Positions 1 to 64,000 of a stretch of 64,000 bases of DNA are shown one piece after another. The notes below the pieces were generated by a model. It did not search any database and had not been told where the DNA came from. It worked only from the letters and a program-made list of their open reading frames with translations. The stretch's first letter is position 1; each line of letters begins with the position of its first letter. This DNA comes from Streptomyces gardneri (GTDB lineage Bacteria > Actinomycetota > Actinomycetes > Streptomycetales > Streptomycetaceae). A program made the translations under genes and the position numbers. The stretch covers positions 372,001 to 436,000 of the forward strand of contig NZ_BJMN01000005.1 of the NCBI RefSeq assembly GCF_006539185.1, in the 5' to 3' direction.

Positions 1-136
1 CGCATGCGCGCATTATTCCGTACGCCCCCCGCCTGATACGCGCGCCCCGGAGGTGGCGCGTCCCGCACCCTTGACGTCACGGGTGACCGGTCGGAGACTC
101 GTGGAAGCGAGAAACCGAGCGAACGGGTAGGGAATC

Positions 137-247
137 ATGGGACGCACCGGCCGGCGGGACACCGCACACGCCGTGCCCCTCCCGCGCTCCGTGTCCCTCA
201 CCTCGCGGCGCCACATCGACCTGCTGCGGGTCTGCAGCGCCGCGTAG
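137..247 (+). CDS. Putative leader peptide (RRHIDLLRVCSA family)
   Basis: A 36-residue ORF starts at ATG 137 behind an AGGGA ribosome-binding site four bases upstream. Its C-terminus reads TSRRHIDLLRVCSAA then TAG. That ending is the signature of the Streptomyces leader peptides (RRHxDLxRVCSA) found ahead of sulfur and thiol genes, where translation of the terminal Cys region is thought to control the downstream gene. The next gene on the strand, 298 bp on, is glutathione-transferase-like, which fits a thiol link. The intervening 248-544 carries GGTCCG-rich short repeats that could fold, but I could not define a single attenuator hairpin. Family recognition is good; the cysteine-attenuation role is inference. 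Confidence 0.75.
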   Translation: MGRTGRRDTAHAVPLPRSVSLTSRRHIDLLRVCSAA

Positions 248-544
248 TCGCCGTATCCGCCGAGGGGGCCTCCGTGCCCGCTGAGCCCGCCGGCCCAGCC
301 CTTTCGGCTCTGCCTGCCGTCGCTTCGGCACCCGGGTCCGGACACGGACCACTCCCCGGTCCGCCCGCCTCCCCGGCCCGTCCGTCCCGTCGGTCCGTCC
401 CCACGTCGGTCCGTCCGCCTCCTCCTTACCCGTTCCTCTGCTGCCTCGGGGCCCTGCGTGACCGCCGACGCCGTCGTGACGCCACGTCGGCGTCGCCGCC
501 GCGCACCGCCCCGACCCAGCACCGAGCACCCTCCAGGGAGAAGC
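248..544 (+). other. Leader region between leader peptide and GST-like gene
   Basis: No convincing gene is seen here. The stretch is very GC-rich, with recurring GGTCCGTCC/CGTCCGTCC units around 375-420, possible pairing of GGACACGGACC-type segments near 338-365, and the ribosome-binding site of the next gene (AGGGAGAAGC) at its end. It is most simply the untranslated leader following the small peptide. Confidence 0.4.
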
Positions 545-1405
545 ATGTCCGTCGTCCCGTCCTCGCTCCTGCCCGCCTCCTCCGTGCCCGCCTTCCGGGG
601 CCGGATCGGCCGCGACGTGCGCAGCGGCCACTACGCCGTACCGCACCGCTACCGACTCCATCTGGCACCCGCCGGCCCCGGCTGTCTGAGCATCGCCCTC
701 ACCCACGGCCTGCTCGGCCTCGACGACACGCTCCCGCTGACCGTGCTCCCCGGGACCCCCGACACCCCCGACGGCGGATACACCGCACTCCGCCCGCTGT
801 ACGAGGCGAGCGCCCACCTGTACGCGGGGCCGTCCGCCGCGCCCCTCCTGAGCGACGGGTGGACCGGGCGGATCGTCAGCACGCACGTGCCCGACATCCT
901 GCGGGACCTCGCCCTGCGCTTCCGGGGCGAAGGCCCCGACCTGCTGCCCGAGGAGCACCGGGGCGAGATCGAGGCCATCGCCGACCTGTGCGAGCGGAGC
1001 ATCAACAGGGCCGCCCAGCGCGCCGGTGAACTCGGCCTCGACGGTGACGCCGCCCACCACGACCCGCTCGGCGTCCTCTTCGCGGCGCTCGGCTCCCTGG
1101 AGCGGCGCCTCACCGGCAGCCCGTACGTCCTCGGCGACCGCCCGACCGCCGCCGACGTGCAGGTCTGGGTCACCCTCGTCCAGCTCGACACCGTCCACCG
1201 CTGGCATCTGGACGCCGCCGCGATGGACCGGGTCGCCGGACACCCCGCCCTCTGGGCGTACGCCCAGCGCCTGGCCGCCCGACCCGAGTTCGCCCGCCAC
1301 CTCGACATCGACGCCGTACTGCGCCGGCACAGCGCCCACTGCCGCGGCCACGAGGCCGCGGGCGCCGGGATCCGGATCGTGGACTGGTCGGGCGCGTCGG
1401 GCTGA
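545..1405 (+). CDS. Glutathione S-transferase family protein, glutathionyl-hydroquinone reductase-like
   Basis: 286 residues from ATG 545 (AGGGAGAAGC precedes it). The layout is that of ECM4/YqjG-type glutathionyl-hydroquinone reductases: a short thioredoxin-like N-terminal part (YRLHLAPAGPGCLSIALTHG, residues about 36-55), then an all-helical GST C-terminal domain with LGDRPTAADVQVWVTLVQLD near residue 200. Known family members use a CPWA motif for catalysis. Here the aligned positions are GPGC, so the catalytic Cys is replaced by Gly44 and a Cys appears at 47. Actinomycetes use mycothiol rather than glutathione, so the true thiol partner is unclear. It follows a cysteine-type leader peptide. 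The fold is well supported; enzymatic activity is uncertain. Confidence 0.75.
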   Translation: MSVVPSSLLPASSVPAFRGRIGRDVRSGHYAVPHRYRLHLAPAGPGCLSIALTHGLLGLDDTLPLTVLPGTPDTPDGGYTALRPLYEASAHLYAGPSAAPLLSDGWTGRIVSTHVPDILRDLALRFRGEGPDLLPEEHRGEIEAIADLCERSINRAAQRAGELGLDGDAAHHDPLGVLFAALGSLERRLTGSPYVLGDRPTAADVQVWVTLVQLDTVHRWHLDAAAMDRVAGHPALWAYAQRLAARPEFARHLDIDAVLRRHSAHCRGHEAAGAGIRIVDWSGASG

Positions 1406-1429
1406 CGACGGTCGCCTCAGACGGGCGGG

Positions 1430-1480
1430 GCTGCGTCGGACCGGGCGCAGTCGCGTCGGGCCGGGCGCAGCCGCCCCGCG
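1430..1480. repeat. Imperfect ~20-bp tandem repeat between convergent genes
   Basis: Two near-identical copies of TCGGxCCGGGCGCAG (about 1435-1450 and 1455-1470) fill the gap between two converging genes. The first can also fold as CTGCG...CGCAG (1431-1435 with 1446-1450). It may act as a weak bidirectional terminator; no T-run follows. Confidence 0.35.
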
Positions 1481-1483
1481 CTC

Positions 1484-2521
1484 TCAGCCGATGCGGTGGC
1501 CCGCCAGGGGAGCCGTGTCGTCGCCCGTGCCCGCGCGGACCCCGCGCAGGAAGGCCTCCACGGCCTCCAGCGAGCTCGCCGACGGTTCCCACTCCAGCTC
1601 CCGCCGGGCCCGCTCGGTGGCGAGCAGGGGCATGTGCCGCAGTGCGTCGAAGAGCCCGGGGGAGGCGGGGGCGAGCCGCAGGCGCCAGGCCGCCGACAGT
1701 GCGCCGCGTACGGCTCCGGCCGGGACCTTCACGGGCCGGGCGTTCAGCAGCCGGCCGAGGTTGTCGGCGTCGAGCACCGGGTCGGCGGCGAGGTTGAACG
1801 CGCCGCGGACGTCCCGGAGGATCGCCCTCCGGTAGGCGTCGGCGGCGTCCTCGGTGTGCAGGACCTGGAAGCGGAGCCCCTCGAACTCCGGGAGCAGCGG
1901 CAGCAGTTCCGGCCGCATCAGCTGACCGGGGAAGAACCGGCCCGCGAAGATCCGCCGCTGCCCGCTCGCCGACTCCTCCTTGAAGAGGAAGGCGGGGCGC
2001 ATCCGGACCACCCGGGTCAGCGGATGGTCGCGCTCGAAGGTGTCGAGGACCCGTTCCAGATAGGCCTTCTCCCGGGTGTACGCGGCGCCGGGCCAGCCGT
2101 GCGTCGGCCAGGCCTCGGACACCGGCGCGCCGCCCTTCGGGCCGGGGGAGTACGCGCCCACCGAGGAGGCGTGCACCAGGACCGGCACCCGCGCCGCCGC
2201 GACCGCGTCGAAGACGCGCACCGCGCCCAGGACGTTGGTCCGCCAGGTCTCGACCGGATCGTGTGTCGGACCGAAGCGCCAGGCCAGATGCACGACCGCG
2301 TCCGCGTCGGCCACGTACTGGGCGAGCCGGGGCTCGTCCCCCTCCAGGGAGAGGTCGACCTCGGCCCACTCCACGCCGGGCAGCTCCAGGCCGGGCCTGC
2401 GCCGGGCGAGTCCGAGGACGGAGCCGACCCGCGGCTCACGGGACAGCGCCCGCACCAGGCTCGTGCCGACGTTGCCGGTGGCGCCGGTGACGACCACCCG
2501 CTGTTGCGCGCTCGGGTTCAT
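1484..2521 (-). CDS. NAD-dependent epimerase/dehydratase family protein
   Basis: 345 residues from ATG 2521, with GGAGGG upstream. It is an extended short-chain dehydrogenase: the Rossmann motif VTGATGNVGTSLVRAL lies at the N-terminus (TGxxGxxG), VVHLAW follows strand 4, and HASSVGAY then YTREKAYLE give the Ser/Tyr-x3-Lys catalytic set. It is cytosolic, and the substrate is probably a nucleotide sugar or small ketone; nothing nearby specifies it. The length is normal for the family. The upstream neighbour is divergent (2661), so it is probably monocistronic. Family confidence is high; exact reaction unknown. Confidence 0.85.
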   Translation of the reverse strand: MNPSAQQRVVVTGATGNVGTSLVRALSREPRVGSVLGLARRRPGLELPGVEWAEVDLSLEGDEPRLAQYVADADAVVHLAWRFGPTHDPVETWRTNVLGAVRVFDAVAAARVPVLVHASSVGAYSPGPKGGAPVSEAWPTHGWPGAAYTREKAYLERVLDTFERDHPLTRVVRMRPAFLFKEESASGQRRIFAGRFFPGQLMRPELLPLLPEFEGLRFQVLHTEDAADAYRRAILRDVRGAFNLAADPVLDADNLGRLLNARPVKVPAGAVRGALSAAWRLRLAPASPGLFDALRHMPLLATERARRELEWEPSASSLEAVEAFLRGVRAGTGDDTAPLAGHRIG

Positions 2522-2660
2522 GTCTCCGACCCTCCGCCATGGGCGGCGGAACCGCACTCCGGAACCCGCTCCGTCACGCACCGTGTCCGTGCGGGTCGCG
2601 GGCGTGGTCGACGACCTGCAAGATGGAGCGACTCGGGAGCCAGGAGAAGGGAGGAACCCG

Positions 2661-2903
2661 ATGCTGCTGCCCGACGCGAACACGGTCGACCGGCTGCTCC
2701 GGCACTACCGCACCCAGGAGCGGTCCGTGCTCGCCAGGCCGTGCGACCTGTCGGTCCGCCGGCGCTTCGAGGACACGGCGTACACCCTGTGCGTCCTGAT
2801 GGGAGAGCGGACCGCGCACGAGGCGGTCCGTGCCGCCGAGCGGTACGTCGCCCAGGGCCCGCCCGCGCCGACGGAGGCGCTGGGAGGCCTGGCGGGGAGC
2901 TGA
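2661..2903 (+). CDS. DUF5133 domain-containing small protein
   Basis: 80 residues from ATG 2661 with a strong GGAGAAGGGAGG site. The opening MLLPDANTVDRLLRHY and the central YTLCVLMGERTAHEA match the DUF5133 family, small regulatory-looking proteins found in many copies across Streptomyces genomes. The protein is helical and charged with no membrane segment or signal peptide. Its function is unknown. It sits divergent to the epimerase and 150 bp ahead of the UvrA-like gene. Confidence 0.75.
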   Translation: MLLPDANTVDRLLRHYRTQERSVLARPCDLSVRRRFEDTAYTLCVLMGERTAHEAVRAAERYVAQGPPAPTEALGGLAGS

Positions 2904-2927
2904 CCTGCGGTCCGTCAGGAATCGAGA

Positions 2928-2963
2928 AGCGTGGCCGTCGGGCCCCGGTTAGCGTGGCCGTCG
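2928..2963 (+). repeat. 13-bp direct repeat ahead of uvrA-like gene
   Basis: AGCGTGGCCGTCG occurs exactly at 2928-2940 and 2951-2963, a 23-bp period (about two helical turns), 90-125 bp upstream of the UvrA-like start. It could be a tandem binding site for a regulator; no LexA-type box is visible. Confidence 0.4.
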
Positions 2964-3052
2964 TGGGCATCGCGATTTCCCGGGCGCCGGGGACGAAGCG
3001 GTGCAATGATCGCGATGATCATGTATTCGACCCGTCCGACAGAGGAGAAACG

Positions 3053-5458
<2,406 letters not shown>

Positions 5459-5505
5459 CCGCACAGCCGGAGGGGTGTCCGGCCGGATCGGCAAGAGACC
5501 CCCAG

Positions 5506-5534
5506 GGGGTGCCCGGCGGATCAACGGGCACCCC
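5506..5534. terminator. Bidirectional stem-loop between convergent genes
   Basis: GGGGTGCCCG (5506-5515) pairs perfectly with CGGGCACCCC (5525-5534) across a 9-nt loop. It lies 47 bp after the UvrA-like stop and before the converging carboxypeptidase stop. There is no U-tract, as is usual for Streptomyces terminators. Confidence 0.65.
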
Positions 5535-5671
5535 TCCGGCAGCCGGACCGTGCGGCGCCCACCGGACCGTCGCCGATGACGACCGTCCGATGTCTCCAGT
5601 GGCGCCGCACGACCGGCGGTTCGTGACCCCCCGTCCCCCCTTGTGGTCCACCCCTGCCCGCCGGCACGCCG

Positions 5672-6937
5672 TCAGACCCGGTGGGCCGCCCTGCGGCGCA
5701 CGGCCCACAGCGCGAGGGCCGCGGCACAGGCCGAGCCCACCAGCGCCAACGGCAGCCCGGCCGACGGTCCGCCCCCGTCCACGGAGCCCTCGGGGGGCGC
5801 GGCCACCGCCTCCGACCCGGCGCGCGGCGCCCCACCGGCCGCGACGGCGACGTCCTCGTCGACACGGCCGCGGTCACGCGCCGCCTTCACGGCCCGGGTG
5901 CCCGCCTCGGCGGTGGTCTTCTCCGTGCGGTCCGGCAGCAGCGAGCCCACCGGCTGCACCCGCCCCGCCGCCTCGAAGCCCCAGTCGAGCAGCGAGCGCG
6001 CCTCCTCGTAGACGGTGAACCCGCCGCCGCTCTGCGGGTTCATCACCGAGACGACCAGCGTCCGGCCGTCCCTGCGCGCGGCGGAGATCAGGGTGTTGCC
6101 CGCGTTCGTCGTGTAGCCGTTCTTGATGCCGATGAGCCCCGGGTAGCGGTCCACGCCATCCGCGCCCGTCAGGAGCCGGTTGGTGTTGGCGATGCCGTAC
6201 GACCAGGAACCCGCCGGGAAGTCCGCGTACGGCGTGGAGCAGTACCGCGTGAAGGCGGGATCCTGGAGCCCGGCCCGCCCGAAGACCGCGAGGTCGTACG
6301 CGGAGGACACCTGACCCGGAGCGTCGTACCCGTCGGGGGAGACCACATGGGTGTCCCGGGCGCCGAGGGAGCGGGCCTTCTCCTGCATCTGCCGGGACAT
6401 CGACTCCCAGCCGCCGTTCATCGCGGCGAGGACGTGCACGGCGTCGTTGCCCGAGCTGAGGAAGACCCCGTTCCACAGATCCGACACCTTGTACGTGTAC
6501 CCCTCCTTGACCCCGACGAGGCTGCTGCCCTCCCCGATCCCGGTCAGCTCGGAATCGGCCACGGTGTGCTGTTCGGAAGGGTCGTTGTGGGGGAGCGCCG
6601 CGAGCGCGAAGAGCGCCTTGAGAGTGCTGGCCGGCGGCAGCTTGCGGTGGGCGTTCCGCGCGGCGAGGACCTCGCCCGAGGACGCGTCCGCCACCACCCA
6701 CGAGAGCGCGGAGACCTCCGGGACGGAGGGCGCGCCCGGCAGCCGCTGCACCTGCGTGCCCCGCCGGTCGAGCCGCGCGCGGTCGACGAACTTCGGTGCG
6801 GGCGGAGTCGGCTCCGCCAGGGAGGAGCCGGGGGAGAGGGGAGGAGCGGGGGAGGCCGTGGCCGCCGGAGCGGGCAGCACGAACAGCAGCGCCGCGGTAC
6901 CGGCGGCGGCATGACGGACAGCTGACGTGACGATCAT
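5672..6937 (-). CDS. D-alanyl-D-alanine carboxypeptidase (penicillin-binding protein, S11 family)
   Basis: 421 residues. An N-terminal signal segment (hydrophobic to about residue 28, ending ATASP) and a C-terminal TM helix followed by RRR indicate an extracytoplasmic, membrane-anchored enzyme. The S11 serine-peptidase motifs are all present: S104-T-L-K107 (SxxK), S162-G-N (SxN) and K272-N-G (the KTG position, with Asn instead of Thr, as in some relatives). It removes the terminal D-Ala from peptidoglycan pentapeptides and so limits cross-linking. A Pro/Ala linker follows the signal. It is divergent from the NAD-binding membrane protein. Confidence 0.9.
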   Translation of the reverse strand: MIVTSAVRHAAAGTAALLFVLPAPAATASPAPPLSPGSSLAEPTPPAPKFVDRARLDRRGTQVQRLPGAPSVPEVSALSWVVADASSGEVLAARNAHRKLPPASTLKALFALAALPHNDPSEQHTVADSELTGIGEGSSLVGVKEGYTYKVSDLWNGVFLSSGNDAVHVLAAMNGGWESMSRQMQEKARSLGARDTHVVSPDGYDAPGQVSSAYDLAVFGRAGLQDPAFTRYCSTPYADFPAGSWSYGIANTNRLLTGADGVDRYPGLIGIKNGYTTNAGNTLISAARRDGRTLVVSVMNPQSGGGFTVYEEARSLLDWGFEAAGRVQPVGSLLPDRTEKTTAEAGTRAVKAARDRGRVDEDVAVAAGGAPRAGSEAVAAPPEGSVDGGGPSAGLPLALVGSACAAALALWAVRRRAAHRV

Positions 6938-7097
6938 TCAGCCACCGTAGGAAGGAGGGGTGGCCCGCGCAGATCGGAGTGCGCCGACCGGCGTAGAGGT
7001 TCCGGCGTACGGCCGCACGGCGTGCGCCCGCCCGGGGGAGGGCGGTGCCGCTTCGGCACCGGCGACCGCTGTCGGTGCCACAGGGCATCCTGGTGAC

Positions 7098-9275
7098 GTG
7101 CCCTCACACCCGAACCAGACCAACGCCGTTCCGGCCGCGAGCGCCGGTGCCCCACCGGCCGGAGCGCCTCCCGGGGCCGGTCGGCCCGCCGGAGCGCCTC
7201 CCGCCGACGCGGCCGCACGGCCGGTGCCCGGTCCCGCGCGCGCCCCGGGCAGCCCGGCCGGCGGGCCCTTCGGCGCGCCCGCGACCAGGATCGAGCGGCA
7301 GCCCCGCACGGCCCCCGCCGGACACATGATCGTCTGCGGGGACGATGCCCTCGCCCACCGCCTCGCGGGCGAGCTGCACGGGGTGTACGGAGAGCGGGTC
7401 ACCCTCCTCGTACCGGTACGTCCCGACGCCCCGCCCACCCCCACCGCCCGCCCGGGCCGGGCGCTCGCCCTCTTCGGGCGCGTCACCGCCGCCGTCACCC
7501 GCACCACCGCGGCGACCGGGACGGCGACCGCGGGCCCGGCCACGGGCGCGGCCGGAGGCGAGGCGGACGGAGGCGAGCCGGCCGGCACGCTGCGGGTCGT
7601 CGAAGCCGCGGAGGCCGACGACCGGGCCCTCGTGGACGCCGGAGTCGAGCGCGCCGCCGCGCTGGCCCTCGTCCACGACGACGACGAGACCAACATCCGC
7701 GCCGCGCTCACCGCCCGCCGCCTCAACCCCCGCATCCGCCTGGTCATCCGGTTGTACAACCGCAAGCTCGGCCAGCACCTCGAAAACCTCCTCGACCAGG
7801 CGGCGGCCGTCGCCGAGCCCGGCCTCGACCCCGAGAAGCTCGACGCCGCCACCACCGTCCTCTCCGACGTCGACACCGCCGCCCCGGGCCTCGCCGCGGC
7901 GGCCGTCGCGGGCACCAGCAAGGTCGTCCAGGCGGGCGGACTCCTGCTGCACGCCGTCGAGCGCACGCCGCCCGCGGGCGCGGCCCCCGACCCCGGCCGG
8001 TGCACCCTCGCCCTGCTCTCCGCCACGGCGGGCGACCCGGCGGGCTGCGAGGGCTCCGAGCGCAGCGGCGACGACGGCCCGCGCCTCCTGCCCGACGACC
8101 GCACGGTGGCCGCCGCGACCGGTCGAGCCGCCGTCACCCTCGAAGCGGTCACCGCGGCCACCCCGAGCCTCCCGGCGGGCCGCTTCGGCGGCACCGGACT
8201 GCCCGTCGCCTCGCTCTTCTCCCGGCGCCTGCGCTGGTCCCTCGCCGGAGCCGCGTCCGCCGTCCTCGCCCTGGCCCTCGCCTCGACCTTCACCACCGGC
8301 GACCACCCCCTGCACGCCGCCTATCTGACACTCCTCGACATCTTCGCCATCGGCGACCCCGCGGTCGGCGAGTCGACCAGCCGTCAGGTCCTCCAGATCC
8401 TCGCCGGGTTCGTCGGCCTGCTCCTGCTCCCGGTGATCGTCGCCGCCCTCCTCGAAGGCCTCGGCACCTTCCGCACGGCGACCACACTGCGCCGGCCGCC
8501 GCGCGGGCTCCACGGCCACGTCGTCCTCCTCGGCCTGGGCAAGGTCGGCACCCGCGTCCTCGCCCGGCTCCGCCGGATGGACATCCCCGTCGTGTGCGTC
8601 GAGTCCGACCCGGAGGCCCGCGGCATCGCCCTGGCCCGGCGGCTGCGCGTCCCCACCGTCATCGGCGACGTCACGGAGGAAGGCGTCCTGGAGGCCGCCC
8701 GCGTCCACCGGGCCGACGCCCTGCTCGCCCTGACCAGCGTCGACATCACCAACCTGGAGGCCGCGCTCTCCGCCCGCTCCGCCGCCCCCGACCTACGGGT
8801 CGTGCTCCGCCTGTACGACGACGACTTCGCCACCGCCGTCTACCGCACCCTGCGCACCGCCCACCCCGAGGCGCTCACCCGGAGCCGTAGCGTCTCCCAC
8901 CTCGCCGCGCCCGCCTTCGCCGGGGCCATGATGGGCCGCCAGGTCCTCGGTGCCGTACCCGTCGAGCGGCGCGTCCTCCTCTTCGCCGCCGTCGACGTCG
9001 CGGACCACCCCCTCCTGGAGGACCGCACGGTCGCCCAGGCCTTCACACCCGGAGCCTGGCGGGTCATCGCCCTCGACCGCGGCCCCGGTTCGTACGGAGT
9101 CCCGTACGGGGCCGGGGCATCGGCCCAGGACTGGCGCCTCGCCCCGGAGCGGGTCCTCGGCCCGGGCGACCGGGTGATCGTGGCGGCGACCCGCCGGGGC
9201 CTGGCGGAACTCCTGGGCCGCGGCGGGACGACCGGCCGGACCCCGGACAACTCCTCACCCGTGAGCGGAGGTTGA
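7098..9275 (+). CDS. Two-TM membrane protein with two TrkA-type NAD-binding domains (putative ion channel)
   Basis: About 725 residues if GTG 7098 is the start; an earlier GTG at 6960 sits too close to a GGAGG, and ATG 7326 would remove a Pro/Ala-rich leader. The order is: Ala/Pro-rich leader, first Rossmann domain (MIVCGDDALAHRLAGEL, about residue 77), a TM hairpin with a pore-like loop (about 375-460), then a second Rossmann/RCK domain (VVLLGLGKVGTRVLARL, about residue 473). This is the plan of RCK-gated potassium channels, but the TVGYG selectivity filter is absent: the loop reads LLDIFAIGDPAVG. The ion specificity is therefore unknown. It may sense NAD(H). Its start overlaps no other gene and it is followed by a P450. 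Confidence 0.75.
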   Translation: MPSHPNQTNAVPAASAGAPPAGAPPGAGRPAGAPPADAAARPVPGPARAPGSPAGGPFGAPATRIERQPRTAPAGHMIVCGDDALAHRLAGELHGVYGERVTLLVPVRPDAPPTPTARPGRALALFGRVTAAVTRTTAATGTATAGPATGAAGGEADGGEPAGTLRVVEAAEADDRALVDAGVERAAALALVHDDDETNIRAALTARRLNPRIRLVIRLYNRKLGQHLENLLDQAAAVAEPGLDPEKLDAATTVLSDVDTAAPGLAAAAVAGTSKVVQAGGLLLHAVERTPPAGAAPDPGRCTLALLSATAGDPAGCEGSERSGDDGPRLLPDDRTVAAATGRAAVTLEAVTAATPSLPAGRFGGTGLPVASLFSRRLRWSLAGAASAVLALALASTFTTGDHPLHAAYLTLLDIFAIGDPAVGESTSRQVLQILAGFVGLLLLPVIVAALLEGLGTFRTATTLRRPPRGLHGHVVLLGLGKVGTRVLARLRRMDIPVVCVESDPEARGIALARRLRVPTVIGDVTEEGVLEAARVHRADALLALTSVDITNLEAALSARSAAPDLRVVLRLYDDDFATAVYRTLRTAHPEALTRSRSVSHLAAPAFAGAMMGRQVLGAVPVERRVLLFAAVDVADHPLLEDRTVAQAFTPGAWRVIALDRGPGSYGVPYGAGASAQDWRLAPERVLGPGDRVIVAATRRGLAELLGRGGTTGRTPDNSSPVSGG

Positions 9276-9340
9276 TCGTAGGATCTGACCGCCTGCGTGC
9301 CGCACAGGCCCGCCTCCCTCCGCAGTCAGGAGCGCCTTCC

Positions 9341-10591
9341 GTGAACACCCCGCACAGCGCCGCCCCCGGCCGGCCGCCGCACCGCATGGACCCGGCCGGC
9401 GGCTGCCCGCACGCGGCCAACGCCCGGCTCCTCGCCGAGGGCGCCGTGACCCCCGTGATCCTGCCCGGCGAGATCGAGGGCATGGCGGTCCTCGGCCACG
9501 ACGCGCTCCGTGACTTCCTCTCCCACCCCGACGTCGCCAAGGGCGCCCAGCACTTCACCGCCCTCACCGAAGGCCGGATACCCGACGGCTGGCCGCTGCG
9601 CACTTTCGCCACCGTGCCCGGCATGACCACGGCGGACGGCGCCGACCACCGCCGCCTGCGCGCTCTGGTCAGCAGCGCCTTCACCGCACGCCGGGTCGAG
9701 GAGCTCCGCCCGCGCGTCGAGGCCGTCACGGCAGGACTCCTCGACGGACTCGCCGAAGCGGCCCGCGCCGGCGGAGGCGTCGCCGACCTGCGCCGCCACT
9801 ACGCGCTCCCGCTGCCCCTCGGGGTCATCTGCGAACTCCTCGGCGTCGACCCCGCCCACCAGGACCGGCTGCACCACCTGTCCAGCCTCGTCGTCGCCAC
9901 CGACACCGAGCCCGCGCGGGCCGTCGCCGCCAACCGCGAACTCGTCGAGCTCCTCGCCTCCATCGCCGGCGACAAGGCCCGCGCGCCCGGCGACGACCTC
10001 ACCAGCGCCCTTCTCGCGGCCCGGGACGACGGCGGCGACCGACTGAGCCAGCCCGAGCTCATCGGCACCCTGCTCCTGATGATCATCGCGGGCCACGAGA
10101 CCACGCTGAACCTCGTCACCAACGCCGTACGGGCGCTCTGCGGCCACCGCGAACAGCTCGCCCTCGTCCTCGAAGGCCGGGCCGCGTGGGCGGACGTGGT
10201 GGAGGAGACCCTGCGCTGGGACAGCCCGGTCAGCTACTTCCCGTTCCGCTACCCCACCCGCGACCTCACCGTCGACGGCACCCTCATCCCCCAGGGCACC
10301 CCCGTCCTCGCCGGCTACTCGGCGGCGGGCCGCGACGCCAAGGCCCACGGCCCGGACGCCGACCGCTTCGACATCACCCGCGGCACGGCGACGAAGCACC
10401 TCTCGCTCGGCCACGGCCCCCACTACTGCCTGGGCGCCCCGCTCGCCCGCATGGAGGCCGCGATCGCCCTGGAGGCGCTCTTCACCCGCTTCCCCGACCT
10501 GGACCTGGCCGTCCTGGACAGCGAGCTGACCCGCCACGCGGGCTTCGTCGGCAACAGCGTCCGCACCCTCCCGGTCCGCCCGACCCCCTGA
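9341..10591 (+). CDS. Cytochrome P450
   Basis: 416 residues from GTG 9341 (CAGGAG upstream). It is a soluble class I bacterial P450: I-helix AGHETT (about 249-254, giving the acid-Thr oxygen-activation pair), ExxR motif E289-T-L-R292, and the heme loop LGHGPHYCLGAPLARME with ligand Cys363. It resembles CYP105/107-type enzymes and needs ferredoxin and a reductase, neither of which is adjacent. No polyketide or peptide synthase genes lie nearby, so it is more likely catabolic or orphan than part of an antibiotic cluster. Confidence 0.92.
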   Translation: MNTPHSAAPGRPPHRMDPAGGCPHAANARLLAEGAVTPVILPGEIEGMAVLGHDALRDFLSHPDVAKGAQHFTALTEGRIPDGWPLRTFATVPGMTTADGADHRRLRALVSSAFTARRVEELRPRVEAVTAGLLDGLAEAARAGGGVADLRRHYALPLPLGVICELLGVDPAHQDRLHHLSSLVVATDTEPARAVAANRELVELLASIAGDKARAPGDDLTSALLAARDDGGDRLSQPELIGTLLLMIIAGHETTLNLVTNAVRALCGHREQLALVLEGRAAWADVVEETLRWDSPVSYFPFRYPTRDLTVDGTLIPQGTPVLAGYSAAGRDAKAHGPDADRFDITRGTATKHLSLGHGPHYCLGAPLARMEAAIALEALFTRFPDLDLAVLDSELTRHAGFVGNSVRTLPVRPTP

Positions 10592-10609
10592 CGACCCGCC
10601 GCCGAAGCG

Positions 10610-10855
10610 CTACCCACTCCTCCCCCACACACTCGCGGGGGAGGCCCGCAGCGAGGAGACGAGGCGCAACAACCGGTCCTCGTTCCCCGAAAGGCCCGCC
10701 GCGCGAAGGGCCTCGTCGGCCTCCGCCATCGGATGGGTGAGCATCACCCCGGCGTACGGGGCGAGCTGCGGATCGGTCAGCACGGCCTGTGTGGACTCCA
10801 GTAGCCGCAGGTACGCCTGGGCCGCGGCGCGCTCGGTGGCGGTCATCGTGATCAT
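10610..10855 (-). CDS. Small hypothetical protein
   Basis: 81 residues from ATG 10855, chosen because GGGAG lies seven bases upstream. The sequence is helical and Ala/Leu-rich (TATERAAAQAYLRLLEST, then a low-complexity Ser-rich end) with no Cys cluster, signal peptide or membrane segment. Its size and style recall the many small orphan regulators of Streptomyces, but I do not recognise a domain. It is in the same direction as the NUDIX gene, 97 bp downstream of it. Confidence 0.55.
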   Translation of the reverse strand: MITMTATERAAAQAYLRLLESTQAVLTDPQLAPYAGVMLTHPMAEADEALRAAGLSGNEDRLLRLVSSLRASPASVWGRSG

Positions 10856-10951
10856 GTCGGGCTCCCTCTCGACAGGTCTACGCCCACCACCCTCTCGCAC
10901 GGGTCTGACAATGGGGGTGAGGGGCCGTCCCCCTGACCTGCCGGACAGGCC

Positions 10952-11428
10952 CTACGCGGCTGCGCCCAGGTGCTCCGTCAGCCGTTCCAGGAAGACCCGC
11001 TGCCCGGTGACGAGCAGCGGAGCGGCCTCCTCCGGGATGAACCAGCCGACCCGGTCGATCTCCGGGAAATCCTGGTGGTTGCCTGACCGGGGCGGCCACT
11101 CCATGGTGAAGGTGCCGGGGACCACCGCCCCCGGGTCGAGGTCCCCCTCGACCGCCCAGACGGTGACGAGCTTCCCGTTCCGCTGCCGGGACTCCCCGAG
11201 GTCGATCCAGACGCCCTCGGGGGCCGGCAGTCCCAGCTCCTCCAGGAACTCCCGCCTCGCCGCCGCCTCGGGAGCCTCGTCAGGCTCGTACTCCCCCTTG
11301 GGGATCGACCAGGCCTCCCGCTCCCTGGAGGCCCAGAAGGGACCGCCCATGTGACCGATGAGAACCTCGACGCCCCTGCCCGCCGTATGACGGAAGACCA
11401 GAAGACCCGCGCTGCGTTTGTCCGACAT
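10952..11428 (-). CDS. NUDIX hydrolase
   Basis: 158 residues. The NUDIX box is complete: GEYEPDEAPEAAARREFLEELG (residues about 45-66) fits Gx5Ex7REUxEExG, so it should hydrolyse a nucleoside diphosphate linked to another moiety using Mg2+. The N-terminal SAGLLVFR and the WSIPKG stretch ahead of the box are typical of the family's diadenosine-polyphosphate/house-cleaning branch. It starts 24 bp after the glycerol-type operon and may be its last member. Confidence 0.88.
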   Translation of the reverse strand: MSDKRSAGLLVFRHTAGRGVEVLIGHMGGPFWASREREAWSIPKGEYEPDEAPEAAARREFLEELGLPAPEGVWIDLGESRQRNGKLVTVWAVEGDLDPGAVVPGTFTMEWPPRSGNHQDFPEIDRVGWFIPEEAAPLLVTGQRVFLERLTEHLGAAA

Positions 11429-11452
11429 ACAGGCCAGTCTGACGGAACGTTC

Positions 11453-12679
11453 CTAGGACGCGTACTCCTCCGCGCCGACCACCACGGGACCGCCCGCCGG
11501 ATCCACGCCGCTCGTCCACTCCGGCCCGAGCCGCACCGAACGCCAGGGAACCGGATCCCCGCGCAGCCGCTCCCGCCGGAGGGGCGAGCCGTCCTGGGTG
11601 ACGGTCAGGAGCGGTCGTACGAGCCGCCGGTCCGGCCGTACGAGCAGGGGGACGGCCGTCGGACCGAGGAGCCCGGGGGTCACCCACCGCAAGGGCCCCG
11701 CCGTCAGCACCGGCACGCCCGCCGTCGGCCGAGGCCGGCCGGCGAGCAGGTCGAGGACGGCGTCGGCGACCGCGCGGCCCTCGGCGGCGGCCACCTGCGC
11801 CGGTTCCACCCCGCGCAGGAGGTTGCCGACGGCGAAGACCCCCGGCTCGGCCGTGCGGTACGCCCCGTCCGTGACCGGCCCGCGGGTGCCCGGCGCCAGT
11901 GCGAGACCGCGGGCCCGGGCCAGCTCGTGATCGGGGATCCAGTCCCCGGTGAACACCACGGTGTCGCAGCGCAGCACGGACGTCACCCCGTCCCGCCCCC
12001 GGACCGCGACCCCGGTCAGTCGCCCCCGGCCCAGCAGCTCGACCACCGCCGTCCGCGTGAGGACGGGTACGGCTCCGAAGCCATGCGCCGCACACGGGAG
12101 TTCGGTGACGACCGCGGCCGTCTCCACGCCCGCCGCGCGCAGCGTCCGCACCGCGTGCCGGGCCACCGGCTCACCGCCGACGACCACCGCCCGCCGCCCG
12201 AGCCGCCCACGCACGGCCTCGCCGCCGGAGCCGGACAACCCCACCGTCTGCTGGAGTTCGCCCGTCGTCAGCACTCCGGCCGGCCGTGTGCCCGGTACGA
12301 GCCGTGCGCTGCGCGGGCGTTCGCGTGCCCCCGTCGCGAGGACCACGGCCTTCGCCCGGATCCGTTCGAGCCCGGTCGGCGCGGTGACGTCCAGGCTGAG
12401 CGGCCCGGCCCAGCCGGTGGCGGAGACCCCCGTACGGACGGCGGCCCCGGAGCGGAGCGCCGCCCGGAGCGCGCGGCGCGCGTACCCCGGGCCGTCCAGC
12501 GGCCGTCCCCGGTGGTCCGCGCCGAACCCCGGGTGCCCGCAGTGCCGGGGTACGCCCCCAGCCGCGCGTTCCCGCTCCAGCACCTCGACCCGCCCGGCGC
12601 CCGCCGCCGCGAGCCGAGCGGCGGCGGCGAGCCCGGCGGGCCCCGCGCCCACGACGAGCACGTCGACCACGCGGCTCAT
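11453..12679 (-). CDS. NAD(P)/FAD-dependent oxidoreductase, second subunit of a Glp-type pair
   Basis: 408 residues from ATG 12679, which overlaps the upstream stop as ATGA, so translation is coupled. It has an FAD-binding [14 protein letters not shown] at the N-terminus, a central NAD-binding region (AVVVGGEPVARHAVRTL) and a C-terminal FAD motif DGAYRTAEPGVFAVGNLL. This pyridine-nucleotide-disulphide-type flavoprotein is regularly found beside a GlpA-like dehydrogenase and a glycerol kinase in Gram-positive and thermophile operons, where it probably passes electrons from glycerol 3-phosphate onward. The DUF1667 partner often seen there is missing. Confidence 0.8.
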   Translation of the reverse strand: MSRVVDVLVVGAGPAGLAAAARLAAAGAGRVEVLERERAAGGVPRHCGHPGFGADHRGRPLDGPGYARRALRAALRSGAAVRTGVSATGWAGPLSLDVTAPTGLERIRAKAVVLATGARERPRSARLVPGTRPAGVLTTGELQQTVGLSGSGGEAVRGRLGRRAVVVGGEPVARHAVRTLRAAGVETAAVVTELPCAAHGFGAVPVLTRTAVVELLGRGRLTGVAVRGRDGVTSVLRCDTVVFTGDWIPDHELARARGLALAPGTRGPVTDGAYRTAEPGVFAVGNLLRGVEPAQVAAAEGRAVADAVLDLLAGRPRPTAGVPVLTAGPLRWVTPGLLGPTAVPLLVRPDRRLVRPLLTVTQDGSPLRRERLRGDPVPWRSVRLGPEWTSGVDPAGGPVVVGAEEYAS

Positions 12680-14094
12680 CGCGCCCCCTGCCCGTACTCC
12701 TCGCTCAACGCCCGTATCTCCGCGCCGCAGAAGTGCCCTTGGCACCGTCCGCCCCGGGCGCGGGTCCTGCGGCGCAGCCCGTCCGGGCCCGCCGGGGGGA
12801 TGTCCGACGCGTAGGCGGCCCGGATCTCGCCGCGCGTCACGCGCTCGCAGTGGCACACGATCATCCCGAACTCCGGCTCCCGCGCGATGAGTTCGGCGTC
12901 GCGGTACGGGCGGGGGAAGGCCTCGCCGAGATTCGGCATGCGGACGGGGGCGAGCGGACGCTCGGGCCCGAGTTCGAGACCGCAGTCGGCGAGGAGCCCC
13001 AGCACATGCTCGGCGAGTGCCAGGGAGGCGCTGAGCCCGGTGGAGCGGATCCCGCCCACCGTGACGTACCGCAGCGCGGGGTGGGCCGCGCACCGGTAGT
13101 CCTCCTGCCCGGTGGCGGCCCGCAGGCCCGCGTAGACCGCCGTGACCTCCTCGTCGAGCAGCGCGGGCACGATCCGGCCGCCCTGCTCGCGGAGCCCGGC
13201 CAGTCCCTCGGCCGTCGTGCCGGTGGCGGTCTTGTCGTCGAGGTCCTCGGCGGTGGGCCCGAGCATGACGTTCCCGTACACCGTGGGCGAGACGAGCACA
13301 CCCTTGCCGAGCGGCCCGGGGACGGGGAGGAGAATGTGGCGCACCAGGTCGCGGGCGAACTTGTCGAAGACGAGCAGCTGGCCACGGCGCGGGGTGACGG
13401 TGAAGTCGCGGCGGTCCAGGAGCGCGTCGAAGGCGTCGGCGTGGAGGCCGCAGGCGTTCACCAGGTGGCGGGTCCGCAGCACCCCGCGCCGGGTGACGAG
13501 CCGGTGCCAGGGATCGCCCGTACGGACCTTCTCCACCCGGCAGTCGAGATGCAGGTCGACCCCGGACCGTACGGCCTGCGTCGCGTACGCGAGGGTGGTC
13601 GTCCACGGGCAGATCACCGACTCGCCGGGAACGGCGAGCGCGGCCAGCGCACCCGGCCCCAAGTGCGGCTCCCGGAGCCGCAGTTCGTCGGCCGAGAGCA
13701 GCCGGGTGGTGCGGTGTCCGTTGCGTTCCGCCTTCTCCGCGAGGCGGGGGAGCGCGGCCCGCTGCTGCTCGTCCCAGGCGACGAGCAGCGCGCCGAGCGG
13801 CTCGACGGGGATGCCCGCCTCGCCCGCGAACGCGCCGAGCAGCCGGTGGCCCTCGCGGACGAGCCGGGCTTCGAGCGTGCCCGGTGCGGCGTCGAAACCG
13901 GTGTGCAGGATCGCGGTGTTGGCCTTCGACGTACCGTCGCCGACATCGCTCGCGGCCTCCACGAGCGCGACCCGCAAGGGGTGGCGGGCGAGAGCGCGCG
14001 CGATGGCGCAGCCGACGACTCCCGCGCCGACGACCACGACGTCGTACTCGGCCTCCGGGCCCGAGGGCAGCGGACCGGTACGGGTGACGCTCAC
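12676..14094 (-). CDS. GlpA-like FAD-dependent glycerol-3-phosphate dehydrogenase with BFD-type [2Fe-2S] domain
   Basis: 472 residues from GTG 14094, overlapping the kinase stop (GTGA). The N-terminus is a DAO-type FAD fold (VVVVGAGVVGCAIARAL), followed by GTSKANTAILHTGFD and the substrate-domain hallmarks of GlpA/LhgO proteins. Near the C-terminus CHCERVTRGEI and CQGHFCG give four Cys for a BFD-like [2Fe-2S] cluster. It should oxidise glycerol 3-phosphate to dihydroxyacetone phosphate and hand electrons to the partner flavoprotein just downstream. No amphipathic membrane anchor is obvious. Assignment to glycerol 3-phosphate rests on its fused position with the kinase. Confidence 0.82.
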   Translation of the reverse strand: MSVTRTGPLPSGPEAEYDVVVVGAGVVGCAIARALARHPLRVALVEAASDVGDGTSKANTAILHTGFDAAPGTLEARLVREGHRLLGAFAGEAGIPVEPLGALLVAWDEQQRAALPRLAEKAERNGHRTTRLLSADELRLREPHLGPGALAALAVPGESVICPWTTTLAYATQAVRSGVDLHLDCRVEKVRTGDPWHRLVTRRGVLRTRHLVNACGLHADAFDALLDRRDFTVTPRRGQLLVFDKFARDLVRHILLPVPGPLGKGVLVSPTVYGNVMLGPTAEDLDDKTATGTTAEGLAGLREQGGRIVPALLDEEVTAVYAGLRAATGQEDYRCAAHPALRYVTVGGIRSTGLSASLALAEHVLGLLADCGLELGPERPLAPVRMPNLGEAFPRPYRDAELIAREPEFGMIVCHCERVTRGEIRAAYASDIPPAGPDGLRRRTRARGGRCQGHFCGAEIRALSEEYGQGAR

Positions 14095-15629
14095 CCGGCA
14101 CTCCCGGCGCCTGCGGCACTTTCCGCACCCCTGGCGCCCGCGACACCTTCCGCGCCCCCGGAGCCGCCGGCACCCCCCGCGCCCGCGCCCGCGCCGCCGC
14201 GGTCGACCAGCGCCGACACCTCCGCGCGGAACGCGGCCAGGCGCGCGGCGGCCTCGTCGGCACCGATCCGGGGCTCGTAGACGGCCGAGGGCTTCCACTC
14301 CGGAACCGCCTCGTGGAGCGCGAGCCCCGGGTGGAGGCCGAGGCGGGCGACCGCGCCCACCCCGAGGGCCGTGGCGTCGGGCGAGGACGCCACCTCGACG
14401 GGGAGTTGCAGCAGGTCGGCCTGGGTCTGCATGAGCAGCGCCGACCGGGTCAGCCCCCCGTCCGCGCGCAGCGAGGTCAGCGGCGCTCCCCGGTCGGAGG
14501 CGACCGCCGCGGCGAGCTCCACGACCTGGGCGGCGATGCCCTCGCACAGCGCGCGCACCAGATGGCCGGGGGAGGTGTCCAGACCGAGCCCGGTGAGGGA
14601 GCCGCGCACGTCCCCCCGCCACCACGGCGCGGCGAGGCCCGCGAGCGCGGGCACGAACGTGACCCCGCCGGTGTCCGGCACACCGCCGCCGACCGCGTCG
14701 ATCTCCTCCGCTCCGGCGAGCACGCCCAGGTCGGTGAGCCAGCGGACGGCCGAGGCCACCGTGTACACCTGGCCGTCCAGGCAGTGCTCGACGCGCCCGC
14801 CGAGCCGCCAGGCGACACAGCTCACCAGGCCCGAGGGGACGCGCCGGGGCTCCGGCCCGGTCCGCGCGAGGAGGAAGGCGCCCGTGCCGTACGTGCACTT
14901 GGCGGCGGACGGCTCGCCCGCGCTCTGCGCGAGCAGGGCGGCCTGCTGGTCGACCAGGAGGCCGGTCAGCGGCAGCGGCGGGCCGAAGGCCGTCGTGGTG
15001 CCGACCGGGGTGTCGCAGTCCACCACCCGGGGCAGCCGCTCGCCGCCCAGGCCGTACAGGTCGAGCGCCGTCTCCGACCACGCGACCGTGTCCGGATCGA
15101 GCAGCCCGGTACGTCCGGCGGTGGCCGCGTCGGTGACGAAGGCGCCCGTCAGCCGGTGGACGAGCCAGGCGTCGCTGGTGGTGACCACCCCGGCGCCGGT
15201 GGCGTGACGGCGGATCCAGGCCATCTTGGGCGCGGCGAAGTAGGGGTCCACGGGCAGACCGGTCAGCCGGTGCAACAGCTCGGCGTGGTCGGCGAGTCCG
15301 TCGCAGACGGAGGCGGCCCTGCGGTCCTGCCAGACCAGCGCGTCCGTCAGCGGATCGCCGGTCGCCGGGTCCCAGGCGAGCACCGTCTCGCCCTGGTTGG
15401 CGAGACCGACGGCCGTGACCGGGGTGCCGGCCTCGGCCAGCGCCGCCCGCCCGGCCGCGACGACGGAGTCGTACAGCTCACGAGGGTCGACCTCGACGAG
15501 GCCGCCCGGGAGGTGGCGGGGCCGGACCGGAGCCGTGCCGGTGCCGATCACCCCGCGCTCCGGGCAGAGGACGAGCGCCTTCGTGCCCGACGTTCCCTGG
15601 TCCACGGCGAGTACCGGGCCGCCCGTCAT
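14091..15629 (-). CDS. FGGY-family carbohydrate kinase, probably glycerol kinase
   Basis: 512 residues from ATG 15629 with GGAGCAG upstream. The FGGY fold starts with LAVDQGTSGTKALVL (phosphate 1 loop), has GLANQGET and WQDRRAAS in the sugar-binding half, CTYGTGAFLL for phosphate 2, and DGGLTRSALLMQTQADLL near the adenosine loop. It probably phosphorylates glycerol, given two GlpA-type oxidoreductases coupled downstream. The last ~35 residues are a Gly/Ala/Ser low-complexity tail not seen in GlpK. Two related palindromes lie upstream, consistent with repression by an IclR/GylR-type regulator. Xylulokinase-like substrates cannot be excluded. Confidence 0.8.
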   Translation of the reverse strand: MTGGPVLAVDQGTSGTKALVLCPERGVIGTGTAPVRPRHLPGGLVEVDPRELYDSVVAAGRAALAEAGTPVTAVGLANQGETVLAWDPATGDPLTDALVWQDRRAASVCDGLADHAELLHRLTGLPVDPYFAAPKMAWIRRHATGAGVVTTSDAWLVHRLTGAFVTDAATAGRTGLLDPDTVAWSETALDLYGLGGERLPRVVDCDTPVGTTTAFGPPLPLTGLLVDQQAALLAQSAGEPSAAKCTYGTGAFLLARTGPEPRRVPSGLVSCVAWRLGGRVEHCLDGQVYTVASAVRWLTDLGVLAGAEEIDAVGGGVPDTGGVTFVPALAGLAAPWWRGDVRGSLTGLGLDTSPGHLVRALCEGIAAQVVELAAAVASDRGAPLTSLRADGGLTRSALLMQTQADLLQLPVEVASSPDATALGVGAVARLGLHPGLALHEAVPEWKPSAVYEPRIGADEAAARLAAFRAEVSALVDRGGAGAGAGGAGGSGGAEGVAGARGAESAAGAGSAG

Positions 15630-15657
15630 TCCGCTGCTCCCGCCGCCGGATCGGAGG

Positions 15658-15673
15658 GTGATCGTCCGATCAC
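15658..15673 (-). promoter_or_regulatory. Palindromic operator candidate ahead of the kinase operon
   Basis: GTGATCG-TC-CGATCAC is a perfect 7+7 inverted repeat 29-44 bp upstream of the kinase ATG. A close relative occurs at 15836-15850 beside the divergent transcript, suggesting one regulator controls both. Confidence 0.55.
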
Positions 15674-15806
15674 CGAAAAGCGTCAGGGTGCCGTCGCCCG
15701 GGGCCCGCGTCAAGTGCCGGCGAACGACACCGTCAGGTCGGTCCCGTCTACCTGACAGTAAGTCAAATCCAGTCGCTGTCTTAATAGTTACCGTCGCCGA
15801 GAAGAG

Positions 15807-15850
15807 TGGACTGGTCGAGTCCAGTGCCCTCTATAGTGATCGCCGATCAA
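15807..15850 (+). promoter_or_regulatory. Promoter region with two inverted repeats for the divergent gene
   Basis: TGGACT-5-AGTCCA (15807-15823) is followed by a TATAGT -10-like hexamer (15833-15838) that runs straight into GTGATCG-C-CGATCAA (15836-15850), a variant of the palindrome at 15658. A repressor bound here would cover the start site. Confidence 0.5.
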
Positions 15851-15903
15851 CGGCAGGAAGGCCGTCGGGGGACTGACCACCCCCCTCCATCCACCGAGGA
15901 AGC

Positions 15904-15933
15904 ATGTCACCCACACCAGGCCCCACCCCCTGA
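15904..15933 (+). CDS. Nine-codon leader ORF, translationally coupled
   Basis: ATG 15904 has a proper GAGGAAGC site and encodes MSPTPGPTP, then TGA overlaps the next start as TGATG. The large downstream gene has no ribosome-binding site of its own, so this proline-rich mini-ORF probably delivers ribosomes to it. Confidence 0.5.
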   Translation: MSPTPGPTP

Positions 15934-16907
15934 TGGCCGCACAGGGCTTCCGGCCCGTCTACCACCCCGCGGGGCACGACCACGCCCTGCGCAACGCCGT
16001 CCAGGACCTGCGCACCGGCCGCTGGGTGGCCATGGCCCGGCTGCTCGACGAGACCTCCGGGTGGGACGGCTGGACCCGGCGCACCCAGGTCCTCGCCGCC
16101 GTCGCCGCGGGCACCGACGTCGTCCACGCCTGGCGCACCGAGCAGCCCGGCAGCATCGCCGCGACCGTGATGCACAGCCGCGTCGCCGTCGAGCGGGCCG
16201 TCCGCGCCCACCGCGCCGGCCACGCCCGCACCCGCGAGCTCTGGCAGGAGGCCTGGACCGCGTGCCGCGAGGCCGCCGAACTGGCCCCCGCCGACCCCGT
16301 GCCCTGGGTCGGCCTCCTCGCCCTCGCCGCCCTCGACGGACGCCAGCGCATGGCCGAGCACCGGCTCTCCCCGCCGGCCCCCATGCTGGCCCCCGGCCCC
16401 TGGGGGCTCCTCGCCGAGGCGGAGAAGCGCGACCCGTACAACCGCGAAGCGCACCACCGCATGCTCCAGTTCGTCTACGCCCGCAGCCCCGGACCGCTCT
16501 CCGAGGCCGTCAACTACGCCCAGTGGGCCGCCACTTCGGCGCCCGTCGGCTCCGCCCTGCACGCCCTCCCGCTCTATGTGCGGGTCGAGCGCTACCGGCG
16601 CGAGCGCGGCCACGAGCGCGCACTGGACCTCCACTGGGTCGCCGAGGACGCCGTACGCGACGCCGAGCGCGCCCTGGACACGTGGTTCCTCTTCTGCGCC
16701 ACCGAAGAGGCCTCCCTGCTCGACCTGAACCACCTGGCACACGCCCTCTACGGCGCCCTCCGCTTCGACGACGCGGCCCGGGTCTTCAAGGCCCTGGGCC
16801 CCTACTACGCGACGCTGCCGTGGGCCTACCGCACGGCCCGGCCGGACGACCGGGCCCTGGCGGAGGACATCTTCCTACGCGCCCGAGCCCGCTGCCTCAC
16901 CGGCTGA
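15933..16907 (+). CDS. Conserved hypothetical protein with TPR-like helical repeats
   Basis: 324 residues. It is all-helical, with repeated Ala/Arg-rich helix pairs (e.g. WQEAWTACREAAELAPADP, ALYGALRFDDAARVFKALG) that look like tetratricopeptide-type units; no catalytic motif, signal peptide or TM segment is visible. Related single-copy proteins exist in Streptomyces, but I know of no assigned function. It starts by TGATG coupling to a nine-codon leader ORF and is followed 72 bp later by an amino acid permease in the same direction. Confidence 0.7.
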   Translation: MAAQGFRPVYHPAGHDHALRNAVQDLRTGRWVAMARLLDETSGWDGWTRRTQVLAAVAAGTDVVHAWRTEQPGSIAATVMHSRVAVERAVRAHRAGHARTRELWQEAWTACREAAELAPADPVPWVGLLALAALDGRQRMAEHRLSPPAPMLAPGPWGLLAEAEKRDPYNREAHHRMLQFVYARSPGPLSEAVNYAQWAATSAPVGSALHALPLYVRVERYRRERGHERALDLHWVAEDAVRDAERALDTWFLFCATEEASLLDLNHLAHALYGALRFDDAARVFKALGPYYATLPWAYRTARPDDRALAEDIFLRARARCLTG

Positions 16908-16979
16908 CGCGGGCCACGGCGCCCCCTCGTACGTGTACGACCCGCTCCCGCTCAACCGCCCGTCCCCCCGGAGGTCCCC

Positions 16980-18512
16980 ATGTCCCGCACCGCAGCTCCC
17001 GCCGACGCGATACGCAAGCCACCCCCCGCCCAGGACGAGGAGGCGAGACTCAGAGAGCTCGGCTACCAGCCGGTCCTGGCCCGCCGCATGGGCGGCTTCG
17101 GCAACTTCGCGATCAGCTTCTCCGTCATCTCGGTCCTCTCCGGCTGCATGACGCTGTACGGCTTCGGCATGGGCACGGGCGGACCCGCCGTCATGCTCTG
17201 GGGCTGGGCCGGCGTCGGCCTCTTCGTCCTGTGCGTGGGCCTCGCCCTCGCCGAGGTGACCAGCGCCTACCCCACCTCGGGCGCGCTCTACTACATGGCG
17301 GACCGGCTCGGCGGGCGGCGCTGGGGCTGGTACACCGGCTGGCTGAACCTGCTCGGCCTGCTCGGGGCCATCGCCGGCATCGACTACGGAGCGGCCCTCT
17401 TCACCGGGGCCTTCCTCAACCTCCAGTGGGGCTTCGAACCCACCGCAGGCTCCACCTTCCTCATCTTCCTGGCGATCCTCCTCCTGCACGCCGTCCTGAA
17501 CCTCTTCGGCGTCCGCCTCGTCAGCGTCCTCAACTCGATCAGCGTCTGGTGGCACCTCGCGGGCGTCGCGGTCATCGTCGGCGCGCTCGCGTTCATCCCC
17601 GACCGCCACCAGTCCGCCGAGTTCGTCTTCACGGAGTTCGTGAACGACACCGGCTGGGCCAACCCCTTCTACGTCGCCGCGATCGGCCTGCTCCTCGCCC
17701 AGTACACCTTCTCCGGCTACGACGCCTCGGCCCACCTCTCCGAGGAGACCTCCAACGCCTCCGTCACCGCCGCCAAGGGCATCGTGCGGGCCATCTGGGT
17801 CTCCTGGATCGCCGGCTTCGCCCTCCTGGCCGGACTGAGCTTCGCCATCCAGGACTACGCCGCCACGCAGAACACCGCGACCGGAGTGCCGCCCGCCCAG
17901 ATCCTCCTGGACGCGCTCGGCTCGGGCGGCGCCACCGCCCTCCTGCTCGTCGTGATCGTCGCCCAGCTCTTCTGCGGCAACGCCGAGGTCGCCGCCGCGA
18001 GCCGCATGGTCTTCGCCTTCAGCCGCGACAACGCCCTCCCGGGCTCCGCCCTCTGGCGGAAGGTCAGCACCCGCACCCAGACCCCGGTCCCGGCGGTCTG
18101 GCTGGCCGTCGCCGTGGCGGCGCTGCTCGCCGTACCCTCCCTGTACTCCGCCACCGCCTACGGCGCGGTCACCGCGATCAACGTCATCGGCATCACCCCC
18201 GCCTACGCCATCCCGATCTACCTCCGCCTGCGCGCCGGGAAGCGCTTCACCCCCGGGCCGTGGAGCCTGGGCCGCTGGAGCAAGCCGATCGGCTGGACCG
18301 CCGTCGTGTGGGTGGCCCTGGTGACCGTCCTCTTCTGCCTGCCGCAGAAGTCCCCCGTGACGGTCGACACCATGAACTACGCCGTGATCGCCCTCGCCGT
18401 CGTCCTCGTCCTGGCCAGCGTCTGGTGGTACGTGGCCCGCCGCTCGTACGGCACCCCGACGACGTACGGCACGGCCCGCGAGGAGGCGGACATCGCCGAG
18501 GGAATCGTGTAG
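16980..18512 (+). CDS. Amino acid permease (APC superfamily)
   Basis: 510 residues. A short hydrophilic N-terminus with ELGYQPVLARRMGGFGNFAISF leads into twelve predicted hydrophobic helices. The helix-1 GGFGNFAISFSVISVLSG stretch and EVTSAYPTSGALYYMADRLGG between helices 2 and 3 are typical of the ACT/GABA-permease branch of APC transporters. It should import an amino acid or small amine with protons. A GAGG site just ahead of ATG 16980 supports the start. It probably shares the promoter region at 15807 with the gene before it. Confidence 0.88.
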   Translation: MSRTAAPADAIRKPPPAQDEEARLRELGYQPVLARRMGGFGNFAISFSVISVLSGCMTLYGFGMGTGGPAVMLWGWAGVGLFVLCVGLALAEVTSAYPTSGALYYMADRLGGRRWGWYTGWLNLLGLLGAIAGIDYGAALFTGAFLNLQWGFEPTAGSTFLIFLAILLLHAVLNLFGVRLVSVLNSISVWWHLAGVAVIVGALAFIPDRHQSAEFVFTEFVNDTGWANPFYVAAIGLLLAQYTFSGYDASAHLSEETSNASVTAAKGIVRAIWVSWIAGFALLAGLSFAIQDYAATQNTATGVPPAQILLDALGSGGATALLLVVIVAQLFCGNAEVAAASRMVFAFSRDNALPGSALWRKVSTRTQTPVPAVWLAVAVAALLAVPSLYSATAYGAVTAINVIGITPAYAIPIYLRLRAGKRFTPGPWSLGRWSKPIGWTAVVWVALVTVLFCLPQKSPVTVDTMNYAVIALAVVLVLASVWWYVARRSYGTPTTYGTAREEADIAEGIV

Positions 18513-18579
18513 CCGCCCCGGTCCGCTCCGCCCCGCTCCGCCCCGCCCGAGCCTCGGGCCGCGCCGCGAGGTCCGGGTC

Positions 18580-18656
18580 CCCGTCCGGCTGACGTACGGA
18601 CGAACCGGCCCGTCCGGTCCCGTCACCGGTCGGCCGGGGACCCGGAGCCGGACGGG
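18580..18656. terminator. Nested inverted repeats between convergent genes
   Basis: CGTCCG (18582-18587) pairs with CGGACG (18597-18602) as a short stem-loop, and the same left arm extended to CCCGTCCGGCT (18580-18590) can pair with AGCCGGACGGG (18646-18656) inside the converging gene's end. A terminator is plausible for both genes. Confidence 0.45.
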
Positions 18657-19879
18657 CGGAGCTCGGCGCGCCGGATCACGGGGACGGAGAGGCCGAGCGC
18701 CGCGGCGAGCAGGCAGATCGCACCGCATCCGACGAAGAACACGTCCGCCCCCCACAGGGCCACCGTGATACCGACGGCCGGGAAAAGCACGGGCGCGAGG
18801 CCCAGCGTGCACAGCGTCGTGAGCGCGGTGACCCGTCCGAGGTAGCGGGGTTCCGTCTCCGTCTGCACCAGGGCACCGGTCACCGTGGTCGTGAACCCGC
18901 TGGTCAGTCCGATCAAGGCGCCCAACGCGACGGCGACGGGCAGCGAGGGCGCGTGCCCCAGGGCGACCGCTCCCACCGCGGTGACGAGCAGCGCTCCACA
19001 CATCGCCGACCCCGCGCGCGGTATCCGGGTCGAGACGGTGAGCAGCAAGGCCGAAGCCGCGGCGCCGATGCTGAACGCGCTGGCGATCCACCCCATTCCC
19101 GAGGCGCCCCAGCCGCGTTCGTCGGCCAGCAGCACCAAACCGGTGGCGACCGGACCGCTGAAGCACATCTCGCCCAGCCCGATCACCGTGACCAGCGGGG
19201 CAAGCATCCGGTGACGGCGGACGTAGCGCAAACCGTCACCCAGCTCACGCCAGGCGGAGACGCGCTGAGACACCTCCGTCGAGGAAGCGATCCGCACGCC
19301 GAGCAGCGTGACGAGCGAGAGGGCGAACAGAGCACCTGCGGCCGTGAACGCACCGGCCGCACCACCCAGCACCAGGACGGCTCCCGCCAGGAGCGGGCCG
19401 ACGGCATTGCTCAGCCGGATCGACAACGCGCGCATCCCCTGGACGCGGGCGAGCTGTGCTGCTTCCGTGATACGCGGCGGGAGCGCGCCCACCGCCGGCA
19501 TGAACACCGCGTCCACCACGCCGAAGGTCAACGCCACCGCGACGAGCAGCCACACGCTCGGGGAGGCCGCCATGACCGCAGCGGCGGCGGCGAGGATCAC
19601 CACGCACCGAACCGCGTCGCTGGCGACGGCAACTCGGCGCGGCCCGAACCGGTCGGCCACCACGCCCCCGGCGAGCATGAGAACCGCCCGCGGAAGAGCT
19701 CCCGCGGCGACCACCAGGCCCACCTGCGACGGTCCGCCGGCGCGTGTGGCAGCCCAGGACAGGGCGAGAAAGTACACGACGTCGCCGGTGACCGAAGCCG
19801 TGTACGCGGTAAGCCAGCGCAGGACGTTGACGTCCCGGTAAGCCGGCCGCCCGGAGGTGGCCACAGGGTGCGCGGTCAC
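18623..19879 (-). CDS. MFS transporter (drug exporter type)
   Basis: 418 residues from GTG 19879, overlapping the regulator's stop (GTGA). Twelve hydrophobic helices with VADRFGPRRVAVASDAVR in the 2-3 loop (the MFS motif A region) place it in the MFS_3/Bcr-like exporter group common behind ArsR/TetR regulators. Coupling to the winged-helix regulator upstream suggests substrate-induced efflux of a drug or metabolite. Substrate unknown. Confidence 0.85.
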   Translation of the reverse strand: MTAHPVATSGRPAYRDVNVLRWLTAYTASVTGDVVYFLALSWAATRAGGPSQVGLVVAAGALPRAVLMLAGGVVADRFGPRRVAVASDAVRCVVILAAAAAVMAASPSVWLLVAVALTFGVVDAVFMPAVGALPPRITEAAQLARVQGMRALSIRLSNAVGPLLAGAVLVLGGAAGAFTAAGALFALSLVTLLGVRIASSTEVSQRVSAWRELGDGLRYVRRHRMLAPLVTVIGLGEMCFSGPVATGLVLLADERGWGASGMGWIASAFSIGAAASALLLTVSTRIPRAGSAMCGALLVTAVGAVALGHAPSLPVAVALGALIGLTSGFTTTVTGALVQTETEPRYLGRVTALTTLCTLGLAPVLFPAVGITVALWGADVFFVGCGAICLLAAALGLSVPVIRRAELRPSGSGSPADR

Positions 19880-20490
19880 GCGTCACCGGCCGACGGCAGG
19901 GCCGGGCCGAGCACCGGGAACGCCTGCACGTGCAGTGCTACCGGCGAGGAGCCTTCGGGCGCCTCGCTCTCGCCATGCCGATACCGGGAGATCACTTCGA
20001 AGATCTCGGCTCGCATACGGTCCAGGTCGTGTGGAGTCAGGTGCAGAAGGAAGTCGCTGTAGGCAGTGACGTCGAGCCACTCCTGAGGGAGCAGCGGCAC
20101 CTCGTGCGCAGCCCTGCGCAGGCGATCCGCGGCGGCCAGGGCGACCGCGTGCGTGTAAGCGCGTCCGGCCTCGCGCTGCTCCGCAGGTGCGGCAGCGGGA
20201 TCGTGGATCGACTGGCGATGGGCGGATCGCCACCACCGCTCGCGTCCGGTGCCGCGGTCCGCCTCCTCCACGATGAGCCCGCCCGACGCAAGTCGACGCA
20301 GGTGGTAACTGGCCGCGCCGGGGTTGATGCCCAGTTCGTCGGCGATGCGGGTCGCGGTGGACGGGCCACGCTCGCGCAGCAGGGTGAGGACGTTCACGCG
20401 CAACGGGTGGGCGAGTACGCGCAGGGCGGCGGTGTCGAGCTCGACGTCCTGTCCCGGTAACTCGCCGGATCCGGCAGAGGAATCAACCAT
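19876..20490 (-). CDS. ArsR/HTH_20-type winged-helix transcriptional regulator
   Basis: 204 residues. The HTH lies at residues 20-85: VLAHPLRVNVLTLLRERGPS, then TRIADELGINPGAASYHLRRLASGGLI (recognition helix GAASYHLRRL). The long C-terminal half is helical and acidic and probably binds a ligand; there is no Cys/His metal site. It is coupled by GTGA to the MFS exporter and likely represses both. An ACAAC-A-GTTGT palindrome 18 bp upstream of its ATG is the obvious candidate operator. Confidence 0.82.
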   Translation of the reverse strand: MVDSSAGSGELPGQDVELDTAALRVLAHPLRVNVLTLLRERGPSTATRIADELGINPGAASYHLRRLASGGLIVEEADRGTGRERWWRSAHRQSIHDPAAAPAEQREAGRAYTHAVALAAADRLRRAAHEVPLLPQEWLDVTAYSDFLLHLTPHDLDRMRAEIFEVISRYRHGESEAPEGSSPVALHVQAFPVLGPALPSAGDA

Positions 20491-20507
20491 GCGCCGAGCC
20501 TAGACCT

Positions 20508-20518
20508 ACAACAGTTGT
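20508..20518 (-). promoter_or_regulatory. ACAAC-A-GTTGT palindrome upstream of regulator-exporter operon
   Basis: A perfect 5-1-5 palindrome in an AT-rich pocket, with a related half (TGTTGT) at 20530-20535. Its position just above the regulator start suggests autoregulation. Confidence 0.5.
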
Positions 20519-20564
20519 TTCAAAAGAGATGTTGTGAAGAGGAGTCGGACCGTGGGTATCTCCC

Positions 20565-20603
20565 GCTCACCCACCGGGGGTTCACGGTGCATCCGGCGTT
20601 CAC
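20565..20603 (+). promoter_or_regulatory. GYTCAC repeats ahead of phytase (possible PHO-box-like site)
   Basis: GCTCAC (20565), GTTCAC (20580) and GTTCAC (20598) lie 70-110 bp upstream of the phytase start. Streptomyces PhoP boxes are built from GTTCACC direct repeats, usually 11 bp apart. The spacings here (15 and 18) do not fit, so the match is partial. Confidence 0.3.
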
Positions 20604-20674
20604 TCCGGCGACCCCGATGCTCCACCCTCCGTCCGTAGCGTCTCGCCCGTCCTGACACGCCACCGAGGAGTACC

Positions 20675-22003
20675 GTGAGCGCTTCCGCTCTGACCGCCAT
20701 CGCCGCCGCCGCCCTCGCGGTGGTCACCGCGGCGACCGCGACCACCCAGCCCGTCCCCGCCACCGTCACCGCGCGCGTCGAGACGCCCGCCGTGTACGAC
20801 GACGAGGCCGGCGGCAACGCGAACGCCGACGACCCCGCCGTGTGGGTCGACCCGACGCGCCCCGACCGGAGCATCGTGATCGGCACCCTGAAGGAGGCCG
20901 GGCTCGACGTCTACGGCCTCGACGGACGCCGCCTCCAGCACATCGCCGCGCCGCAGGCCCCCGGCGAGGACGCCGCGCCCGGCCGCTTCAACAACGTCGA
21001 CATCGTCTACGGATTCGACCTGGCCGGCCGGAAGACGGACCTGGCCCTCGTCAGCGACCGGGGCCGGGACCGGGTCCGGGCCTACGCCATCGACCCCGTC
21101 GCCGTCGCCAAGGGCCGCCCGCCCCTGCGCGACGTGACCGCCGCCGACGTGGCGCCGGTCTTCGCCGCCGACGAGTCCGAGGTGGACGAGCAGCGCACCA
21201 CGTACGGTCTCGCCGCGTACAGCGACGACGACGACGCGTACGTCGTGGTCTCGCGGCGCGAGGAGACGAGCCTGCGCCTGCTCGAACTGGAGGACCGGGG
21301 CGGCCGGGTCGGCTACCGCACCGAGGACACCCTCGACCTGCCCGCCTCCTTCACCCTCCCCGACGGCGCCTCCTGGCGGCCGTGCGCCGACCCCGGCGAG
21401 CGCCCGCAGGTCGAGGGCATGGCGGTCGACCAGGAGGAGCAGGTCCTCTACGCGGCCCAGGAGGCCGTCGGCCTGTGGCGCGTCGAACTCGACGACGCCG
21501 AGTTCGAGAAGCCCGTACTCCTCGACCGGGTCCGCGAGTACGGCACTCCGTGGACGTACGACAGCGCCGAGGAGGAGTGCGTCCTCGACGCCGCGAACGA
21601 CCCCGGCTTCGGCGGCAGGCACCTGAGCGCCGACGCCGAGGGCGTCACCGTCTACCACGCGGGCGACGGCGCGGGCTACGTCCTCGCCTCCAGCCAGGGC
21701 GACAACACCTTCGCCGCCTACGACCGGAAGGGCGACAACACCTACCTCGGCTCGTTCGCGATAGGCGACGGCGCCGCCACCGACGGCGTGCAGCACTCCG
21801 ACGGCAGCACCGTGGTCAACGTCCCGCTCGGCCGGAGCTTCCCGCGGGGCCTGCTCGTCACCCACGACGGCGAGGCCGCGCCCGCCGACGGCGACCGCGA
21901 GAGCACGAACTTCAAGTTCACTCCCTGGGAGTCGGTGGCCCGCGCCTTCCCCCGGCCCCTGCGCGTCGACACGGAGTCCTTCGACCCGCGCGACACCGAC
22001 TGA
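20675..22003 (+). CDS. Secreted beta-propeller phytase
   Basis: 442 residues from GTG 20675 (GAGGAGTACC upstream). The Ala-rich N-terminal hydrophobic stretch ending near residue 25 is a signal peptide. The mature part is a BPP phytase: ADDPAVWVDP near residue 52, NNVDIVYGF, DRGRDRVR, and the late repeats QGDNTFAAYDRKGDN and HSDGSTVVNV, all acidic loops that bind Ca2+ and phytate. It should hydrolyse phytic acid outside the cell. Its neighbour is another secreted enzyme for plant material, pointing to life on plant debris. GTTCAC repeats upstream hint at phosphate control. Confidence 0.9.
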   Translation: MSASALTAIAAAALAVVTAATATTQPVPATVTARVETPAVYDDEAGGNANADDPAVWVDPTRPDRSIVIGTLKEAGLDVYGLDGRRLQHIAAPQAPGEDAAPGRFNNVDIVYGFDLAGRKTDLALVSDRGRDRVRAYAIDPVAVAKGRPPLRDVTAADVAPVFAADESEVDEQRTTYGLAAYSDDDDAYVVVSRREETSLRLLELEDRGGRVGYRTEDTLDLPASFTLPDGASWRPCADPGERPQVEGMAVDQEEQVLYAAQEAVGLWRVELDDAEFEKPVLLDRVREYGTPWTYDSAEEECVLDAANDPGFGGRHLSADAEGVTVYHAGDGAGYVLASSQGDNTFAAYDRKGDNTYLGSFAIGDGAATDGVQHSDGSTVVNVPLGRSFPRGLLVTHDGEAAPADGDRESTNFKFTPWESVARAFPRPLRVDTESFDPRDTD

Positions 22004-22072
22004 CGGCAACCGATCCCGGGGCGGCGACGACTGGGAGGTACGCAACGGCTCTCTTCCCCCGCTGGAGGACTC

Positions 22073-23938
22073 GTGCAGTACCCGCAAGTACCCGTCGTCG
22101 CCCGCCGTCTGGCCACCGCGCTCGTGGCCGGTGTGGTGACCTGTGCCGCGCTCACCGCGACCACCGGGACCGCGTCCGCCGCCACCGCGCGGCAGGTGGA
22201 GCGGCTCGACCGGGGCGTGGTGAGCGTCCACACCGGGACCGGGAACCTCGTCAGCTGGCGCTGGCTGGGCACCGACCCGGACTCCGTCGCCTTCAACGTC
22301 TACCGGGCCGGTTCAAAGGTCAACGCCGCCCCCGTCACCGCGTCCACCAACTACTTCCACGCGGGCGCGCCGAGCCAGGCCGACTACACGGTCCGCGCCG
22401 TCGTCGGCGGCGTCGAGCAGGCGGACTCCGTCCACGCCGTGCAGCTCCGCACCGGCTACAAGGACGTGCCGATCACCCCGCCGGCCGGCGGTACGACGCC
22501 CGACGGGGTGGCGTACACCTACGAGGCCAACGACGCCTCCGTCGGCGACCTCGACGGCGACGGCGACCTGGACTTCGTCCTCAAGTGGCAGCCCACGAAC
22601 GCCAAGGACAACTCCCAGTCCGGCTACACCGGCAACACCGTCGTCGACGGCGTCACCCTCGACGGCACCCGCCTGTGGCGGATCGACCTCGGCCGCAACA
22701 TCCGCTCCGGCGCGCACTACACGCAGTTCCAGGTCTACGACTACGACGGCGACGGCCGGGCCGAGGTGGCCATGAAGACCGCCGACGGCACCGTCGACGG
22801 ACGCGGCACGGTGATCGGCAGCGCCTCCGCCGACCACCGCAACAGCAGCGGCTACGTCCTGACGGGAGCCGAGTACCTGACGATGTTCGACGGGCTCACG
22901 GGCGCCGCCATGGGCACCACCGCCTACGTGCCCGCGCGCGGCACCGTCTCCTCCTGGGGCGACGGTTACGGCAACCGGGTCGACCGGTTCCTCGCGGCCA
23001 CCGCGTACCTCGACGGCGCCAGGCCCTCGCTGATCATGGCGCGCGGCTACTACACGCGGAGCGTGATCGCCGCCTGGGACTGGCGGAACGGCGCCTTCAC
23101 GCGCCGGTGGACCTTCGACTCGTCGAGCTCCACGAACACCGGGAAGGGATACGACGGCCAGGGTTCGCACAGCCTCTCCGTCGGCGATGTGGACGCCGAC
23201 GGCAAGGACGAGATCGTCTACGGCGCGATGGCCGTGGACGACAACGGCAACGGCCTGTGGACCACGAGGACGGGCCACGGCGACGCCCAGCACCTCGGCG
23301 ATCTCGACCCGGGCACGGCGGGCCTGGAGTACTTCAAGGTCTCGGAGTCCTCCTCGCAACCCGCCCAGCTGTACATCGACCCGGCGAACGGCTCCGTCCG
23401 CTGGCAGCTCGCGGCCTGCTGCGACAACGGACGCGGGGTCGCCGGCGACATCTGGGCCGGGAACGACGGAGCGGAGGTGTGGTCCTCGTCCGACACCTCT
23501 GTACGGGACGAGGCCGGGGCCGCCAAGGGCCGCGAGCCCTCGTCCGCCAACTTCCTGAACTGGTGGGACGGCGACACCACCCGGGAGCTCCTCGACGGGA
23601 CCCGGATCGACAAGTACGGGACGGCCGGCGAGACCCGGCTTCTCACCGGCGGCTCGGTGGCCTCGAACAACACCACGAAGGCGACGCCCGCGCTCTCCGG
23701 GGACATCCTCGGCGACTGGCGCGAGGAGGTCGTGTGGCGCACGAGCGACAACACCGCGCTGCGGATCTACTCGACGCCCTACGAGACGGGCACCCGGATC
23801 ACGACCCTGCTGCACGACACCATGTACCGCACAGGGCTGGCCTGGCAGAACACCGCCTACAACCAGCCCCCGCACCCGAGCTTCCACATCGGCAACGGCA
23901 TGCGGACCCCGCCGAGGCCGCTGGTCACGACGCCGTAG
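22073..23938 (+). CDS. Secreted rhamnogalacturonan lyase (PL11 family)
   Basis: 621 residues from GTG 22073 (TGGAGGAC upstream). A signal peptide ends around residue 36 (ATTGTASAA). The mature protein matches YesW/YesX-type PL11 lyases: an N-terminal fibronectin-like start (RQVERLDRGVVSVHT), then an eight-bladed propeller with Ca2+ loops such as DLDGDGDLDFVLKW, YDYDGDGRAEVAMKT and DVDADGKDEIVYGAM. It cleaves the rhamnogalacturonan I backbone of pectin by beta-elimination. No carbohydrate-binding module is appended. It lies 69 bp after the phytase and may share its transcript. Confidence 0.92.
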   Translation: MQYPQVPVVARRLATALVAGVVTCAALTATTGTASAATARQVERLDRGVVSVHTGTGNLVSWRWLGTDPDSVAFNVYRAGSKVNAAPVTASTNYFHAGAPSQADYTVRAVVGGVEQADSVHAVQLRTGYKDVPITPPAGGTTPDGVAYTYEANDASVGDLDGDGDLDFVLKWQPTNAKDNSQSGYTGNTVVDGVTLDGTRLWRIDLGRNIRSGAHYTQFQVYDYDGDGRAEVAMKTADGTVDGRGTVIGSASADHRNSSGYVLTGAEYLTMFDGLTGAAMGTTAYVPARGTVSSWGDGYGNRVDRFLAATAYLDGARPSLIMARGYYTRSVIAAWDWRNGAFTRRWTFDSSSSTNTGKGYDGQGSHSLSVGDVDADGKDEIVYGAMAVDDNGNGLWTTRTGHGDAQHLGDLDPGTAGLEYFKVSESSSQPAQLYIDPANGSVRWQLAACCDNGRGVAGDIWAGNDGAEVWSSSDTSVRDEAGAAKGREPSSANFLNWWDGDTTRELLDGTRIDKYGTAGETRLLTGGSVASNNTTKATPALSGDILGDWREEVVWRTSDNTALRIYSTPYETGTRITTLLHDTMYRTGLAWQNTAYNQPPHPSFHIGNGMRTPPRPLVTTP

Positions 23939-23959
23939 CGGGGCGGGAGAACCCTCCTC

Positions 23960-24715
23960 TCAGGCGCTGAACTCGTAGGTCCAGGCCGCCGACCGCGCCG
24001 AGAAGTCGATGTCCGTGATCTCCAGCGCGTGCCCGTGCTGGTCGCTCACCACCCGGTGGACGAGCAGCCGGGCCGCGCCGTCGTTCGCCGCCGCCGTGCC
24101 GACCGGGACGGGTGGCACGCCGACCGACTCCCGGTGGGTGACCCGCAGCCCCGCCTGGTGCATCCAGTGGTAGAGGAGTCGTAGGTCGGGCTGGTGATGA
24201 CTGTCCTTGATCCGCCGGTAGCGGGCGAGTTGGGGAATCTCGGAGAGCGCCGGCCGGGAGAACCACGACACGGCCCGCTGGAGCGCCGCCCCCTGGGGCC
24301 CGAACACCAGATGGCGGTGGACGAGCGTCGGCTCGCCGGGGGCGAGCAGCAGCCGGGAGGTGAGCGGGGTCGGCGGTGGTTCCCAGGTGAGCGAGGCCCG
24401 CACCAGGGCCTCGCTCACGCGCGGACCGCCGGGGAAGGTCGGCCGGCGGGCCGTGAGCGGCGGCGGTGCGGGATCGGCGCCCGCCGCCGCGGCGAAGGTG
24501 CCCCGGCGGTCGGTGACCACGAGGCGCTCGTCCCGCAGGAGCTGGAGCGCGCTGCGGACCGTCTGCCGGTTGACGTGGTAGCGCTGGGACAGGCAACGTT
24601 CCGAAGGGAGCCGGCTCCCGGGGGAGATGCGCCGGTGGGCGAGGTCCTCGCGCAGGACGGCGGCGACCCGGAGGTAGAGCGGCACTTCGGCCGCCTCGGC
24701 ATCGGGCTCGGCCAT
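23960..24715 (-). CDS. GntR-family transcriptional regulator (HutC/UTRA type)
   Basis: 251 residues from ATG 24715 (AGAGAGGG upstream). The N-terminal winged helix (PLYLRVAAVLREDL, GSRLPSERCLSQRYHVNRQTVRSAL) is followed by a UTRA effector domain from about residue 90 (LAPGEPTLVHRHLVFGPQGAALQRAVSWF). HutC members bind sugar phosphates or similar ligands and recognise GTnTAnAC. That core occurs as GGTCTAAACC 62-77 bp upstream, between this gene and divergent DUF2252, so autoregulation and control of DUF2252 are likely. Confidence 0.87.
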   Translation of the reverse strand: MAEPDAEAAEVPLYLRVAAVLREDLAHRRISPGSRLPSERCLSQRYHVNRQTVRSALQLLRDERLVVTDRRGTFAAAAGADPAPPPLTARRPTFPGGPRVSEALVRASLTWEPPPTPLTSRLLLAPGEPTLVHRHLVFGPQGAALQRAVSWFSRPALSEIPQLARYRRIKDSHHQPDLRLLYHWMHQAGLRVTHRESVGVPPVPVGTAAANDGAARLLVHRVVSDQHGHALEITDIDFSARSAAWTYEFSA

Positions 24716-24776
24716 GATCAAACCCTCTCTAAGCACAGCGTGACCGCATGGGCCGTATCGGTGATCAATTCCTATC

Positions 24777-24792
24777 ATTGGTCTAAACCATT
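24777..24792. promoter_or_regulatory. HutC-type operator, close to the DasR dre consensus
   Basis: ATTGGTCTAAACCATT contains the HutC core GTnTAnAC in a near-palindrome and differs from the known DasR site (ACTGGTCTAGACCACT) at three of 16 positions. It lies between divergent genes, one of them a HutC-type regulator, which is the likeliest binder; DasR itself is the alternative. Confidence 0.65.
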
Positions 24793-24898
24793 CCGCTAGA
24801 GCGGCCCGGCAGAGTGGCCGAAACGAGCGTCGCGCCGTGTAATGGGGTCCAGATGGCGGGCACAGTGCCGCGGCGACGGAAGAGGCGGGTGAGGCCGG

Positions 24899-26239
24899 AT
24901 GACGACACCGTCGGAGCGCGCGGCCAGGGGCCGGGAGGCCCGCAAGCGCGTCCCCCGCTCCTCCCACGGCCGCTGGATCCCCTCCGCCCAGCGCCCCGAC
25001 CCGCTGGTCGTCCTGGAGCGCGAGGCCCAGGACCGCCTGCCCGAACTCGTCCCCTTGCGCTACGGCCGGATGGCGGTCTCCGCCTTCGCCTTCCTCCGCG
25101 GCTCCGCCGCCGTCATGGCGGCCGACCTCGCCGCCCAGCGCCACACAGGACTCACGGTCCAGCTCTGCGGCGACGCCCATCTCCTCAACTTCGGGGTGTA
25201 CGCCTCACCCGAACGGACGCTCCTCTTCGATGTGAACGACTTCGACGAGACCCTCCCCGGGCCCTTCGAGTGGGACGTCAAACGACTCGCCGCCAGCGTC
25301 GCCGTCGCCGCCTTCCAGAACGGCAGCACGAAGGCCAAGGCCCACCGGGCCGCGCTCGTGGCCACGGAGTCGTACCGCACGACCATGAGGAGCCTGGCGA
25401 AGCTCGGCGAACTCGACGTCTGGTACCAGCGGATAGCCGCCGACGACCTGCTTCCCCTGGTCCGCGGCGACGAGCGCGCCCGCGTCGCCGACCGGATCGC
25501 CCGTGCCCGCCGCCGCACCAGCCTCCAGGCCTTCAACAAACTCACCGAGACGGATGCGTCCGGCGCGCGGCGCATCGTCGAGGACCCGCCGCTCCTGGAG
25601 CGGATCCCGGACATCGACCGCGTCACCCTCGGCAAGATCTTCAGCGACTACCGCAGCTCGCTCCCCGAGGAGCGGCGCCTCCTGCTCGACAGGTACCGCT
25701 ACGTCGACGCGGCCCGGAAGGTCGTCGGCGTCGGCAGCGTCGGCACCCGCTGCTTCGTCCTCCTGCTCGAAGGCCGCGACGACGGCGACCCGCTCATGCT
25801 CCAGATCAAGGAGGCCGGCCGCTCCGTCCTGGAGCCCTATCTGCCGGCGACGGCCTACGACCACCAGGGCCGCCGTGTCGTCTGCGGACAGCGCCTCACC
25901 CAGGCCGCCAGCGACATCTTCCTCGGCTGGATGACCGGGCCCGAGCAACGCCACTTCTACTGGCGCCAGTTGCGCGACATGAAGGGCTCGGCCGAGGTGG
26001 AGACCATGTCCCCGGACACCCTCAGGACCTATGCGCGGCTCTGCGGCAGGGCCCTGGCCCGCGCGCACGCGCGCTCCGGCGACAGGATCGCCATCGCCGG
26101 CTACCTGGGCACCTCGGACGTCTTCGACCGCGCCGTCGCCGACTTCTCGCTCGCCTACGCCGGCCAGAACGCCGACGACTACGCGGCGCTCGGCGCGGCC
26201 ATCGCGGCCGGCATGGTGACGGCGGCCCCGGGCGCCTGA
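24899..26239 (+). CDS. DUF2252 family protein (kinase-like fold)
   Basis: 446 residues from ATG 24899 (GGTGAGG upstream). The family core is clear: FAFLRGSAAVMAADLA, GDAHLLNFGVY (about 102-112), LFDVNDFDETLPGPFEWDVKRL, and near the end CGRALARAHARSGD. GDxHxxN followed by DxNDFD resembles the catalytic loop and metal-binding DFD of phosphotransferase kinases such as APH, so an atypical kinase role is possible. The substrate is unknown. The HutC-type operator at 24777 lies between it and the regulator. Confidence 0.82.
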   Translation: MTTPSERAARGREARKRVPRSSHGRWIPSAQRPDPLVVLEREAQDRLPELVPLRYGRMAVSAFAFLRGSAAVMAADLAAQRHTGLTVQLCGDAHLLNFGVYASPERTLLFDVNDFDETLPGPFEWDVKRLAASVAVAAFQNGSTKAKAHRAALVATESYRTTMRSLAKLGELDVWYQRIAADDLLPLVRGDERARVADRIARARRRTSLQAFNKLTETDASGARRIVEDPPLLERIPDIDRVTLGKIFSDYRSSLPEERRLLLDRYRYVDAARKVVGVGSVGTRCFVLLLEGRDDGDPLMLQIKEAGRSVLEPYLPATAYDHQGRRVVCGQRLTQAASDIFLGWMTGPEQRHFYWRQLRDMKGSAEVETMSPDTLRTYARLCGRALARAHARSGDRIAIAGYLGTSDVFDRAVADFSLAYAGQNADDYAALGAAIAAGMVTAAPGA

Positions 26240-26288
26240 ACAGGCCGGCACCCGGGACCGCCGCGCCACCCTCTGTGTGTCGCGACCG

Positions 26289-27680
26289 CTACGCGTCGCG
26301 GCGCAGCGGCGGTCCGGCCGGGGACTCGGCCACCGGCCCGAAGAGCACCGCCCGCGCCACCGCGGGGGCGAACAGCCCGGTCATCGGCGCGGTGAGGTGG
26401 AGAGCCTCCCGGAAGGCCGCCCCGACGACCGGGTCGCCCGCCGCCCGCTGCTGCACCCGGCCCATGTACCAGCCGACCGCCTTGTCCAGCGGTCCCGGCT
26501 TCGTCGTGTCCCCGACGGCGCCGGGCATCTTCTTGTCGGAGCCCGCCGAGATGTCCCAGGCGGGCTTCGAGGCGTCGAGGAGCGCGCGCTGCACCCGCTG
26601 GGTGGTCGGCGTCCGCTTCGGATCGGCGAGCGCACGGCGCAGGGCGAGGGCGCTGATCGCGGCGACCGCCATGCCCTGCCCGTAGATCGGGTTGAAGGCG
26701 CAGAGGGCGTCGCCGGTGGCGAGGAAGCCGGCCGGACGGCGGCCCGGACGGTCGTACCGGCGGCGGATGTTCGCGGTCTTCCGGAAGCCGTAGACCGGCG
26801 ACACCGGCTCGGCCGTCGCCAGCCATTCGCTGATCACCGGGTGGGGCATCCGCTTCGTGTACTCCTCGAAGGCCTCCTCCTCCGTCGGCGGCCGGTCGTC
26901 GCGCAGCCCCGACAGGGTCACGAGATGGTGCCCGTCACCGACGGGCAGCACCACGGCGCCGTACTGCTGGGCGGGGTTGGGCACGATGAAGTAGCCCATG
27001 GTGTCGCTGCCCAGGGCGCCGTCCGGTGCCCGGTAGACCCGGGTGCTGTACGCGAGACCCGTGTCGAGGGTGTCCTCGTGCGGGGCCTCGGCACCGATCG
27101 CCGCGAGCCAGTCCGGCGCCTTCGTGGACCGGCCGGAGGCGTCCACGACCAGGTCGGCCTCCAGGACGCGGGTCTCCTTCTCGGCGCCCGCGCCGCGCTC
27201 CCGGAGCCGTACGCCCCGGACGCGCGAGGAGTCACCGATCAGGCCGACCGTCTCGTGGCCCTCGACCAGCTCCACGCGGGGATCGGCGAACACCCGCTGC
27301 CGTACGAGCCATTCCAGCTGCGGGCGCGGACCCGCGTAGAAATGCAGGGTCGGGGGCGTCCGGTCGAACCACTTGCCGTTCTGCCACTGGACCATGTCCT
27401 CGGGCACGCCCACCTTGGGTGCGCCGAGCTCCCGCAGCTCGTCGGTGAACCCCGGGAGCAGCTCGTCGAACGCCTGCTGTCCGCCCGCGATCAGGACGTG
27501 GATGTGCCGCCCCTGCGGCACGCCCGGACGGGCCTCCGGGCCCTCCGGGAAGCGGTCGCGCTCGACGACCGTCACCTTCTCCGCGTGCTCCGCGAGGACC
27601 CGTGCGGCCAGCAGTCCAGCGAGACTTCCCCCGATGACCACCGCGTGACGTGTCGTGCGGCGCCCCAAGTCGTCGGCCAT
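26289..27680 (-). CDS. FAD-dependent monooxygenase
   Basis: 463 residues from ATG 27680 (GAAAGGGC upstream). The FAD/NAD(P)-binding start HAVVIGGSLAGLLAARVLAEHA, the DLVVDASGRSTKAPDWL strand and the late GDALCAFNPIYGQGMAVAAISA motif define a class A flavoprotein hydroxylase, close to the squalene-epoxidase/polyether-epoxidase branch. It should use NAD(P)H and O2 on an unknown, probably lipophilic substrate. It follows the metal-sensor gene by 23 bp on the same strand, with an inverted repeat in between; co-transcription is possible. Confidence 0.85.
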   Translation of the reverse strand: MADDLGRRTTRHAVVIGGSLAGLLAARVLAEHAEKVTVVERDRFPEGPEARPGVPQGRHIHVLIAGGQQAFDELLPGFTDELRELGAPKVGVPEDMVQWQNGKWFDRTPPTLHFYAGPRPQLEWLVRQRVFADPRVELVEGHETVGLIGDSSRVRGVRLRERGAGAEKETRVLEADLVVDASGRSTKAPDWLAAIGAEAPHEDTLDTGLAYSTRVYRAPDGALGSDTMGYFIVPNPAQQYGAVVLPVGDGHHLVTLSGLRDDRPPTEEEAFEEYTKRMPHPVISEWLATAEPVSPVYGFRKTANIRRRYDRPGRRPAGFLATGDALCAFNPIYGQGMAVAAISALALRRALADPKRTPTTQRVQRALLDASKPAWDISAGSDKKMPGAVGDTTKPGPLDKAVGWYMGRVQQRAAGDPVVGAAFREALHLTAPMTGLFAPAVARAVLFGPVAESPAGPPLRRDA

Positions 27681-27696
27681 GCCCGCCCTTTCGTTG

Positions 27697-27725
27697 CGTG
27701 GATTTACAACTGCCCAGTATCCACG
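27697..27725 (-). repeat. Inverted repeat at the arsR-monooxygenase junction
   Basis: CGTGGAT (27697-27703) and ATCCACG (27719-27725) flank a 15-nt loop that contains the end of the regulator gene. In RNA this stem-loop sits just ahead of the monooxygenase ribosome-binding site and could attenuate or protect the downstream message. Confidence 0.4.
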
Positions 27726-28081
27726 GAGGCGCGGGTCGCGTCGCGTGCCCCGAGACGCAGGTGCTCGATGTGGTAGACGGCTTCGTCGAGGAGCTGGGCG
27801 ACGTGGTTGTCGTACAGGCTGTACTCGATCCGGCGGCCCTGGCGGACTCCGCTGACCAGGCCGAGCGCGCGCAGCAGGCGGAGCTGGTGGGAGACGGCGG
27901 ACTGCTCCATGTCGACGGCGGCGGCGAGTTCGGTCACTCCGCAGGGGCCCTGCCGGAGCTTGGTCAGGATCATCAGCCGTGACGGGGTGGCGAGGGCCTG
28001 GAGGGTGGCGGCGATGGTCGCCGCGGACTCGGCGTCCAGGTGGGTTGCGGGGGTCGTCTCGCCGTTCACTCCGTGTCCCAT
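27704..28081 (-). CDS. ArsR/SmtB-family metal sensor, NmtR/CzrA-like (alpha-5 site)
   Basis: 125 residues from ATG 28081 (GATGAGCG upstream; a TTG further out overlaps the operator and is rejected). It has a standard winged helix (ATPSRLMILTKLRQG, VTELAAAVDMEQSAVSHQLRLLRALG). Helix 5 carries D91, H93, H104 and H107, exactly the D-x-H-x10-H-x2-H metal site of NmtR and CzrA, which sense Ni/Co or Zn/Co. It should release DNA on metal binding and derepress the divergent P1B-4 ATPase. The dyad at 28113 is its probable operator. Confidence 0.88.
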   Translation of the reverse strand: MGHGVNGETTPATHLDAESAATIAATLQALATPSRLMILTKLRQGPCGVTELAAAVDMEQSAVSHQLRLLRALGLVSGVRQGRRIEYSLYDNHVAQLLDEAVYHIEHLRLGARDATRASVDTGQL

Positions 28082-28112
28082 GCGCTCATCGTAGCCGCGC
28101 TTGTATGTCAAT

Positions 28113-28132
28113 ACGTGAAGACCTCTTCATGT
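28113..28132. promoter_or_regulatory. ArsR/SmtB-type operator between metal sensor and ATPase
   Basis: ACgTGAAGA-CC-TCTTCAtGT: a TGAAGA/TCTTCA dyad with 2-bp centre and matching AC/GT outer bases. TGAA-n6-TTCA is the core of SmtB/CzrA/NmtR operators. It lies 32 bp upstream of the sensor start, within the divergent promoter region. Confidence 0.75.
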
Positions 28133-28150
28133 GTTCGGGTATGGTGATGC

Positions 28151-28190
28151 CCCGCATGCCCCCGCATGCCCTCGCATGCCCTCGCATGCC
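28151..28190 (+). repeat. Four 10-bp tandem repeats, CYCGCATGCC
   Basis: Consecutive CCCGCATGCC, CCCGCATGCC, CTCGCATGCC, CTCGCATGCC units each hold a GCATGC palindrome. They lie in the untranslated leader of the metal-exporter gene, 19 bp after the ArsR-type operator. The period is about one helical turn. Confidence 0.85.
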
Positions 28191-28253
28191 TCCGATTCGC
28201 CCCACCCCGGATCGCCCGCCCCACCCCGCCACCCTCGAAAGAGGTGCTCGTCC

Positions 28254-30164
28254 ATGGCCCTCCCGGAGCTGGACACCCCCCAGGCCACGGCCCCCGCGCC
28301 GGCCCCCGCCCGAGCCGTCGGGCGCACCCCCGCCACCGCCCTCCCCGAGGTGCGCTGGGCCGCGCTCGCCGCCCTCGCCTTCCTCGTGGCCTTCCCCCTC
28401 GACCTGGCCGGCGCTCCCGGCTGGGCCTGGGGGCCGCTCTATGCGGTCTGCTACGCCGCCGGAGGCTGGGAGCCGGCGCTGGCCGGCCTCCGGGCGCTGC
28501 GCGAGCGGTCCCTCGACGTCGACCTGCTGATGGTGGTCGCCGCGCTCGGCGCCGCCGCCATCGGCCAGTACCTCGACGGCGGGCTCCTCATCGTGATCTT
28601 CGCCGTCTCCGGAGCCCTGGAGGCGCTGGCCACCCGGCGTACGGCCGACTCGGTACGCGGCCTCCTCGACCTCGCGCCCGCCACCGCCGTACGCCTCACG
28701 GGCGTGGGCGGGGGAGCGCGCGAGGAGACCGTCGAGGCCACCGCGCTCCGCCCCGGCGACACCGTGCTCGTACGGCCGGGGGAGCGCCTCCCCGCGGACG
28801 GCACCGTCCTCGGCGGCACGAGCGACGTGGACCGGGCGAGCATCACCGGCGAACCCCTCCCGGCCCCCGCCGCGCCCGGCGACGAGGTCTTCGCGGGCAG
28901 CCTCAACGGCACCGGCGCGCTGCGCGTCCGCGTGGACAAGGATCCGGGCGACTTCGTCGTCGCCCGGATCGTCGCCCTCGTCGAGGAGGCCGGCGCCACC
29001 AAGGCCCCCACCCAGCTCTTCGTCGAGAAGATCGAACAGCGCTACTCCGTCGGCGTCGTCGTCGCCACCCTCGCGCTCTTCGGCCTGCCCGTCGCCTTCG
29101 GCGCGGACCTCACCGAGGCCCTCCTGCGCGCGATGACCTTCATGATCGTCGCCTCGCCCTGCGCGGTCGTCCTCGCCACCATGCCCCCGCTGCTCTCCGC
29201 CATCGCCACCGCCGGGCGCCACGGAGTCCTCGTGAAGTCCGCCGTCGTCATGGAACGGCTCGGAGCGGTCGACCGGGTGGCGCTCGACAAGACGGGCACC
29301 CTCACCGAGGGCACGCCCCGGGTGACGGCCGTACGGGGAGAGGAGACCGCGCTCGCGCTCGCCGCCGCGGCCGAACTCCCCAGCGAACACCCGCTGGCCC
29401 GCGCCGTGGTCGCCGAGGCCCGTGCGCGAGGCCTGCGCCTGCCCGAGGCGACCGACTTCGCCGCCGAGCCGGGGCGGGGCGTACGAGCCGTGGTCGACGG
29501 CCATGAGGTACGGGTCCACCGGGCGTCCGGCACCCACGGCGACACCGCCGTCGAGGTCGTCGTCGACGGAGCCCCGGCCGCCGTACTGGAGTTCTCCGAC
29601 CGGCTCCGCGAGGCCGCCCCCGGCGCGGTCGCCGCCCTCGGCCGGCTCACCGGCACCGCCCCCACGCTGCTGACCGGCGACAACGCCGGCGCCGCCGCGA
29701 GGATCGCCGCGGAGACGGGCATCGACGACGTCCGCGCCGGCCTCCTCCCGCACGAGAAGGCGGAGGCGGTACGGGAGTGGGAGCGGGCGGGCGCGAAGGT
29801 CCTGCTCGTCGGCGACGGCGTCAACGACGCCCCGGCCCTCGCGGCCGCCCACGCGGGCGTCGCCATGGGCCGGGCAGGCTCCGACCTGGCCCTGGAGACC
29901 GCCGACGTGGTCGTCGTCCACGACGAACTCGGCGCGATCCCGGCCGTCGTGGCCCTCTCGCGCCGCGCCCGCCGTCTGGTCGTCCAGAACCTGGTGATCG
30001 CGGGCGTCTGCATCGGCGCCCTGGTCGTCTGGGACCTCGTCGGCCACCTGCCGCTGCCCCTGGGCGTCGCCGGCCACGAGGGCTCGACCGTCCTCGTGGG
30101 CCTCAACGGCCTGCGGCTGCTGCGGGAGGCGGCCTGGCGGCGAGCGGCAGGCGGTACGGCCTGA
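28254..30164 (+). CDS. P1B-4-type heavy-metal-exporting ATPase
   Basis: 636 residues from ATG 28254 (GAGGTG upstream). It lacks an N-terminal HMA domain. Catalytic features are: ITGEP actuator loop, S301-P302-C303 in TM4, D345KTGT phosphorylation site, GDGVNDAPAL hinge, and H608-E-G-S-T in the last TM region. SPC with HEGST defines the P1B-4 subgroup (Co2+, Ni2+, Zn2+, Fe2+ efflux; mycobacterial CtpD/CtpJ, CzcP). The NmtR-like sensor divergently encoded beside it and the shared operator make Ni/Co/Zn detoxification the likely role. The leader contains four 10-bp repeats. Confidence 0.92.
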   Translation: MALPELDTPQATAPAPAPARAVGRTPATALPEVRWAALAALAFLVAFPLDLAGAPGWAWGPLYAVCYAAGGWEPALAGLRALRERSLDVDLLMVVAALGAAAIGQYLDGGLLIVIFAVSGALEALATRRTADSVRGLLDLAPATAVRLTGVGGGAREETVEATALRPGDTVLVRPGERLPADGTVLGGTSDVDRASITGEPLPAPAAPGDEVFAGSLNGTGALRVRVDKDPGDFVVARIVALVEEAGATKAPTQLFVEKIEQRYSVGVVVATLALFGLPVAFGADLTEALLRAMTFMIVASPCAVVLATMPPLLSAIATAGRHGVLVKSAVVMERLGAVDRVALDKTGTLTEGTPRVTAVRGEETALALAAAAELPSEHPLARAVVAEARARGLRLPEATDFAAEPGRGVRAVVDGHEVRVHRASGTHGDTAVEVVVDGAPAAVLEFSDRLREAAPGAVAALGRLTGTAPTLLTGDNAGAAARIAAETGIDDVRAGLLPHEKAEAVREWERAGAKVLLVGDGVNDAPALAAAHAGVAMGRAGSDLALETADVVVVHDELGAIPAVVALSRRARRLVVQNLVIAGVCIGALVVWDLVGHLPLPLGVAGHEGSTVLVGLNGLRLLREAAWRRAAGGTA

Positions 30165-30173
30165 GCCGCCGGA

Positions 30174-31004
30174 TCATCTCCGCCGCCGCCTCAGCGTCTC
30201 TCTCGCGCGGGGCAGTTCGTCGGCGACCAGGCGACCGGTCAACGCGCCGCCGAAGACGACCACGCCCACGGCGACGAGCCAGGTCTGGATGACGAGGAAC
30301 GCTCCGAAGGGGCCGTAGGTGACCGCGCTGGACGCGATCAGCGGCGAGAAGACGAACCGGGAGAAGATGCTCAGCCCGAACAGTCCGAGCACCGTGAGGA
30401 GCGCTCCGGGCAGCAGGGAGATCCACGCCACGCGGCCACCGAGCAGCAGGCGCTGCGACCACCAGAAGAACAGGATGCCGGCGACCAGGGTGAGAGAGCC
30501 GCGGACCGGGATGCCACGCCAGATGGAGGAGGCAGCGAACAGGTAGAGGGCCCCGATGAGGACGGCGAGCCACAGCACGTGCCGCCAACGCGCCCGCCAG
30601 CGGGCCGGAGGAAGGTCCCAGACCTTCTCGTACCCGCTCTGCACCACCGTGCCGAACGAGAGGCCGAACACGGCGAGCAGAGCGAGTCCGAAGGCCGTCG
30701 TGGTCCGCCACACCTGGCCCGGCAGCGCGAACAGGTGCCCGATCTCCACCCTGGCGGCCTCCGACACCCCGAGGGCGTCGCCGACCCACTCCGCGAAGCC
30801 CTGCCCGCTCCCCGCCCCCGCCGCGGACACGACGATCAAGAGCGGCACGAGCGTGAGGAACCCGAGTGCCGCGAACCCCAGGGATCGCTGCCACAGGTCG
30901 AAATCACTGACGGGGCCCCACCTGTGCCCGGCCCGGAACCGGCGGATCGCACTGCGTATCCGTCCGAGCGGAGACGGTTGTCGCCCCGCGGGAGTGGAGG
31001 TCAT
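30174..31004 (-). CDS. YihY/virulence factor BrkB family membrane protein
   Basis: 276 residues from ATG 31004 (GGTGGG upstream). Six hydrophobic helices in the YihY/BrkB arrangement: AALGFLTLVPLLIVVSAA, then GLALLAVFGLSFGTVV, and the final GPFGAFLVIQTWLVAVGVVVFGGAL. The C-terminus is a basic cytoplasmic tail. The molecular function of the family is unsettled; transport or envelope roles are proposed. It converges on the metal ATPase with a 9-bp gap. Confidence 0.8.
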   Translation of the reverse strand: MTSTPAGRQPSPLGRIRSAIRRFRAGHRWGPVSDFDLWQRSLGFAALGFLTLVPLLIVVSAAGAGSGQGFAEWVGDALGVSEAARVEIGHLFALPGQVWRTTTAFGLALLAVFGLSFGTVVQSGYEKVWDLPPARWRARWRHVLWLAVLIGALYLFAASSIWRGIPVRGSLTLVAGILFFWWSQRLLLGGRVAWISLLPGALLTVLGLFGLSIFSRFVFSPLIASSAVTYGPFGAFLVIQTWLVAVGVVVFGGALTGRLVADELPRARETLRRRRR

Positions 31005-31101
31005 GGGAATCACCCACCGTGGCCGTCGGCGCGGACGGCCGGCGCACGCGGTCGACGCGGGCCGCCGGGGCGGGCGGCCCACGCCGACGGTCGGCGTGGG
31101 G

Positions 31102-31713
31102 TCAGCGCAGCCCGGGGTCCCCGGGCTCACCGGGCGGCAGCGGCCAGGACTCCTGCCCGCGCGAGGGCATGCCGCCGGGGCCGGGCGTACCCATCGGTCC
31201 GGGAGCCTCCCGTACGGGCGCGTCGGTCGGTGTCGGCGGCGCGCCGGCGGCGGCGTCCGAAGGACGGATGCGGCCGCGCCAGGCCCCGGTCTCGTGTTCG
31301 TGGTCCTCCATGAAGCCCTTGAACCGCTTCAGGTCGCCCTTGACCCGCCGGTCCAGGATGCCGAGCGCGTCGGCGGCCTTCTCCGCCATGCCGCTCGGCT
31401 CCATGTCCATCGCCAGGCTCACCCGGGTGTGGCTCTCGTCGAGGCTCTGGAAGGTGACGACGCCCTTCTGCTGGACGTCACCCCCGACCGTGCGCCACGA
31501 GATGCGCTCGTCGGGCAGCTGGTCGACGATCTCGGTGTCGAACTCGCGGCGCACGCCGGCGACCTTGGTCTGCCAGTGACAGTGCCGGTCGTCGACCTGT
31601 GTGACGTCCTCGACGCCCTCCATGAATTGGGGGAACTCCTCGAACTGCGTCCACTGGTTGTACGCGTTCCGCAGCGGAACATCGACGTCGATGGTCTGCT
31701 TCACCATGCTCAT
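31102..31713 (-). CDS. SRPBCC family (START-like) protein with proline-rich tail
   Basis: 203 residues from ATG 31713 behind AGGAGGAA. Residues 1-145 form a polyketide-cyclase/SRPBCC fold (IDVDVPLRNAYNQWTQFEEFPQFM, then ISWRTVGGDVQQKGVVTFQ), a hydrophobic-ligand cavity. A Pro/Gly-rich ~50-residue tail follows. Such proteins recur in Streptomyces stress loci. A GAAT-15-GGGTAC promoter at 31765-31789 matches the sigma-B consensus, so stress induction is likely. Ligand unknown. Confidence 0.8.
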   Translation of the reverse strand: MSMVKQTIDVDVPLRNAYNQWTQFEEFPQFMEGVEDVTQVDDRHCHWQTKVAGVRREFDTEIVDQLPDERISWRTVGGDVQQKGVVTFQSLDESHTRVSLAMDMEPSGMAEKAADALGILDRRVKGDLKRFKGFMEDHEHETGAWRGRIRPSDAAAGAPPTPTDAPVREAPGPMGTPGPGGMPSRGQESWPLPPGEPGDPGLR

Positions 31714-31764
31714 GGTGCTTCCTCCTGCTCGTCGTCGTGGGACTAATGCGGGATCGCCCCGCGC

Positions 31765-31789
31765 GTACCCCGTGACACACGGGTCATTC
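31765..31789 (-). promoter_or_regulatory. Sigma-B-type stress promoter
   Basis: On the minus strand GAAT (31789-31786), 15 bp, then GGGTAC (31770-31765): a full match to the Streptomyces sigma-B consensus GNNT-N14-16-GGGTAC/T. Transcription would begin near 31757 and read into the SRPBCC gene. Confidence 0.65.
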
Positions 31790-31790
31790 G

Positions 31791-32462
31791 TCACGCGGCC
31801 GGCAGCCGGGAGAGCGGGCTGTCGCCGAGGCGGGCCAGGAGCTCGGCCGGGTCGCGGTAGACGGCGGCCGCGCCCGCCTCCTCCAGGTCCACGCGGGGCG
31901 TACCGCCGCACAGCAGGCCGACGGCGGTCACACCGGCCGAGGAGGCCGCCTTCATGTCCCAGACGGAGTCGCCGACGAACACGGCGGACCGGGGCCGCAC
32001 CTCGACCAGGTCGAGGGCGTGCCGTACGGGATCGGGCGCGGGCTTCCCCCGCTCCACGTCGTCCGAGGTCGCGGTGTCGGTGATGGCGTCATCGGCGTCG
32101 ACGGCCCGGCGCAGCGCCGTGAGCTCGCGGTCCTTCGCGGAGGTGACGAGGACGACCTTCCACCCGTCCTGCGACAGCGCGCGCAGGAGTTCCGCGGCGG
32201 AGTCCAGCGGGGCCAGCCGGTCGAAGTACGTGGCGTAGAGGGTGTCGTGGGCGGCGCTCATCCGGTCGTCGCCCTCGCGGTCCCGGTCCTCGCCCAGGAG
32301 ATGGTCGAGGAGGTCGGCTCCGGGCAGGCCGATGGCCCCGTGGACGGCGTGCGCCGGGACCCGGTGCCCGGACTGGCGCAGCGCTTCCCACCAGGAGACG
32401 ACATGGAGGTGGTTGGTGTCGGTGAGAGTGCCGTCGACATCGAACAGTGCGGCGCGGTTCAT
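31791..32462 (-). CDS. HAD-superfamily phosphatase
   Basis: 223 residues from ATG 32462 (GGAGG upstream). Motif I is FDVDGTLTDTN at the N-terminus, motif II VLVTSAK, motif III the Lys of ERGKPAPDP, and motif IV VFVGDSVWDMKAA, with a four-helix cap between I and II, so it is a phosphoglycolate-phosphatase/beta-phosphoglucomutase-like (subfamily IA) enzyme. The substrate is a small phosphorylated metabolite not identifiable here. It lies upstream of, and in the same direction as, the SRPBCC gene. Confidence 0.87.
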   Translation of the reverse strand: MNRAALFDVDGTLTDTNHLHVVSWWEALRQSGHRVPAHAVHGAIGLPGADLLDHLLGEDRDREGDDRMSAAHDTLYATYFDRLAPLDSAAELLRALSQDGWKVVLVTSAKDRELTALRRAVDADDAITDTATSDDVERGKPAPDPVRHALDLVEVRPRSAVFVGDSVWDMKAASSAGVTAVGLLCGGTPRVDLEEAGAAAVYRDPAELLARLGDSPLSRLPAA

Positions 32463-32861
32463 GACCGTGGCCTCCTCAGAGGTTCCGCAGGACGGGCAGC
32501 AGTCCACGCGGACCTGCCTGCTCGGTCATCATCGTGTACCCGATTCGTGCCATACCGGGCGACTAGCCACGATCATGAGCCGGGAAACCCCCGGAAGCCG
32601 CCGGGCGCGACCCATCCGGACCCCGAGCCGTCCCCGACCGAGCGTCCGACGGTCGAAGAGCCCCCTGACTGAGGCAGCCCCCTGGGCAGAAGCGAGGGCG
32701 TTGCCGGACAACGAATCCAAGAAACCTGCCTCTGGTGACCCATACAAACGTGGGATCGCGGGCAGACGCGGTCCATCGGTGAAGCGACACAGCGACACCG
32801 CCGGCCGTGAGCCCGTGGCCACACCGCGAGCCGGGCCCCCTACGAGAGACCGGGACACATC
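32463..32861. other. Non-coding stretch between divergent HAD and DUF6131 genes
   Basis: About 400 bp without a supportable gene. It must hold both promoters. GGGTAC occurs on the minus strand at 32541-32536, but no GNNT lies at sigma-B spacing. A lower-GC patch near 32700-32760 (CATACAAACG) is the likeliest promoter area. Confidence 0.5.
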
Positions 32862-33017
32862 ATGATCCTCGTCGGCCTCCTTCTCCTCCTCATCGGATTC
32901 CTCACCGGAATCTCCATCATCTGGACCATCGGGATCGTCCTCGTTGTCATCGGGGCCGTCCTCTGGATCCTCGGAGCCGTCGGCCACAAGGTGGGCGGCC
33001 GAGCCCACTACTGGTAG
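32862..33017 (+). CDS. DUF6131 family small membrane protein
   Basis: 51 residues from ATG 32862. Two hydrophobic helices (MILVGLLLLLIGFLTG; WTIGIVLVVIGAVLWILG) separated by SIIWT, then a short basic/His tail GHKVGGRAHYW. This matches DUF6131, tiny membrane proteins widespread in actinomycetes and often near stress genes. Function unknown. No strong ribosome-binding site is visible (CGGGACAC). Confidence 0.75.
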   Translation: MILVGLLLLLIGFLTGISIIWTIGIVLVVIGAVLWILGAVGHKVGGRAHYW

Positions 33018-33077
33018 GGCGCCCCGCGACGCGACGGCCTTCCGTTCCCCGTCCCCCCCCGAGCCCGAGGAGGCGAG

Positions 33078-33566
33078 ATGCCGGACCTCGGCGACTTCGC
33101 CACCGCCCTGGACGACACGATGTACGTGGTCACCGCGGCCTCGGGCGGGCGGCGAGCAGGCTGCCTCGTCGGCTTCGCCTCCCCCTGCTCCATCCGTCCG
33201 CCACGGTTCGTGGTGTGGCTGTCGACCGTGAACCACACGCACGGAGTGGCACGCGAGGCACACCACCTCACGGTGCACGTGCTCGGCCGCGAACAGCGGG
33301 CTCTCGCCGAACTGTTCGGCGGTGAGACCGGAGACCGTGTCGACAAGTTCGCCCGGGTCGCGTGGCGGCCCGGGCACGGCGGAAGCCCGGTCCTGTCGGA
33401 CGTACGGGTCTGGTTCACCGGCTGGGTCGAGGCCCGCCTCCCGGGCGGCGACCACGAGGGCTTCGTCCTGGCCCCCGTCGAGCAGGCGGAGTCCGTCGGC
33501 GAGCCGCCGACCGCACCGCTGCGGTACGGCGACGTCCGCGATCTCGCCGCCGGACACCCCGCGTGA
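33078..33566 (+). CDS. Flavin reductase domain protein
   Basis: 162 residues from ATG 33078 (GAGGAGGCGAG upstream). The flavin-reductase-like fold is seen in DTMYVVTAASGGRRAGCLVGFASPCSIRPPRFVVWLS, VNHTHGVAREAHHLTVHVLG and GDRVDKFARVAW. Members bind FMN and reduce it with NAD(P)H, or act in related redox roles. It follows DUF6131 by 60 bp and converges with padR. Confidence 0.85.
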   Translation: MPDLGDFATALDDTMYVVTAASGGRRAGCLVGFASPCSIRPPRFVVWLSTVNHTHGVAREAHHLTVHVLGREQRALAELFGGETGDRVDKFARVAWRPGHGGSPVLSDVRVWFTGWVEARLPGGDHEGFVLAPVEQAESVGEPPTAPLRYGDVRDLAAGHPA

Positions 33567-33588
33567 CCGAACAGAGGCAGCAGAGCCG

Positions 33589-34131
33589 CTACGCCTCCGA
33601 CGGCCCCAGCTCCGCCAGCGCCCCCGTCAGCCACTCCACCCAGAACCGCTCCAGATCCACCCCGCCGCGCAGAACGAGATGGCGCAGCCGGTCCGGTTCG
33701 GTGCGGCGCCGGTCCGCCGGGAAGTCGCGCTCCTCGATAGCGAGGTACTCGTCCAACTGCTCGCGGTGCAGCGCGAGATGGCGCTCCAGCTCGGCCCGCA
33801 GCCCCTCCGCCCCGACGATCGCGGCCGCCCGCATCCGCAGCAGCAGGGCGGACCGCATCGGCTTCGGGTCCTCGGACCTGGCGACCCAGTCGCTCAGCTC
33901 TCCCCGGCCGGCGGGCAGCACCTCGTACTCCTTCTTCTGCCCGCGCGCGGGCACCGGAGCGGGCAGGGCGCGGATGTGCCCCGCCTGCTCCAGCTTGCCC
34001 AGCTCGCGGTAGATCTGCTGGTGCGTGGCCGACCAGAAGTAGCCGATCGACTTGTCGAAGCGGCGCGTCAGTTCGAGGCCGGAGGACGGCTTTTCGAGCA
34101 ACGCGGTGAGGATCGCGTGCGGGAGGGACAT
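33589..34131 (-). CDS. PadR-family transcriptional regulator
   Basis: 180 residues. The N-terminal winged helix (AILTALLEKPSSGLELTRRFDKSIGYFWSATHQQIYRELGKLEQAGHI) is PadR-type, including the QQIYREL recognition helix; the C-terminal helices (about 95-175) form the dimer arm. PadR proteins repress detoxification or efflux genes and respond to small aromatic molecules. It lies 46 bp downstream of the dienoyl-CoA reductase and probably shares its transcript; the 22-bp palindrome at 36270 is a candidate site for it. Confidence 0.87.
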   Translation of the reverse strand: MSLPHAILTALLEKPSSGLELTRRFDKSIGYFWSATHQQIYRELGKLEQAGHIRALPAPVPARGQKKEYEVLPAGRGELSDWVARSEDPKPMRSALLLRMRAAAIVGAEGLRAELERHLALHREQLDEYLAIEERDFPADRRRTEPDRLRHLVLRGGVDLERFWVEWLTGALAELGPSEA

Positions 34132-34177
34132 GCTCGCATCCTAGATTCGGCCGGCCACAGGGTTCATCGGGCCAGGA

Positions 34178-36307
<2,130 letters not shown>

Positions 36308-36310
36308 CTA

Positions 36311-37177
36311 CTACTCAGTAGCAAGCGGCGCGGCGGCCACCCAGGCGTCCAGCTCCTCCGGCGTACGGGGCTCGGGCGCGTCCGGGGCGAGCAGCCCGTG
36401 GGCGCGCAGCAGCCGGGACACGGACGTGCCCCAGGGCCGCCGCAGCCGCGCCGCGTCCAGCAGGGCGTCGTCCCCGAGGAGCTCGGCGACCGGACCCGTC
36501 CGCAGCCCGGCGGGGGAGAGCACCGCGGCCTCGTCCGCCCAGCGCAGCGCGAGATCCACGTCGTGCGTCGCCATCACCACCGTCGTCCCGGAGGCGCGGA
36601 GCCGCGCGAGGGCGTCGAGGAGCCGCTCCTGCCCGTGCGGATCGAGCCCGGCCGTCGGCTCGTCCATGATCAGCACCCGCGGCCGCATCGCCACGGCCCC
36701 GGCGATCGCCGCCCGCTTCCGCTGCCCGTACGACAGCAGATGCGTCGGCCTGTCCTCCAGGGCCACGATGTCAAGCGCCTCCAGGGCCTCCCGCACCCGG
36801 AGCCGAACCTCCTCCTCCGGCAGCCCCAGGTTCATCGGCCCGAAGGACACGTCCTGACCGACCGAGGCCGCGAACAGCTGGTCGTCCGGGTCCTGCACCA
36901 CGAGCTGCACGGTGGTCCGCAGCCGGGTCAGCCCCTTCCGGTCGTACGTCACCTCCGCCCCGTCCAGGAGCAGCGACCCGCTCCCGCGCCGCAGCCCCCC
37001 GCTGAGCAGCCGCAGCAGCGTCGTCTTGCCGCTGCCGTTGCGCCCGAGGAGCGCGATGGCCCGCCCCTCCGCCACCGCGAAGTCGACGCCGGACAGGACG
37101 GCGGGACCGTCCTCGTAGGCGAAGCCCGCCTTCACCAGCTCCACCACAGGGGTCGCGGAGGTCGTCGGAGACGTCAC
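36311..37177 (-). CDS. cbiO: Cobalt ECF transporter ATPase (CbiO)
   Basis: 288 residues from GTG 37177, overlapping the cbiQ stop (GTGA). Walker A LLGRNGSGKTTLL, Q-loop VVQDPDDQLF typical of ECF ATPases, signature LSYGQRKRAAIAGAVA (LSxGQ with Tyr), Walker B VLIMDEPTAGLDP and H-loop THD. It powers cobalt uptake with the CbiQ/M/N subunits encoded upstream. A ~40-residue Pro/Glu tail extends the C-terminus. Last gene of the riboswitch-controlled operon. Confidence 0.92.
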   Translation of the reverse strand: MTSPTTSATPVVELVKAGFAYEDGPAVLSGVDFAVAEGRAIALLGRNGSGKTTLLRLLSGGLRRGSGSLLLDGAEVTYDRKGLTRLRTTVQLVVQDPDDQLFAASVGQDVSFGPMNLGLPEEEVRLRVREALEALDIVALEDRPTHLLSYGQRKRAAIAGAVAMRPRVLIMDEPTAGLDPHGQERLLDALARLRASGTTVVMATHDVDLALRWADEAAVLSPAGLRTGPVAELLGDDALLDAARLRRPWGTSVSRLLRAHGLLAPDAPEPRTPEELDAWVAAAPLATE

Positions 37178-37923
37178 GGCAGGAACCTTTCGAGTACGAG
37201 AGTGAGGGCGACGAGCCCGCAGAGCAGCCCCACGGCCGCCGCCAGGAACCGGCGGGAGACCGCGGCGGCGGGGACCAGCACCCGCAGGGTCCCGTCGTAG
37301 CCGCGCCCGGCGAGCCCCGACTGCAGGCGCTGTGCCCGGTCGAAGGCGCGCACGAACGAGGTCGCGCCGAGCCCGGCGAGCGAACGCCAGGTCGCCGCCC
37401 GGGTGGTGTGCCCGAGCCGGGCGGCCTGCGCCTGGCGGATCTTGGACAGCGAGTCGAGAAGCAGGAAGATGATCCGGTACATCACGAGCGCCACGTCGAC
37501 CACGGGAGCCGGCACGCCCGCGCGGACGAGCCGGGGGAGCACGTCGGACACAGGTGTCGTGAACGCGAAGAGCAGCACCCCCAGCGAGGCGGCGGCGGTC
37601 CGCAGCAGCAGCTCGCCCGCGTGGACGGGCCCGCCGGGCGCGAGAGCCACGAACCCCCGCGCCCCGCCCACCTCGAAGAGCAGCGGCACCGCGCCCGTGA
37701 CGCAGAAGCCGAGCGGCACACGGAACGCCCGCCACAGCTGACGGCCCGCGACTCCGGCCGGGCCGAGCAGGACCACGAGCGTGGCCGCCGCGACGAGCAC
37801 GGCGCCCGGCCACGGCGGCAGACAGACCGCGCACAGCGTGAGACCGAAGCCGAGCAGGGCCTTCTCGACAGGATGGCGGCGGCGCCATCGACTGCTGTGC
37901 GCCGCCGCGTCGATCGGCAGCAT
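37174..37923 (-). CDS. cbiQ: Cobalt ECF transporter transmembrane subunit (CbiQ)
   Basis: 249 residues with four to five hydrophobic helices and two cytoplasmic coupling motifs (ARLGHTTRA and SGLAGRGYDG, the usual A-R-G signatures of T components). It couples ATP hydrolysis in CbiO to the metal-binding CbiM/N. Six bases separate it from cbiN. Confidence 0.9.
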   Translation of the reverse strand: MLPIDAAAHSSRWRRRHPVEKALLGFGLTLCAVCLPPWPGAVLVAAATLVVLLGPAGVAGRQLWRAFRVPLGFCVTGAVPLLFEVGGARGFVALAPGGPVHAGELLLRTAAASLGVLLFAFTTPVSDVLPRLVRAGVPAPVVDVALVMYRIIFLLLDSLSKIRQAQAARLGHTTRAATWRSLAGLGATSFVRAFDRAQRLQSGLAGRGYDGTLRVLVPAAAVSRRFLAAAVGLLCGLVALTLVLERFLP

Positions 37924-37929
37924 GGGCGG

Positions 37930-38352
37930 CTACGCGTCCTTGCTGCCGGGTGCGCGGGCCGAGGGCACGGAGGCGCCGGCGCCTGCGGTGTCCACCGCGC
38001 CGCCTTCCGCGTCCACGGCGTCCCCCGTCTTCGCGAGGGCCCGGGCCTCACCCTGCCGACGCCCGCGCCGCACACCGAAGTAGTACGCGAGGACGCCGGC
38101 GCCCAGCGCCGCCTGGAGGGCGAACAGCGCCGACTCGATCTCCCCGGACGGCGGCTCGTACAGGGGGCTGAACCAGGGCTCGTAGTCGGGCTGGAGCTCC
38201 GTGATCGCGGTCTCGGCCTCCGCGTCCGCCCCGGTGAACGGCTCCTCCTTGTGGTCGCCGAGCCCCAGCGCGAGCGGCAGCACCGCGAGCGCGGCGACGA
38301 TGAGCAGCAGCAGGGCGTTGATCTTCGTGTTACGGCTGATCTTGACGCTCAT
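37930..38352 (-). CDS. cbiN: Cobalt transport protein CbiN with extended tail
   Basis: 140 residues from ATG 38352 (ATGA overlap with cbiM). Two TM helices ([39 protein letters not shown]) enclose an acidic extracellular loop with the CbiN motif F-x-GADAEAE and [16 protein letters not shown]. CbiN helps load Co2+ into CbiM. The Ala/Gly/Asp tail of about 35 residues after the second helix is longer than in typical CbiN. Confidence 0.9.
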
Positions 38353-39047
38353 CGCGCGCCCGCCTCCTCGCGTCGCTTCGTCGCCGCCCCGGTCAGGACG
38401 CCCAGTCGGGTCAGCTCGCCCTTGCTGGACTGCGTGAGCAGCCGCATCACGAGCACGGTGAGCAGGCCCTCGCTGACCGCCAGCGGGATCTGGGTCACGG
38501 CGAAGATGGAACCGAACTTGGCCAGGGCGCCCATGACGCCGCTGCCCTGGTCGGGGAAGGCCAGCGCGAGCTGCACGCTCGTGACGCAGTACGTGGACAG
38601 GTCGGCGACGAACGCGCCGAAGAAGACGGCGACCATCAGCGGCGCGCCGAACCGGCGCACCAGCAGATAGGTCCCGTACCCCGCCCAGGGTCCGACGATC
38701 GCCATGGAGAAGGCGTTCGCGCCGAGCGTGGTGAGCCCGCCGTGGGCGAGCAGCAGGGCCTGGAAGAGCAGGGTGATCGTCCCGAGGACCGCCATGATGG
38801 GCGGCCGGAAGAGGATCGCGCCCAGACCCGTACCCGTCGGATGCGAGCAACTGCCCGTCACCGACGGGAGCTTGAGCGCGGACAGGACGAACGTGAAGGC
38901 GCCGGAGGCGCCGAGCAGCAGTGTGGACTCGGGGTTGGACCGCACCTCGCGGGTGAGCGCGCGAACCCCGTGTACGACAAACGGAGCGGCCGCGACGCCC
39001 CAGGCGGCGGCGTGAACGGGGGGCAGATACCCCTCGGCTATATGCAT
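38349..39047 (-). CDS. cbiM: Cobalt ECF transporter substrate-binding subunit (CbiM)
   Basis: 232 residues from ATG 39047. The mature N-terminus is [10 protein letters not shown], whose Met1-His2 amino end forms the Co2+ site; [29 protein letters not shown] supplies further His ligands. Six to seven hydrophobic helices follow. It heads a coupled cbiMNQO operon for cobalt uptake into cobalamin synthesis, and a cobalamin riboswitch lies in its leader. Confidence 0.93.
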
Positions 39048-39052
39048 GGTTG

Positions 39053-39065
39053 GGAGACCCTCTCC
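39053..39065 (-). promoter_or_regulatory. Hairpin over the cbiM ribosome-binding site
   Basis: On the minus strand GGAGA-GGG-TCTCC: the stem contains the GGAGAGGG Shine-Dalgarno 10 nt before ATG 39047. Folding would hide the site, so this is a candidate expression platform for the riboswitch just upstream. Confidence 0.5.
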
Positions 39066-39089
39066 AGCACCTCGTGGATGGACAACGCA

Positions 39090-39272
39090 CCCTGGCCGGT
39101 CTCCTGGCTGACGGTCATACGCCCCGACTCCGCCTTCCCACACCGCAGCGGTCTCCCACGACGGTCCAGTGGCTTGCCCGCGGGTGGTCTCCCGCGGGTG
39201 TGGAGCCGGAACTCCCGATCACAGTGGCGAGGGCCGCACCGGTACTGCACCGGTTTCCCGTACACCAAGGCC
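39090..39272 (-). promoter_or_regulatory. Cobalamin riboswitch
   Basis: Read on the minus strand, the leader contains the conserved cobalamin-aptamer blocks in order: GGGAAACCGGTGCAG/ACCGG, GCCACTG, GGGAAGGCG, ATGACCGTCAGCC, and the B12 box AGCCAGGAGACCGGCC (39109-39094). It lies ahead of cbiM and should shut off cobalt uptake when cobalamin is plentiful. The edges are estimated from the blocks and the start site near 39271. Confidence 0.92.
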
Positions 39273-39277
39273 CTGCG

Positions 39278-39307
39278 ACAGTAGTGCGTTGACCAGGTAC
39301 ATCACAA
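39278..39307 (-). promoter_or_regulatory. Probable cbiM promoter
   Basis: TTGTGA (39307-39302), 18 bp, TACTGT (39283-39278) on the minus strand. Transcription would start near 39271, right at the 5' edge of the riboswitch. The same sequence read forward carries TTGACC ahead of ridA. Confidence 0.5.
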
Positions 39308-39326
39308 CGCGAAGGAGCACGCGGCG

Positions 39327-39719
39327 ATGGAGAATGTCCGACAGACGGTCACTTCCGGCTCACCACTCGAACCGGAGATCGGGTTTTCCCGGGCCGTTCG
39401 AAAGGGGGCGCACGTGGCGGTCGCCGGGACGGCCCCGATCGGCGACGACGGGACCAACGTGGCGCGAGGCGACGTGTACGGGCAGACCGTCAGGTGTCTG
39501 GACATCGCCGAGGCGGCGCTGAAGGCCGCGGGGGCGTCGCTGGAGGACGTGGTCCGTACGCGGATCATGCTCACCGACGTGACGAGCTGGAAGGAGGCCG
39601 CGCGAGCTCACGGCGAGCGGTTCGCGGAGGTCCGGCCGGTCACGACCTTCGTGGAGGTCTCACGCTTCATCGACCCCGAGTGGCTCGTCGAGGTCGAGGT
39701 CGACGCCGTCCTCGGCTGA
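39327..39719 (+). CDS. RidA family (YjgF/UK114) protein
   Basis: 130 residues from ATG 39327 (GAAGGAGCAC upstream). YjgF fold: GFSRAVRKGAHVAVAGTAPIG, then DIAEAALKAAGASLEDVVRTRIMLTDV and the conserved RPVTTFVEVSRFIDPEWLVEVEVDAVL, with Arg102-like residue for imine binding. RidA proteins hydrolyse reactive enamines or act as related small-molecule scavengers. Divergent from the cobalt operon; no functional link is evident. A terminator follows. Confidence 0.88.
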   Translation: MENVRQTVTSGSPLEPEIGFSRAVRKGAHVAVAGTAPIGDDGTNVARGDVYGQTVRCLDIAEAALKAAGASLEDVVRTRIMLTDVTSWKEAARAHGERFAEVRPVTTFVEVSRFIDPEWLVEVEVDAVLG

Positions 39720-39730
39720 CGGCCGGGAGC

Positions 39731-39754
39731 GCGGGCCGTCCGTCCCCGGCCCGC
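39731..39754 (+). terminator. Intrinsic terminator after ridA-like gene
   Basis: GCGGGCC (39731-39737) pairs with GGCCCGC (39748-39754), 12 bp after the stop, followed by a T/C-rich run (CTGCTTTCTCTTCTC). Confidence 0.6.
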
Positions 39755-39772
39755 TCGCTCGGCCTGCTTTCT

Positions 39773-39812
39773 CTTCTCAGCTTCTCAGCTTCCCTGCTTC
39801 CCTGCTTCTCTA
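39773..39812. repeat. Octamer microsatellite CTTCTCAG/CTTCCCTG
   Basis: Five consecutive 8-bp units (CTTCTCAG twice, CTTCCCTG twice, CTTCTCTA) end inside the stop codon of the converging VOC gene. Slippage here could alter that gene's C-terminus. Confidence 0.8.
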
Positions 39813-40202
39813 CTTCGGCACGGTGGCGATCTGGATCAGGTTGCCGCAGGTGTCGTCGAAGACGGCGGTGGTGACGGGTCCCATCTCCAGCGGTTCCTGG
39901 GTGAAAAGGACGCCGAGACCGCGCAGCCGGTCGTACTCCGCCTGCACGTCGTCGACCGCGAACTGGGCCAGCGGGATGCCGTCCTGGACGAGCGCGTCAC
40001 GGTAGGGCTTGACCGCCGGATGGCCGGCGGGCTCCAGGAGGAGCTCGACGCCGCCGGGCTCGTCGCGCGAGACCACGGTCAGCCACCGGTCCGTCTCGCC
40101 CAGCGGGACGTCGTGCTTCTTCACGAAGCCGAGGATCTCGGTGTAGAAACGCTCGGCCTTGGCCTGATCGTCGACGAAGACGCTGGTCAGATGGATCTTC
40201 AT
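39810..40202 (-). CDS. VOC (glyoxalase/bleomycin-resistance) family protein
   Basis: 130 residues from ATG 40202, overlapping the arsR stop (ATGA). Two beta-alpha-beta-beta-beta halves with HLTSVFVDDQAKAERFYTEILGF at the start and VFDDTCGNLIQIATV at the end. Metal-ligand positions are partly kept (His4, Glu near 56, late Asn-Leu-Ile-Gln). Such proteins bind or modify small electrophiles or antibiotics. Coupled to an ArsR regulator, as in many actinomycete pairs. Confidence 0.85.
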   Translation of the reverse strand: MKIHLTSVFVDDQAKAERFYTEILGFVKKHDVPLGETDRWLTVVSRDEPGGVELLLEPAGHPAVKPYRDALVQDGIPLAQFAVDDVQAEYDRLRGLGVLFTQEPLEMGPVTTAVFDDTCGNLIQIATVPK

Positions 40203-40522
40203 GGGGTGCTCTTCTCCGGTCCGGGTGTGTCGCGCACGGGCCACCGCTCGGCGATGTGCCGCAGCGGGGCCGTGTTCAGGTCGTGGAACTTGTAGCGGCC
40301 CTCCCGCCGGGTCTCGACGAGCCCGGCGGCCTCCAGCACCGCGAGGTGCTGGGAGACCCCCTGGCGCGAGATGCCGAGCTGGTGCTTCATGCTCAGCCGC
40401 GAACAGATCTCGAACAGTGTCTGTCCGGACTTCTCCGCGAGCTCGTCGAGGATCGTGCGACGGGTGGGGTCGGCCAATGCTTTGAAGAGGTCGTCGGCCA
40501 CCACCCCAGGATAGGCAACCAT
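40199..40522 (-). CDS. ArsR-family transcriptional regulator
   Basis: 107 residues from ATG 40522; GTGs at 40504 and 40501 are alternative starts and would leave the operator outside the gene. ALADPTRRTILDELAEKSGQ and GISRQGVSQHLAVLEAAGLVETRREGRYKFH give the winged helix. The metal-site Cys/His residues are absent, so it likely senses something else. It is coupled to the VOC gene. A 9-8-9 inverted repeat straddles the start codon. Confidence 0.85.
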   Translation of the reverse strand: MVAYPGVVADDLFKALADPTRRTILDELAEKSGQTLFEICSRLSMKHQLGISRQGVSQHLAVLEAAGLVETRREGRYKFHDLNTAPLRHIAERWPVRDTPGPEKSTP

Positions 40523-40535
40523 TCACTTGCCTATC
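40510..40535 (-). promoter_or_regulatory. 26-bp inverted repeat operator at arsR start
   Basis: GATAGGCAA (40510-40518), 8 bp, TTGCCTATC (40527-40535): perfect 9-bp arms. The centre covers the ATG at 40522-40520, so a bound repressor would cover the translation start or an overlapping promoter. Confidence 0.75.
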
Positions 40536-40563
40536 AAGCCGAGCCGCTCACACCCCCACTTCT

Positions 40564-40974
40564 TCACTCCTTGCGATAGGCGTACGCCTCCGAGGCCGCA
40601 GCGGCCACCGCGTCGAGATCCCCGCCCGCGCTCGCCGTCACCAGCGCCGCGACCGCGCCCTCGACGAAGGGCGCGTCGACCAGCCGAGCGCCCTCCGGCA
40701 GCTCGTCGCCCTCGGCGAGCAGCGCCTTCACGGTCAGCACCGCACTGCCCAGGTCGACCAGGATCGCCACCCCGGCGCCGCCGTCGACAGCCTTCGCCGC
40801 CGAGCAGATCAGCTCGGCGCTCGTCCCGAGACCACCGTCGGGAAGCCCGCCCGCAGGGTGGATCGGCGCCGTCCCGCCACCGCCCGCGAGGCCCAGGGCC
40901 AGCGCCGCGACCGAGGCCGCGACGTCCGCGCTGTGCGAGACCAGCACGATGCCGACCGGCGCGGCCGCGCTCAC
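40564..40974 (-). CDS. dhaM: Dihydroxyacetone kinase phosphotransferase subunit DhaM
   Basis: 136 residues from GTG 40974 (GTGA overlap with dhaL). An EIIA-Man-like domain: GIVLVSHSADVAASVAAL with phospho-accepting His14, GTSAELI, and AILVDLGSAVLTVKALL. It is the short actinobacterial form, with EIIA only and no HPr/EI fusion. It re-phosphorylates ADP on DhaL using PTS phosphate. Confidence 0.92.
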   Translation of the reverse strand: MSAAAPVGIVLVSHSADVAASVAALALGLAGGGGTAPIHPAGGLPDGGLGTSAELICSAAKAVDGGAGVAILVDLGSAVLTVKALLAEGDELPEGARLVDAPFVEGAVAALVTASAGGDLDAVAAAASEAYAYRKE

Positions 40975-41591
40975 GCGGGACCCTCCGCGCGGGCCGTCCC
41001 GGCGAGCTCCGCGAACAGCAGCGCGGACGACGTCGCGCCCGGGTCCTGGTGACCGATCGACCGCTCGCCGAGGTAGCTGGCCCTGCCCTTGCGCGCCTGG
41101 AGGGGTACGGTCGCCAGGGCGCCCTCCTCGGCAGCCGTGCGCGCGGCCCCGAAGGAGACCCGCAGCGCCTCGACGGCCGGGACGAGCGCGTCCAGCATCG
41201 TCTTGTCGCCCACCTGGGCGCCGCCCAACTGGGACACGGCGGCCACGCCGACCGCGAACGCCTCCGCCAGCCGCTCCCGACCGACGTGCTCGTCCTCGCC
41301 CAGCGCCTTCCCCGTGCGGCGCAGCAGCGTCCCGTACAAGGGTCCGGATGCCCCGCCCACCGTGGAGATCAGCTGCCGCCCGGCGGCGACGAGGACCGCG
41401 CCGGGCGTCGCGGGCGGTTCCTTCGCGAGCAGCTCCGCCACGGCGGCGAACCCGCGCTGCAGATTGGCGCCGTGGTCGGCGTCGCCGATCGCCGAGTCGA
41501 GCTCGGTGAGCAGCCCGGCCTCCCGGTCCACGGCCAGGGCCGCAGCCTCAAGCCACCGCACGAAGAACCCCGCATCAAACGCCTCGCCCAT
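40971..41591 (-). CDS. dhaL: Dihydroxyacetone kinase subunit DhaL
   Basis: 206 residues from ATG 41591 (GAGAGAGGGAGAGG upstream). The all-helical ADP-binding subunit: LLTELDSAIGDADHGANLQRG carries the Asp residues that hold Mg-ADP, and GGASGPLYGTLL plus KTMLDALVPA are conserved. It transfers phosphate to dihydroxyacetone bound in DhaK. Coupled to DhaM. Confidence 0.93.
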   Translation of the reverse strand: MGEAFDAGFFVRWLEAAALAVDREAGLLTELDSAIGDADHGANLQRGFAAVAELLAKEPPATPGAVLVAAGRQLISTVGGASGPLYGTLLRRTGKALGEDEHVGRERLAEAFAVGVAAVSQLGGAQVGDKTMLDALVPAVEALRVSFGAARTAAEEGALATVPLQARKGRASYLGERSIGHQDPGATSSALLFAELAGTARAEGPA

Positions 41592-41617
41592 GCCCTCTCC
41601 CTCTCTCATGTGCCGCG

Positions 41618-42610
41618 TCACCGTCCCCAGCGCAGTGCGGGTGTCCGCACCGGCGCGTCCCAGAGGCGCAACAGCTCCTCGTCCACCTCGCACAGGGTGA
41701 CCGAGCAGCCGGCCATGTCGAGTGAGGTGACGTAGTTCCCGACGAGCGTCCGGGCCACCGGGATCCCGCGCTCGGTCAGCACCCGCTGCACCTCCGCGTT
41801 GAAGCCGTACAGTTCGAGCAGCGGGGTCCCGCCCATCCCGTTGATCAGCGCGAGCACCGGCCCGGACGGGCGCAGGTCCTCGACCACCGCGTCGACGGCG
41901 TAGTCCGCGATCTCGCGAGAGGTCATCATGCCGCGCCGCTCGCGCCCCGGTTCGCCGTGGATCCCGACACCCAACTCCAGTTCTCCCGCGGGGAGTTCAA
42001 AGGTCGGACTGCCCTTGGCGGGGGTGGTGCACGCGCTCAGTGCGACCCCGAAGGACCGGCAGCGCGAGTTCACCCGACGGGCGATCGCCTCCACCCGCTG
42101 CAGCGGGGCGCCCGCCTCGGCGGCGGCCCCCGCGATCTTCTCCACGAACAGGGTGCCGCCGGTCCCGCGTCGCCCCGCCGTGTACAGACTGTCGGTCACC
42201 GCGACGTCGTCGTCGACGAGGACCTTCGCGACCTGGATGCCCTCGTCCTCGGCGAGCTCCGCCGCCATCTCGAAGTTGAGCACGTCGCCGGTGTAGTTCT
42301 TGACGACGAACAGCACCCCGGCACCGCTGTCCACGGCGGCCGCGGCCCGCACCATCTGATCGGGAACGGGCGACGTGAAAATGGCCCCGGGGCACGCAGC
42401 CGACAGCATCCCCGGCCCCACGAACCCGCCGTGCAACGGCTCATGCCCGGACCCGCCCCCGGACACGAGCGCGACCTTCCCGGCCACGGGAGCGTCCCGC
42501 CGCGCGACGATCCCCCGCTCCACGTCCACGGTCAGCTCCGGGTGAGCGGCGGCCATCCCGCGCAGCGCGTCGGCGACGACGGTCTCCGGAACGTTGATCA
42601 GCATCCTCAC
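41618..42610 (-). CDS. dhaK: Dihydroxyacetone kinase subunit DhaK
   Basis: 330 residues. GTG 42610 is chosen because AGGAGG sits five bases upstream; ATG 42604 is the alternative. DhaK fold: VSGGGSGHEPLHGGFVGPGMLSAA, KNYTGDVLNFEMAAELA and GVGIHGEPG, where His218 forms the hemiaminal bond to dihydroxyacetone. With DhaL and DhaM it makes DHAP, complementing the glycerol genes at 11-15 kb. AGCAGG repeats lie in its promoter region. Confidence 0.94.
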   Translation of the reverse strand: MRMLINVPETVVADALRGMAAAHPELTVDVERGIVARRDAPVAGKVALVSGGGSGHEPLHGGFVGPGMLSAACPGAIFTSPVPDQMVRAAAAVDSGAGVLFVVKNYTGDVLNFEMAAELAEDEGIQVAKVLVDDDVAVTDSLYTAGRRGTGGTLFVEKIAGAAAEAGAPLQRVEAIARRVNSRCRSFGVALSACTTPAKGSPTFELPAGELELGVGIHGEPGRERRGMMTSREIADYAVDAVVEDLRPSGPVLALINGMGGTPLLELYGFNAEVQRVLTERGIPVARTLVGNYVTSLDMAGCSVTLCEVDEELLRLWDAPVRTPALRWGR

Positions 42611-42631
42611 GGGTACCTCCTGGTGAGACTA

Positions 42632-42674
42632 GCAGGCAAGCTACTGAGCAGGGTCTTAGCAGGTCAGAGCAGGT
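42632..42674. repeat. Four AGCAGG repeats upstream of the dha operon
   Basis: AGCAGG at 42632, 42648, 42659 and 42669 (CCTGCT toward dhaK), spaced 16, 11 and 10 bp, in the 65 bp before the start codon. This could be a regulator array or a simple repeat. Confidence 0.55.
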
Positions 42675-42903
42675 GTTCCGATTTGTTGATCTTGGCGGTT
42701 CATGGTGCTGAGGGGCGGTTCTGCGCGGTACTGATGCCGACTGAATGCTGACTTTCCTGATGAGATGTCAGCTTCGAGTGCTGCGGACGAGCTTTGCAAA
42801 TGCGCATCACGGCGCAATTATCGACGCACCGTTGCGAGCGCGCAGTAGTGCGCCGCCGGTCAGATCCGGACGATCTCGTTCTGAGGGCGCTGTACGCCCG
42901 GCC

Positions 42904-43595
42904 TCAACCGGAGGTCTGGTGCTTGCCCACCTCCGGGGTGTCCTCGGCCTTCACCTCGAGGGCAAGCGGTTCGACCTGCTGTCGATCGGCTACCCCGAGA
43001 CCAGACCCGGAAGTCTCAAGAGGACGGGCAGGGAGTCTGAGACATCACCTGCTGTACGGCGCCAGTCCCTCGTTGCCGGCGACGACCAGGGAGTCGACGA
43101 GCATCTGCCACCCGTCCAACTCGTCGAGTTCCTCAGCCGTTCTGCGAACGTCCTTGAGCCAGTTGTTCGAAAGCCACGACTGCTTGACCGTGACACGTCC
43201 ATCTTGAATGCACAGATCGGAGATCCAGGACACGCTTACAGGCCCTGCGTCCATGGAAGAGGGTCCGGCATCAGGGCAGCGGCAGCCCAGTCCCCCCAGT
43301 GGTGGTCGCGGTAGGGGCTCGGGTCATCACTCAGGTAGCCAATGGCATGGCGCAGCAACGACGGCCAGATGTCTCGGGCAGCTTCGGCCAAGCGGTCGTT
43401 CTCTGCACCTGCCGCGGCAAGACCGTGGAGAAAATTCGACATCAGCTGCGCACCTGCGCGAAGAGCGTCAAGGTGCTCAAGCAACGGTCCGATGTCACCG
43501 TTCTTCGCGAACCCTTCGAGTAGGGCCCGTGCGGCGACAAGGGTGTGCCTCCCGTGGTCGTCCGCGGACCAGCCCTCGCTCTCTTGCACGACCAT
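42904..43595 (-). pseudogene. Frameshifted remnant of an unrecognised gene
   Basis: From about 43595 leftward a frame reads MVVQESEGWSADDHG... to DPLPWTQGL (stop 43236). Another frame picks up at about 43250 with VSVSWISDLCIQDGRVTVK and runs to a TGA at 43045, beyond which the same frame stays open to a TGA at 42904 (ending PEVGKHQTSG). The pieces have protein-like composition, so one gene with a frameshift near 43240 and a nonsense at 43045 is the simplest reading. The family is not recognised. Further upstream (43596-43739) the first frame continues open for a while without a good start, so the 5' end may be lost too. Confidence 0.5.
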
Positions 43596-43739
43596 GGCGC
43601 GTCGCTCGACGTTGAGGAACGCGGCCAGGAGCGCGGCTGTGGTTGGCCGAGCTAGTGCTGTGACCGGGATGGTTCACCGTGGTCGGGAGACGGCTCACGG
43701 GGCGAGCGCGGTCCGCGGGGCGACTGGTATTACTGGTGC

Positions 43740-44126
43740 ATGCAGGAAGAGCAGGAAGAGACCGCGCGGTCCGCGATCGACACGTTCATTTCCGCGTTCA
43801 ACGCCTCGGACGACAGCTATGTGACTGCGCTGCTCTCCCAGGCCCTCACCTCGGACGTGGTCTTCTGGGGACCGTTGGGCCGCAGTGAGGGGATCGAGGC
43901 GGTCGAGCGGTTCGTGCTGGACATCCGGCGCCACCCCGCGGGGACCGGCACGATGGTGCGCTGTTCGGCGGTGGACATGCCGGACGAGTGGGCCCGGTAC
44001 CAGTGGGTCTTCACGACGCCGGGTGGAGGCCCCCGCCTGGCGGGAACGGACGTCGTCCATCTGCGGCGGAGCCTCATCGACCAGGTCATCGTCTTCGCGG
44101 GGGAGATCGAGCCGTCCGCCTCCTGA
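43740..44126 (+). CDS. SnoaL/NTF2-like domain protein
   Basis: 128 residues from ATG 43740. Cone-shaped NTF2 fold: ARSAIDTFISAFNASDDSYVTALLSQALTSDVVFWGPLG, EGIEAVERFVLDIRR and the antiparallel end YQWVFTTPGGGPRLAGTDVVHLRRSLIDQVIVFAG. Such domains act as small isomerases, polyketide cyclases or immunity/storage folds. No partner gene is nearby, and its ribosome-binding site is weak. It sits inside the island of gene remnants. Confidence 0.7.
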   Translation: MQEEQEETARSAIDTFISAFNASDDSYVTALLSQALTSDVVFWGPLGRSEGIEAVERFVLDIRRHPAGTGTMVRCSAVDMPDEWARYQWVFTTPGGGPRLAGTDVVHLRRSLIDQVIVFAGEIEPSAS

Positions 44127-44493
44127 GTCATTCTCCTCTGGCGCCGTCCTTCTCCTGAACCGGCCCCGTTCGGGGCTCCCGGTCTGCCCAGCCGAGATCA
44201 TCTTCAAAACGCTTCGGTCGTCCGCGCTTAGCCACGAGCGGACCGAGGATGCGCTGTGGCTGTGTAAGTTCGCGGTTGGTCAGGCTGCGGCCCCGGCGCA
44301 CGATCTGCTGCAGCCGCTGCCCCCTCCGCATAGGTTCGCTGGGTTGGTCGTCGTGGCGGTTGGATGTGCGGACTGTCAGTGGAGGGTGCGAAGCCGCGGC
44401 GACGATCGTGACCGGAGATATGCGGCTTGCGGTGGCCTCGCTCACTCAGGCGCTCGGAAGCTGTCGTGAGCGCCGTCATGAGATCCGTGCTGA
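44127..44493. other. Gene-poor stretch in the island
   Basis: No gene is supported here. On the minus strand a short frame (44128-44330) reads RRGQRLQQIVRRGRSLTNREL...RGRPKRFEDD, which faintly recalls transposase or DNA-binding HTH segments, but it is too short and has no start signal. It is probably decayed DNA. Confidence 0.35.
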
Positions 44494-44664
44494 TTACAGG
44501 ATGTACTCCTCCATCAATCCGGCGAGGTGAGCGATGGCTGGCCAGGTGGTGGCGATCGTCGTGTGGGCGTGAAGACGTCGTTGGGCCTGGACGTACATGG
44601 CCCAGTCAGCGGGGTTGTCTCCCTCTTGGAGGAATGCGGGCACGATCTCCCGCCGGCGGTCGGG
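44494..44664 (-). pseudogene. Orphan C-terminal gene fragment
   Basis: A 56-codon frame that begins right after a TGA and ends at TAA 44496-44494. Its product (REIVPAFLQEGDNPADW then YVQAQRRLHAHTTIATTW and LMEEYIL) looks like a genuine protein C-terminus. It overlaps the last part of the pPIWI_RE-type gene in another frame, marking a likely recombination scar or frameshift. Confidence 0.45.
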
Positions 44665-45422
44665 TCACTGAATCCGCGGCGGGGGATGTACTCGACCGGG
44701 CGCGTCGCGAGGCGGGTCATGTTCAGGTCGACGTGGAGGTGGAGCGCGGGGACGCCGGGCACTGTCTCGAGGTGGAAGGTCAGGACGTCCATGCTGGCTC
44801 CGGCCGAGCCGTCTTCGTCGGTGAGGGTCTCGGGTGCGCCGAGGTGCAGAGTACGGCGGCCGTCTGCTCGGGTGGGGCCGAGCCGCAGGTCGCGGTGGTG
44901 TCCCAGGAGTTGGAGCCCGCTGCTGGTGAGGTGCTCGGCGACGAGGCTGGGCAGGAGATTGAAGACGTGGCTCGGGGGGTTGGCGGTGTCGTTGGCATGA
45001 AGGCCATGGCGGGTGAGGTCCAGGTCCTCGGAAACCCACTCCAGCTGGCCAGCGCCTTCGAGTTGGCTGTACCAGTCGGTGTCGGGCATGTGGGGTGCCA
45101 CGCGGGCCGAGGCCCATGCCGACAGGGCGATCAGCAGGAGGTCCGGGGCGACCTCGGTGCGGGCCCGGAGCCATGCGGGATCGCGGGGGTTGGTTTGCAC
45201 GGAGGTGATGTCGGGGTCGATGAGGGTGAGCAGGTCCCGTAGCGATTTGGTGGGCAGGTAGTCGGGTCCGCCGCGGGGACGACGGCCGGGCCGGGTATCC
45301 CACGCCTTCTCCAGGAGGGCGAGCATTCCCGGCGGGCAGGTCGTGCGGTAGCCGGTGACGGGCCAGGTGGCTTCCGGCGTGAAGGTGAGGACGGTGGCTT
45401 GGGTGCTGCGGTAGGCGGGCAT
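44514..45422 (-). CDS. Truncated pPIWI_RE-type N-terminal module protein (DUF3962-like)
   Basis: 302 residues; ATG 45422 overlaps the helicase stop as TGATG. The sequence (YRTTCPPGMLALLEKAWDTRP, LRDLLTLIDPDITSVQTNP, DWYSQLEGAGQLEWVSEDLDLTRHG, then FNLLPSLVAEHL) resembles, as I remember it, the DUF3962 N-terminal module of pPIWI_RE proteins, bacterial Argonaute/PIWI relatives encoded beside a DinG-like helicase. Full proteins are some 900 residues with MID and RNase H domains; here everything after RPVEYIPRRGFSDP is replaced by about 45 residues of out-of-frame-looking Pro/Thr/Arg sequence. It cannot be catalytic. The family call is moderate; the pairing with the helicase supports it. Confidence 0.55.
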   Translation of the reverse strand: MPAYRSTQATVLTFTPEATWPVTGYRTTCPPGMLALLEKAWDTRPGRRPRGGPDYLPTKSLRDLLTLIDPDITSVQTNPRDPAWLRARTEVAPDLLLIALSAWASARVAPHMPDTDWYSQLEGAGQLEWVSEDLDLTRHGLHANDTANPPSHVFNLLPSLVAEHLTSSGLQLLGHHRDLRLGPTRADGRRTLHLGAPETLTDEDGSAGASMDVLTFHLETVPGVPALHLHVDLNMTRLATRPVEYIPRRGFSDPTAGGRSCPHSSKRETTPLTGPCTSRPNDVFTPTRRSPPPGQPSLTSPD

Positions 45423-47935
45423 CAGCGGTGACCCCAGTCGATGTTGTCGAGAAGATGGGAAGCCAGGCCCCAACAGGCCTTCGCGAGTTCGTGGTCGAGC
45501 CGCTCGGCGACCGTGGCCGCGGGGCCGGGGTCGGTGAGCCAGCCGTGTAGGAGCTGCTGTGCGGCGACGATCACGCTGGTACGGGGGGTGTCCGGGGCGG
45601 AGTCGTCGAGATTCGCGGTGCGGGGGGCGAAGGCTGCGTCGCAGAGGTAGACCAGCACGGGCTCGTTGCCGCGGATGCCACGGCCGAGGGTCTGGTGGAG
45701 AGGAACAAGAAAGTTGCCGACGAACGCGGCGTGCTCGATCGGGTCGGTGAGTCGGGTGAACAGGACGGGCTCGCCTACCCGCCGCTGCCAACGGCGACGC
45801 TCGCTGCCGCGGAGCTTGCGCGCGAGGTCGACCGGGTCGGCGTGGTCAAGGGTGACGTCGAGAGGATTTCGAAGGCGGCGCATCGCTTCGCGGCTGAGGA
45901 GCGAGAGTGGGAAGGTTGCGTCGTCGGCGGGTGGGTGGATCCGGGCCAGGTAGAACACGGCGCCGAGGGCCGCGACGCGGCGTGCGTTGAGGATGTTGTG
46001 GCCGCGTTGGACGGCGCCTTCGGCTGCCACGAGGATGTCGGCCCCGGAGGCGGCGAAGGTGGCAAGGCGTCGCCGGGGGATGCTGTGGCGGGTGGGCGGG
46101 TCGTCGTCTCGGATGACGTGGAGGGCCGTGTACGGGGTCTTCTGGTTGATGTAGTCGGCGACGGTTTGGGCGTCCCGGGTGCTCTGCACGGTGAACAGGA
46201 CCTGCTGGCGGTCGTTGGCCAGGCGTTGGCGGGCCTGTTGGAGCAGCGATTCCCGCGCACCGGGGGCGGGGTTGCAGATCCAGTCGGCGGAGGTACACAG
46301 GGCGTGCGCGTGGAGGGTGGGGTCACCTCCGGTGCCTGAGGTGAAGACGGGGCGTCCGTCGCGGTAGCGGGGTGGGCGGAAGAACATCTTGCTTTCCAGC
46401 AGCGCCGCCCTGGCCTTCTCGGGTTCGCGTAGGACCAGGTTCGGGGTGACATCGAGGTGGAAGCGGGGGGAGGCGGGCATCCAGCTGGTTGCGGAGGCGA
46501 GGACGACGTTGGGCCCCTGGATTCCTTCGGCCTCCAGGAGGTCATGGAGGTGGTACAGCAGCCACCGGCCCACACCGCGCAGCCACAGGATGCTGAAGGA
46601 CCCGCTGTCGCCGGCGGGGTTGGGCTGCCACTGGAGAGCCATCAGGTTTCCCGTGGCCTGTTCGGGTACGAAGGGCATCAGGTCGCGGGGCGGCTGGCGG
46701 CTCCAGAAGTCGTCGCCGTCTCCGATCTGTGCTGGGCTGATGGCCGGCAGACGCTGGGCGACCTCGAAGAACGATGTGGTGATGCGCGCGGCCCACAAGC
46801 CGCCCTGCAACAGTTGGGCGAGCTCCGCCGGCGTGCCCCGGGCCGTGATGCCGTCGAGTACCGGCTGGTGGGCCTCGATCCACGCCTCGGCGGCCTCCTG
46901 CGCGGACATGAGGGTGTCGTGGGTCGCTGTCATTGCCTCGATCAGCTCGGCCCAGTTCACTGCGGGCACCTGGAAGGGGGCGGTGACCAGCGGCTCGAAG
47001 TACTCTTCGAAGTACCGGTCGGAGGCTTCCTCCAGTTCCGCCTTGCGGGCGAAGTCGTTGCCCTCGCCGAGGCCGTGGAGGCTTCGGGCCAGGCGCCGCA
47101 GGAGGCTGTACCCGGTGAACGGTCCCTCGGCGATGAGGGCGCTCAGGTCGTCGGCAGCCGGGTCGATCATCAGCCGGTAGAGCTCCGTCAACGCCTGGTC
47201 GTGGCGGCGGAAGTGCTTGTCGCCTGCCGTCACCTCGGGGTCCCGGAGGTCGAGGAACCACGAGTGCTCCAAGCGCTGTCCGATCCGGTCCCCCACGCGG
47301 TGGCTCCAGCCCCTGCCGGGTTGGGAGAGAATCTCGTGCAGCAGGAACTGGTCGTCGAACTGCTGCTGCACGGTGTCGGCCTCGTCCAGCAGGAGAATGG
47401 CCAAGTGATGCTGGGCCGCTTCGGCTACGCGGACCTCGATCTGGGACTGCGGCATCTTCGTGGAAGCCAGGCCGGCCGCGGTGGTCACCCACACCTGGGC
47501 GTCGGCCACATGGCGAGCCGCTGCGTGGGCAGGGCATCGCGAAAGGATCGGGCAGTCCCGGCGACCGCGCTGGCCGTCCACGAAGAGCTTGCCCCTGCAC
47601 GGCCGCTCCTCCCTGGGGAGCGGAGCCCGGTCGCTTCTGCTGGTCAGGCGCAGCTCCTCCACGTAGCACTGGTCGTCGGCGAACGCCGCCGCGGCGTCGG
47701 CACCGGTCGGGAAGGTGGTAGCGCCGTCGTGGAGGAGCGAGCGCCAATAGCGGTCCTTGTGGACTCCCTCCCGGGTCCGTCCGAAGATGGGGACAGTGTT
47801 GATGCCGAGCGCCTGCAGGAAGCTGACCTTGGCGTACATGTCGCTACCGGAGGCGAGCACGAAGCCCACCTTGCCGCCGCGCTGGGCAACGATGTAGGCG
47901 ATCATGTCCAGCAGCTCGAGTCGCGTCCTCGCCAT
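45422..47935 (-). CDS. DinG-like Fe-S helicase lacking Walker A (truncated)
   Basis: 837 residues. Four Cys (90, 113, 128, 134) make an XPD/DinG-type Fe-S site; Walker B is LLLDEADT (about 181-188); motif VI is HQTLGRGIRGNEP near residue 760. The sequence opens ARTRLELLDMIAYIVAQRGGKVGFVLAS, where a helicase would read GxGKTRLELLD..., so the Walker A Gly-Lys is missing and the frame starts within that motif. It should be unable to hydrolyse ATP. Coupled downstream to the pPIWI_RE-type fragment, the usual gene order of that conflict system. Its first 32 bp overlap the divergent nuclease gene. Confidence 0.7.
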   Translation of the reverse strand: MARTRLELLDMIAYIVAQRGGKVGFVLASGSDMYAKVSFLQALGINTVPIFGRTREGVHKDRYWRSLLHDGATTFPTGADAAAAFADDQCYVEELRLTSRSDRAPLPREERPCRGKLFVDGQRGRRDCPILSRCPAHAAARHVADAQVWVTTAAGLASTKMPQSQIEVRVAEAAQHHLAILLLDEADTVQQQFDDQFLLHEILSQPGRGWSHRVGDRIGQRLEHSWFLDLRDPEVTAGDKHFRRHDQALTELYRLMIDPAADDLSALIAEGPFTGYSLLRRLARSLHGLGEGNDFARKAELEEASDRYFEEYFEPLVTAPFQVPAVNWAELIEAMTATHDTLMSAQEAAEAWIEAHQPVLDGITARGTPAELAQLLQGGLWAARITTSFFEVAQRLPAISPAQIGDGDDFWSRQPPRDLMPFVPEQATGNLMALQWQPNPAGDSGSFSILWLRGVGRWLLYHLHDLLEAEGIQGPNVVLASATSWMPASPRFHLDVTPNLVLREPEKARAALLESKMFFRPPRYRDGRPVFTSGTGGDPTLHAHALCTSADWICNPAPGARESLLQQARQRLANDRQQVLFTVQSTRDAQTVADYINQKTPYTALHVIRDDDPPTRHSIPRRRLATFAASGADILVAAEGAVQRGHNILNARRVAALGAVFYLARIHPPADDATFPLSLLSREAMRRLRNPLDVTLDHADPVDLARKLRGSERRRWQRRVGEPVLFTRLTDPIEHAAFVGNFLVPLHQTLGRGIRGNEPVLVYLCDAAFAPRTANLDDSAPDTPRTSVIVAAQQLLHGWLTDPGPAATVAERLDHELAKACWGLASHLLDNIDWGHR

Positions 47936-48977
47936 CCGCGGGATCAGGTTTCGCCGCTACGGGGTCCAGGGGCAGGCTCAGTACGGCATCGACCTTGCCG
48001 GCCGGGATGTGGACGGTCGGTTCGTCGTCGTCCAATGCAAGGACTACCAGGAGTTCACGGCGGGGGACCTGAGGAAGGCGGTGGAGACGTTCACCCATGG
48101 AAGGCGGCCGTTCGACGCCGGCCATTTGATCGTCGCCACCTCCGCCTCGACCGAGCGCACCCAGCTGGCCGACGAACTGGCGACTCTCCAGGGGGAGCAC
48201 GAGGACCTCGAGCTGGACCTGTGGGGCGCCGAGCAGATCAACGACTTTCTCCGCTACCAGGCTGACGTCGTTGCCCGGTTCTGGACTCGCGAGACGGCGG
48301 AGGTGTTCTGTACCGGGGCACCCCTTCCGGGCGTACCTGCTCCTCCTCTTGACCGTCAGGAACAGGCGGACCGCATCCTCATCGGACCTCTCAAGACGAG
48401 TGACGTGAGGCCACTTCTGCGCGAAGCGGAAGCCGAGCGAGCGTCGGCGCCGGATCAGTCAGCCAGAAAGTACGGCGAACTCGCCCGGCGACTGGAGAAC
48501 GCCGGCTTCCGAGGACATGCGAGCGTGCTGAGGAGTCGGCAGCTGGAGGCACTCAGGGAATCCGGCCTGCTCCACGAGGCTGCGGAACTCGCCGGCGGTC
48601 TCGCCGCCTCAGCGCTCCATAGTGGCGACCGGTTCGAGCCGAGGAGACTCTCACGACTTCTGGACGATCTGTCTCGCGGCGAGGAGTCGGCCGGGACGGA
48701 TCATGCAGCGGCGATTGGACACCATGCACGGCTCGTTCGCGCGGCCGTCGATGCTGTCCTCCACCCCCTCGGTGGCGCGTCCGACAAGTTTGCCGAGGCC
48801 CTGAACGGAGCCAGTGGCGAGCCGGCGGCATACCAGCCGCTCTTGGTCCTCCACTTTGCCGAGCGTCAGTTCGCCATGGCCCCCGATCTCTGGGGGCGGA
48901 GACATCCCTTATTGATGGCGCCATTGCGCAGGCCGAGCACCAGGCCAAGGACGAATACAGCGATGACATCGTCATGA
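47904..48977 (+). CDS. PD-(D/E)xK nuclease with helical C-terminal region, first part of a split gene
   Basis: 357 residues. The Mrr-like nuclease core is seen: YGIDLAGRDVDGRFVVVQCKDY (active-site Asp, then QxK). The preceding N-terminal helix is missing; the first ten codons are antisense to the helicase start. WGAEQINDFLRYQADVVARFWTRETAEVFCTG then leads to helical repeats. At a GGGGG run (48888-48892) the natural frame is lost: adding one G would give LWGAETSLIDGAIAQAEHQ and join the next ORF. Instead this frame ends in a basic tail at a TGA overlapping ATG 48974 (ATGA). It is probably a modification-independent restriction or defence nuclease, now damaged. Confidence 0.65.
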   Translation: MSSSSSRVLAIRGIRFRRYGVQGQAQYGIDLAGRDVDGRFVVVQCKDYQEFTAGDLRKAVETFTHGRRPFDAGHLIVATSASTERTQLADELATLQGEHEDLELDLWGAEQINDFLRYQADVVARFWTRETAEVFCTGAPLPGVPAPPLDRQEQADRILIGPLKTSDVRPLLREAEAERASAPDQSARKYGELARRLENAGFRGHASVLRSRQLEALRESGLLHEAAELAGGLAASALHSGDRFEPRRLSRLLDDLSRGEESAGTDHAAAIGHHARLVRAAVDAVLHPLGGASDKFAEALNGASGEPAAYQPLLVLHFAERQFAMAPDLWGRRHPLLMAPLRRPSTRPRTNTAMTSS

Positions 48978-51007
48978 GGCTGCGTCTTGTACGCGCCGAG
49001 TACGACGGTGCCGAGCGCCGGGCACTCCTGAGCGCGGCCCGAACGGGTGCTGTCCCGGGGCGCCACGCGGCGCTCATCAAATCGCGAGAAGCGCGGAGGC
49101 GCTGCCTCGAAGGGCGAGCCGAAGAAGCTGCGGACGCCTGGAGGGAAGCCGTCCACGACGCCATCCACGCGGGATTGACCGAAGAGGCAGCCCACTGGCT
49201 CTACGCCCTTCGTGCCGTGAACGTTCAGTACGGTCCTTTGACTGCAGAGATCGACGACGAGCACCGTTTGGCCCAGGCGCTGCGTGCGACAGGGTCGGGC
49301 CGCGTACTGGACCGCGTACGGGACCCAAGAGAGCAGGCAATGTCCTCCTTGGTGCGCAAGAAGCCCATCGAGGCGGTTCTCTCCGCTCGGTGCTGGCTCA
49401 CCGACAGCGCCGTAACCGGTAGCTGGGCCCACGAAACCGAGGCAGCCGACTTTCTGGGAGACCTGTATACCGACAGCAGCGAAGCCTCGTTGGCTGCCTC
49501 GTACTACCAGCAGGCGGGCAAGTCGAAGAAGCTTGTAAGCCTTGCCGAGACAGCAGGCGACAGTCTGTTGCCGATCGAATCCCTACATGAGGGACCATGG
49601 TGGGTGCGCCATGCTCGGGCGGCACTGGTGGCAGCGCAGGCCGACCTGATCCAGGACGATCGCGCAGCCCGACTGCTCGACGATTTGACCGACCTGGCAA
49701 CAAGGGGCCTCGCCGGTGAGCTGGTCGAGTTGCCGACGCAGAGCCTCACCATTCAGGCAGTCAAGAGCGCTTGTGCGCTGGTCTCACGCGGCACTGAGGA
49801 ACAGGCCGCACGCCTGCTCGATCTCTTGGCTTCGGAAGTACCCCGTGAGCCAGGCCATTACCGCTTCATCGACGACGAGCACGCGACCACCTGCGTCGAT
49901 ATCGCCTCCGCACACGACGATCTGGCCTACATCGCTCTCACCCGCTTGTTCGACCTTGCCGGCCACGGTGTTCAGAAGTCATCGATCCTCATCACGGAGG
50001 ACACAGTCCTCCGGCTCATGGGAGCCGGTTCCTACCGGAAGGGCCTTGCCGACCAGGAGGTTTCACCGAGCCCCCTGACCGAAGAACAGCGCGGGGCACT
50101 GTGCGTCAAAGCAGCAGGTTTCGTGGCCGAGAAGCTCTTTCTCGCCGACGTCATCCTCGCCGAACTCGACCCCGGTCACCCAAGCGTCCGTGAACAAGCG
50201 GCTCAAGCGCGCGATCGCATCCTCGCGCGCCCGGAACCAGATCCGCGCCGCGTCGCGTTCGGCACGCGCATGGTCTCCGATTCCTTCCTGGTCGGGTTCC
50301 TGGGCGAGGAGGACCGGAAGAAGTGCCTCGCCAAGCTCTTGGAAGTCGCACGTGACCCGCGAGAAGCGGCGCTCAACCGACAGGACGCCCTCAGCGGGGC
50401 CCGGAATGTGGTGATCCAGCTGCCGACAGAGACCCAGCCCGCGACGTTCCAGTTCAGCAAGCCTTTTGTACTCGGCGAACGAGACGGGAGTCATCTCGAC
50501 GAAAGGGTGACCGGCAGGCCCCATCCGCTGAGCTCTTTCAAGGTCGGCTCAGTATCGGCGTCGCTGCGCGGCCAAGGGCTGTACCTTGCCGCGGCTTCAG
50601 CTACCGCCCTGGAGGAGAAGCAGTGGGTCCGTGACCAGGCGCTGGTTCTCCTGCACAGTGATGACAACGCCCTCGTGCAAGCAGCCGCTGTCACGCTCAG
50701 CGCGATCGGAAGCGATGTCACAGGAGACATCGACGCCAACCTCCTCGCGACGCATCAGCACATCGGTGTTAGGCAAGCCAGCGCCGTCCTGTCTGTGCAG
50801 CACATGGAACGCCACCAGGATCTCGCTATGAGACTGACCAAGGACAGTGACGTACGAGTACGTCGGACCTTGGCAGTGGCCGCCACGCACGTGGCGTGGG
50901 AGCGCGCCGCGTCGGTGGCTGCGCTCCTGGACGTACTTCGTGGGGATGCGCGACACAGCGTCCGCGCGGCGGCTATTTCACGGAAGGTATCGAGCGGCGC
51001 CGTGTGA
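48974..51007 (+). CDS. HEAT/TPR-like helical protein, second part of the split nuclease gene
   Basis: 677 residues from ATG 48974. All-helical, with repeat-like segments (ARRLLDDLTDLATRGLAGELV; near the C-terminus VRQASAVLSVQHMER, VRVRRTLAVAATHVAWERA and RHSVRAAAISRK, like HEAT units). No catalytic motif. Open sequence upstream of its ATG in the same frame (SLIDGAIAQAEHQAKDEYS) is protein-like, so it is best read as the C-terminal two-thirds of a ~1030-residue nuclease-repeat protein. ATGA overlap could still allow separate synthesis by coupling. Codon usage is less GC-biased than flanking genes, suggesting transfer. Confidence 0.65.
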   Translation: MRLRLVRAEYDGAERRALLSAARTGAVPGRHAALIKSREARRRCLEGRAEEAADAWREAVHDAIHAGLTEEAAHWLYALRAVNVQYGPLTAEIDDEHRLAQALRATGSGRVLDRVRDPREQAMSSLVRKKPIEAVLSARCWLTDSAVTGSWAHETEAADFLGDLYTDSSEASLAASYYQQAGKSKKLVSLAETAGDSLLPIESLHEGPWWVRHARAALVAAQADLIQDDRAARLLDDLTDLATRGLAGELVELPTQSLTIQAVKSACALVSRGTEEQAARLLDLLASEVPREPGHYRFIDDEHATTCVDIASAHDDLAYIALTRLFDLAGHGVQKSSILITEDTVLRLMGAGSYRKGLADQEVSPSPLTEEQRGALCVKAAGFVAEKLFLADVILAELDPGHPSVREQAAQARDRILARPEPDPRRVAFGTRMVSDSFLVGFLGEEDRKKCLAKLLEVARDPREAALNRQDALSGARNVVIQLPTETQPATFQFSKPFVLGERDGSHLDERVTGRPHPLSSFKVGSVSASLRGQGLYLAAASATALEEKQWVRDQALVLLHSDDNALVQAAAVTLSAIGSDVTGDIDANLLATHQHIGVRQASAVLSVQHMERHQDLAMRLTKDSDVRVRRTLAVAATHVAWERAASVAALLDVLRGDARHSVRAAAISRKVSSGAV

Positions 51008-51091
51008 AGACGCTCTTTGCGAACCTTCGCCACCCACCCCGCCGGCTGCCGGTCATCAGCGCTCGCCGACCCGGTCCGCGAGGGGTGCCCT

Positions 51092-54028
51092 TCATTCGGT
51101 GACGCGGACCGCGAGCGCGGGGCGGATGGCGGCGGCGCGCCGCGCCGGCCCGATCGTGGCCAGGAGCGATGCGGCGAAGGTGGCTGCGGCCAGGCCGCAG
51201 ATGCTGGTCCATTCGACCGGGAAACCTCCTTCGAGGCCCTCGAAGGCGGCGCTGTTGCTGTACATCAGCCAGGTGGTGAGGACGCCCAGCAGCGATCCGA
51301 GGACGATTCCCTCTACGGCGATGAAGGAGCTCTCCCACAGGAAGGACCGCTGGACGGTCCGTGCCCGGAAGCCGAGGGCCCGCAGGATGCCGATGGTGCG
51401 GCGGCGTTCGCGTACGGCCCGGACCATGACGACGCCGAGGCCGGTGATGCCCACGCCGAGGCCCAGGGCGAGGAAGCCCTGCATGAGTTGGAAGAAAGCG
51501 GTGCTGGAGTCGAACTGTTGGCGGATGTCCGACTCTATGGGTGTGGCGACCAGGCTGGACGAGAGCTGCTCGCCCTGCAGCTGGGTCGCCAGGGCGTCGG
51601 GGGAAGTTCCGGGGCTGGTGCGCACCAGTGCGGAGGCGTTCTGTGCCTGGGTGCCGAAGAGCTCGCGCGTCGCCTGCTCGCCCAGCACGACGGGGTACGT
51701 GGTCGAACTGGCGCCGGTGCCCGGGTAGAAGACCAACCCGTTGCTCAGCACGCCGGCGATGACTTTCTGCTCGCTGCGGCCCGTCCGCGTATCCGTCAGG
51801 GTGAGGGTGTCCCCGGGATCGTAGTAGTCGCCGGCCGGGCCGCCCGTGCTGCCGAAGAAGCCGTCGAGCACGACGTAACGGGGGTCGGAGGCGAGGGCCT
51901 GCCATACGGCGGCGTCGTTGTTCAGGCCGGGCAGCCGCTCCCGGAACGTGATGCCGGTGATCGCTCCGTCGGGTACGCCGACGACGGCGGTGTCCAGCGG
52001 TTGAGGGCTTCGGTGTCCCGGATCGGTGGCCCGCCCTGTGGCATTGAGCAGTGGTGTGACGGCGGCGATCCCGGGGGCGGACGGGCCGCTGCGGAGATCG
52101 GAGAGGAGTCGGTCGCCGGCGACCTGGGGGTTGTAGTCCAGACGCAGGGAGTATCCGGCGGTGGCATCGGTGACGACCCCGTCGACTCCGGCGCGGATGA
52201 TGCCCGAGATCTCCGTCAGGAGGACGAGGACGAACACGATCAAGGTGTACATCACCAGCGTCGCCCCGGTCCTGAATCGCTTGGCCAGCGGGTACGCGAC
52301 GGCGAGTCGCGCCGCCAGGCCGCCCTCCGTCGGGCGCTGGAGGAGTCGCCTTACGGGGCGTAGCAAGGTCTTCTGGTTGTCGCTGACGAGCACCACGGCG
52401 GAGAACGCGGCCAGGGCACCTTGGATGACGTACACGGACATCGAAGGCGTGTCGAAGATCCGGGGGCGTATGACGGGTGCGAGGAGTGTCCAGGCGAGCA
52501 CGGCTCCGGCAACCAGGGTGGTGACCGTGTGACGGGGGAGGACTCGCAGCAGTGCCGGAGTGGCGAAGGCGAGGGCGAGCGCCGGCATGAGGTACGTCGC
52601 GTCGGGCTGGCTGCGTGCCACGGCCGGGATTGCCACGAGTGCGCACAGGACCGCCAGTGTGGTGGAGACCGCGAGCAGTCGGCGGCGTGGTCGCTGTCCG
52701 GGCGTGGCGGGGAGGTCGCGGATGGCGGCGATGATGTTGAACCTGCTGATGCGCACGCTGGTCGCGAGGATGGCGGCGAAGGCGATGAGCAGGCCCATGG
52801 CCAGTCCGTTGAGGACGCTGGTGGGGGTGATGGCGAAAGCGATGCGGAGGCTGCTTCCGCCTACCGACCAGCCCTGGAAGATCTGTGCCGCCACCACGGC
52901 GACGCCCCAGCCGACGGCGACGCCAAGGGCCACGCCTGGCAGGGCGGACAGCAACGCGTAGGTGGCGCCTTCGAGGGTGAAGGACCCGACAAGACGCGAG
53001 CGCTTCATCCCCACCGCCCGCACCATGCCCATCTGGGACTTCCGCTCCTCGCCGAGCATCACGAAGATGTTCACCAGAAGCAGCGCGCCCGCGATGATGC
53101 TGAAACTGCCGATCATCAGGAAGAGGGCTCCGAGGGAGTCCCCGGCCTGTTTGGCGTCCCGCAGGACCGTGTGCTTCGGCGTGTCGATCGCTGTCTGACC
53201 GGCGAGCGGGCCCAGTGCCTGCCGGATGTCGGTGGTCACGCGGTCGGTCAGGGCTTCGCCGCTTTCGACGCCGCCTCGATTGGACACGAAGGTGACCGAG
53301 CGCGGCTCCGCGCCGGCGGCCCGGGCGGCGGAGTCCAGGGCCTCCGGTGGCAGGAACACATCACGGTTCAGCCTGCCGCCCAGCCCCACACCGGCAAGGC
53401 CCTGCTCCGGGACCACGCGCTCGACCCGGTATGTCTGCGGTGTCCCGAACAGGTACACCGTGATCGGATCCCCGGCTCCCACGCTGAGGGACTGGGCCAG
53501 CGGCTCGTTGACCACGACCTGGCCGGGCTTCGGGTTCGGTCCGCCGAGACCGGAGTCTCCACCCGGTCCGCCGAAGCGTGCGGCCTTGTCGAAGTCCATC
53601 TGCCAGGCCAGGACGCGCGGTTCCGCGGCCGTACGGTCGTCGGCGGTGCTGACGGCCGATGCCTGGGTGGCCTGGGCGTTCAGGACGCCGTCGACGTCGG
53701 GGTCGCCCGCCAGGGCGGCCAGCCGCTCGGTCACGGCGCGCCCGGTCGGTCCGGGGGGTGCGACGACGCGCTCGTCCACCGGTCCCAGGGTGCCGTACGC
53801 CTCCTGGCGTACGGAGAAGTTCAGGGTGTCGCCGACGACCAGGGCTCCGATGACGATGGCCGTTCCGAGCATCGATCCGCCGATCACCAGCGCTGCCTCG
53901 GTGCGCCGGCGGGCGACCTGCCGGAAGGCCAGCCGCCGTGACACCGGCTGCCGGACGGCGACCACCACGAGGGCCGCCAGAGCGAGCGCGAGGGCGATGA
54001 GCAGCGGAACGAGGAGGTTCGGGTACAT
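51092..54028 (-). CDS. FtsX-family ABC transporter permease
   Basis: 978 residues. An N-terminal TM helix, a large extracytoplasmic (MacB-periplasmic-core-like) region to about residue 270, three TM helices around IGSFSIIAGALLLVNIFVMLGEERKSQMGMVRAVGMKR, a central multi-helix stretch, a second extracytoplasmic domain (about 610-850) and a final FtsX core (GFLALGLGVGITGLGVVMVRAVRERRRTIGILRALG). This is the two-FtsX long permease of lipoprotein/peptide exporters. It is paired with the ATPase ending two bases upstream. Substrate unknown. Confidence 0.9.
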   Translation of the reverse strand: MYPNLLVPLLIALALALAALVVVAVRQPVSRRLAFRQVARRRTEAALVIGGSMLGTAIVIGALVVGDTLNFSVRQEAYGTLGPVDERVVAPPGPTGRAVTERLAALAGDPDVDGVLNAQATQASAVSTADDRTAAEPRVLAWQMDFDKAARFGGPGGDSGLGGPNPKPGQVVVNEPLAQSLSVGAGDPITVYLFGTPQTYRVERVVPEQGLAGVGLGGRLNRDVFLPPEALDSAARAAGAEPRSVTFVSNRGGVESGEALTDRVTTDIRQALGPLAGQTAIDTPKHTVLRDAKQAGDSLGALFLMIGSFSIIAGALLLVNIFVMLGEERKSQMGMVRAVGMKRSRLVGSFTLEGATYALLSALPGVALGVAVGWGVAVVAAQIFQGWSVGGSSLRIAFAITPTSVLNGLAMGLLIAFAAILATSVRISRFNIIAAIRDLPATPGQRPRRRLLAVSTTLAVLCALVAIPAVARSQPDATYLMPALALAFATPALLRVLPRHTVTTLVAGAVLAWTLLAPVIRPRIFDTPSMSVYVIQGALAAFSAVVLVSDNQKTLLRPVRRLLQRPTEGGLAARLAVAYPLAKRFRTGATLVMYTLIVFVLVLLTEISGIIRAGVDGVVTDATAGYSLRLDYNPQVAGDRLLSDLRSGPSAPGIAAVTPLLNATGRATDPGHRSPQPLDTAVVGVPDGAITGITFRERLPGLNNDAAVWQALASDPRYVVLDGFFGSTGGPAGDYYDPGDTLTLTDTRTGRSEQKVIAGVLSNGLVFYPGTGASSTTYPVVLGEQATRELFGTQAQNASALVRTSPGTSPDALATQLQGEQLSSSLVATPIESDIRQQFDSSTAFFQLMQGFLALGLGVGITGLGVVMVRAVRERRRTIGILRALGFRARTVQRSFLWESSFIAVEGIVLGSLLGVLTTWLMYSNSAAFEGLEGGFPVEWTSICGLAAATFAASLLATIGPARRAAAIRPALAVRVTE

Positions 54029-54030
54029 GG

Positions 54031-54777
54031 TCAGCCCCGTGGGATGTCGCGGGTCATGGCCGGGGCGGTGACGGTCTGGCGGACATCGTCGACCAGTTGC
54101 CCGTCGCGCATCCGGATCAGTCGGGGGACACGGGCGCCGATGGCGCTGTCATGGGTGACCAGGACGATCGTCTGGCTCTCGTCCCGGTTGAGCTCGCACA
54201 GCAGGTCCATGACCTGGTCGGCCATCGCGCTGTCGAGGTTCCCGGTGGGCTCGTCCGCCCACACGATGGCGGGCCGCCCGGCCAGGGCGCGGGCGATCGT
54301 CACCCGCTGCTGTTCACCGCCGGACATCTCGCTCGGCCGGTGCTCGACCCGGTGACCGAGGCCCACCCGGTCGAGCATCTCCAGAGCCCTGCGACGCGCT
54401 TCACGCGGCCGCGTGCCCACGAGCAACAGGGGCAGTTCGACGTTCTCCACCGCGGAGAAGACCGGTATGAGGTTGAACGCCTGGAAGACGAACCCCATGG
54501 TGTGGGCCCGGTGCTCCGTGCGTGCCGCGTCCGACATGGCGAACAGATCGTGGCCGTCGACCTCCACCCGGCCGCCGTCGATGTCGTCGAGCCCCGACAG
54601 ACAATTCAGCAGGGTGGTCTTTCCGGAACCGGACGGTCCCATGACTCCCACCATCTCTCCGTGGTGCACGAGGAGATCCAGGTCGAGCAGGGCGGTGACC
54701 TCGACGGAGCCCGTCCGGTAGATCTTGCTTACCCCGGTGGCGACGAGGAGTGCCCGGTCGGTGTTCATGCCTTCCAT
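54031..54777 (-). CDS. ABC transporter ATP-binding protein (LolD/MacB-type)
   Basis: 248 residues from ATG 54777 (GGAGG five bases ahead; ATG 54768 is the alternative). Walker A GVMGPSGSGKTTLL, Q-loop FVFQAFNLIP, signature MSGGEQQRVTIARALAG, Walker B AIVWADEPTGNLDS and H-loop VTHD are complete, and the IYRTGSVEVTALLDLDL start is typical of MacB/LolD ATPases. Drives the FtsX-type permease downstream. A GGGCC-N4-GGCCC dyad lies 51-64 bp upstream. Confidence 0.92.
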   Translation of the reverse strand: MEGMNTDRALLVATGVSKIYRTGSVEVTALLDLDLLVHHGEMVGVMGPSGSGKTTLLNCLSGLDDIDGGRVEVDGHDLFAMSDAARTEHRAHTMGFVFQAFNLIPVFSAVENVELPLLLVGTRPREARRRALEMLDRVGLGHRVEHRPSEMSGGEQQRVTIARALAGRPAIVWADEPTGNLDSAMADQVMDLLCELNRDESQTIVLVTHDSAIGARVPRLIRMRDGQLVDDVRQTVTAPAMTRDIPRG

Positions 54778-54827
54778 ACCATCCTCCGGAGGGAACAGGA
54801 AGCTACGGCCACCCAGGCCCTGGGGAG

Positions 54828-54841
54828 GGGCCGAAGGGCCC
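54828..54841. promoter_or_regulatory. GGGCC-N4-GGCCC dyad upstream of ABC operon
   Basis: GGGCC-GAAG-GGCCC has the geometry of DosR/DevR boxes (GGGAC-N4-GTCCC) with A/T replaced by C/G. A second copy lies at 56228. In DNA this GC-rich such dyads arise by chance about twice per 64 kb. Confidence 0.3.
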
Positions 54842-54888
54842 AATCGTCGGGTCCGCGAGCCCCCGCTTGAACGGCTTCGCCGCCGCAG

Positions 54889-56103
54889 TCAGGTGCCCGC
54901 GGTCGCCCGGGCGCGTCGCCGGACGGCAGTGGCGGCCAAAGCTCCCGCGCCCGTCGCGGTGACGGCGAGGAGGATGAACCCCCACGTGTAATCGTGCGCC
55001 ACACTGTCGACCGTTCCCATCACGAGGGGTGGGAAGAAGCCTCCGAGACCGCCCGCCGCCCCGACCACTCCCGTCACCGAGCCGACCCGCTCGGCCGGAA
55101 CCAGACGAGCGACGAGCGCGAAGACGGCCCCGGATCCGGCTCCCAGGCCGGCGGCCATGCCGAAGAAGGCCGCCGTTCCCACGGGGACCAGGTCCGCCTC
55201 GAACGCCGCGAGCAGTGCGCACACGGAGACGAGCCCGTACGAGGCTGTCAGTACGGGTATGGGCTGGGTACGGTCCGACAGCCAGCCGCCCACGGGCCGC
55301 ATCGCCACGGCGAGGACGACGAATCCTGCGGTGCGCAGTGCCGCGTCGGAGCGGCCGAGCTCGTAGGCCCTGGTGAGGTAGGTCGGCAGGTAGACGCTGA
55401 ACGCGACGAATCCGCCGAAGGAGACGGCGTACAGGAACGCCAGCTGCCAGGTGGCCGCTGTACGCATGGCCAGTGCCGTGCGCGAGAACAGCGACCCCGC
55501 CGCCGTTGCGCGCCCCGGCCTGTCGCGGAGCAGGAACCAGGCCACCCCGGCGTACACGGCGAGGCAGCCGGCCACGAGATCGAACGGGAAGGCACGTCCG
55601 ACGGCGTCGGCGAGCTGGACGGTGGTGAACGCCGACAGGGCCGTTCCACCGGTGCCGATGCCGAAGATTCCGAGGGCGACGCCCCGCCGTGCGGGTGGAT
55701 ACCAGGCGTTGACGAACGGCACGCCGACAGCGAAGGCCGTTCCCCCGAGCCCTAGGAGGAAGCCACCGGCGAGCACCTCGGCAAGCGAGTCGGCCAGGTG
55801 ACCCAGGTACAGCACGGGGAGGATCGTCAGGGCCGCGACGAGGGGGAAGACCCTGCGTGCACCCCAGCGGTCCGTCAGCGCCCCCGCAGGGATCCGGCCG
55901 AGCGCGCCGACCACCACGGGCACGGCGACCACCAGCGACTGCTCGAAGGAGCTGAGGTCGAGGTCGTCCCGCAGCCGTGGGCCGAGCGGGGCCAGCAGTG
56001 CCCATGCCCAGAAGCAGAGGGTGAACCCGGTGGTGGCGAGGAGCAGCATCTGCCACGGTTGCGGCGTATCCGCGACCGGCCGGCTCCCCGTGTTCCGGAC
56101 CAT
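54889..56103 (-). CDS. NarK-type MFS nitrate/nitrite transporter
   Basis: 404 residues from ATG 56103 (GGGAGG upstream). Twelve TM helices; the signature GRIPAGALTDRWGARRVFP (loop 2-3) and GLGGTAFAVGVPFVNAWYPPARRGVALGIFGIGTGGTALSAFTTVQLA match the nitrate-transporter subfamily (NNP), including the conserved Gly-rich helix. It probably exchanges nitrate and nitrite. It stands beside formate dehydrogenase genes, a classic pairing of electron donor and acceptor handling. No nitrate reductase is within the window. Confidence 0.82.
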   Translation of the reverse strand: MVRNTGSRPVADTPQPWQMLLLATTGFTLCFWAWALLAPLGPRLRDDLDLSSFEQSLVVAVPVVVGALGRIPAGALTDRWGARRVFPLVAALTILPVLYLGHLADSLAEVLAGGFLLGLGGTAFAVGVPFVNAWYPPARRGVALGIFGIGTGGTALSAFTTVQLADAVGRAFPFDLVAGCLAVYAGVAWFLLRDRPGRATAAGSLFSRTALAMRTAATWQLAFLYAVSFGGFVAFSVYLPTYLTRAYELGRSDAALRTAGFVVLAVAMRPVGGWLSDRTQPIPVLTASYGLVSVCALLAAFEADLVPVGTAAFFGMAAGLGAGSGAVFALVARLVPAERVGSVTGVVGAAGGLGGFFPPLVMGTVDSVAHDYTWGFILLAVTATGAGALAATAVRRRARATAGT

Positions 56104-56212
56104 GGTGGCCTCCCGGCAGTGATCCGCATGGGCGTCGTGAGCACTGCTGTTCCCCACCCTCCGGCCGCCGGGGCCCCGGCTCCAGGGGCCACTCGTTCCC
56201 TTCCGCGACCGT

Positions 56213-56242
56213 CCGGCCCCCTGCCAGGGGCCGGTCGGCCCC
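56213..56242. promoter_or_regulatory. Overlapping GC dyads between narK-like and SHOCT genes
   Basis: CCGGCCCC-6-GGGGCCGG (56213-56234) overlaps GGGCC-GGTC-GGCCC (56228-56241), the same geometry as the site at 54828. It lies about 100 bp from both divergent starts and could be a shared operator. Confidence 0.35.
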
Positions 56243-56338
56243 TGTGCGAAGCGTCGTGGGGCTGGGCACGGTGGTAGCGGCGGACACGCCGGTGGTGGGA
56301 GCGTCCGGCTCCTGCCGGTCAGGCCGTCGGGAGTGTGA

Positions 56339-56602
56339 GTGGCGATGATGTTCTGGTACGGCGACGGCATGAACGGATGGGGTTGGTTCGCCATGTCAGC
56401 CGGGATGGTGCTGTTCTGGGGCCTTCTCATCACCGTTGCGGTGATGCTCTTCCGCACACTGGACCGTGCCGGCGAACGGCCGTCGGGGTCTCGGCCCTCC
56501 ATGTCGGCAGAGCAGATCCTGGGCGAGCGACTGGCGCGCGGTGAGATCGACGAGGAGGAGTACCGTCGGCGCCTGACCGCCCTGCGCAGCTCGGAACCGT
56601 GA
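56339..56602 (+). CDS. Small membrane protein with SHOCT domain
   Basis: 87 residues from GTG 56339 (GGGAG five bases ahead; ATG 56345/56348 possible). One TM helix (FAMSAGMVLFWGLLITVAVMLF) after a Trp/Gly-rich start, then a C-terminal SHOCT motif (SAEQILGERLARGEIDEEEYRRRLTALRSS). SHOCT domains are short helical modules for oligomerisation. The stop overlaps the next start (GTGA), so it is translated with the formate dehydrogenase genes and may be a membrane partner. Confidence 0.82.
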   Translation: MAMMFWYGDGMNGWGWFAMSAGMVLFWGLLITVAVMLFRTLDRAGERPSGSRPSMSAEQILGERLARGEIDEEEYRRRLTALRSSEP

Positions 56603-58350
56603 CCCCCGTGACCGACCGGGATGCGAGCGGGAGCGCCGCCGGTCACCCTGGGAGCATGACCGGTCGGATGCCCGGGGACCCGGGTGGACGCCCAGACACG
56701 CTCCGTGAGCTGACCGCACGGCACGGAGGGCGCGGGGGACTGCTGCCGGGCGCACTGGAGCGCGCCAGGTCGGGCACCGCCGAAAGGCCCGAGGCGTGGG
56801 CGCCCCAGGTCGCGGCGGCAGCCGGACTGCCGGCCGCCGCGGGGCTCGGCCCCGCCACCTTCTTCGCCGATCTCGCCGCCCCGCGCGGCGAGCGGCACGT
56901 GCGCGTGTGCACCGCGACGGCGTGCTTCGCCGCACGGGGCGGGGAGCATCTGGCTGAAGTCGAACAGGCCCTCGGAGTGGTGGCGGGCACGGTCGACGAG
57001 ACGGGTGCGACCTCGCTGCAGGCGGTGCACTGCCTCGGCTACTGCTACGCGGGCCCCGCCGCCCTCGACGGCACCCTGCCTTGCACGGGCCCGGACCTGG
57101 CCCACCAACTCGCCGGGCGGACGGATCCGCGCGCGCCGGGCATCCCCGCAGCCGACACCACCGGTTCGCCGGTTCTACTTGCCGGCATCGTAGGAGGGCA
57201 GCACGCCTGGGACGTCTGGCGCGGGGCGGTGGCCGGGCTGCGGCCCGAGGACGTACGGGAGGAGACCGCCGTCTCGGGACTGCGCGGGCGAGGCGGCGCT
57301 GGATTTCCGGTGGCCGACAAGTGGGCAGCAGCGGCGGGAAAGCCGGACACGGTCGTCGTCGCCAACGGGGACGAGGGCGACCCGGGCTCGTACGCCGACC
57401 GGCTGCTCATGGAGGAGGACCCCGAGCGCGTCCTCGCGGGACTCGCCCTGGCCTGCTTCGCATGCGGCGCCCGGCGCGGGACCGTTCTGGTGCGCTCCGA
57501 GTATCCGAAGGCCATGGCCCGGCTCCGGCGGGCGGTCAAACGCGCGACGGAGGCGGGGGACCTGGCTGCCTCGGTCGAGACAGCCGGTCCCTCGCCGTTC
57601 GTGGAGATCGTCGAAGGAGCCGGGTCCTATGTCGCCGGCGAGGAGACCGCCCTCATCGCCCGCCTCGAAGGCGCTCGCGGCTGTGCGCGCCCGCGGCCCC
57701 CCTACCCCACGGACCATGGCTTGTGGGACGCGCCGACGGTGGTCAACAACGTGGAGACCCTGGCGGCCGTGCCCTGGATCGTCGCCCACGGCGGAGCGTC
57801 CTATGCTCGACGCGGTGTACCGGACGAGACCGGCACCAAACTGGTGTGCCTGTCCGAGCGGTTCGCCCGACCCGGGGCCTACGAGGTCGAACTCGGCACA
57901 CCCGTGGACGAGATCGTCACCGGGTTGGGCGGTGGCCTCAAGGACGGCCGCGAGCTCGTCGCCCTTCAGATCGGCGGCCCCCTCGGCGGCTTCCTCGCCG
58001 GGCGTGCGCTCGACGTCCCGCTCACCACGGCATCACTCGCCGAGCACGGCGCCGCCCTCGGGCACGCCGGGATGGTCGCCTTCGATGCCTCCGTCGACCC
58101 GTACGAACTCTTCCGACACATATGGGAGTTCGCCGCAGACGAGAGCTGCGGGGCCTGCTCGCCCTGCCGAATCGGCACCAGGCGAGGACTCGAACTCGCG
58201 CAGGGGCAGGGTGGGCCGGGGGAGTCCTACGAACGACTGGCACGGCTGATGGGCGAGGCGAGCCTCTGCGCCTTCGGCCGCCGTGTCCCCGCCGCCGTCC
58301 GAAGCCTCGCCCGTGCATTCGGGCCGGCCCTGGAAGGATGGAACCGATGA
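56599..58350 (+). CDS. NAD-linked formate dehydrogenase beta subunit (NuoE/NuoF-type fusion)
   Basis: 583 residues from GTG 56599. A thioredoxin-like [2Fe-2S] domain (CTATACF ... CLGYC, residues about 100-165) is fused to a NuoF-like part: GLRGRGGAGFP for FMN/NADH, NGDEGDPGSYADR, an SLBB region, and CGACSPCRIGTRRGLE for a 4Fe-4S cluster. This is the diaphorase subunit of soluble formate dehydrogenases or NAD-reducing hydrogenases; the FdhA partner follows with an ATGA overlap, settling it as formate dehydrogenase. It passes electrons to NAD+. Confidence 0.9.
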   Translation: MTPVTDRDASGSAAGHPGSMTGRMPGDPGGRPDTLRELTARHGGRGGLLPGALERARSGTAERPEAWAPQVAAAAGLPAAAGLGPATFFADLAAPRGERHVRVCTATACFAARGGEHLAEVEQALGVVAGTVDETGATSLQAVHCLGYCYAGPAALDGTLPCTGPDLAHQLAGRTDPRAPGIPAADTTGSPVLLAGIVGGQHAWDVWRGAVAGLRPEDVREETAVSGLRGRGGAGFPVADKWAAAAGKPDTVVVANGDEGDPGSYADRLLMEEDPERVLAGLALACFACGARRGTVLVRSEYPKAMARLRRAVKRATEAGDLAASVETAGPSPFVEIVEGAGSYVAGEETALIARLEGARGCARPRPPYPTDHGLWDAPTVVNNVETLAAVPWIVAHGGASYARRGVPDETGTKLVCLSERFARPGAYEVELGTPVDEIVTGLGGGLKDGRELVALQIGGPLGGFLAGRALDVPLTTASLAEHGAALGHAGMVAFDASVDPYELFRHIWEFAADESCGACSPCRIGTRRGLELAQGQGGPGESYERLARLMGEASLCAFGRRVPAAVRSLARAFGPALEGWNR

Positions 58351-61040
58351 CACGGCTCCAGGTCGACGGCGTTTCGGTCGAACTGCCCCCCGGGGCCTCA
58401 CTGCTCGACGCGGTACGTGCCGCCGGAGCCGAACTGCCCACCCTCTGCCACGACGACCGTCTCCGGCCGGCCGGCTCCTGCCGGACCTGCCTGGTCCGCG
58501 CCGACGGGCGAACCGTCGCCGCCTGCGTCACGCCCGCGACGTCGGGCCTCACCGTCGACACCGCCGATGAGGACGTGCGGAACCTGCGCCGGGACGCGGT
58601 CGCCCTGATCGCCTCTGCGCTCCCACCGCACGCACTCGCCGCCAGCACACACAGTGAACTGGCAGAGTCCTGCCGGGACTTGGGGATCCCGGTGGACACG
58701 GCCGCCGGTGAGCCCACGCGCGGACGGGACGAAAGTCACCCGTACGTCCAACTCGACCGGGACCTGTGCATCGCGTGTGGGCGCTGTGTCCGCATGTGCT
58801 CGGACGTCCAGGGCACCTTCGCCCTCACCCTCACCGGACGTGGTGCCGACACGGTCGTCGCCCCGGGGACCGGCGGCCCCTGGGCCGACTCCGACTGCGT
58901 GTCCTGCGGCGGCTGCGTCGACACCTGCCCCACGGGAGCGATCACCCAGCCCGGAACCGGTCAGGGCCTCACCTCACGTCAAGCCCCCGCCGACCGCGTA
59001 CGCACCACCTGTGGCTACTGCGGGGTCGGCTGCACCCTCGACGTCGTCGTCCGCGAGGACCGTGTCGCTGCCGTGCTCCCTGCTCGGGACGGGCCGGTCA
59101 ACCGGGGCCACGCCTGCGTCAAGGGCCGCTTCGCGCACGGATACCTCGGCTCAGCCGAACGTCTCACCGAGCCCCTGATCCGGGAGAACGGCGAACTACG
59201 ACCGGCGACCTGGGACGAGGCGGTGACCCGGATCGCCGACGGCCTGCGCGCGGCCGTCCTCGACGGCGGACCCGACTCGGTCGCCGCGATCTCCTCCGCC
59301 CGTGCCACCAACGAGGAGAACTACCTCGTCCAGAAGCTCCTGCGGACCGTCATCGGCACCAACAACGTCGACAACTGCTCCCGCCTGTGCCATGCCCCTT
59401 CCGCTGCCGGCCTTACCGCTTCCTTCGGACGCGCCGGCGGCACCGACCCCTTCGACGACGTCGAGACCGCCGACTGTCTCCTGGTCGTCGGCGCCAATCC
59501 CGTCGAGGCCCACCCCGTCGTCGGTGCCCGCCTCCTCCAGCGGGCGCTCGCGGGCGCCTCCCTGATCGTGGCCGACCCCCGTGCCGTGGGTCTTGCCCGC
59601 CATGCCGACGTGCACCTGCGTCCGCGCCCTGGTACGAACGTCGCCCTCTTCCACGGCCTCGCCCACGTCCTCGTCGACGAAGGCATGACCGACCCGAGCT
59701 TCCTCCGCGACCGGGCCACCGGACTGGACGAACTCGCCGACCTGCTGGCCGACTACCCGCCCGCGCGGGTCGCCAGGATCACCGGAGTCCCCGCTGCCGA
59801 CATCAGGACAGCCGCCCGGCTTTACGGCCTCGCCGAGCGTCCGGCTGTTCTGTACGGGCTCGGTGTCACCGAGCACCTGCACGGCACCGACGGCGTCCGC
59901 ACCCTGGCGAACCTCCCCATCCTCCGTGGTGCTGTCGGAGGCACCGGCCGGGGGTTCGGCATCAGCCCCCTGCGCGGCCAGAACAACGTGCAAGGCGCCT
60001 CCGACATGGGTGCCCTGCCCGACCTGCTCCCGGGCTACGGCCGGGTCACCGACCTGGAGGCCCGCGCCCGCGCCGAGGCGGTGTGGGGCCGGCCGGTCTC
60101 ACCGACGCCGGGGCTGCGCATACCCGAGATGTTCGTAGCAGCCCGGGAAGGCCGCCTGCGGGCGCTGTGGATCATCGGTGAGGACGTGTGCGCCACCGAT
60201 CCGGACAGCCGGCGCGTGGCCGAGGCCCTCGACGCCTGCCCCCTGGTCGTGGTCAACGAGCTCTTTCTCGGTGAGACCGCCCGGCATGCCGATGTCGTCC
60301 TGCCCGTGGCCTCCTGGCTGGAGAAGAACGGGACCTTCGTCAACTTCGACCGCCGCTTCCAGCGCGTACGACCCGCGGTGAAACCTCCGGGCACGGCACG
60401 CTCCGACTTCCAGGTCGTGCACGCCGTCGCCGATGCCCTCGGTGCCGACCTGGGCTGCCCCACCCCAGCGGCAGCCCTCGCGGAGTGCGGACGTGTGACA
60501 CCTCTCTTCGCGGGTTTGTCGCACGAGCGGCTCGACCGGGAGGGGGCGGTGCCCTGGCCCTGCCCCGCACCGGACCGGCCGGGCGAAGCCACCCTGTACG
60601 TGGAGGGGTTCGCCACCCCCGACGGACGCGCCCATCTGTCGGCGGCCCCCTATCTACCGCCGGGCGAAGAACCGGATCACGACTATCCTCTGGTGCTCGT
60701 CACCGGGCGCCGATGGGCCCACTACAACTCCGGGAGCATGACCCGGCGAGGCGGCAACCTTCTTCTCGACGCGTCCGACCGTCTGGACCTGCACCCGGAG
60801 GACGCCGCCCGCTTCGGTGTCCGGGACGGCACCCAAGTCACCGTCGAGAGCCGTCACGGAAAGGCGCGACTGGTCGCCCGCGTCGGGACGGAAATCGTCC
60901 CCGGGCAGGTCTTCTGCGCGTTCCACTTCCCGGCCAGCGGCGTCAACTCCCTCACCTCGGAGCACGCCGACACCGTGACCTCGTGTCCGGAGTACAAGGT
61001 CACGGCGGTTCGGCTGCGTCCGACGGTGTCCGACGACTGA
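58347..61040 (+). CDS. fdhA: Formate dehydrogenase alpha subunit (Mo/W-bis-MGD)
   Basis: 897 residues from ATG 58347. N-terminal 2Fe-2S ferredoxin domain (LCHDDRLRPAGSCRTCLV), a His-ligand segment, two 4Fe-4S clusters (CIACGRCVRMC; CVSCGGCVDTC), then the molybdopterin core starting TTCGYCGVGCTL. The active-site ligand is Cys348 in NCSRLCHAPS, so this is a cysteine rather than selenocysteine enzyme. The C-terminal MGD-binding domain reads GRRWAHYNSGSMTRR. It oxidises formate to CO2 with the NuoEF-type partner. A molybdenum insertion chaperone (FdhD) is not in the window. Confidence 0.95.
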   Translation: MTRLQVDGVSVELPPGASLLDAVRAAGAELPTLCHDDRLRPAGSCRTCLVRADGRTVAACVTPATSGLTVDTADEDVRNLRRDAVALIASALPPHALAASTHSELAESCRDLGIPVDTAAGEPTRGRDESHPYVQLDRDLCIACGRCVRMCSDVQGTFALTLTGRGADTVVAPGTGGPWADSDCVSCGGCVDTCPTGAITQPGTGQGLTSRQAPADRVRTTCGYCGVGCTLDVVVREDRVAAVLPARDGPVNRGHACVKGRFAHGYLGSAERLTEPLIRENGELRPATWDEAVTRIADGLRAAVLDGGPDSVAAISSARATNEENYLVQKLLRTVIGTNNVDNCSRLCHAPSAAGLTASFGRAGGTDPFDDVETADCLLVVGANPVEAHPVVGARLLQRALAGASLIVADPRAVGLARHADVHLRPRPGTNVALFHGLAHVLVDEGMTDPSFLRDRATGLDELADLLADYPPARVARITGVPAADIRTAARLYGLAERPAVLYGLGVTEHLHGTDGVRTLANLPILRGAVGGTGRGFGISPLRGQNNVQGASDMGALPDLLPGYGRVTDLEARARAEAVWGRPVSPTPGLRIPEMFVAAREGRLRALWIIGEDVCATDPDSRRVAEALDACPLVVVNELFLGETARHADVVLPVASWLEKNGTFVNFDRRFQRVRPAVKPPGTARSDFQVVHAVADALGADLGCPTPAAALAECGRVTPLFAGLSHERLDREGAVPWPCPAPDRPGEATLYVEGFATPDGRAHLSAAPYLPPGEEPDHDYPLVLVTGRRWAHYNSGSMTRRGGNLLLDASDRLDLHPEDAARFGVRDGTQVTVESRHGKARLVARVGTEIVPGQVFCAFHFPASGVNSLTSEHADTVTSCPEYKVTAVRLRPTVSDD

Positions 61041-61052
61041 TCGGTACTGGGC

Positions 61053-61910
61053 TCAGGCGTGGGGCACGAGGGCCACGGGAACCGGGCTGTGGTGCAGGAC
61101 TGCATGGGCCACGCTGCCGATGTGCGCGCCCAGCTTCGAGTGGCGGGTACGCCGGCCCACCACCACGAGGGAGGCCTCCCGGGCGACCGCCACCAGTTCT
61201 AGTCCGGCCGACCCGACCGCCACGCGGGCGACCGCCTCGACGTCGGGATACTTCGCCCGCCAGGGGTCCAGCATGACCTCCACCGAACGCTTGATCTCCG
61301 GAACCATGGAAATCCGGAAGTCCGGGACCATCGCGGGCCCCATTCCCGCGTGCAGCGGGAGCTGCTGTACGTACACGACGAGGACCTGGGTGTGCCGCCG
61401 GGCGGCTTCCTCGAAGGCGAAGCCCAGAACGGAGTCCACGGGCTGCCGCACGTCGGCCCCGACCACGACGGGGCCCCGTGGAGTGCTCGCCGCGCTGACG
61501 GCCCGCACGAGCACGACGGGACGCTCGACGACACCGGCGACCGTCAGGCCGACCGAGCCGAGCAGGTATCCGGCCACGGTGCCCAGCGCCCGCGAGCCGA
61601 GGACCAGCAGCTCGCTCTCCTCGGCCGCGGCGACGAGACCCGGCACGGGCCCCGAGGGCAGCAGCCGTGAGGTCACCGAGAGGCCGGGGTGACGCTCACG
61701 CAGCTCACCGGCGATGCGCGCCATCATCTCTCGGGCCCACGGCTCCTCGGACTCCCACTCCACGAGCGACAGAGCGGCCTCTGGTCCTGGTTCCCTCGCG
61801 TGCACCAGATGCACGTCCGTGCCGCGCAGCAGCGCCTCCACGGCGGCCCACTCCGCGGCTGCCTTCGCTTGTTCCGTACCGTCCAGGCCGACCACGATGC
61901 TCCGCGTCAT
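61053..61910 (-). CDS. Universal stress protein, tandem Usp domains
   Basis: 285 residues from ATG 61910 (GGAGGTGG upstream; ATGA overlap with CBS gene). Two Usp domains: MTRSIVVGLDGTEQAKAAAEW... with ATP loop LGSRALGTVAGYLLGSVG, and GPVVVGADV... whose loop VVGRRTRHSKLGAHIGSV is close to the G-2x-G-9x-GS motif. Typical of actinobacterial dormancy/hypoxia regulons. Last gene of a chain of overlapping genes from the right edge. Confidence 0.92.
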   Translation of the reverse strand: MTRSIVVGLDGTEQAKAAAEWAAVEALLRGTDVHLVHAREPGPEAALSLVEWESEEPWAREMMARIAGELRERHPGLSVTSRLLPSGPVPGLVAAAEESELLVLGSRALGTVAGYLLGSVGLTVAGVVERPVVLVRAVSAASTPRGPVVVGADVRQPVDSVLGFAFEEAARRHTQVLVVYVQQLPLHAGMGPAMVPDFRISMVPEIKRSVEVMLDPWRAKYPDVEAVARVAVGSAGLELVAVAREASLVVVGRRTRHSKLGAHIGSVAHAVLHHSPVPVALVPHA

Positions 61911-62590
61911 GATCGTCCACCTCCTCGTTCGGTGTCGTCGACGTCGTACGCGAGACGGGTGCCGGAGACGGTGACCACGCCGTCCACTGTGGCGCACATC
62001 CGCTCGATCGCCGGCAGCATGCCACGGAACGGCAGCCTCCCGCGGAGCTCCACCCGCCCGTCGTGCACGTCGACGGCAAGGGCGGCCGGTTCGAGACGCA
62101 GGGTGTCGCCGAGCACGTCCTCGACGATCTCCCGGCGGATGTCATCGTCCTCGCGGAGGTAGATGCCCAAGAGGTCGCGGCGGCTCACGATGCCCAGCAG
62201 GTGGTCGTCACCGTCGACGACGACGAGCCGCTTGACCTTCTGGACCTCCATGAGTCGTGCCGCCTCGGCCACGGTCCAGTCCGGACGGGCGCACACCGCG
62301 GGGGCGGACATCAGCTCCTCGGCCCGTGTTCCCTCCGCCTTCGCCCGCTCCCATGTCTCCAGGTCCGGAACGGCCGGCATGCCACTCGGCGCGGCGGCCT
62401 GGTCGGCGGTCTTGCGCAGCAGATCGCCCTCCGACACCACCCCCAGGACCCGGCCGTTGCCGTCCACCACGGGCACAGCGGTCACCCGGTGCTGCGAGAG
62501 CGTGCGGGCGATCTCCTTGAACGGGGTGTCGCCGCGGACACTCACCACCTCACGGGTCATCAGCTGGTCGATCCTGCGGTGGCGCATCAT
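61907..62590 (-). CDS. CBS-pair protein with C-terminal BON domain
   Basis: 227 residues from ATG 62590 (62587 ATG possible). Two CBS motifs (MTREVVSVRGDTPFKEIARTL; VCARPDWTVAEAARLMEVQKVKRLVVVDGDDHLLGIVSR) that bind adenine nucleotides, then a BON-like segment (EDVLGDTLRLEPAALAVDVHDGRVELRGRLPFRG). Probably an energy-state sensor. Overlaps genes on both sides, as in dormancy-type clusters. Confidence 0.9.
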   Translation of the reverse strand: MMRHRRIDQLMTREVVSVRGDTPFKEIARTLSQHRVTAVPVVDGNGRVLGVVSEGDLLRKTADQAAAPSGMPAVPDLETWERAKAEGTRAEELMSAPAVCARPDWTVAEAARLMEVQKVKRLVVVDGDDHLLGIVSRRDLLGIYLREDDDIRREIVEDVLGDTLRLEPAALAVDVHDGRVELRGRLPFRGMLPAIERMCATVDGVVTVSGTRLAYDVDDTERGGGRS

Positions 62591-62856
62591 CCGCTCCTTC
62601 CCTGTGTGGACGTACTGGCCTCGGCCACCAGGCGAGCGGCACAGCCGTCCCAGGTGTCGAGGACCGGATAGTCGTCCTCGGTGAGTTCCGTGCCGCTGAG
62701 TTCGGCGAGGGCTTCGACGAACTCGAGGAAGTCCAGCGAATCCAGCTCGAACGTGTCCCGCAGGGACACGCCGGGATCGAGCCCGGTGAAGTCGGCGTCG
62801 GGGACGACACGCTGCACGGCTTGCCGGACGAACGCCTTCGCCTGGTCGTGGTTCAC
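62587..62856 (-). CDS. Acyl carrier protein
   Basis: 89 residues from GTG 62856 (GTGA overlap with the E2 gene). Four-helix ACP with LRDTFELDSLDFLEFVEAL, where Ser40 of DSL takes phosphopantetheine. Placing an ACP between a 2-oxoacid dehydrogenase E2 and CBS/Usp genes is unusual and suggests acyl groups made by the E2 complex may be passed to ACP. No synthase is in the window. Confidence 0.9.
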   Translation of the reverse strand: MNHDQAKAFVRQAVQRVVPDADFTGLDPGVSLRDTFELDSLDFLEFVEALAELSGTELTEDDYPVLDTWDGCAARLVAEASTSTQGRSG

Positions 62857-64000
62857 AGTTCCTCCGGTTGTTGCAGGAGCTTGTCCATGGTGGTGAGGAG
62901 GCGCGCGCCGGTGGCGCCGTCGGCGGCTCGGTGGTCGGCGGACAGCGTTGCCGTCACCACGGGACGTACTCCGAGCAGGCCGTTCACGGCCACCGGTCGC
63001 TCGACGATCCGGCCGAGGCCGACGAGCGCGACCTGCGGCGGGTAGATGACCCCGAACACGGCCTCGACGCCCTGGTCGCCGAGGTTCGTGACGGTGAGAC
63101 TGGGGTCGGCGGTCTCGGACGCCCGGAGCCGTCCGCCCCGCGTCCGCGCCACCAGGTCCTTGAGCGCGGCCATCATCTCGGCCACGGAGAGCGCGTCGGC
63201 GTGGGCGAGGGCCGGGGCTGCAAGGCCACCGCCCCGCAGGGAGACGGCGACGCCCAGGCGTACGTCCTCCGCCGGGACGAAGCCGTCGTCGACCCAGTGC
63301 CCGTTGAGCTCGGGCACCTTCCGCGCTGCCAGCGCGACGGCCTTGAACAGGAGTGCGGCGGGCACCAGACGGGCGGACAAGGGCAGTTCGCGGTTCCGGG
63401 CGTGCATCCACTTGAGGGCCGCTGCCATGTCCACGGTCGTGGAGAGGTAGAAGTGCGGGATCTCTCGCTTGGATCGGCTCATGAGCCGGGCGGTTGCCGC
63501 CTGTGCCACATTCGGGACGGCCGTCTGCGCTGCACCCTCGGCGGCTGCGGCGGAACGGACGTCCTTCGCGCGGACGGTGCCGCCCTGGCCCGTGCCGGTC
63601 ACCTCGGCGATGTCGACGCCGAGCTCCGTGGCCAACCGCCGCGCGAGCGGTGAGGACCTCACGCGCTGCGGAGCCTGACGCTCCCCGGTCGAGTCGTCGC
63701 TGCGCACCGGCCTCGGCGGCCGTGCCGTCGGCGCGGACTGCGCCTCGGCCCCGCTTCGGCTCCGCTTCCGTCGCGCCGGCTTCGTGGCCGGCTGCCGCCT
63801 GATCCCGGTGTGAGTGGGCTCTGAGGGGCCGACGGTCGTGTCGTGCTCCGGTGCTCGCGCAGATTCCGGTTCCGCATGCTCCACGTCCGCGCGTGTGATC
63901 CTGCCTCCCGGGCCCGAACCATGGACGGCGGCGAGGTCGACGTGCCGGTCCTGGGCGAGTCGGCGGACCAGGGGCGTCGACGGGGGCCGGTCTGCGGTGG
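62853..64000 (-). CDS. Dihydrolipoamide acyltransferase (E2), partial at window edge
   Basis: At least 382 residues; the 5' end lies beyond the window. Visible from the right edge: a first peripheral-subunit-binding domain (STPLVRRLAQDRHVDLAAVHGSGPGGRITRADVEHA region), a Pro/Arg linker, a second one (SSPLARRLATELGVDIAEVTG), and the catalytic domain ending with DHRAADGATGARLL, the His/Asp active site. Two PSBDs in one E2 is uncommon. No lipoyl domain is seen in the part present. It acts in a pyruvate- or branched-chain-type dehydrogenase complex whose E1 genes probably lie to the right. Confidence 0.9.
   Translation of the reverse strand, partial: TADRPPSTPLVRRLAQDRHVDLAAVHGSGPGGRITRADVEHAEPESARAPEHDTTVGPSEPTHTGIRRQPATKPARRKRSRSGAEAQSAPTARPPRPVRSDDSTGERQAPQRVRSSPLARRLATELGVDIAEVTGTGQGGTVRAKDVRSAAAAEGAAQTAVPNVAQAATARLMSRSKREIPHFYLSTTVDMAAALKWMHARNRELPLSARLVPAALLFKAVALAARKVPELNGHWVDDGFVPAEDVRLGVAVSLRGGGLAAPALAHADALSVAEMMAALKDLVARTRGGRLRASETADPSLTVTNLGDQGVEAVFGVIYPPQVALVGLGRIVERPVAVNGLLGVRPVVTATLSADHRAADGATGARLLTTMDKLLQQPEEL

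Follow-up and report, generated by a model that had tools for sequence, protein, structure and literature searches.

The 64,000-nucleotide stretch of Streptomyces gardneri DNA analysed here (the window) belongs to a 9.03-Mb draft genome in 146 contigs. It holds a divergent gene pair, with starts at 28081 on the minus strand and 28254 on the plus strand, that encodes an NmtR-like repressor and an NmtA-like ATPase. A candidate operator, a candidate -10 element for each gene and an array of four tandem repeat units lie between the two starts (Table 1). DNA matches to positions 27700-28700 were found in all eight named genomes tried; seven of them (six Streptomyces and an Actinomadura) matched at E ≤3.4e-61, and S. 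hiroshimensis gave a weak match (2.5e-8). A gene for a FAD-dependent oxidoreductase (26289-27680, minus strand) starts 23 bp past the nmtR stop and is possibly co-transcribed with nmtR. A relative of this gene adjoins nmtR in at least 11 genomes, that of the window included.

Table 1. Positions of the genes and of the candidate regulatory features at the locus.
Feature	Position	Strand	Remark
nmtR-like ArsR/SmtB repressor	27704..28081	-	125 aa, ATG at 28081
nmtA-like P1B-4 metal-transporting ATPase (putative)	28254..30164	+	636 aa
Candidate -10 of nmtR, TACGAT	28088..28093	-	6 nt before nmtR ATG
Candidate NmtR operator, 26-bp site around dyad TGAAGA-CC-TCTTCA (28116-28129)	28110..28135	.	45.8 in site model
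Candidate -10 of pump gene, TATGGT	28140..28145	+	just downstream of operator
Four tandem CYCGCATGCC units	28151..28190	+	at the inferred start of transcription or directly past it

The repressor exceeded the cut-offs of the metalloregulator model NF033788 (85.9 bits, cut-off 55) and of PF01022 (54.3, cut-off 22), which places it in the ArsR/SmtB winged-helix family. Its best match in the PDB was the M. tuberculosis NmtR (2lkp, E 1.3e-45), and the other solved relatives were SmtB (next best, 5.8e-16), CzrA (2kjb, 6.9e-13) and Rv1994c (2jsc, 5.7e-12), which we take to be CmtR. The closest solved relative of the repressor is NmtR, not SmtB, CzrA or CmtR. The earlier note had named D91, H93, H104 and H107 as NmtR-type ligands; numbered from the ATG at 28081, all four residues are found at those positions, and G2 and H3 are present as well. 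The nickel ligands of NmtR listed in an excerpt of PMC7055735 are the N-terminal amine, His3, Asp91, His93, His104 and His107, and the full set is predicted from the sequence of the window repressor. All 47 distinct NmtR sequences, the window's included, have D91, H93, H104 and H107, and all 45 whose alignment extends that far have G2 and H3. The occurrence of nmtR has been reported in Streptomyces comparisons (PMC12672707, in part), and the excerpted account of Frankia places its NmtR-like proteins away from metal transporters (PMC4531530).

The ATPase scored 493.2 against TIGR01512 (cut-off 313.5) and 530.8 against TIGR01525 (cut-off 346.25). It carries SPC at residue 301, DKTGT at residue 345 and HEGST at residue 608. 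Pfam returned PF00122 and PF00702 alone at E ≤0.001, and a classical N-terminal heavy-metal-binding domain was not found at E up to 0.001. SPC and HEGxT are the membrane motifs named for PIB-4 in the excerpted text of PMC8880997. All 60 distinct ATPases contained SPC, and HEGST was seen in 16 of the 60, the alignments of the other 44 ending before or inside this motif. Among solved structures the zinc ATPase 4umv (E 3.5e-88) was barely ahead of 7qbz (E 3.7e-88), presumably the CoaT structure. SPC and HEGxT are common to the window pump and the CoaT-type P1B-4 ATPases, and no difference was found at the motif level. With SPC, HEGST and both TIGR scores above their cut-offs, the P1B-4 ATPase recognized in the earlier note was borne out; the window pump is predicted to be a P1B-4-type ATPase, with putative transport of Co, Ni or Zn.

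The proposed ArsR dyad, TGAAGA-CC-TCTTCA, is present exactly, with 10 bp between its end and TATGGT, and it is conserved in relatives. The exact pattern occurred in none of 300 shuffled windows, and with up to two mismatches it gave 2 matches in the window against 0.35 expected. Because the window contains 53 perfect 6-N2-6 inverted repeats when any sequence is allowed, such a dyad is common in itself, and its weight rests on conservation. TTCA-N10/11-TAnnnT was found in 62 of the 63 loci examined (some genomes contributing twice), with locus L031 as the exception; we take TAnnnT to be the -10 element. When promoters were selected for the right arm TTCA, every one of the 53 also had TGAA on the left, and 29 had the complete TGAAGA-N2-TCTTCA. 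A 26-bp operator model, built from the sites of 50 relatives and leaving out those of the window and of genomes G292 and G345, gave 45.8 bits at the window site and -5.1 at the next-best window position. A longer operator pattern (≤3 mismatches, both strands) matched the window site alone in the draft genome, so that the circuit looks self-contained. On the nmtR side, every one of 47 distinct upstream stretches, the window's included, has TAnnnT 4-8 nt ahead of the start, which suggests that the nmtR transcript is probably leaderless. The relatives examined have kept the predicted NmtR operator, the -10 element and the metal ligands. The coherent metal-efflux circuit claimed for this locus is, on the strength of NmtR homology, ligands, P1B-4 motifs and an operator with -10 in 53 distinct promoters, well founded as a prediction.

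In two other genomes of the genus, G110 (locus L053) and G287 (locus L061), the pump leader contains a second TGAAGA-NN-TCTTCA dyad, 48 bp past the first operator. The arms of the second dyads are perfect and measure 12 and 16 bp, and each dyad is a candidate second NmtR operator that could act as a roadblock.

The four CYCGCATGCC repeats described in the earlier note were recovered both by position and by Tandem Repeats Finder, which reported 28150-28194 with period 10, 4.5 copies and a score of 69. The units occupy 28151-28160, 28161-28170, 28171-28180 and 28181-28190, and consist of CCCGCATGCC twice and CTCGCATGCC twice. At period 10, 29 of 30 positions match over the four units; when 28130-28254 was shuffled 20,000 times with dinucleotides preserved, this value was never reached. 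Pure chance was ruled out by these shuffles, and the array is a true tandem duplication. Single units are not enriched in the window (16 matches with ≤1 mismatch, 21.4 expected). In 360 kb of the same contig there were 29 non-overlapping arrays scoring ≥69 (5.2 per 64 kb), ten with a period ≤20 and one with a period of 8-12, and the window holds four arrays, of periods 17-39, that score above the one at 28151-28190. Two hundred shuffled windows yielded 25 rows scoring ≥69 (best 104), or ∼0.13 per window, and the real window has five non-overlapping arrays. Arrays of this score are ordinary in the contig over all periods and less so at short period.

The distribution of the array was followed in related loci, drawn mainly from searches of 61 and 392 genomes. 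The nearest genome, G292 (94.6% DNA identity), has the same promoter followed by two CCCCGCATGG units and then looser GC-rich sequence; its units are CGCATGG only, with no GCATGC. In G345 (89.4%) and G330 (83.8%) the operator and -10 are intact, and the leaders, which are short, lack the array. The repeat-number comparison across strains that had been proposed was thereby made between species, with four units here, two altered units in G292 and none in G345 and G330. Since G292 also has CGCATG units at this place, the expansion extends beyond a single strain. Two CGCATG units behind the exact promoter occurred in 2 of 392 genus genomes, namely the window's own and G292, a count that applies to the exact promoter form and not to variant promoters. 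An element common to the genus was ruled out on this count. No closer relative with the array emerged from 199 genomes searched around G292. Among the relatives' stretches inspected, two or more GCATGC were present in the window's own genome alone, and loci L028 and L040 had one each. In locus L009 (G022) the pump leader is filled by a different loose repeat, CCGTGAAG/CCGTGATG, with a spacing of about 10-12 bp, which is perhaps another independent leader expansion.

These comparisons bear on the suggestion of the earlier note that the array is the site of a second regulator, in the form of four binding sites on one helix face at 10-bp spacing. The core of each unit, GCATGC, is palindromic and recurs about once per helical turn, and loosely similar units precede other genes in other genomes. 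However, G345 and G330, both close relatives, lack the array, and 390 of the 392 genus genomes do not have it behind the exact promoter; its units are altered in the nearest relative, no other place in the window's genome resembles it at ≤2 mismatches, it has no match to the NmtR site, and a two-unit pattern is no commoner than its reversed control, by inspection. An array serving a multi-site regulator would be conserved in orthologous promoters or recur in the genome, and neither was found. The site of a second regulator is therefore very improbable here. Accessory NmtR sites were ruled out by the scores of the NmtR model on the array, where the best full site reached -24.6, far below the 45.8 at the operator, and the best half-site reached -12.5, a score attained by 2.7% of window positions.

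Units of this kind were also sought more widely. The two-unit pattern, with 1-3 bases between units, gave 58 matches in 49 of 246 genus genomes, and its reversed control was at least as common, judged by inspection. In the other 245 genomes, overlapping matches numbered at most two at any single place, which makes four clean units in a row unusual. Nine short matches to the array at unrelated places in other genomes were inspected over their central 200 bases; five contained two to four CGCATG, two contained one and two none, and no NmtR or pump matches were found near them. The array was rejected as a dispersed element. A stricter two-unit pattern gave 48 stretches from many phyla in a broad genome-contig collection, against ∼30 predicted for a uniform base composition; the collection may omit records near the window's genome. 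Runs of CGCATG were seen shortly before the ATG of seemingly other genes in L070 (S. noursei), L111 (S. chattanoogensis), L143 (G223) and L147 (G313). A Phycisphaerales MAG (L076, from about 2594, and L110) has a long 10-bp array of a CYCGCATGCC-like unit that drifts from CGCATGCC to CGCACGCC.

The RNA of the array is predicted to form a strong nested hairpin (-18.5 kcal/mol, z -4.06; none of 200 shuffles as stable), and the region 28151-28280 as a whole had a folding z of -3.78. For comparison, 63 loci from 57 genomes (six genomes twice) were reduced to 53 leaders. The ten dropped were eight whose leader string was identical to that of another locus (for L017 and L114 this may reflect no more than an empty or very short string), together with L031 (no promoter match) and L030 (no start found). 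For L056, L061 and perhaps others, the automatically assigned start is doubtful. The median leader length was 39 nt, and three leaders appear to have essentially no length. With L011, L014 and L016 too short to be folded, the remaining 50 leaders had a mean folding z of +0.05 and a median of +0.25, with two at ≤-2 (those of the window and L053). A conserved structured leader was ruled out, as the 50 leaders average no more structure than shuffles, and the short, unstructured leaders of the relatives thus reveal no visible constraint on leader sequence. No Rfam matches were obtained in 27600-28700 at E up to 1.

The earlier note had also suggested a copy-number-variable tuner. In a form based on the hairpin, four self-complementary GCATGC units nested where the pump mRNA begins would alter the stability or translation of that mRNA, and a change in copy number would reset pump output. 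The array adjoins the inferred transcription start, and the window's genome and G292 differ in how many units they have and in the sequence of those units. One array of period 8-12 and comparable score was found in 360 kb of the contig. Phase-variable tandem repeats have been described in M. tuberculosis, a fellow actinomycete (PMC12817950, in part). On the other hand, a nested hairpin is the consequence of repeating the palindrome GCATGC; the units of G292 are no longer GCATGC, and its leader has no structure (z +1.87), and low z values are scarce among the leaders folded. A tuner is unlikely on this balance. The fuller proposal, that a fast-evolving, copy-number-variable 5' mRNA hairpin sets the output of a metal-released promoter, is less probable still; if true, the hairpin would let lineages retune metal tolerance with sensor and operator untouched. 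What stands of the tuner is that this spot varies between species, because G292 carries two altered units, while the tuning itself is weakly open.

A coding function for the units would require the pump to start upstream of 28254, at the in-frame GTG 28131 or at ATG 28176 in the third unit, so that the units encode a short N-terminal extension containing His and Cys. The frame is open from 28131, but this GTG lies upstream of the candidate -10 and therefore outside that transcript. In addition, the purine-rich, ribosome-site-like GAAAGAGGTG precedes ATG 28254, and several relatives have a MALPELD- or MASPVLD-like start at the place of 28254. Of the readings considered, a coded extension has the faintest chance of being right.

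We regard an NmtR-type Ni/Co efflux switch, accompanied by a lineage-specific array expansion without a conserved regulatory role, as the best explanation of the locus, with a probability of roughly 0.8. Apo-NmtR dimers would occupy the dyad, which separates the divergent promoters, and repress both of them. Binding of Ni(II) or Co(II) at G2, H3, D91, H93, H104 and H107 would release NmtR, upon which the P1B-4 ATPase would be produced and the metal exported. The 10-bp array is most simply explained by replication slippage at a tolerant place in the transcribed leader, as an apparently recent tandem expansion specific to the lineage; it is probably neutral and would affect expression little, if at all.

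The nickel-cobalt efflux system of Streptomyces coelicolor is reportedly an NmtR/NmtA pair. It represents Ni/Co efflux already described in the same genus as the window (Kim et al., 2015, Metallomics, cited in PMC11247825). The NmtR-NmtA system of M. tuberculosis (nmt operon; PDB 2lkp; PMC7055735, in part) resembles the window in that an ArsR/SmtB repressor controls a P-type efflux ATPase, a control that is predicted for the window, and both repressors have the N-terminal GHGV together with His3, Asp91, His93, His104 and His107. In contrast to the M. tuberculosis nmt system, the window leader has the 10-bp array; the two genes of the window pair are divergent. The NmtR-NmtA efflux circuit is already known, and the switch in the window is an ordinary further case of it.

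The locus thus offers a clear NmtR-pump pair with a predicted operator shared across the genus, and could serve as a model promoter in searches for further copies. A repeat may stand out beside a promoter without being regulatory, and a few close relatives sufficed to show that this array is dispensable in evolution.
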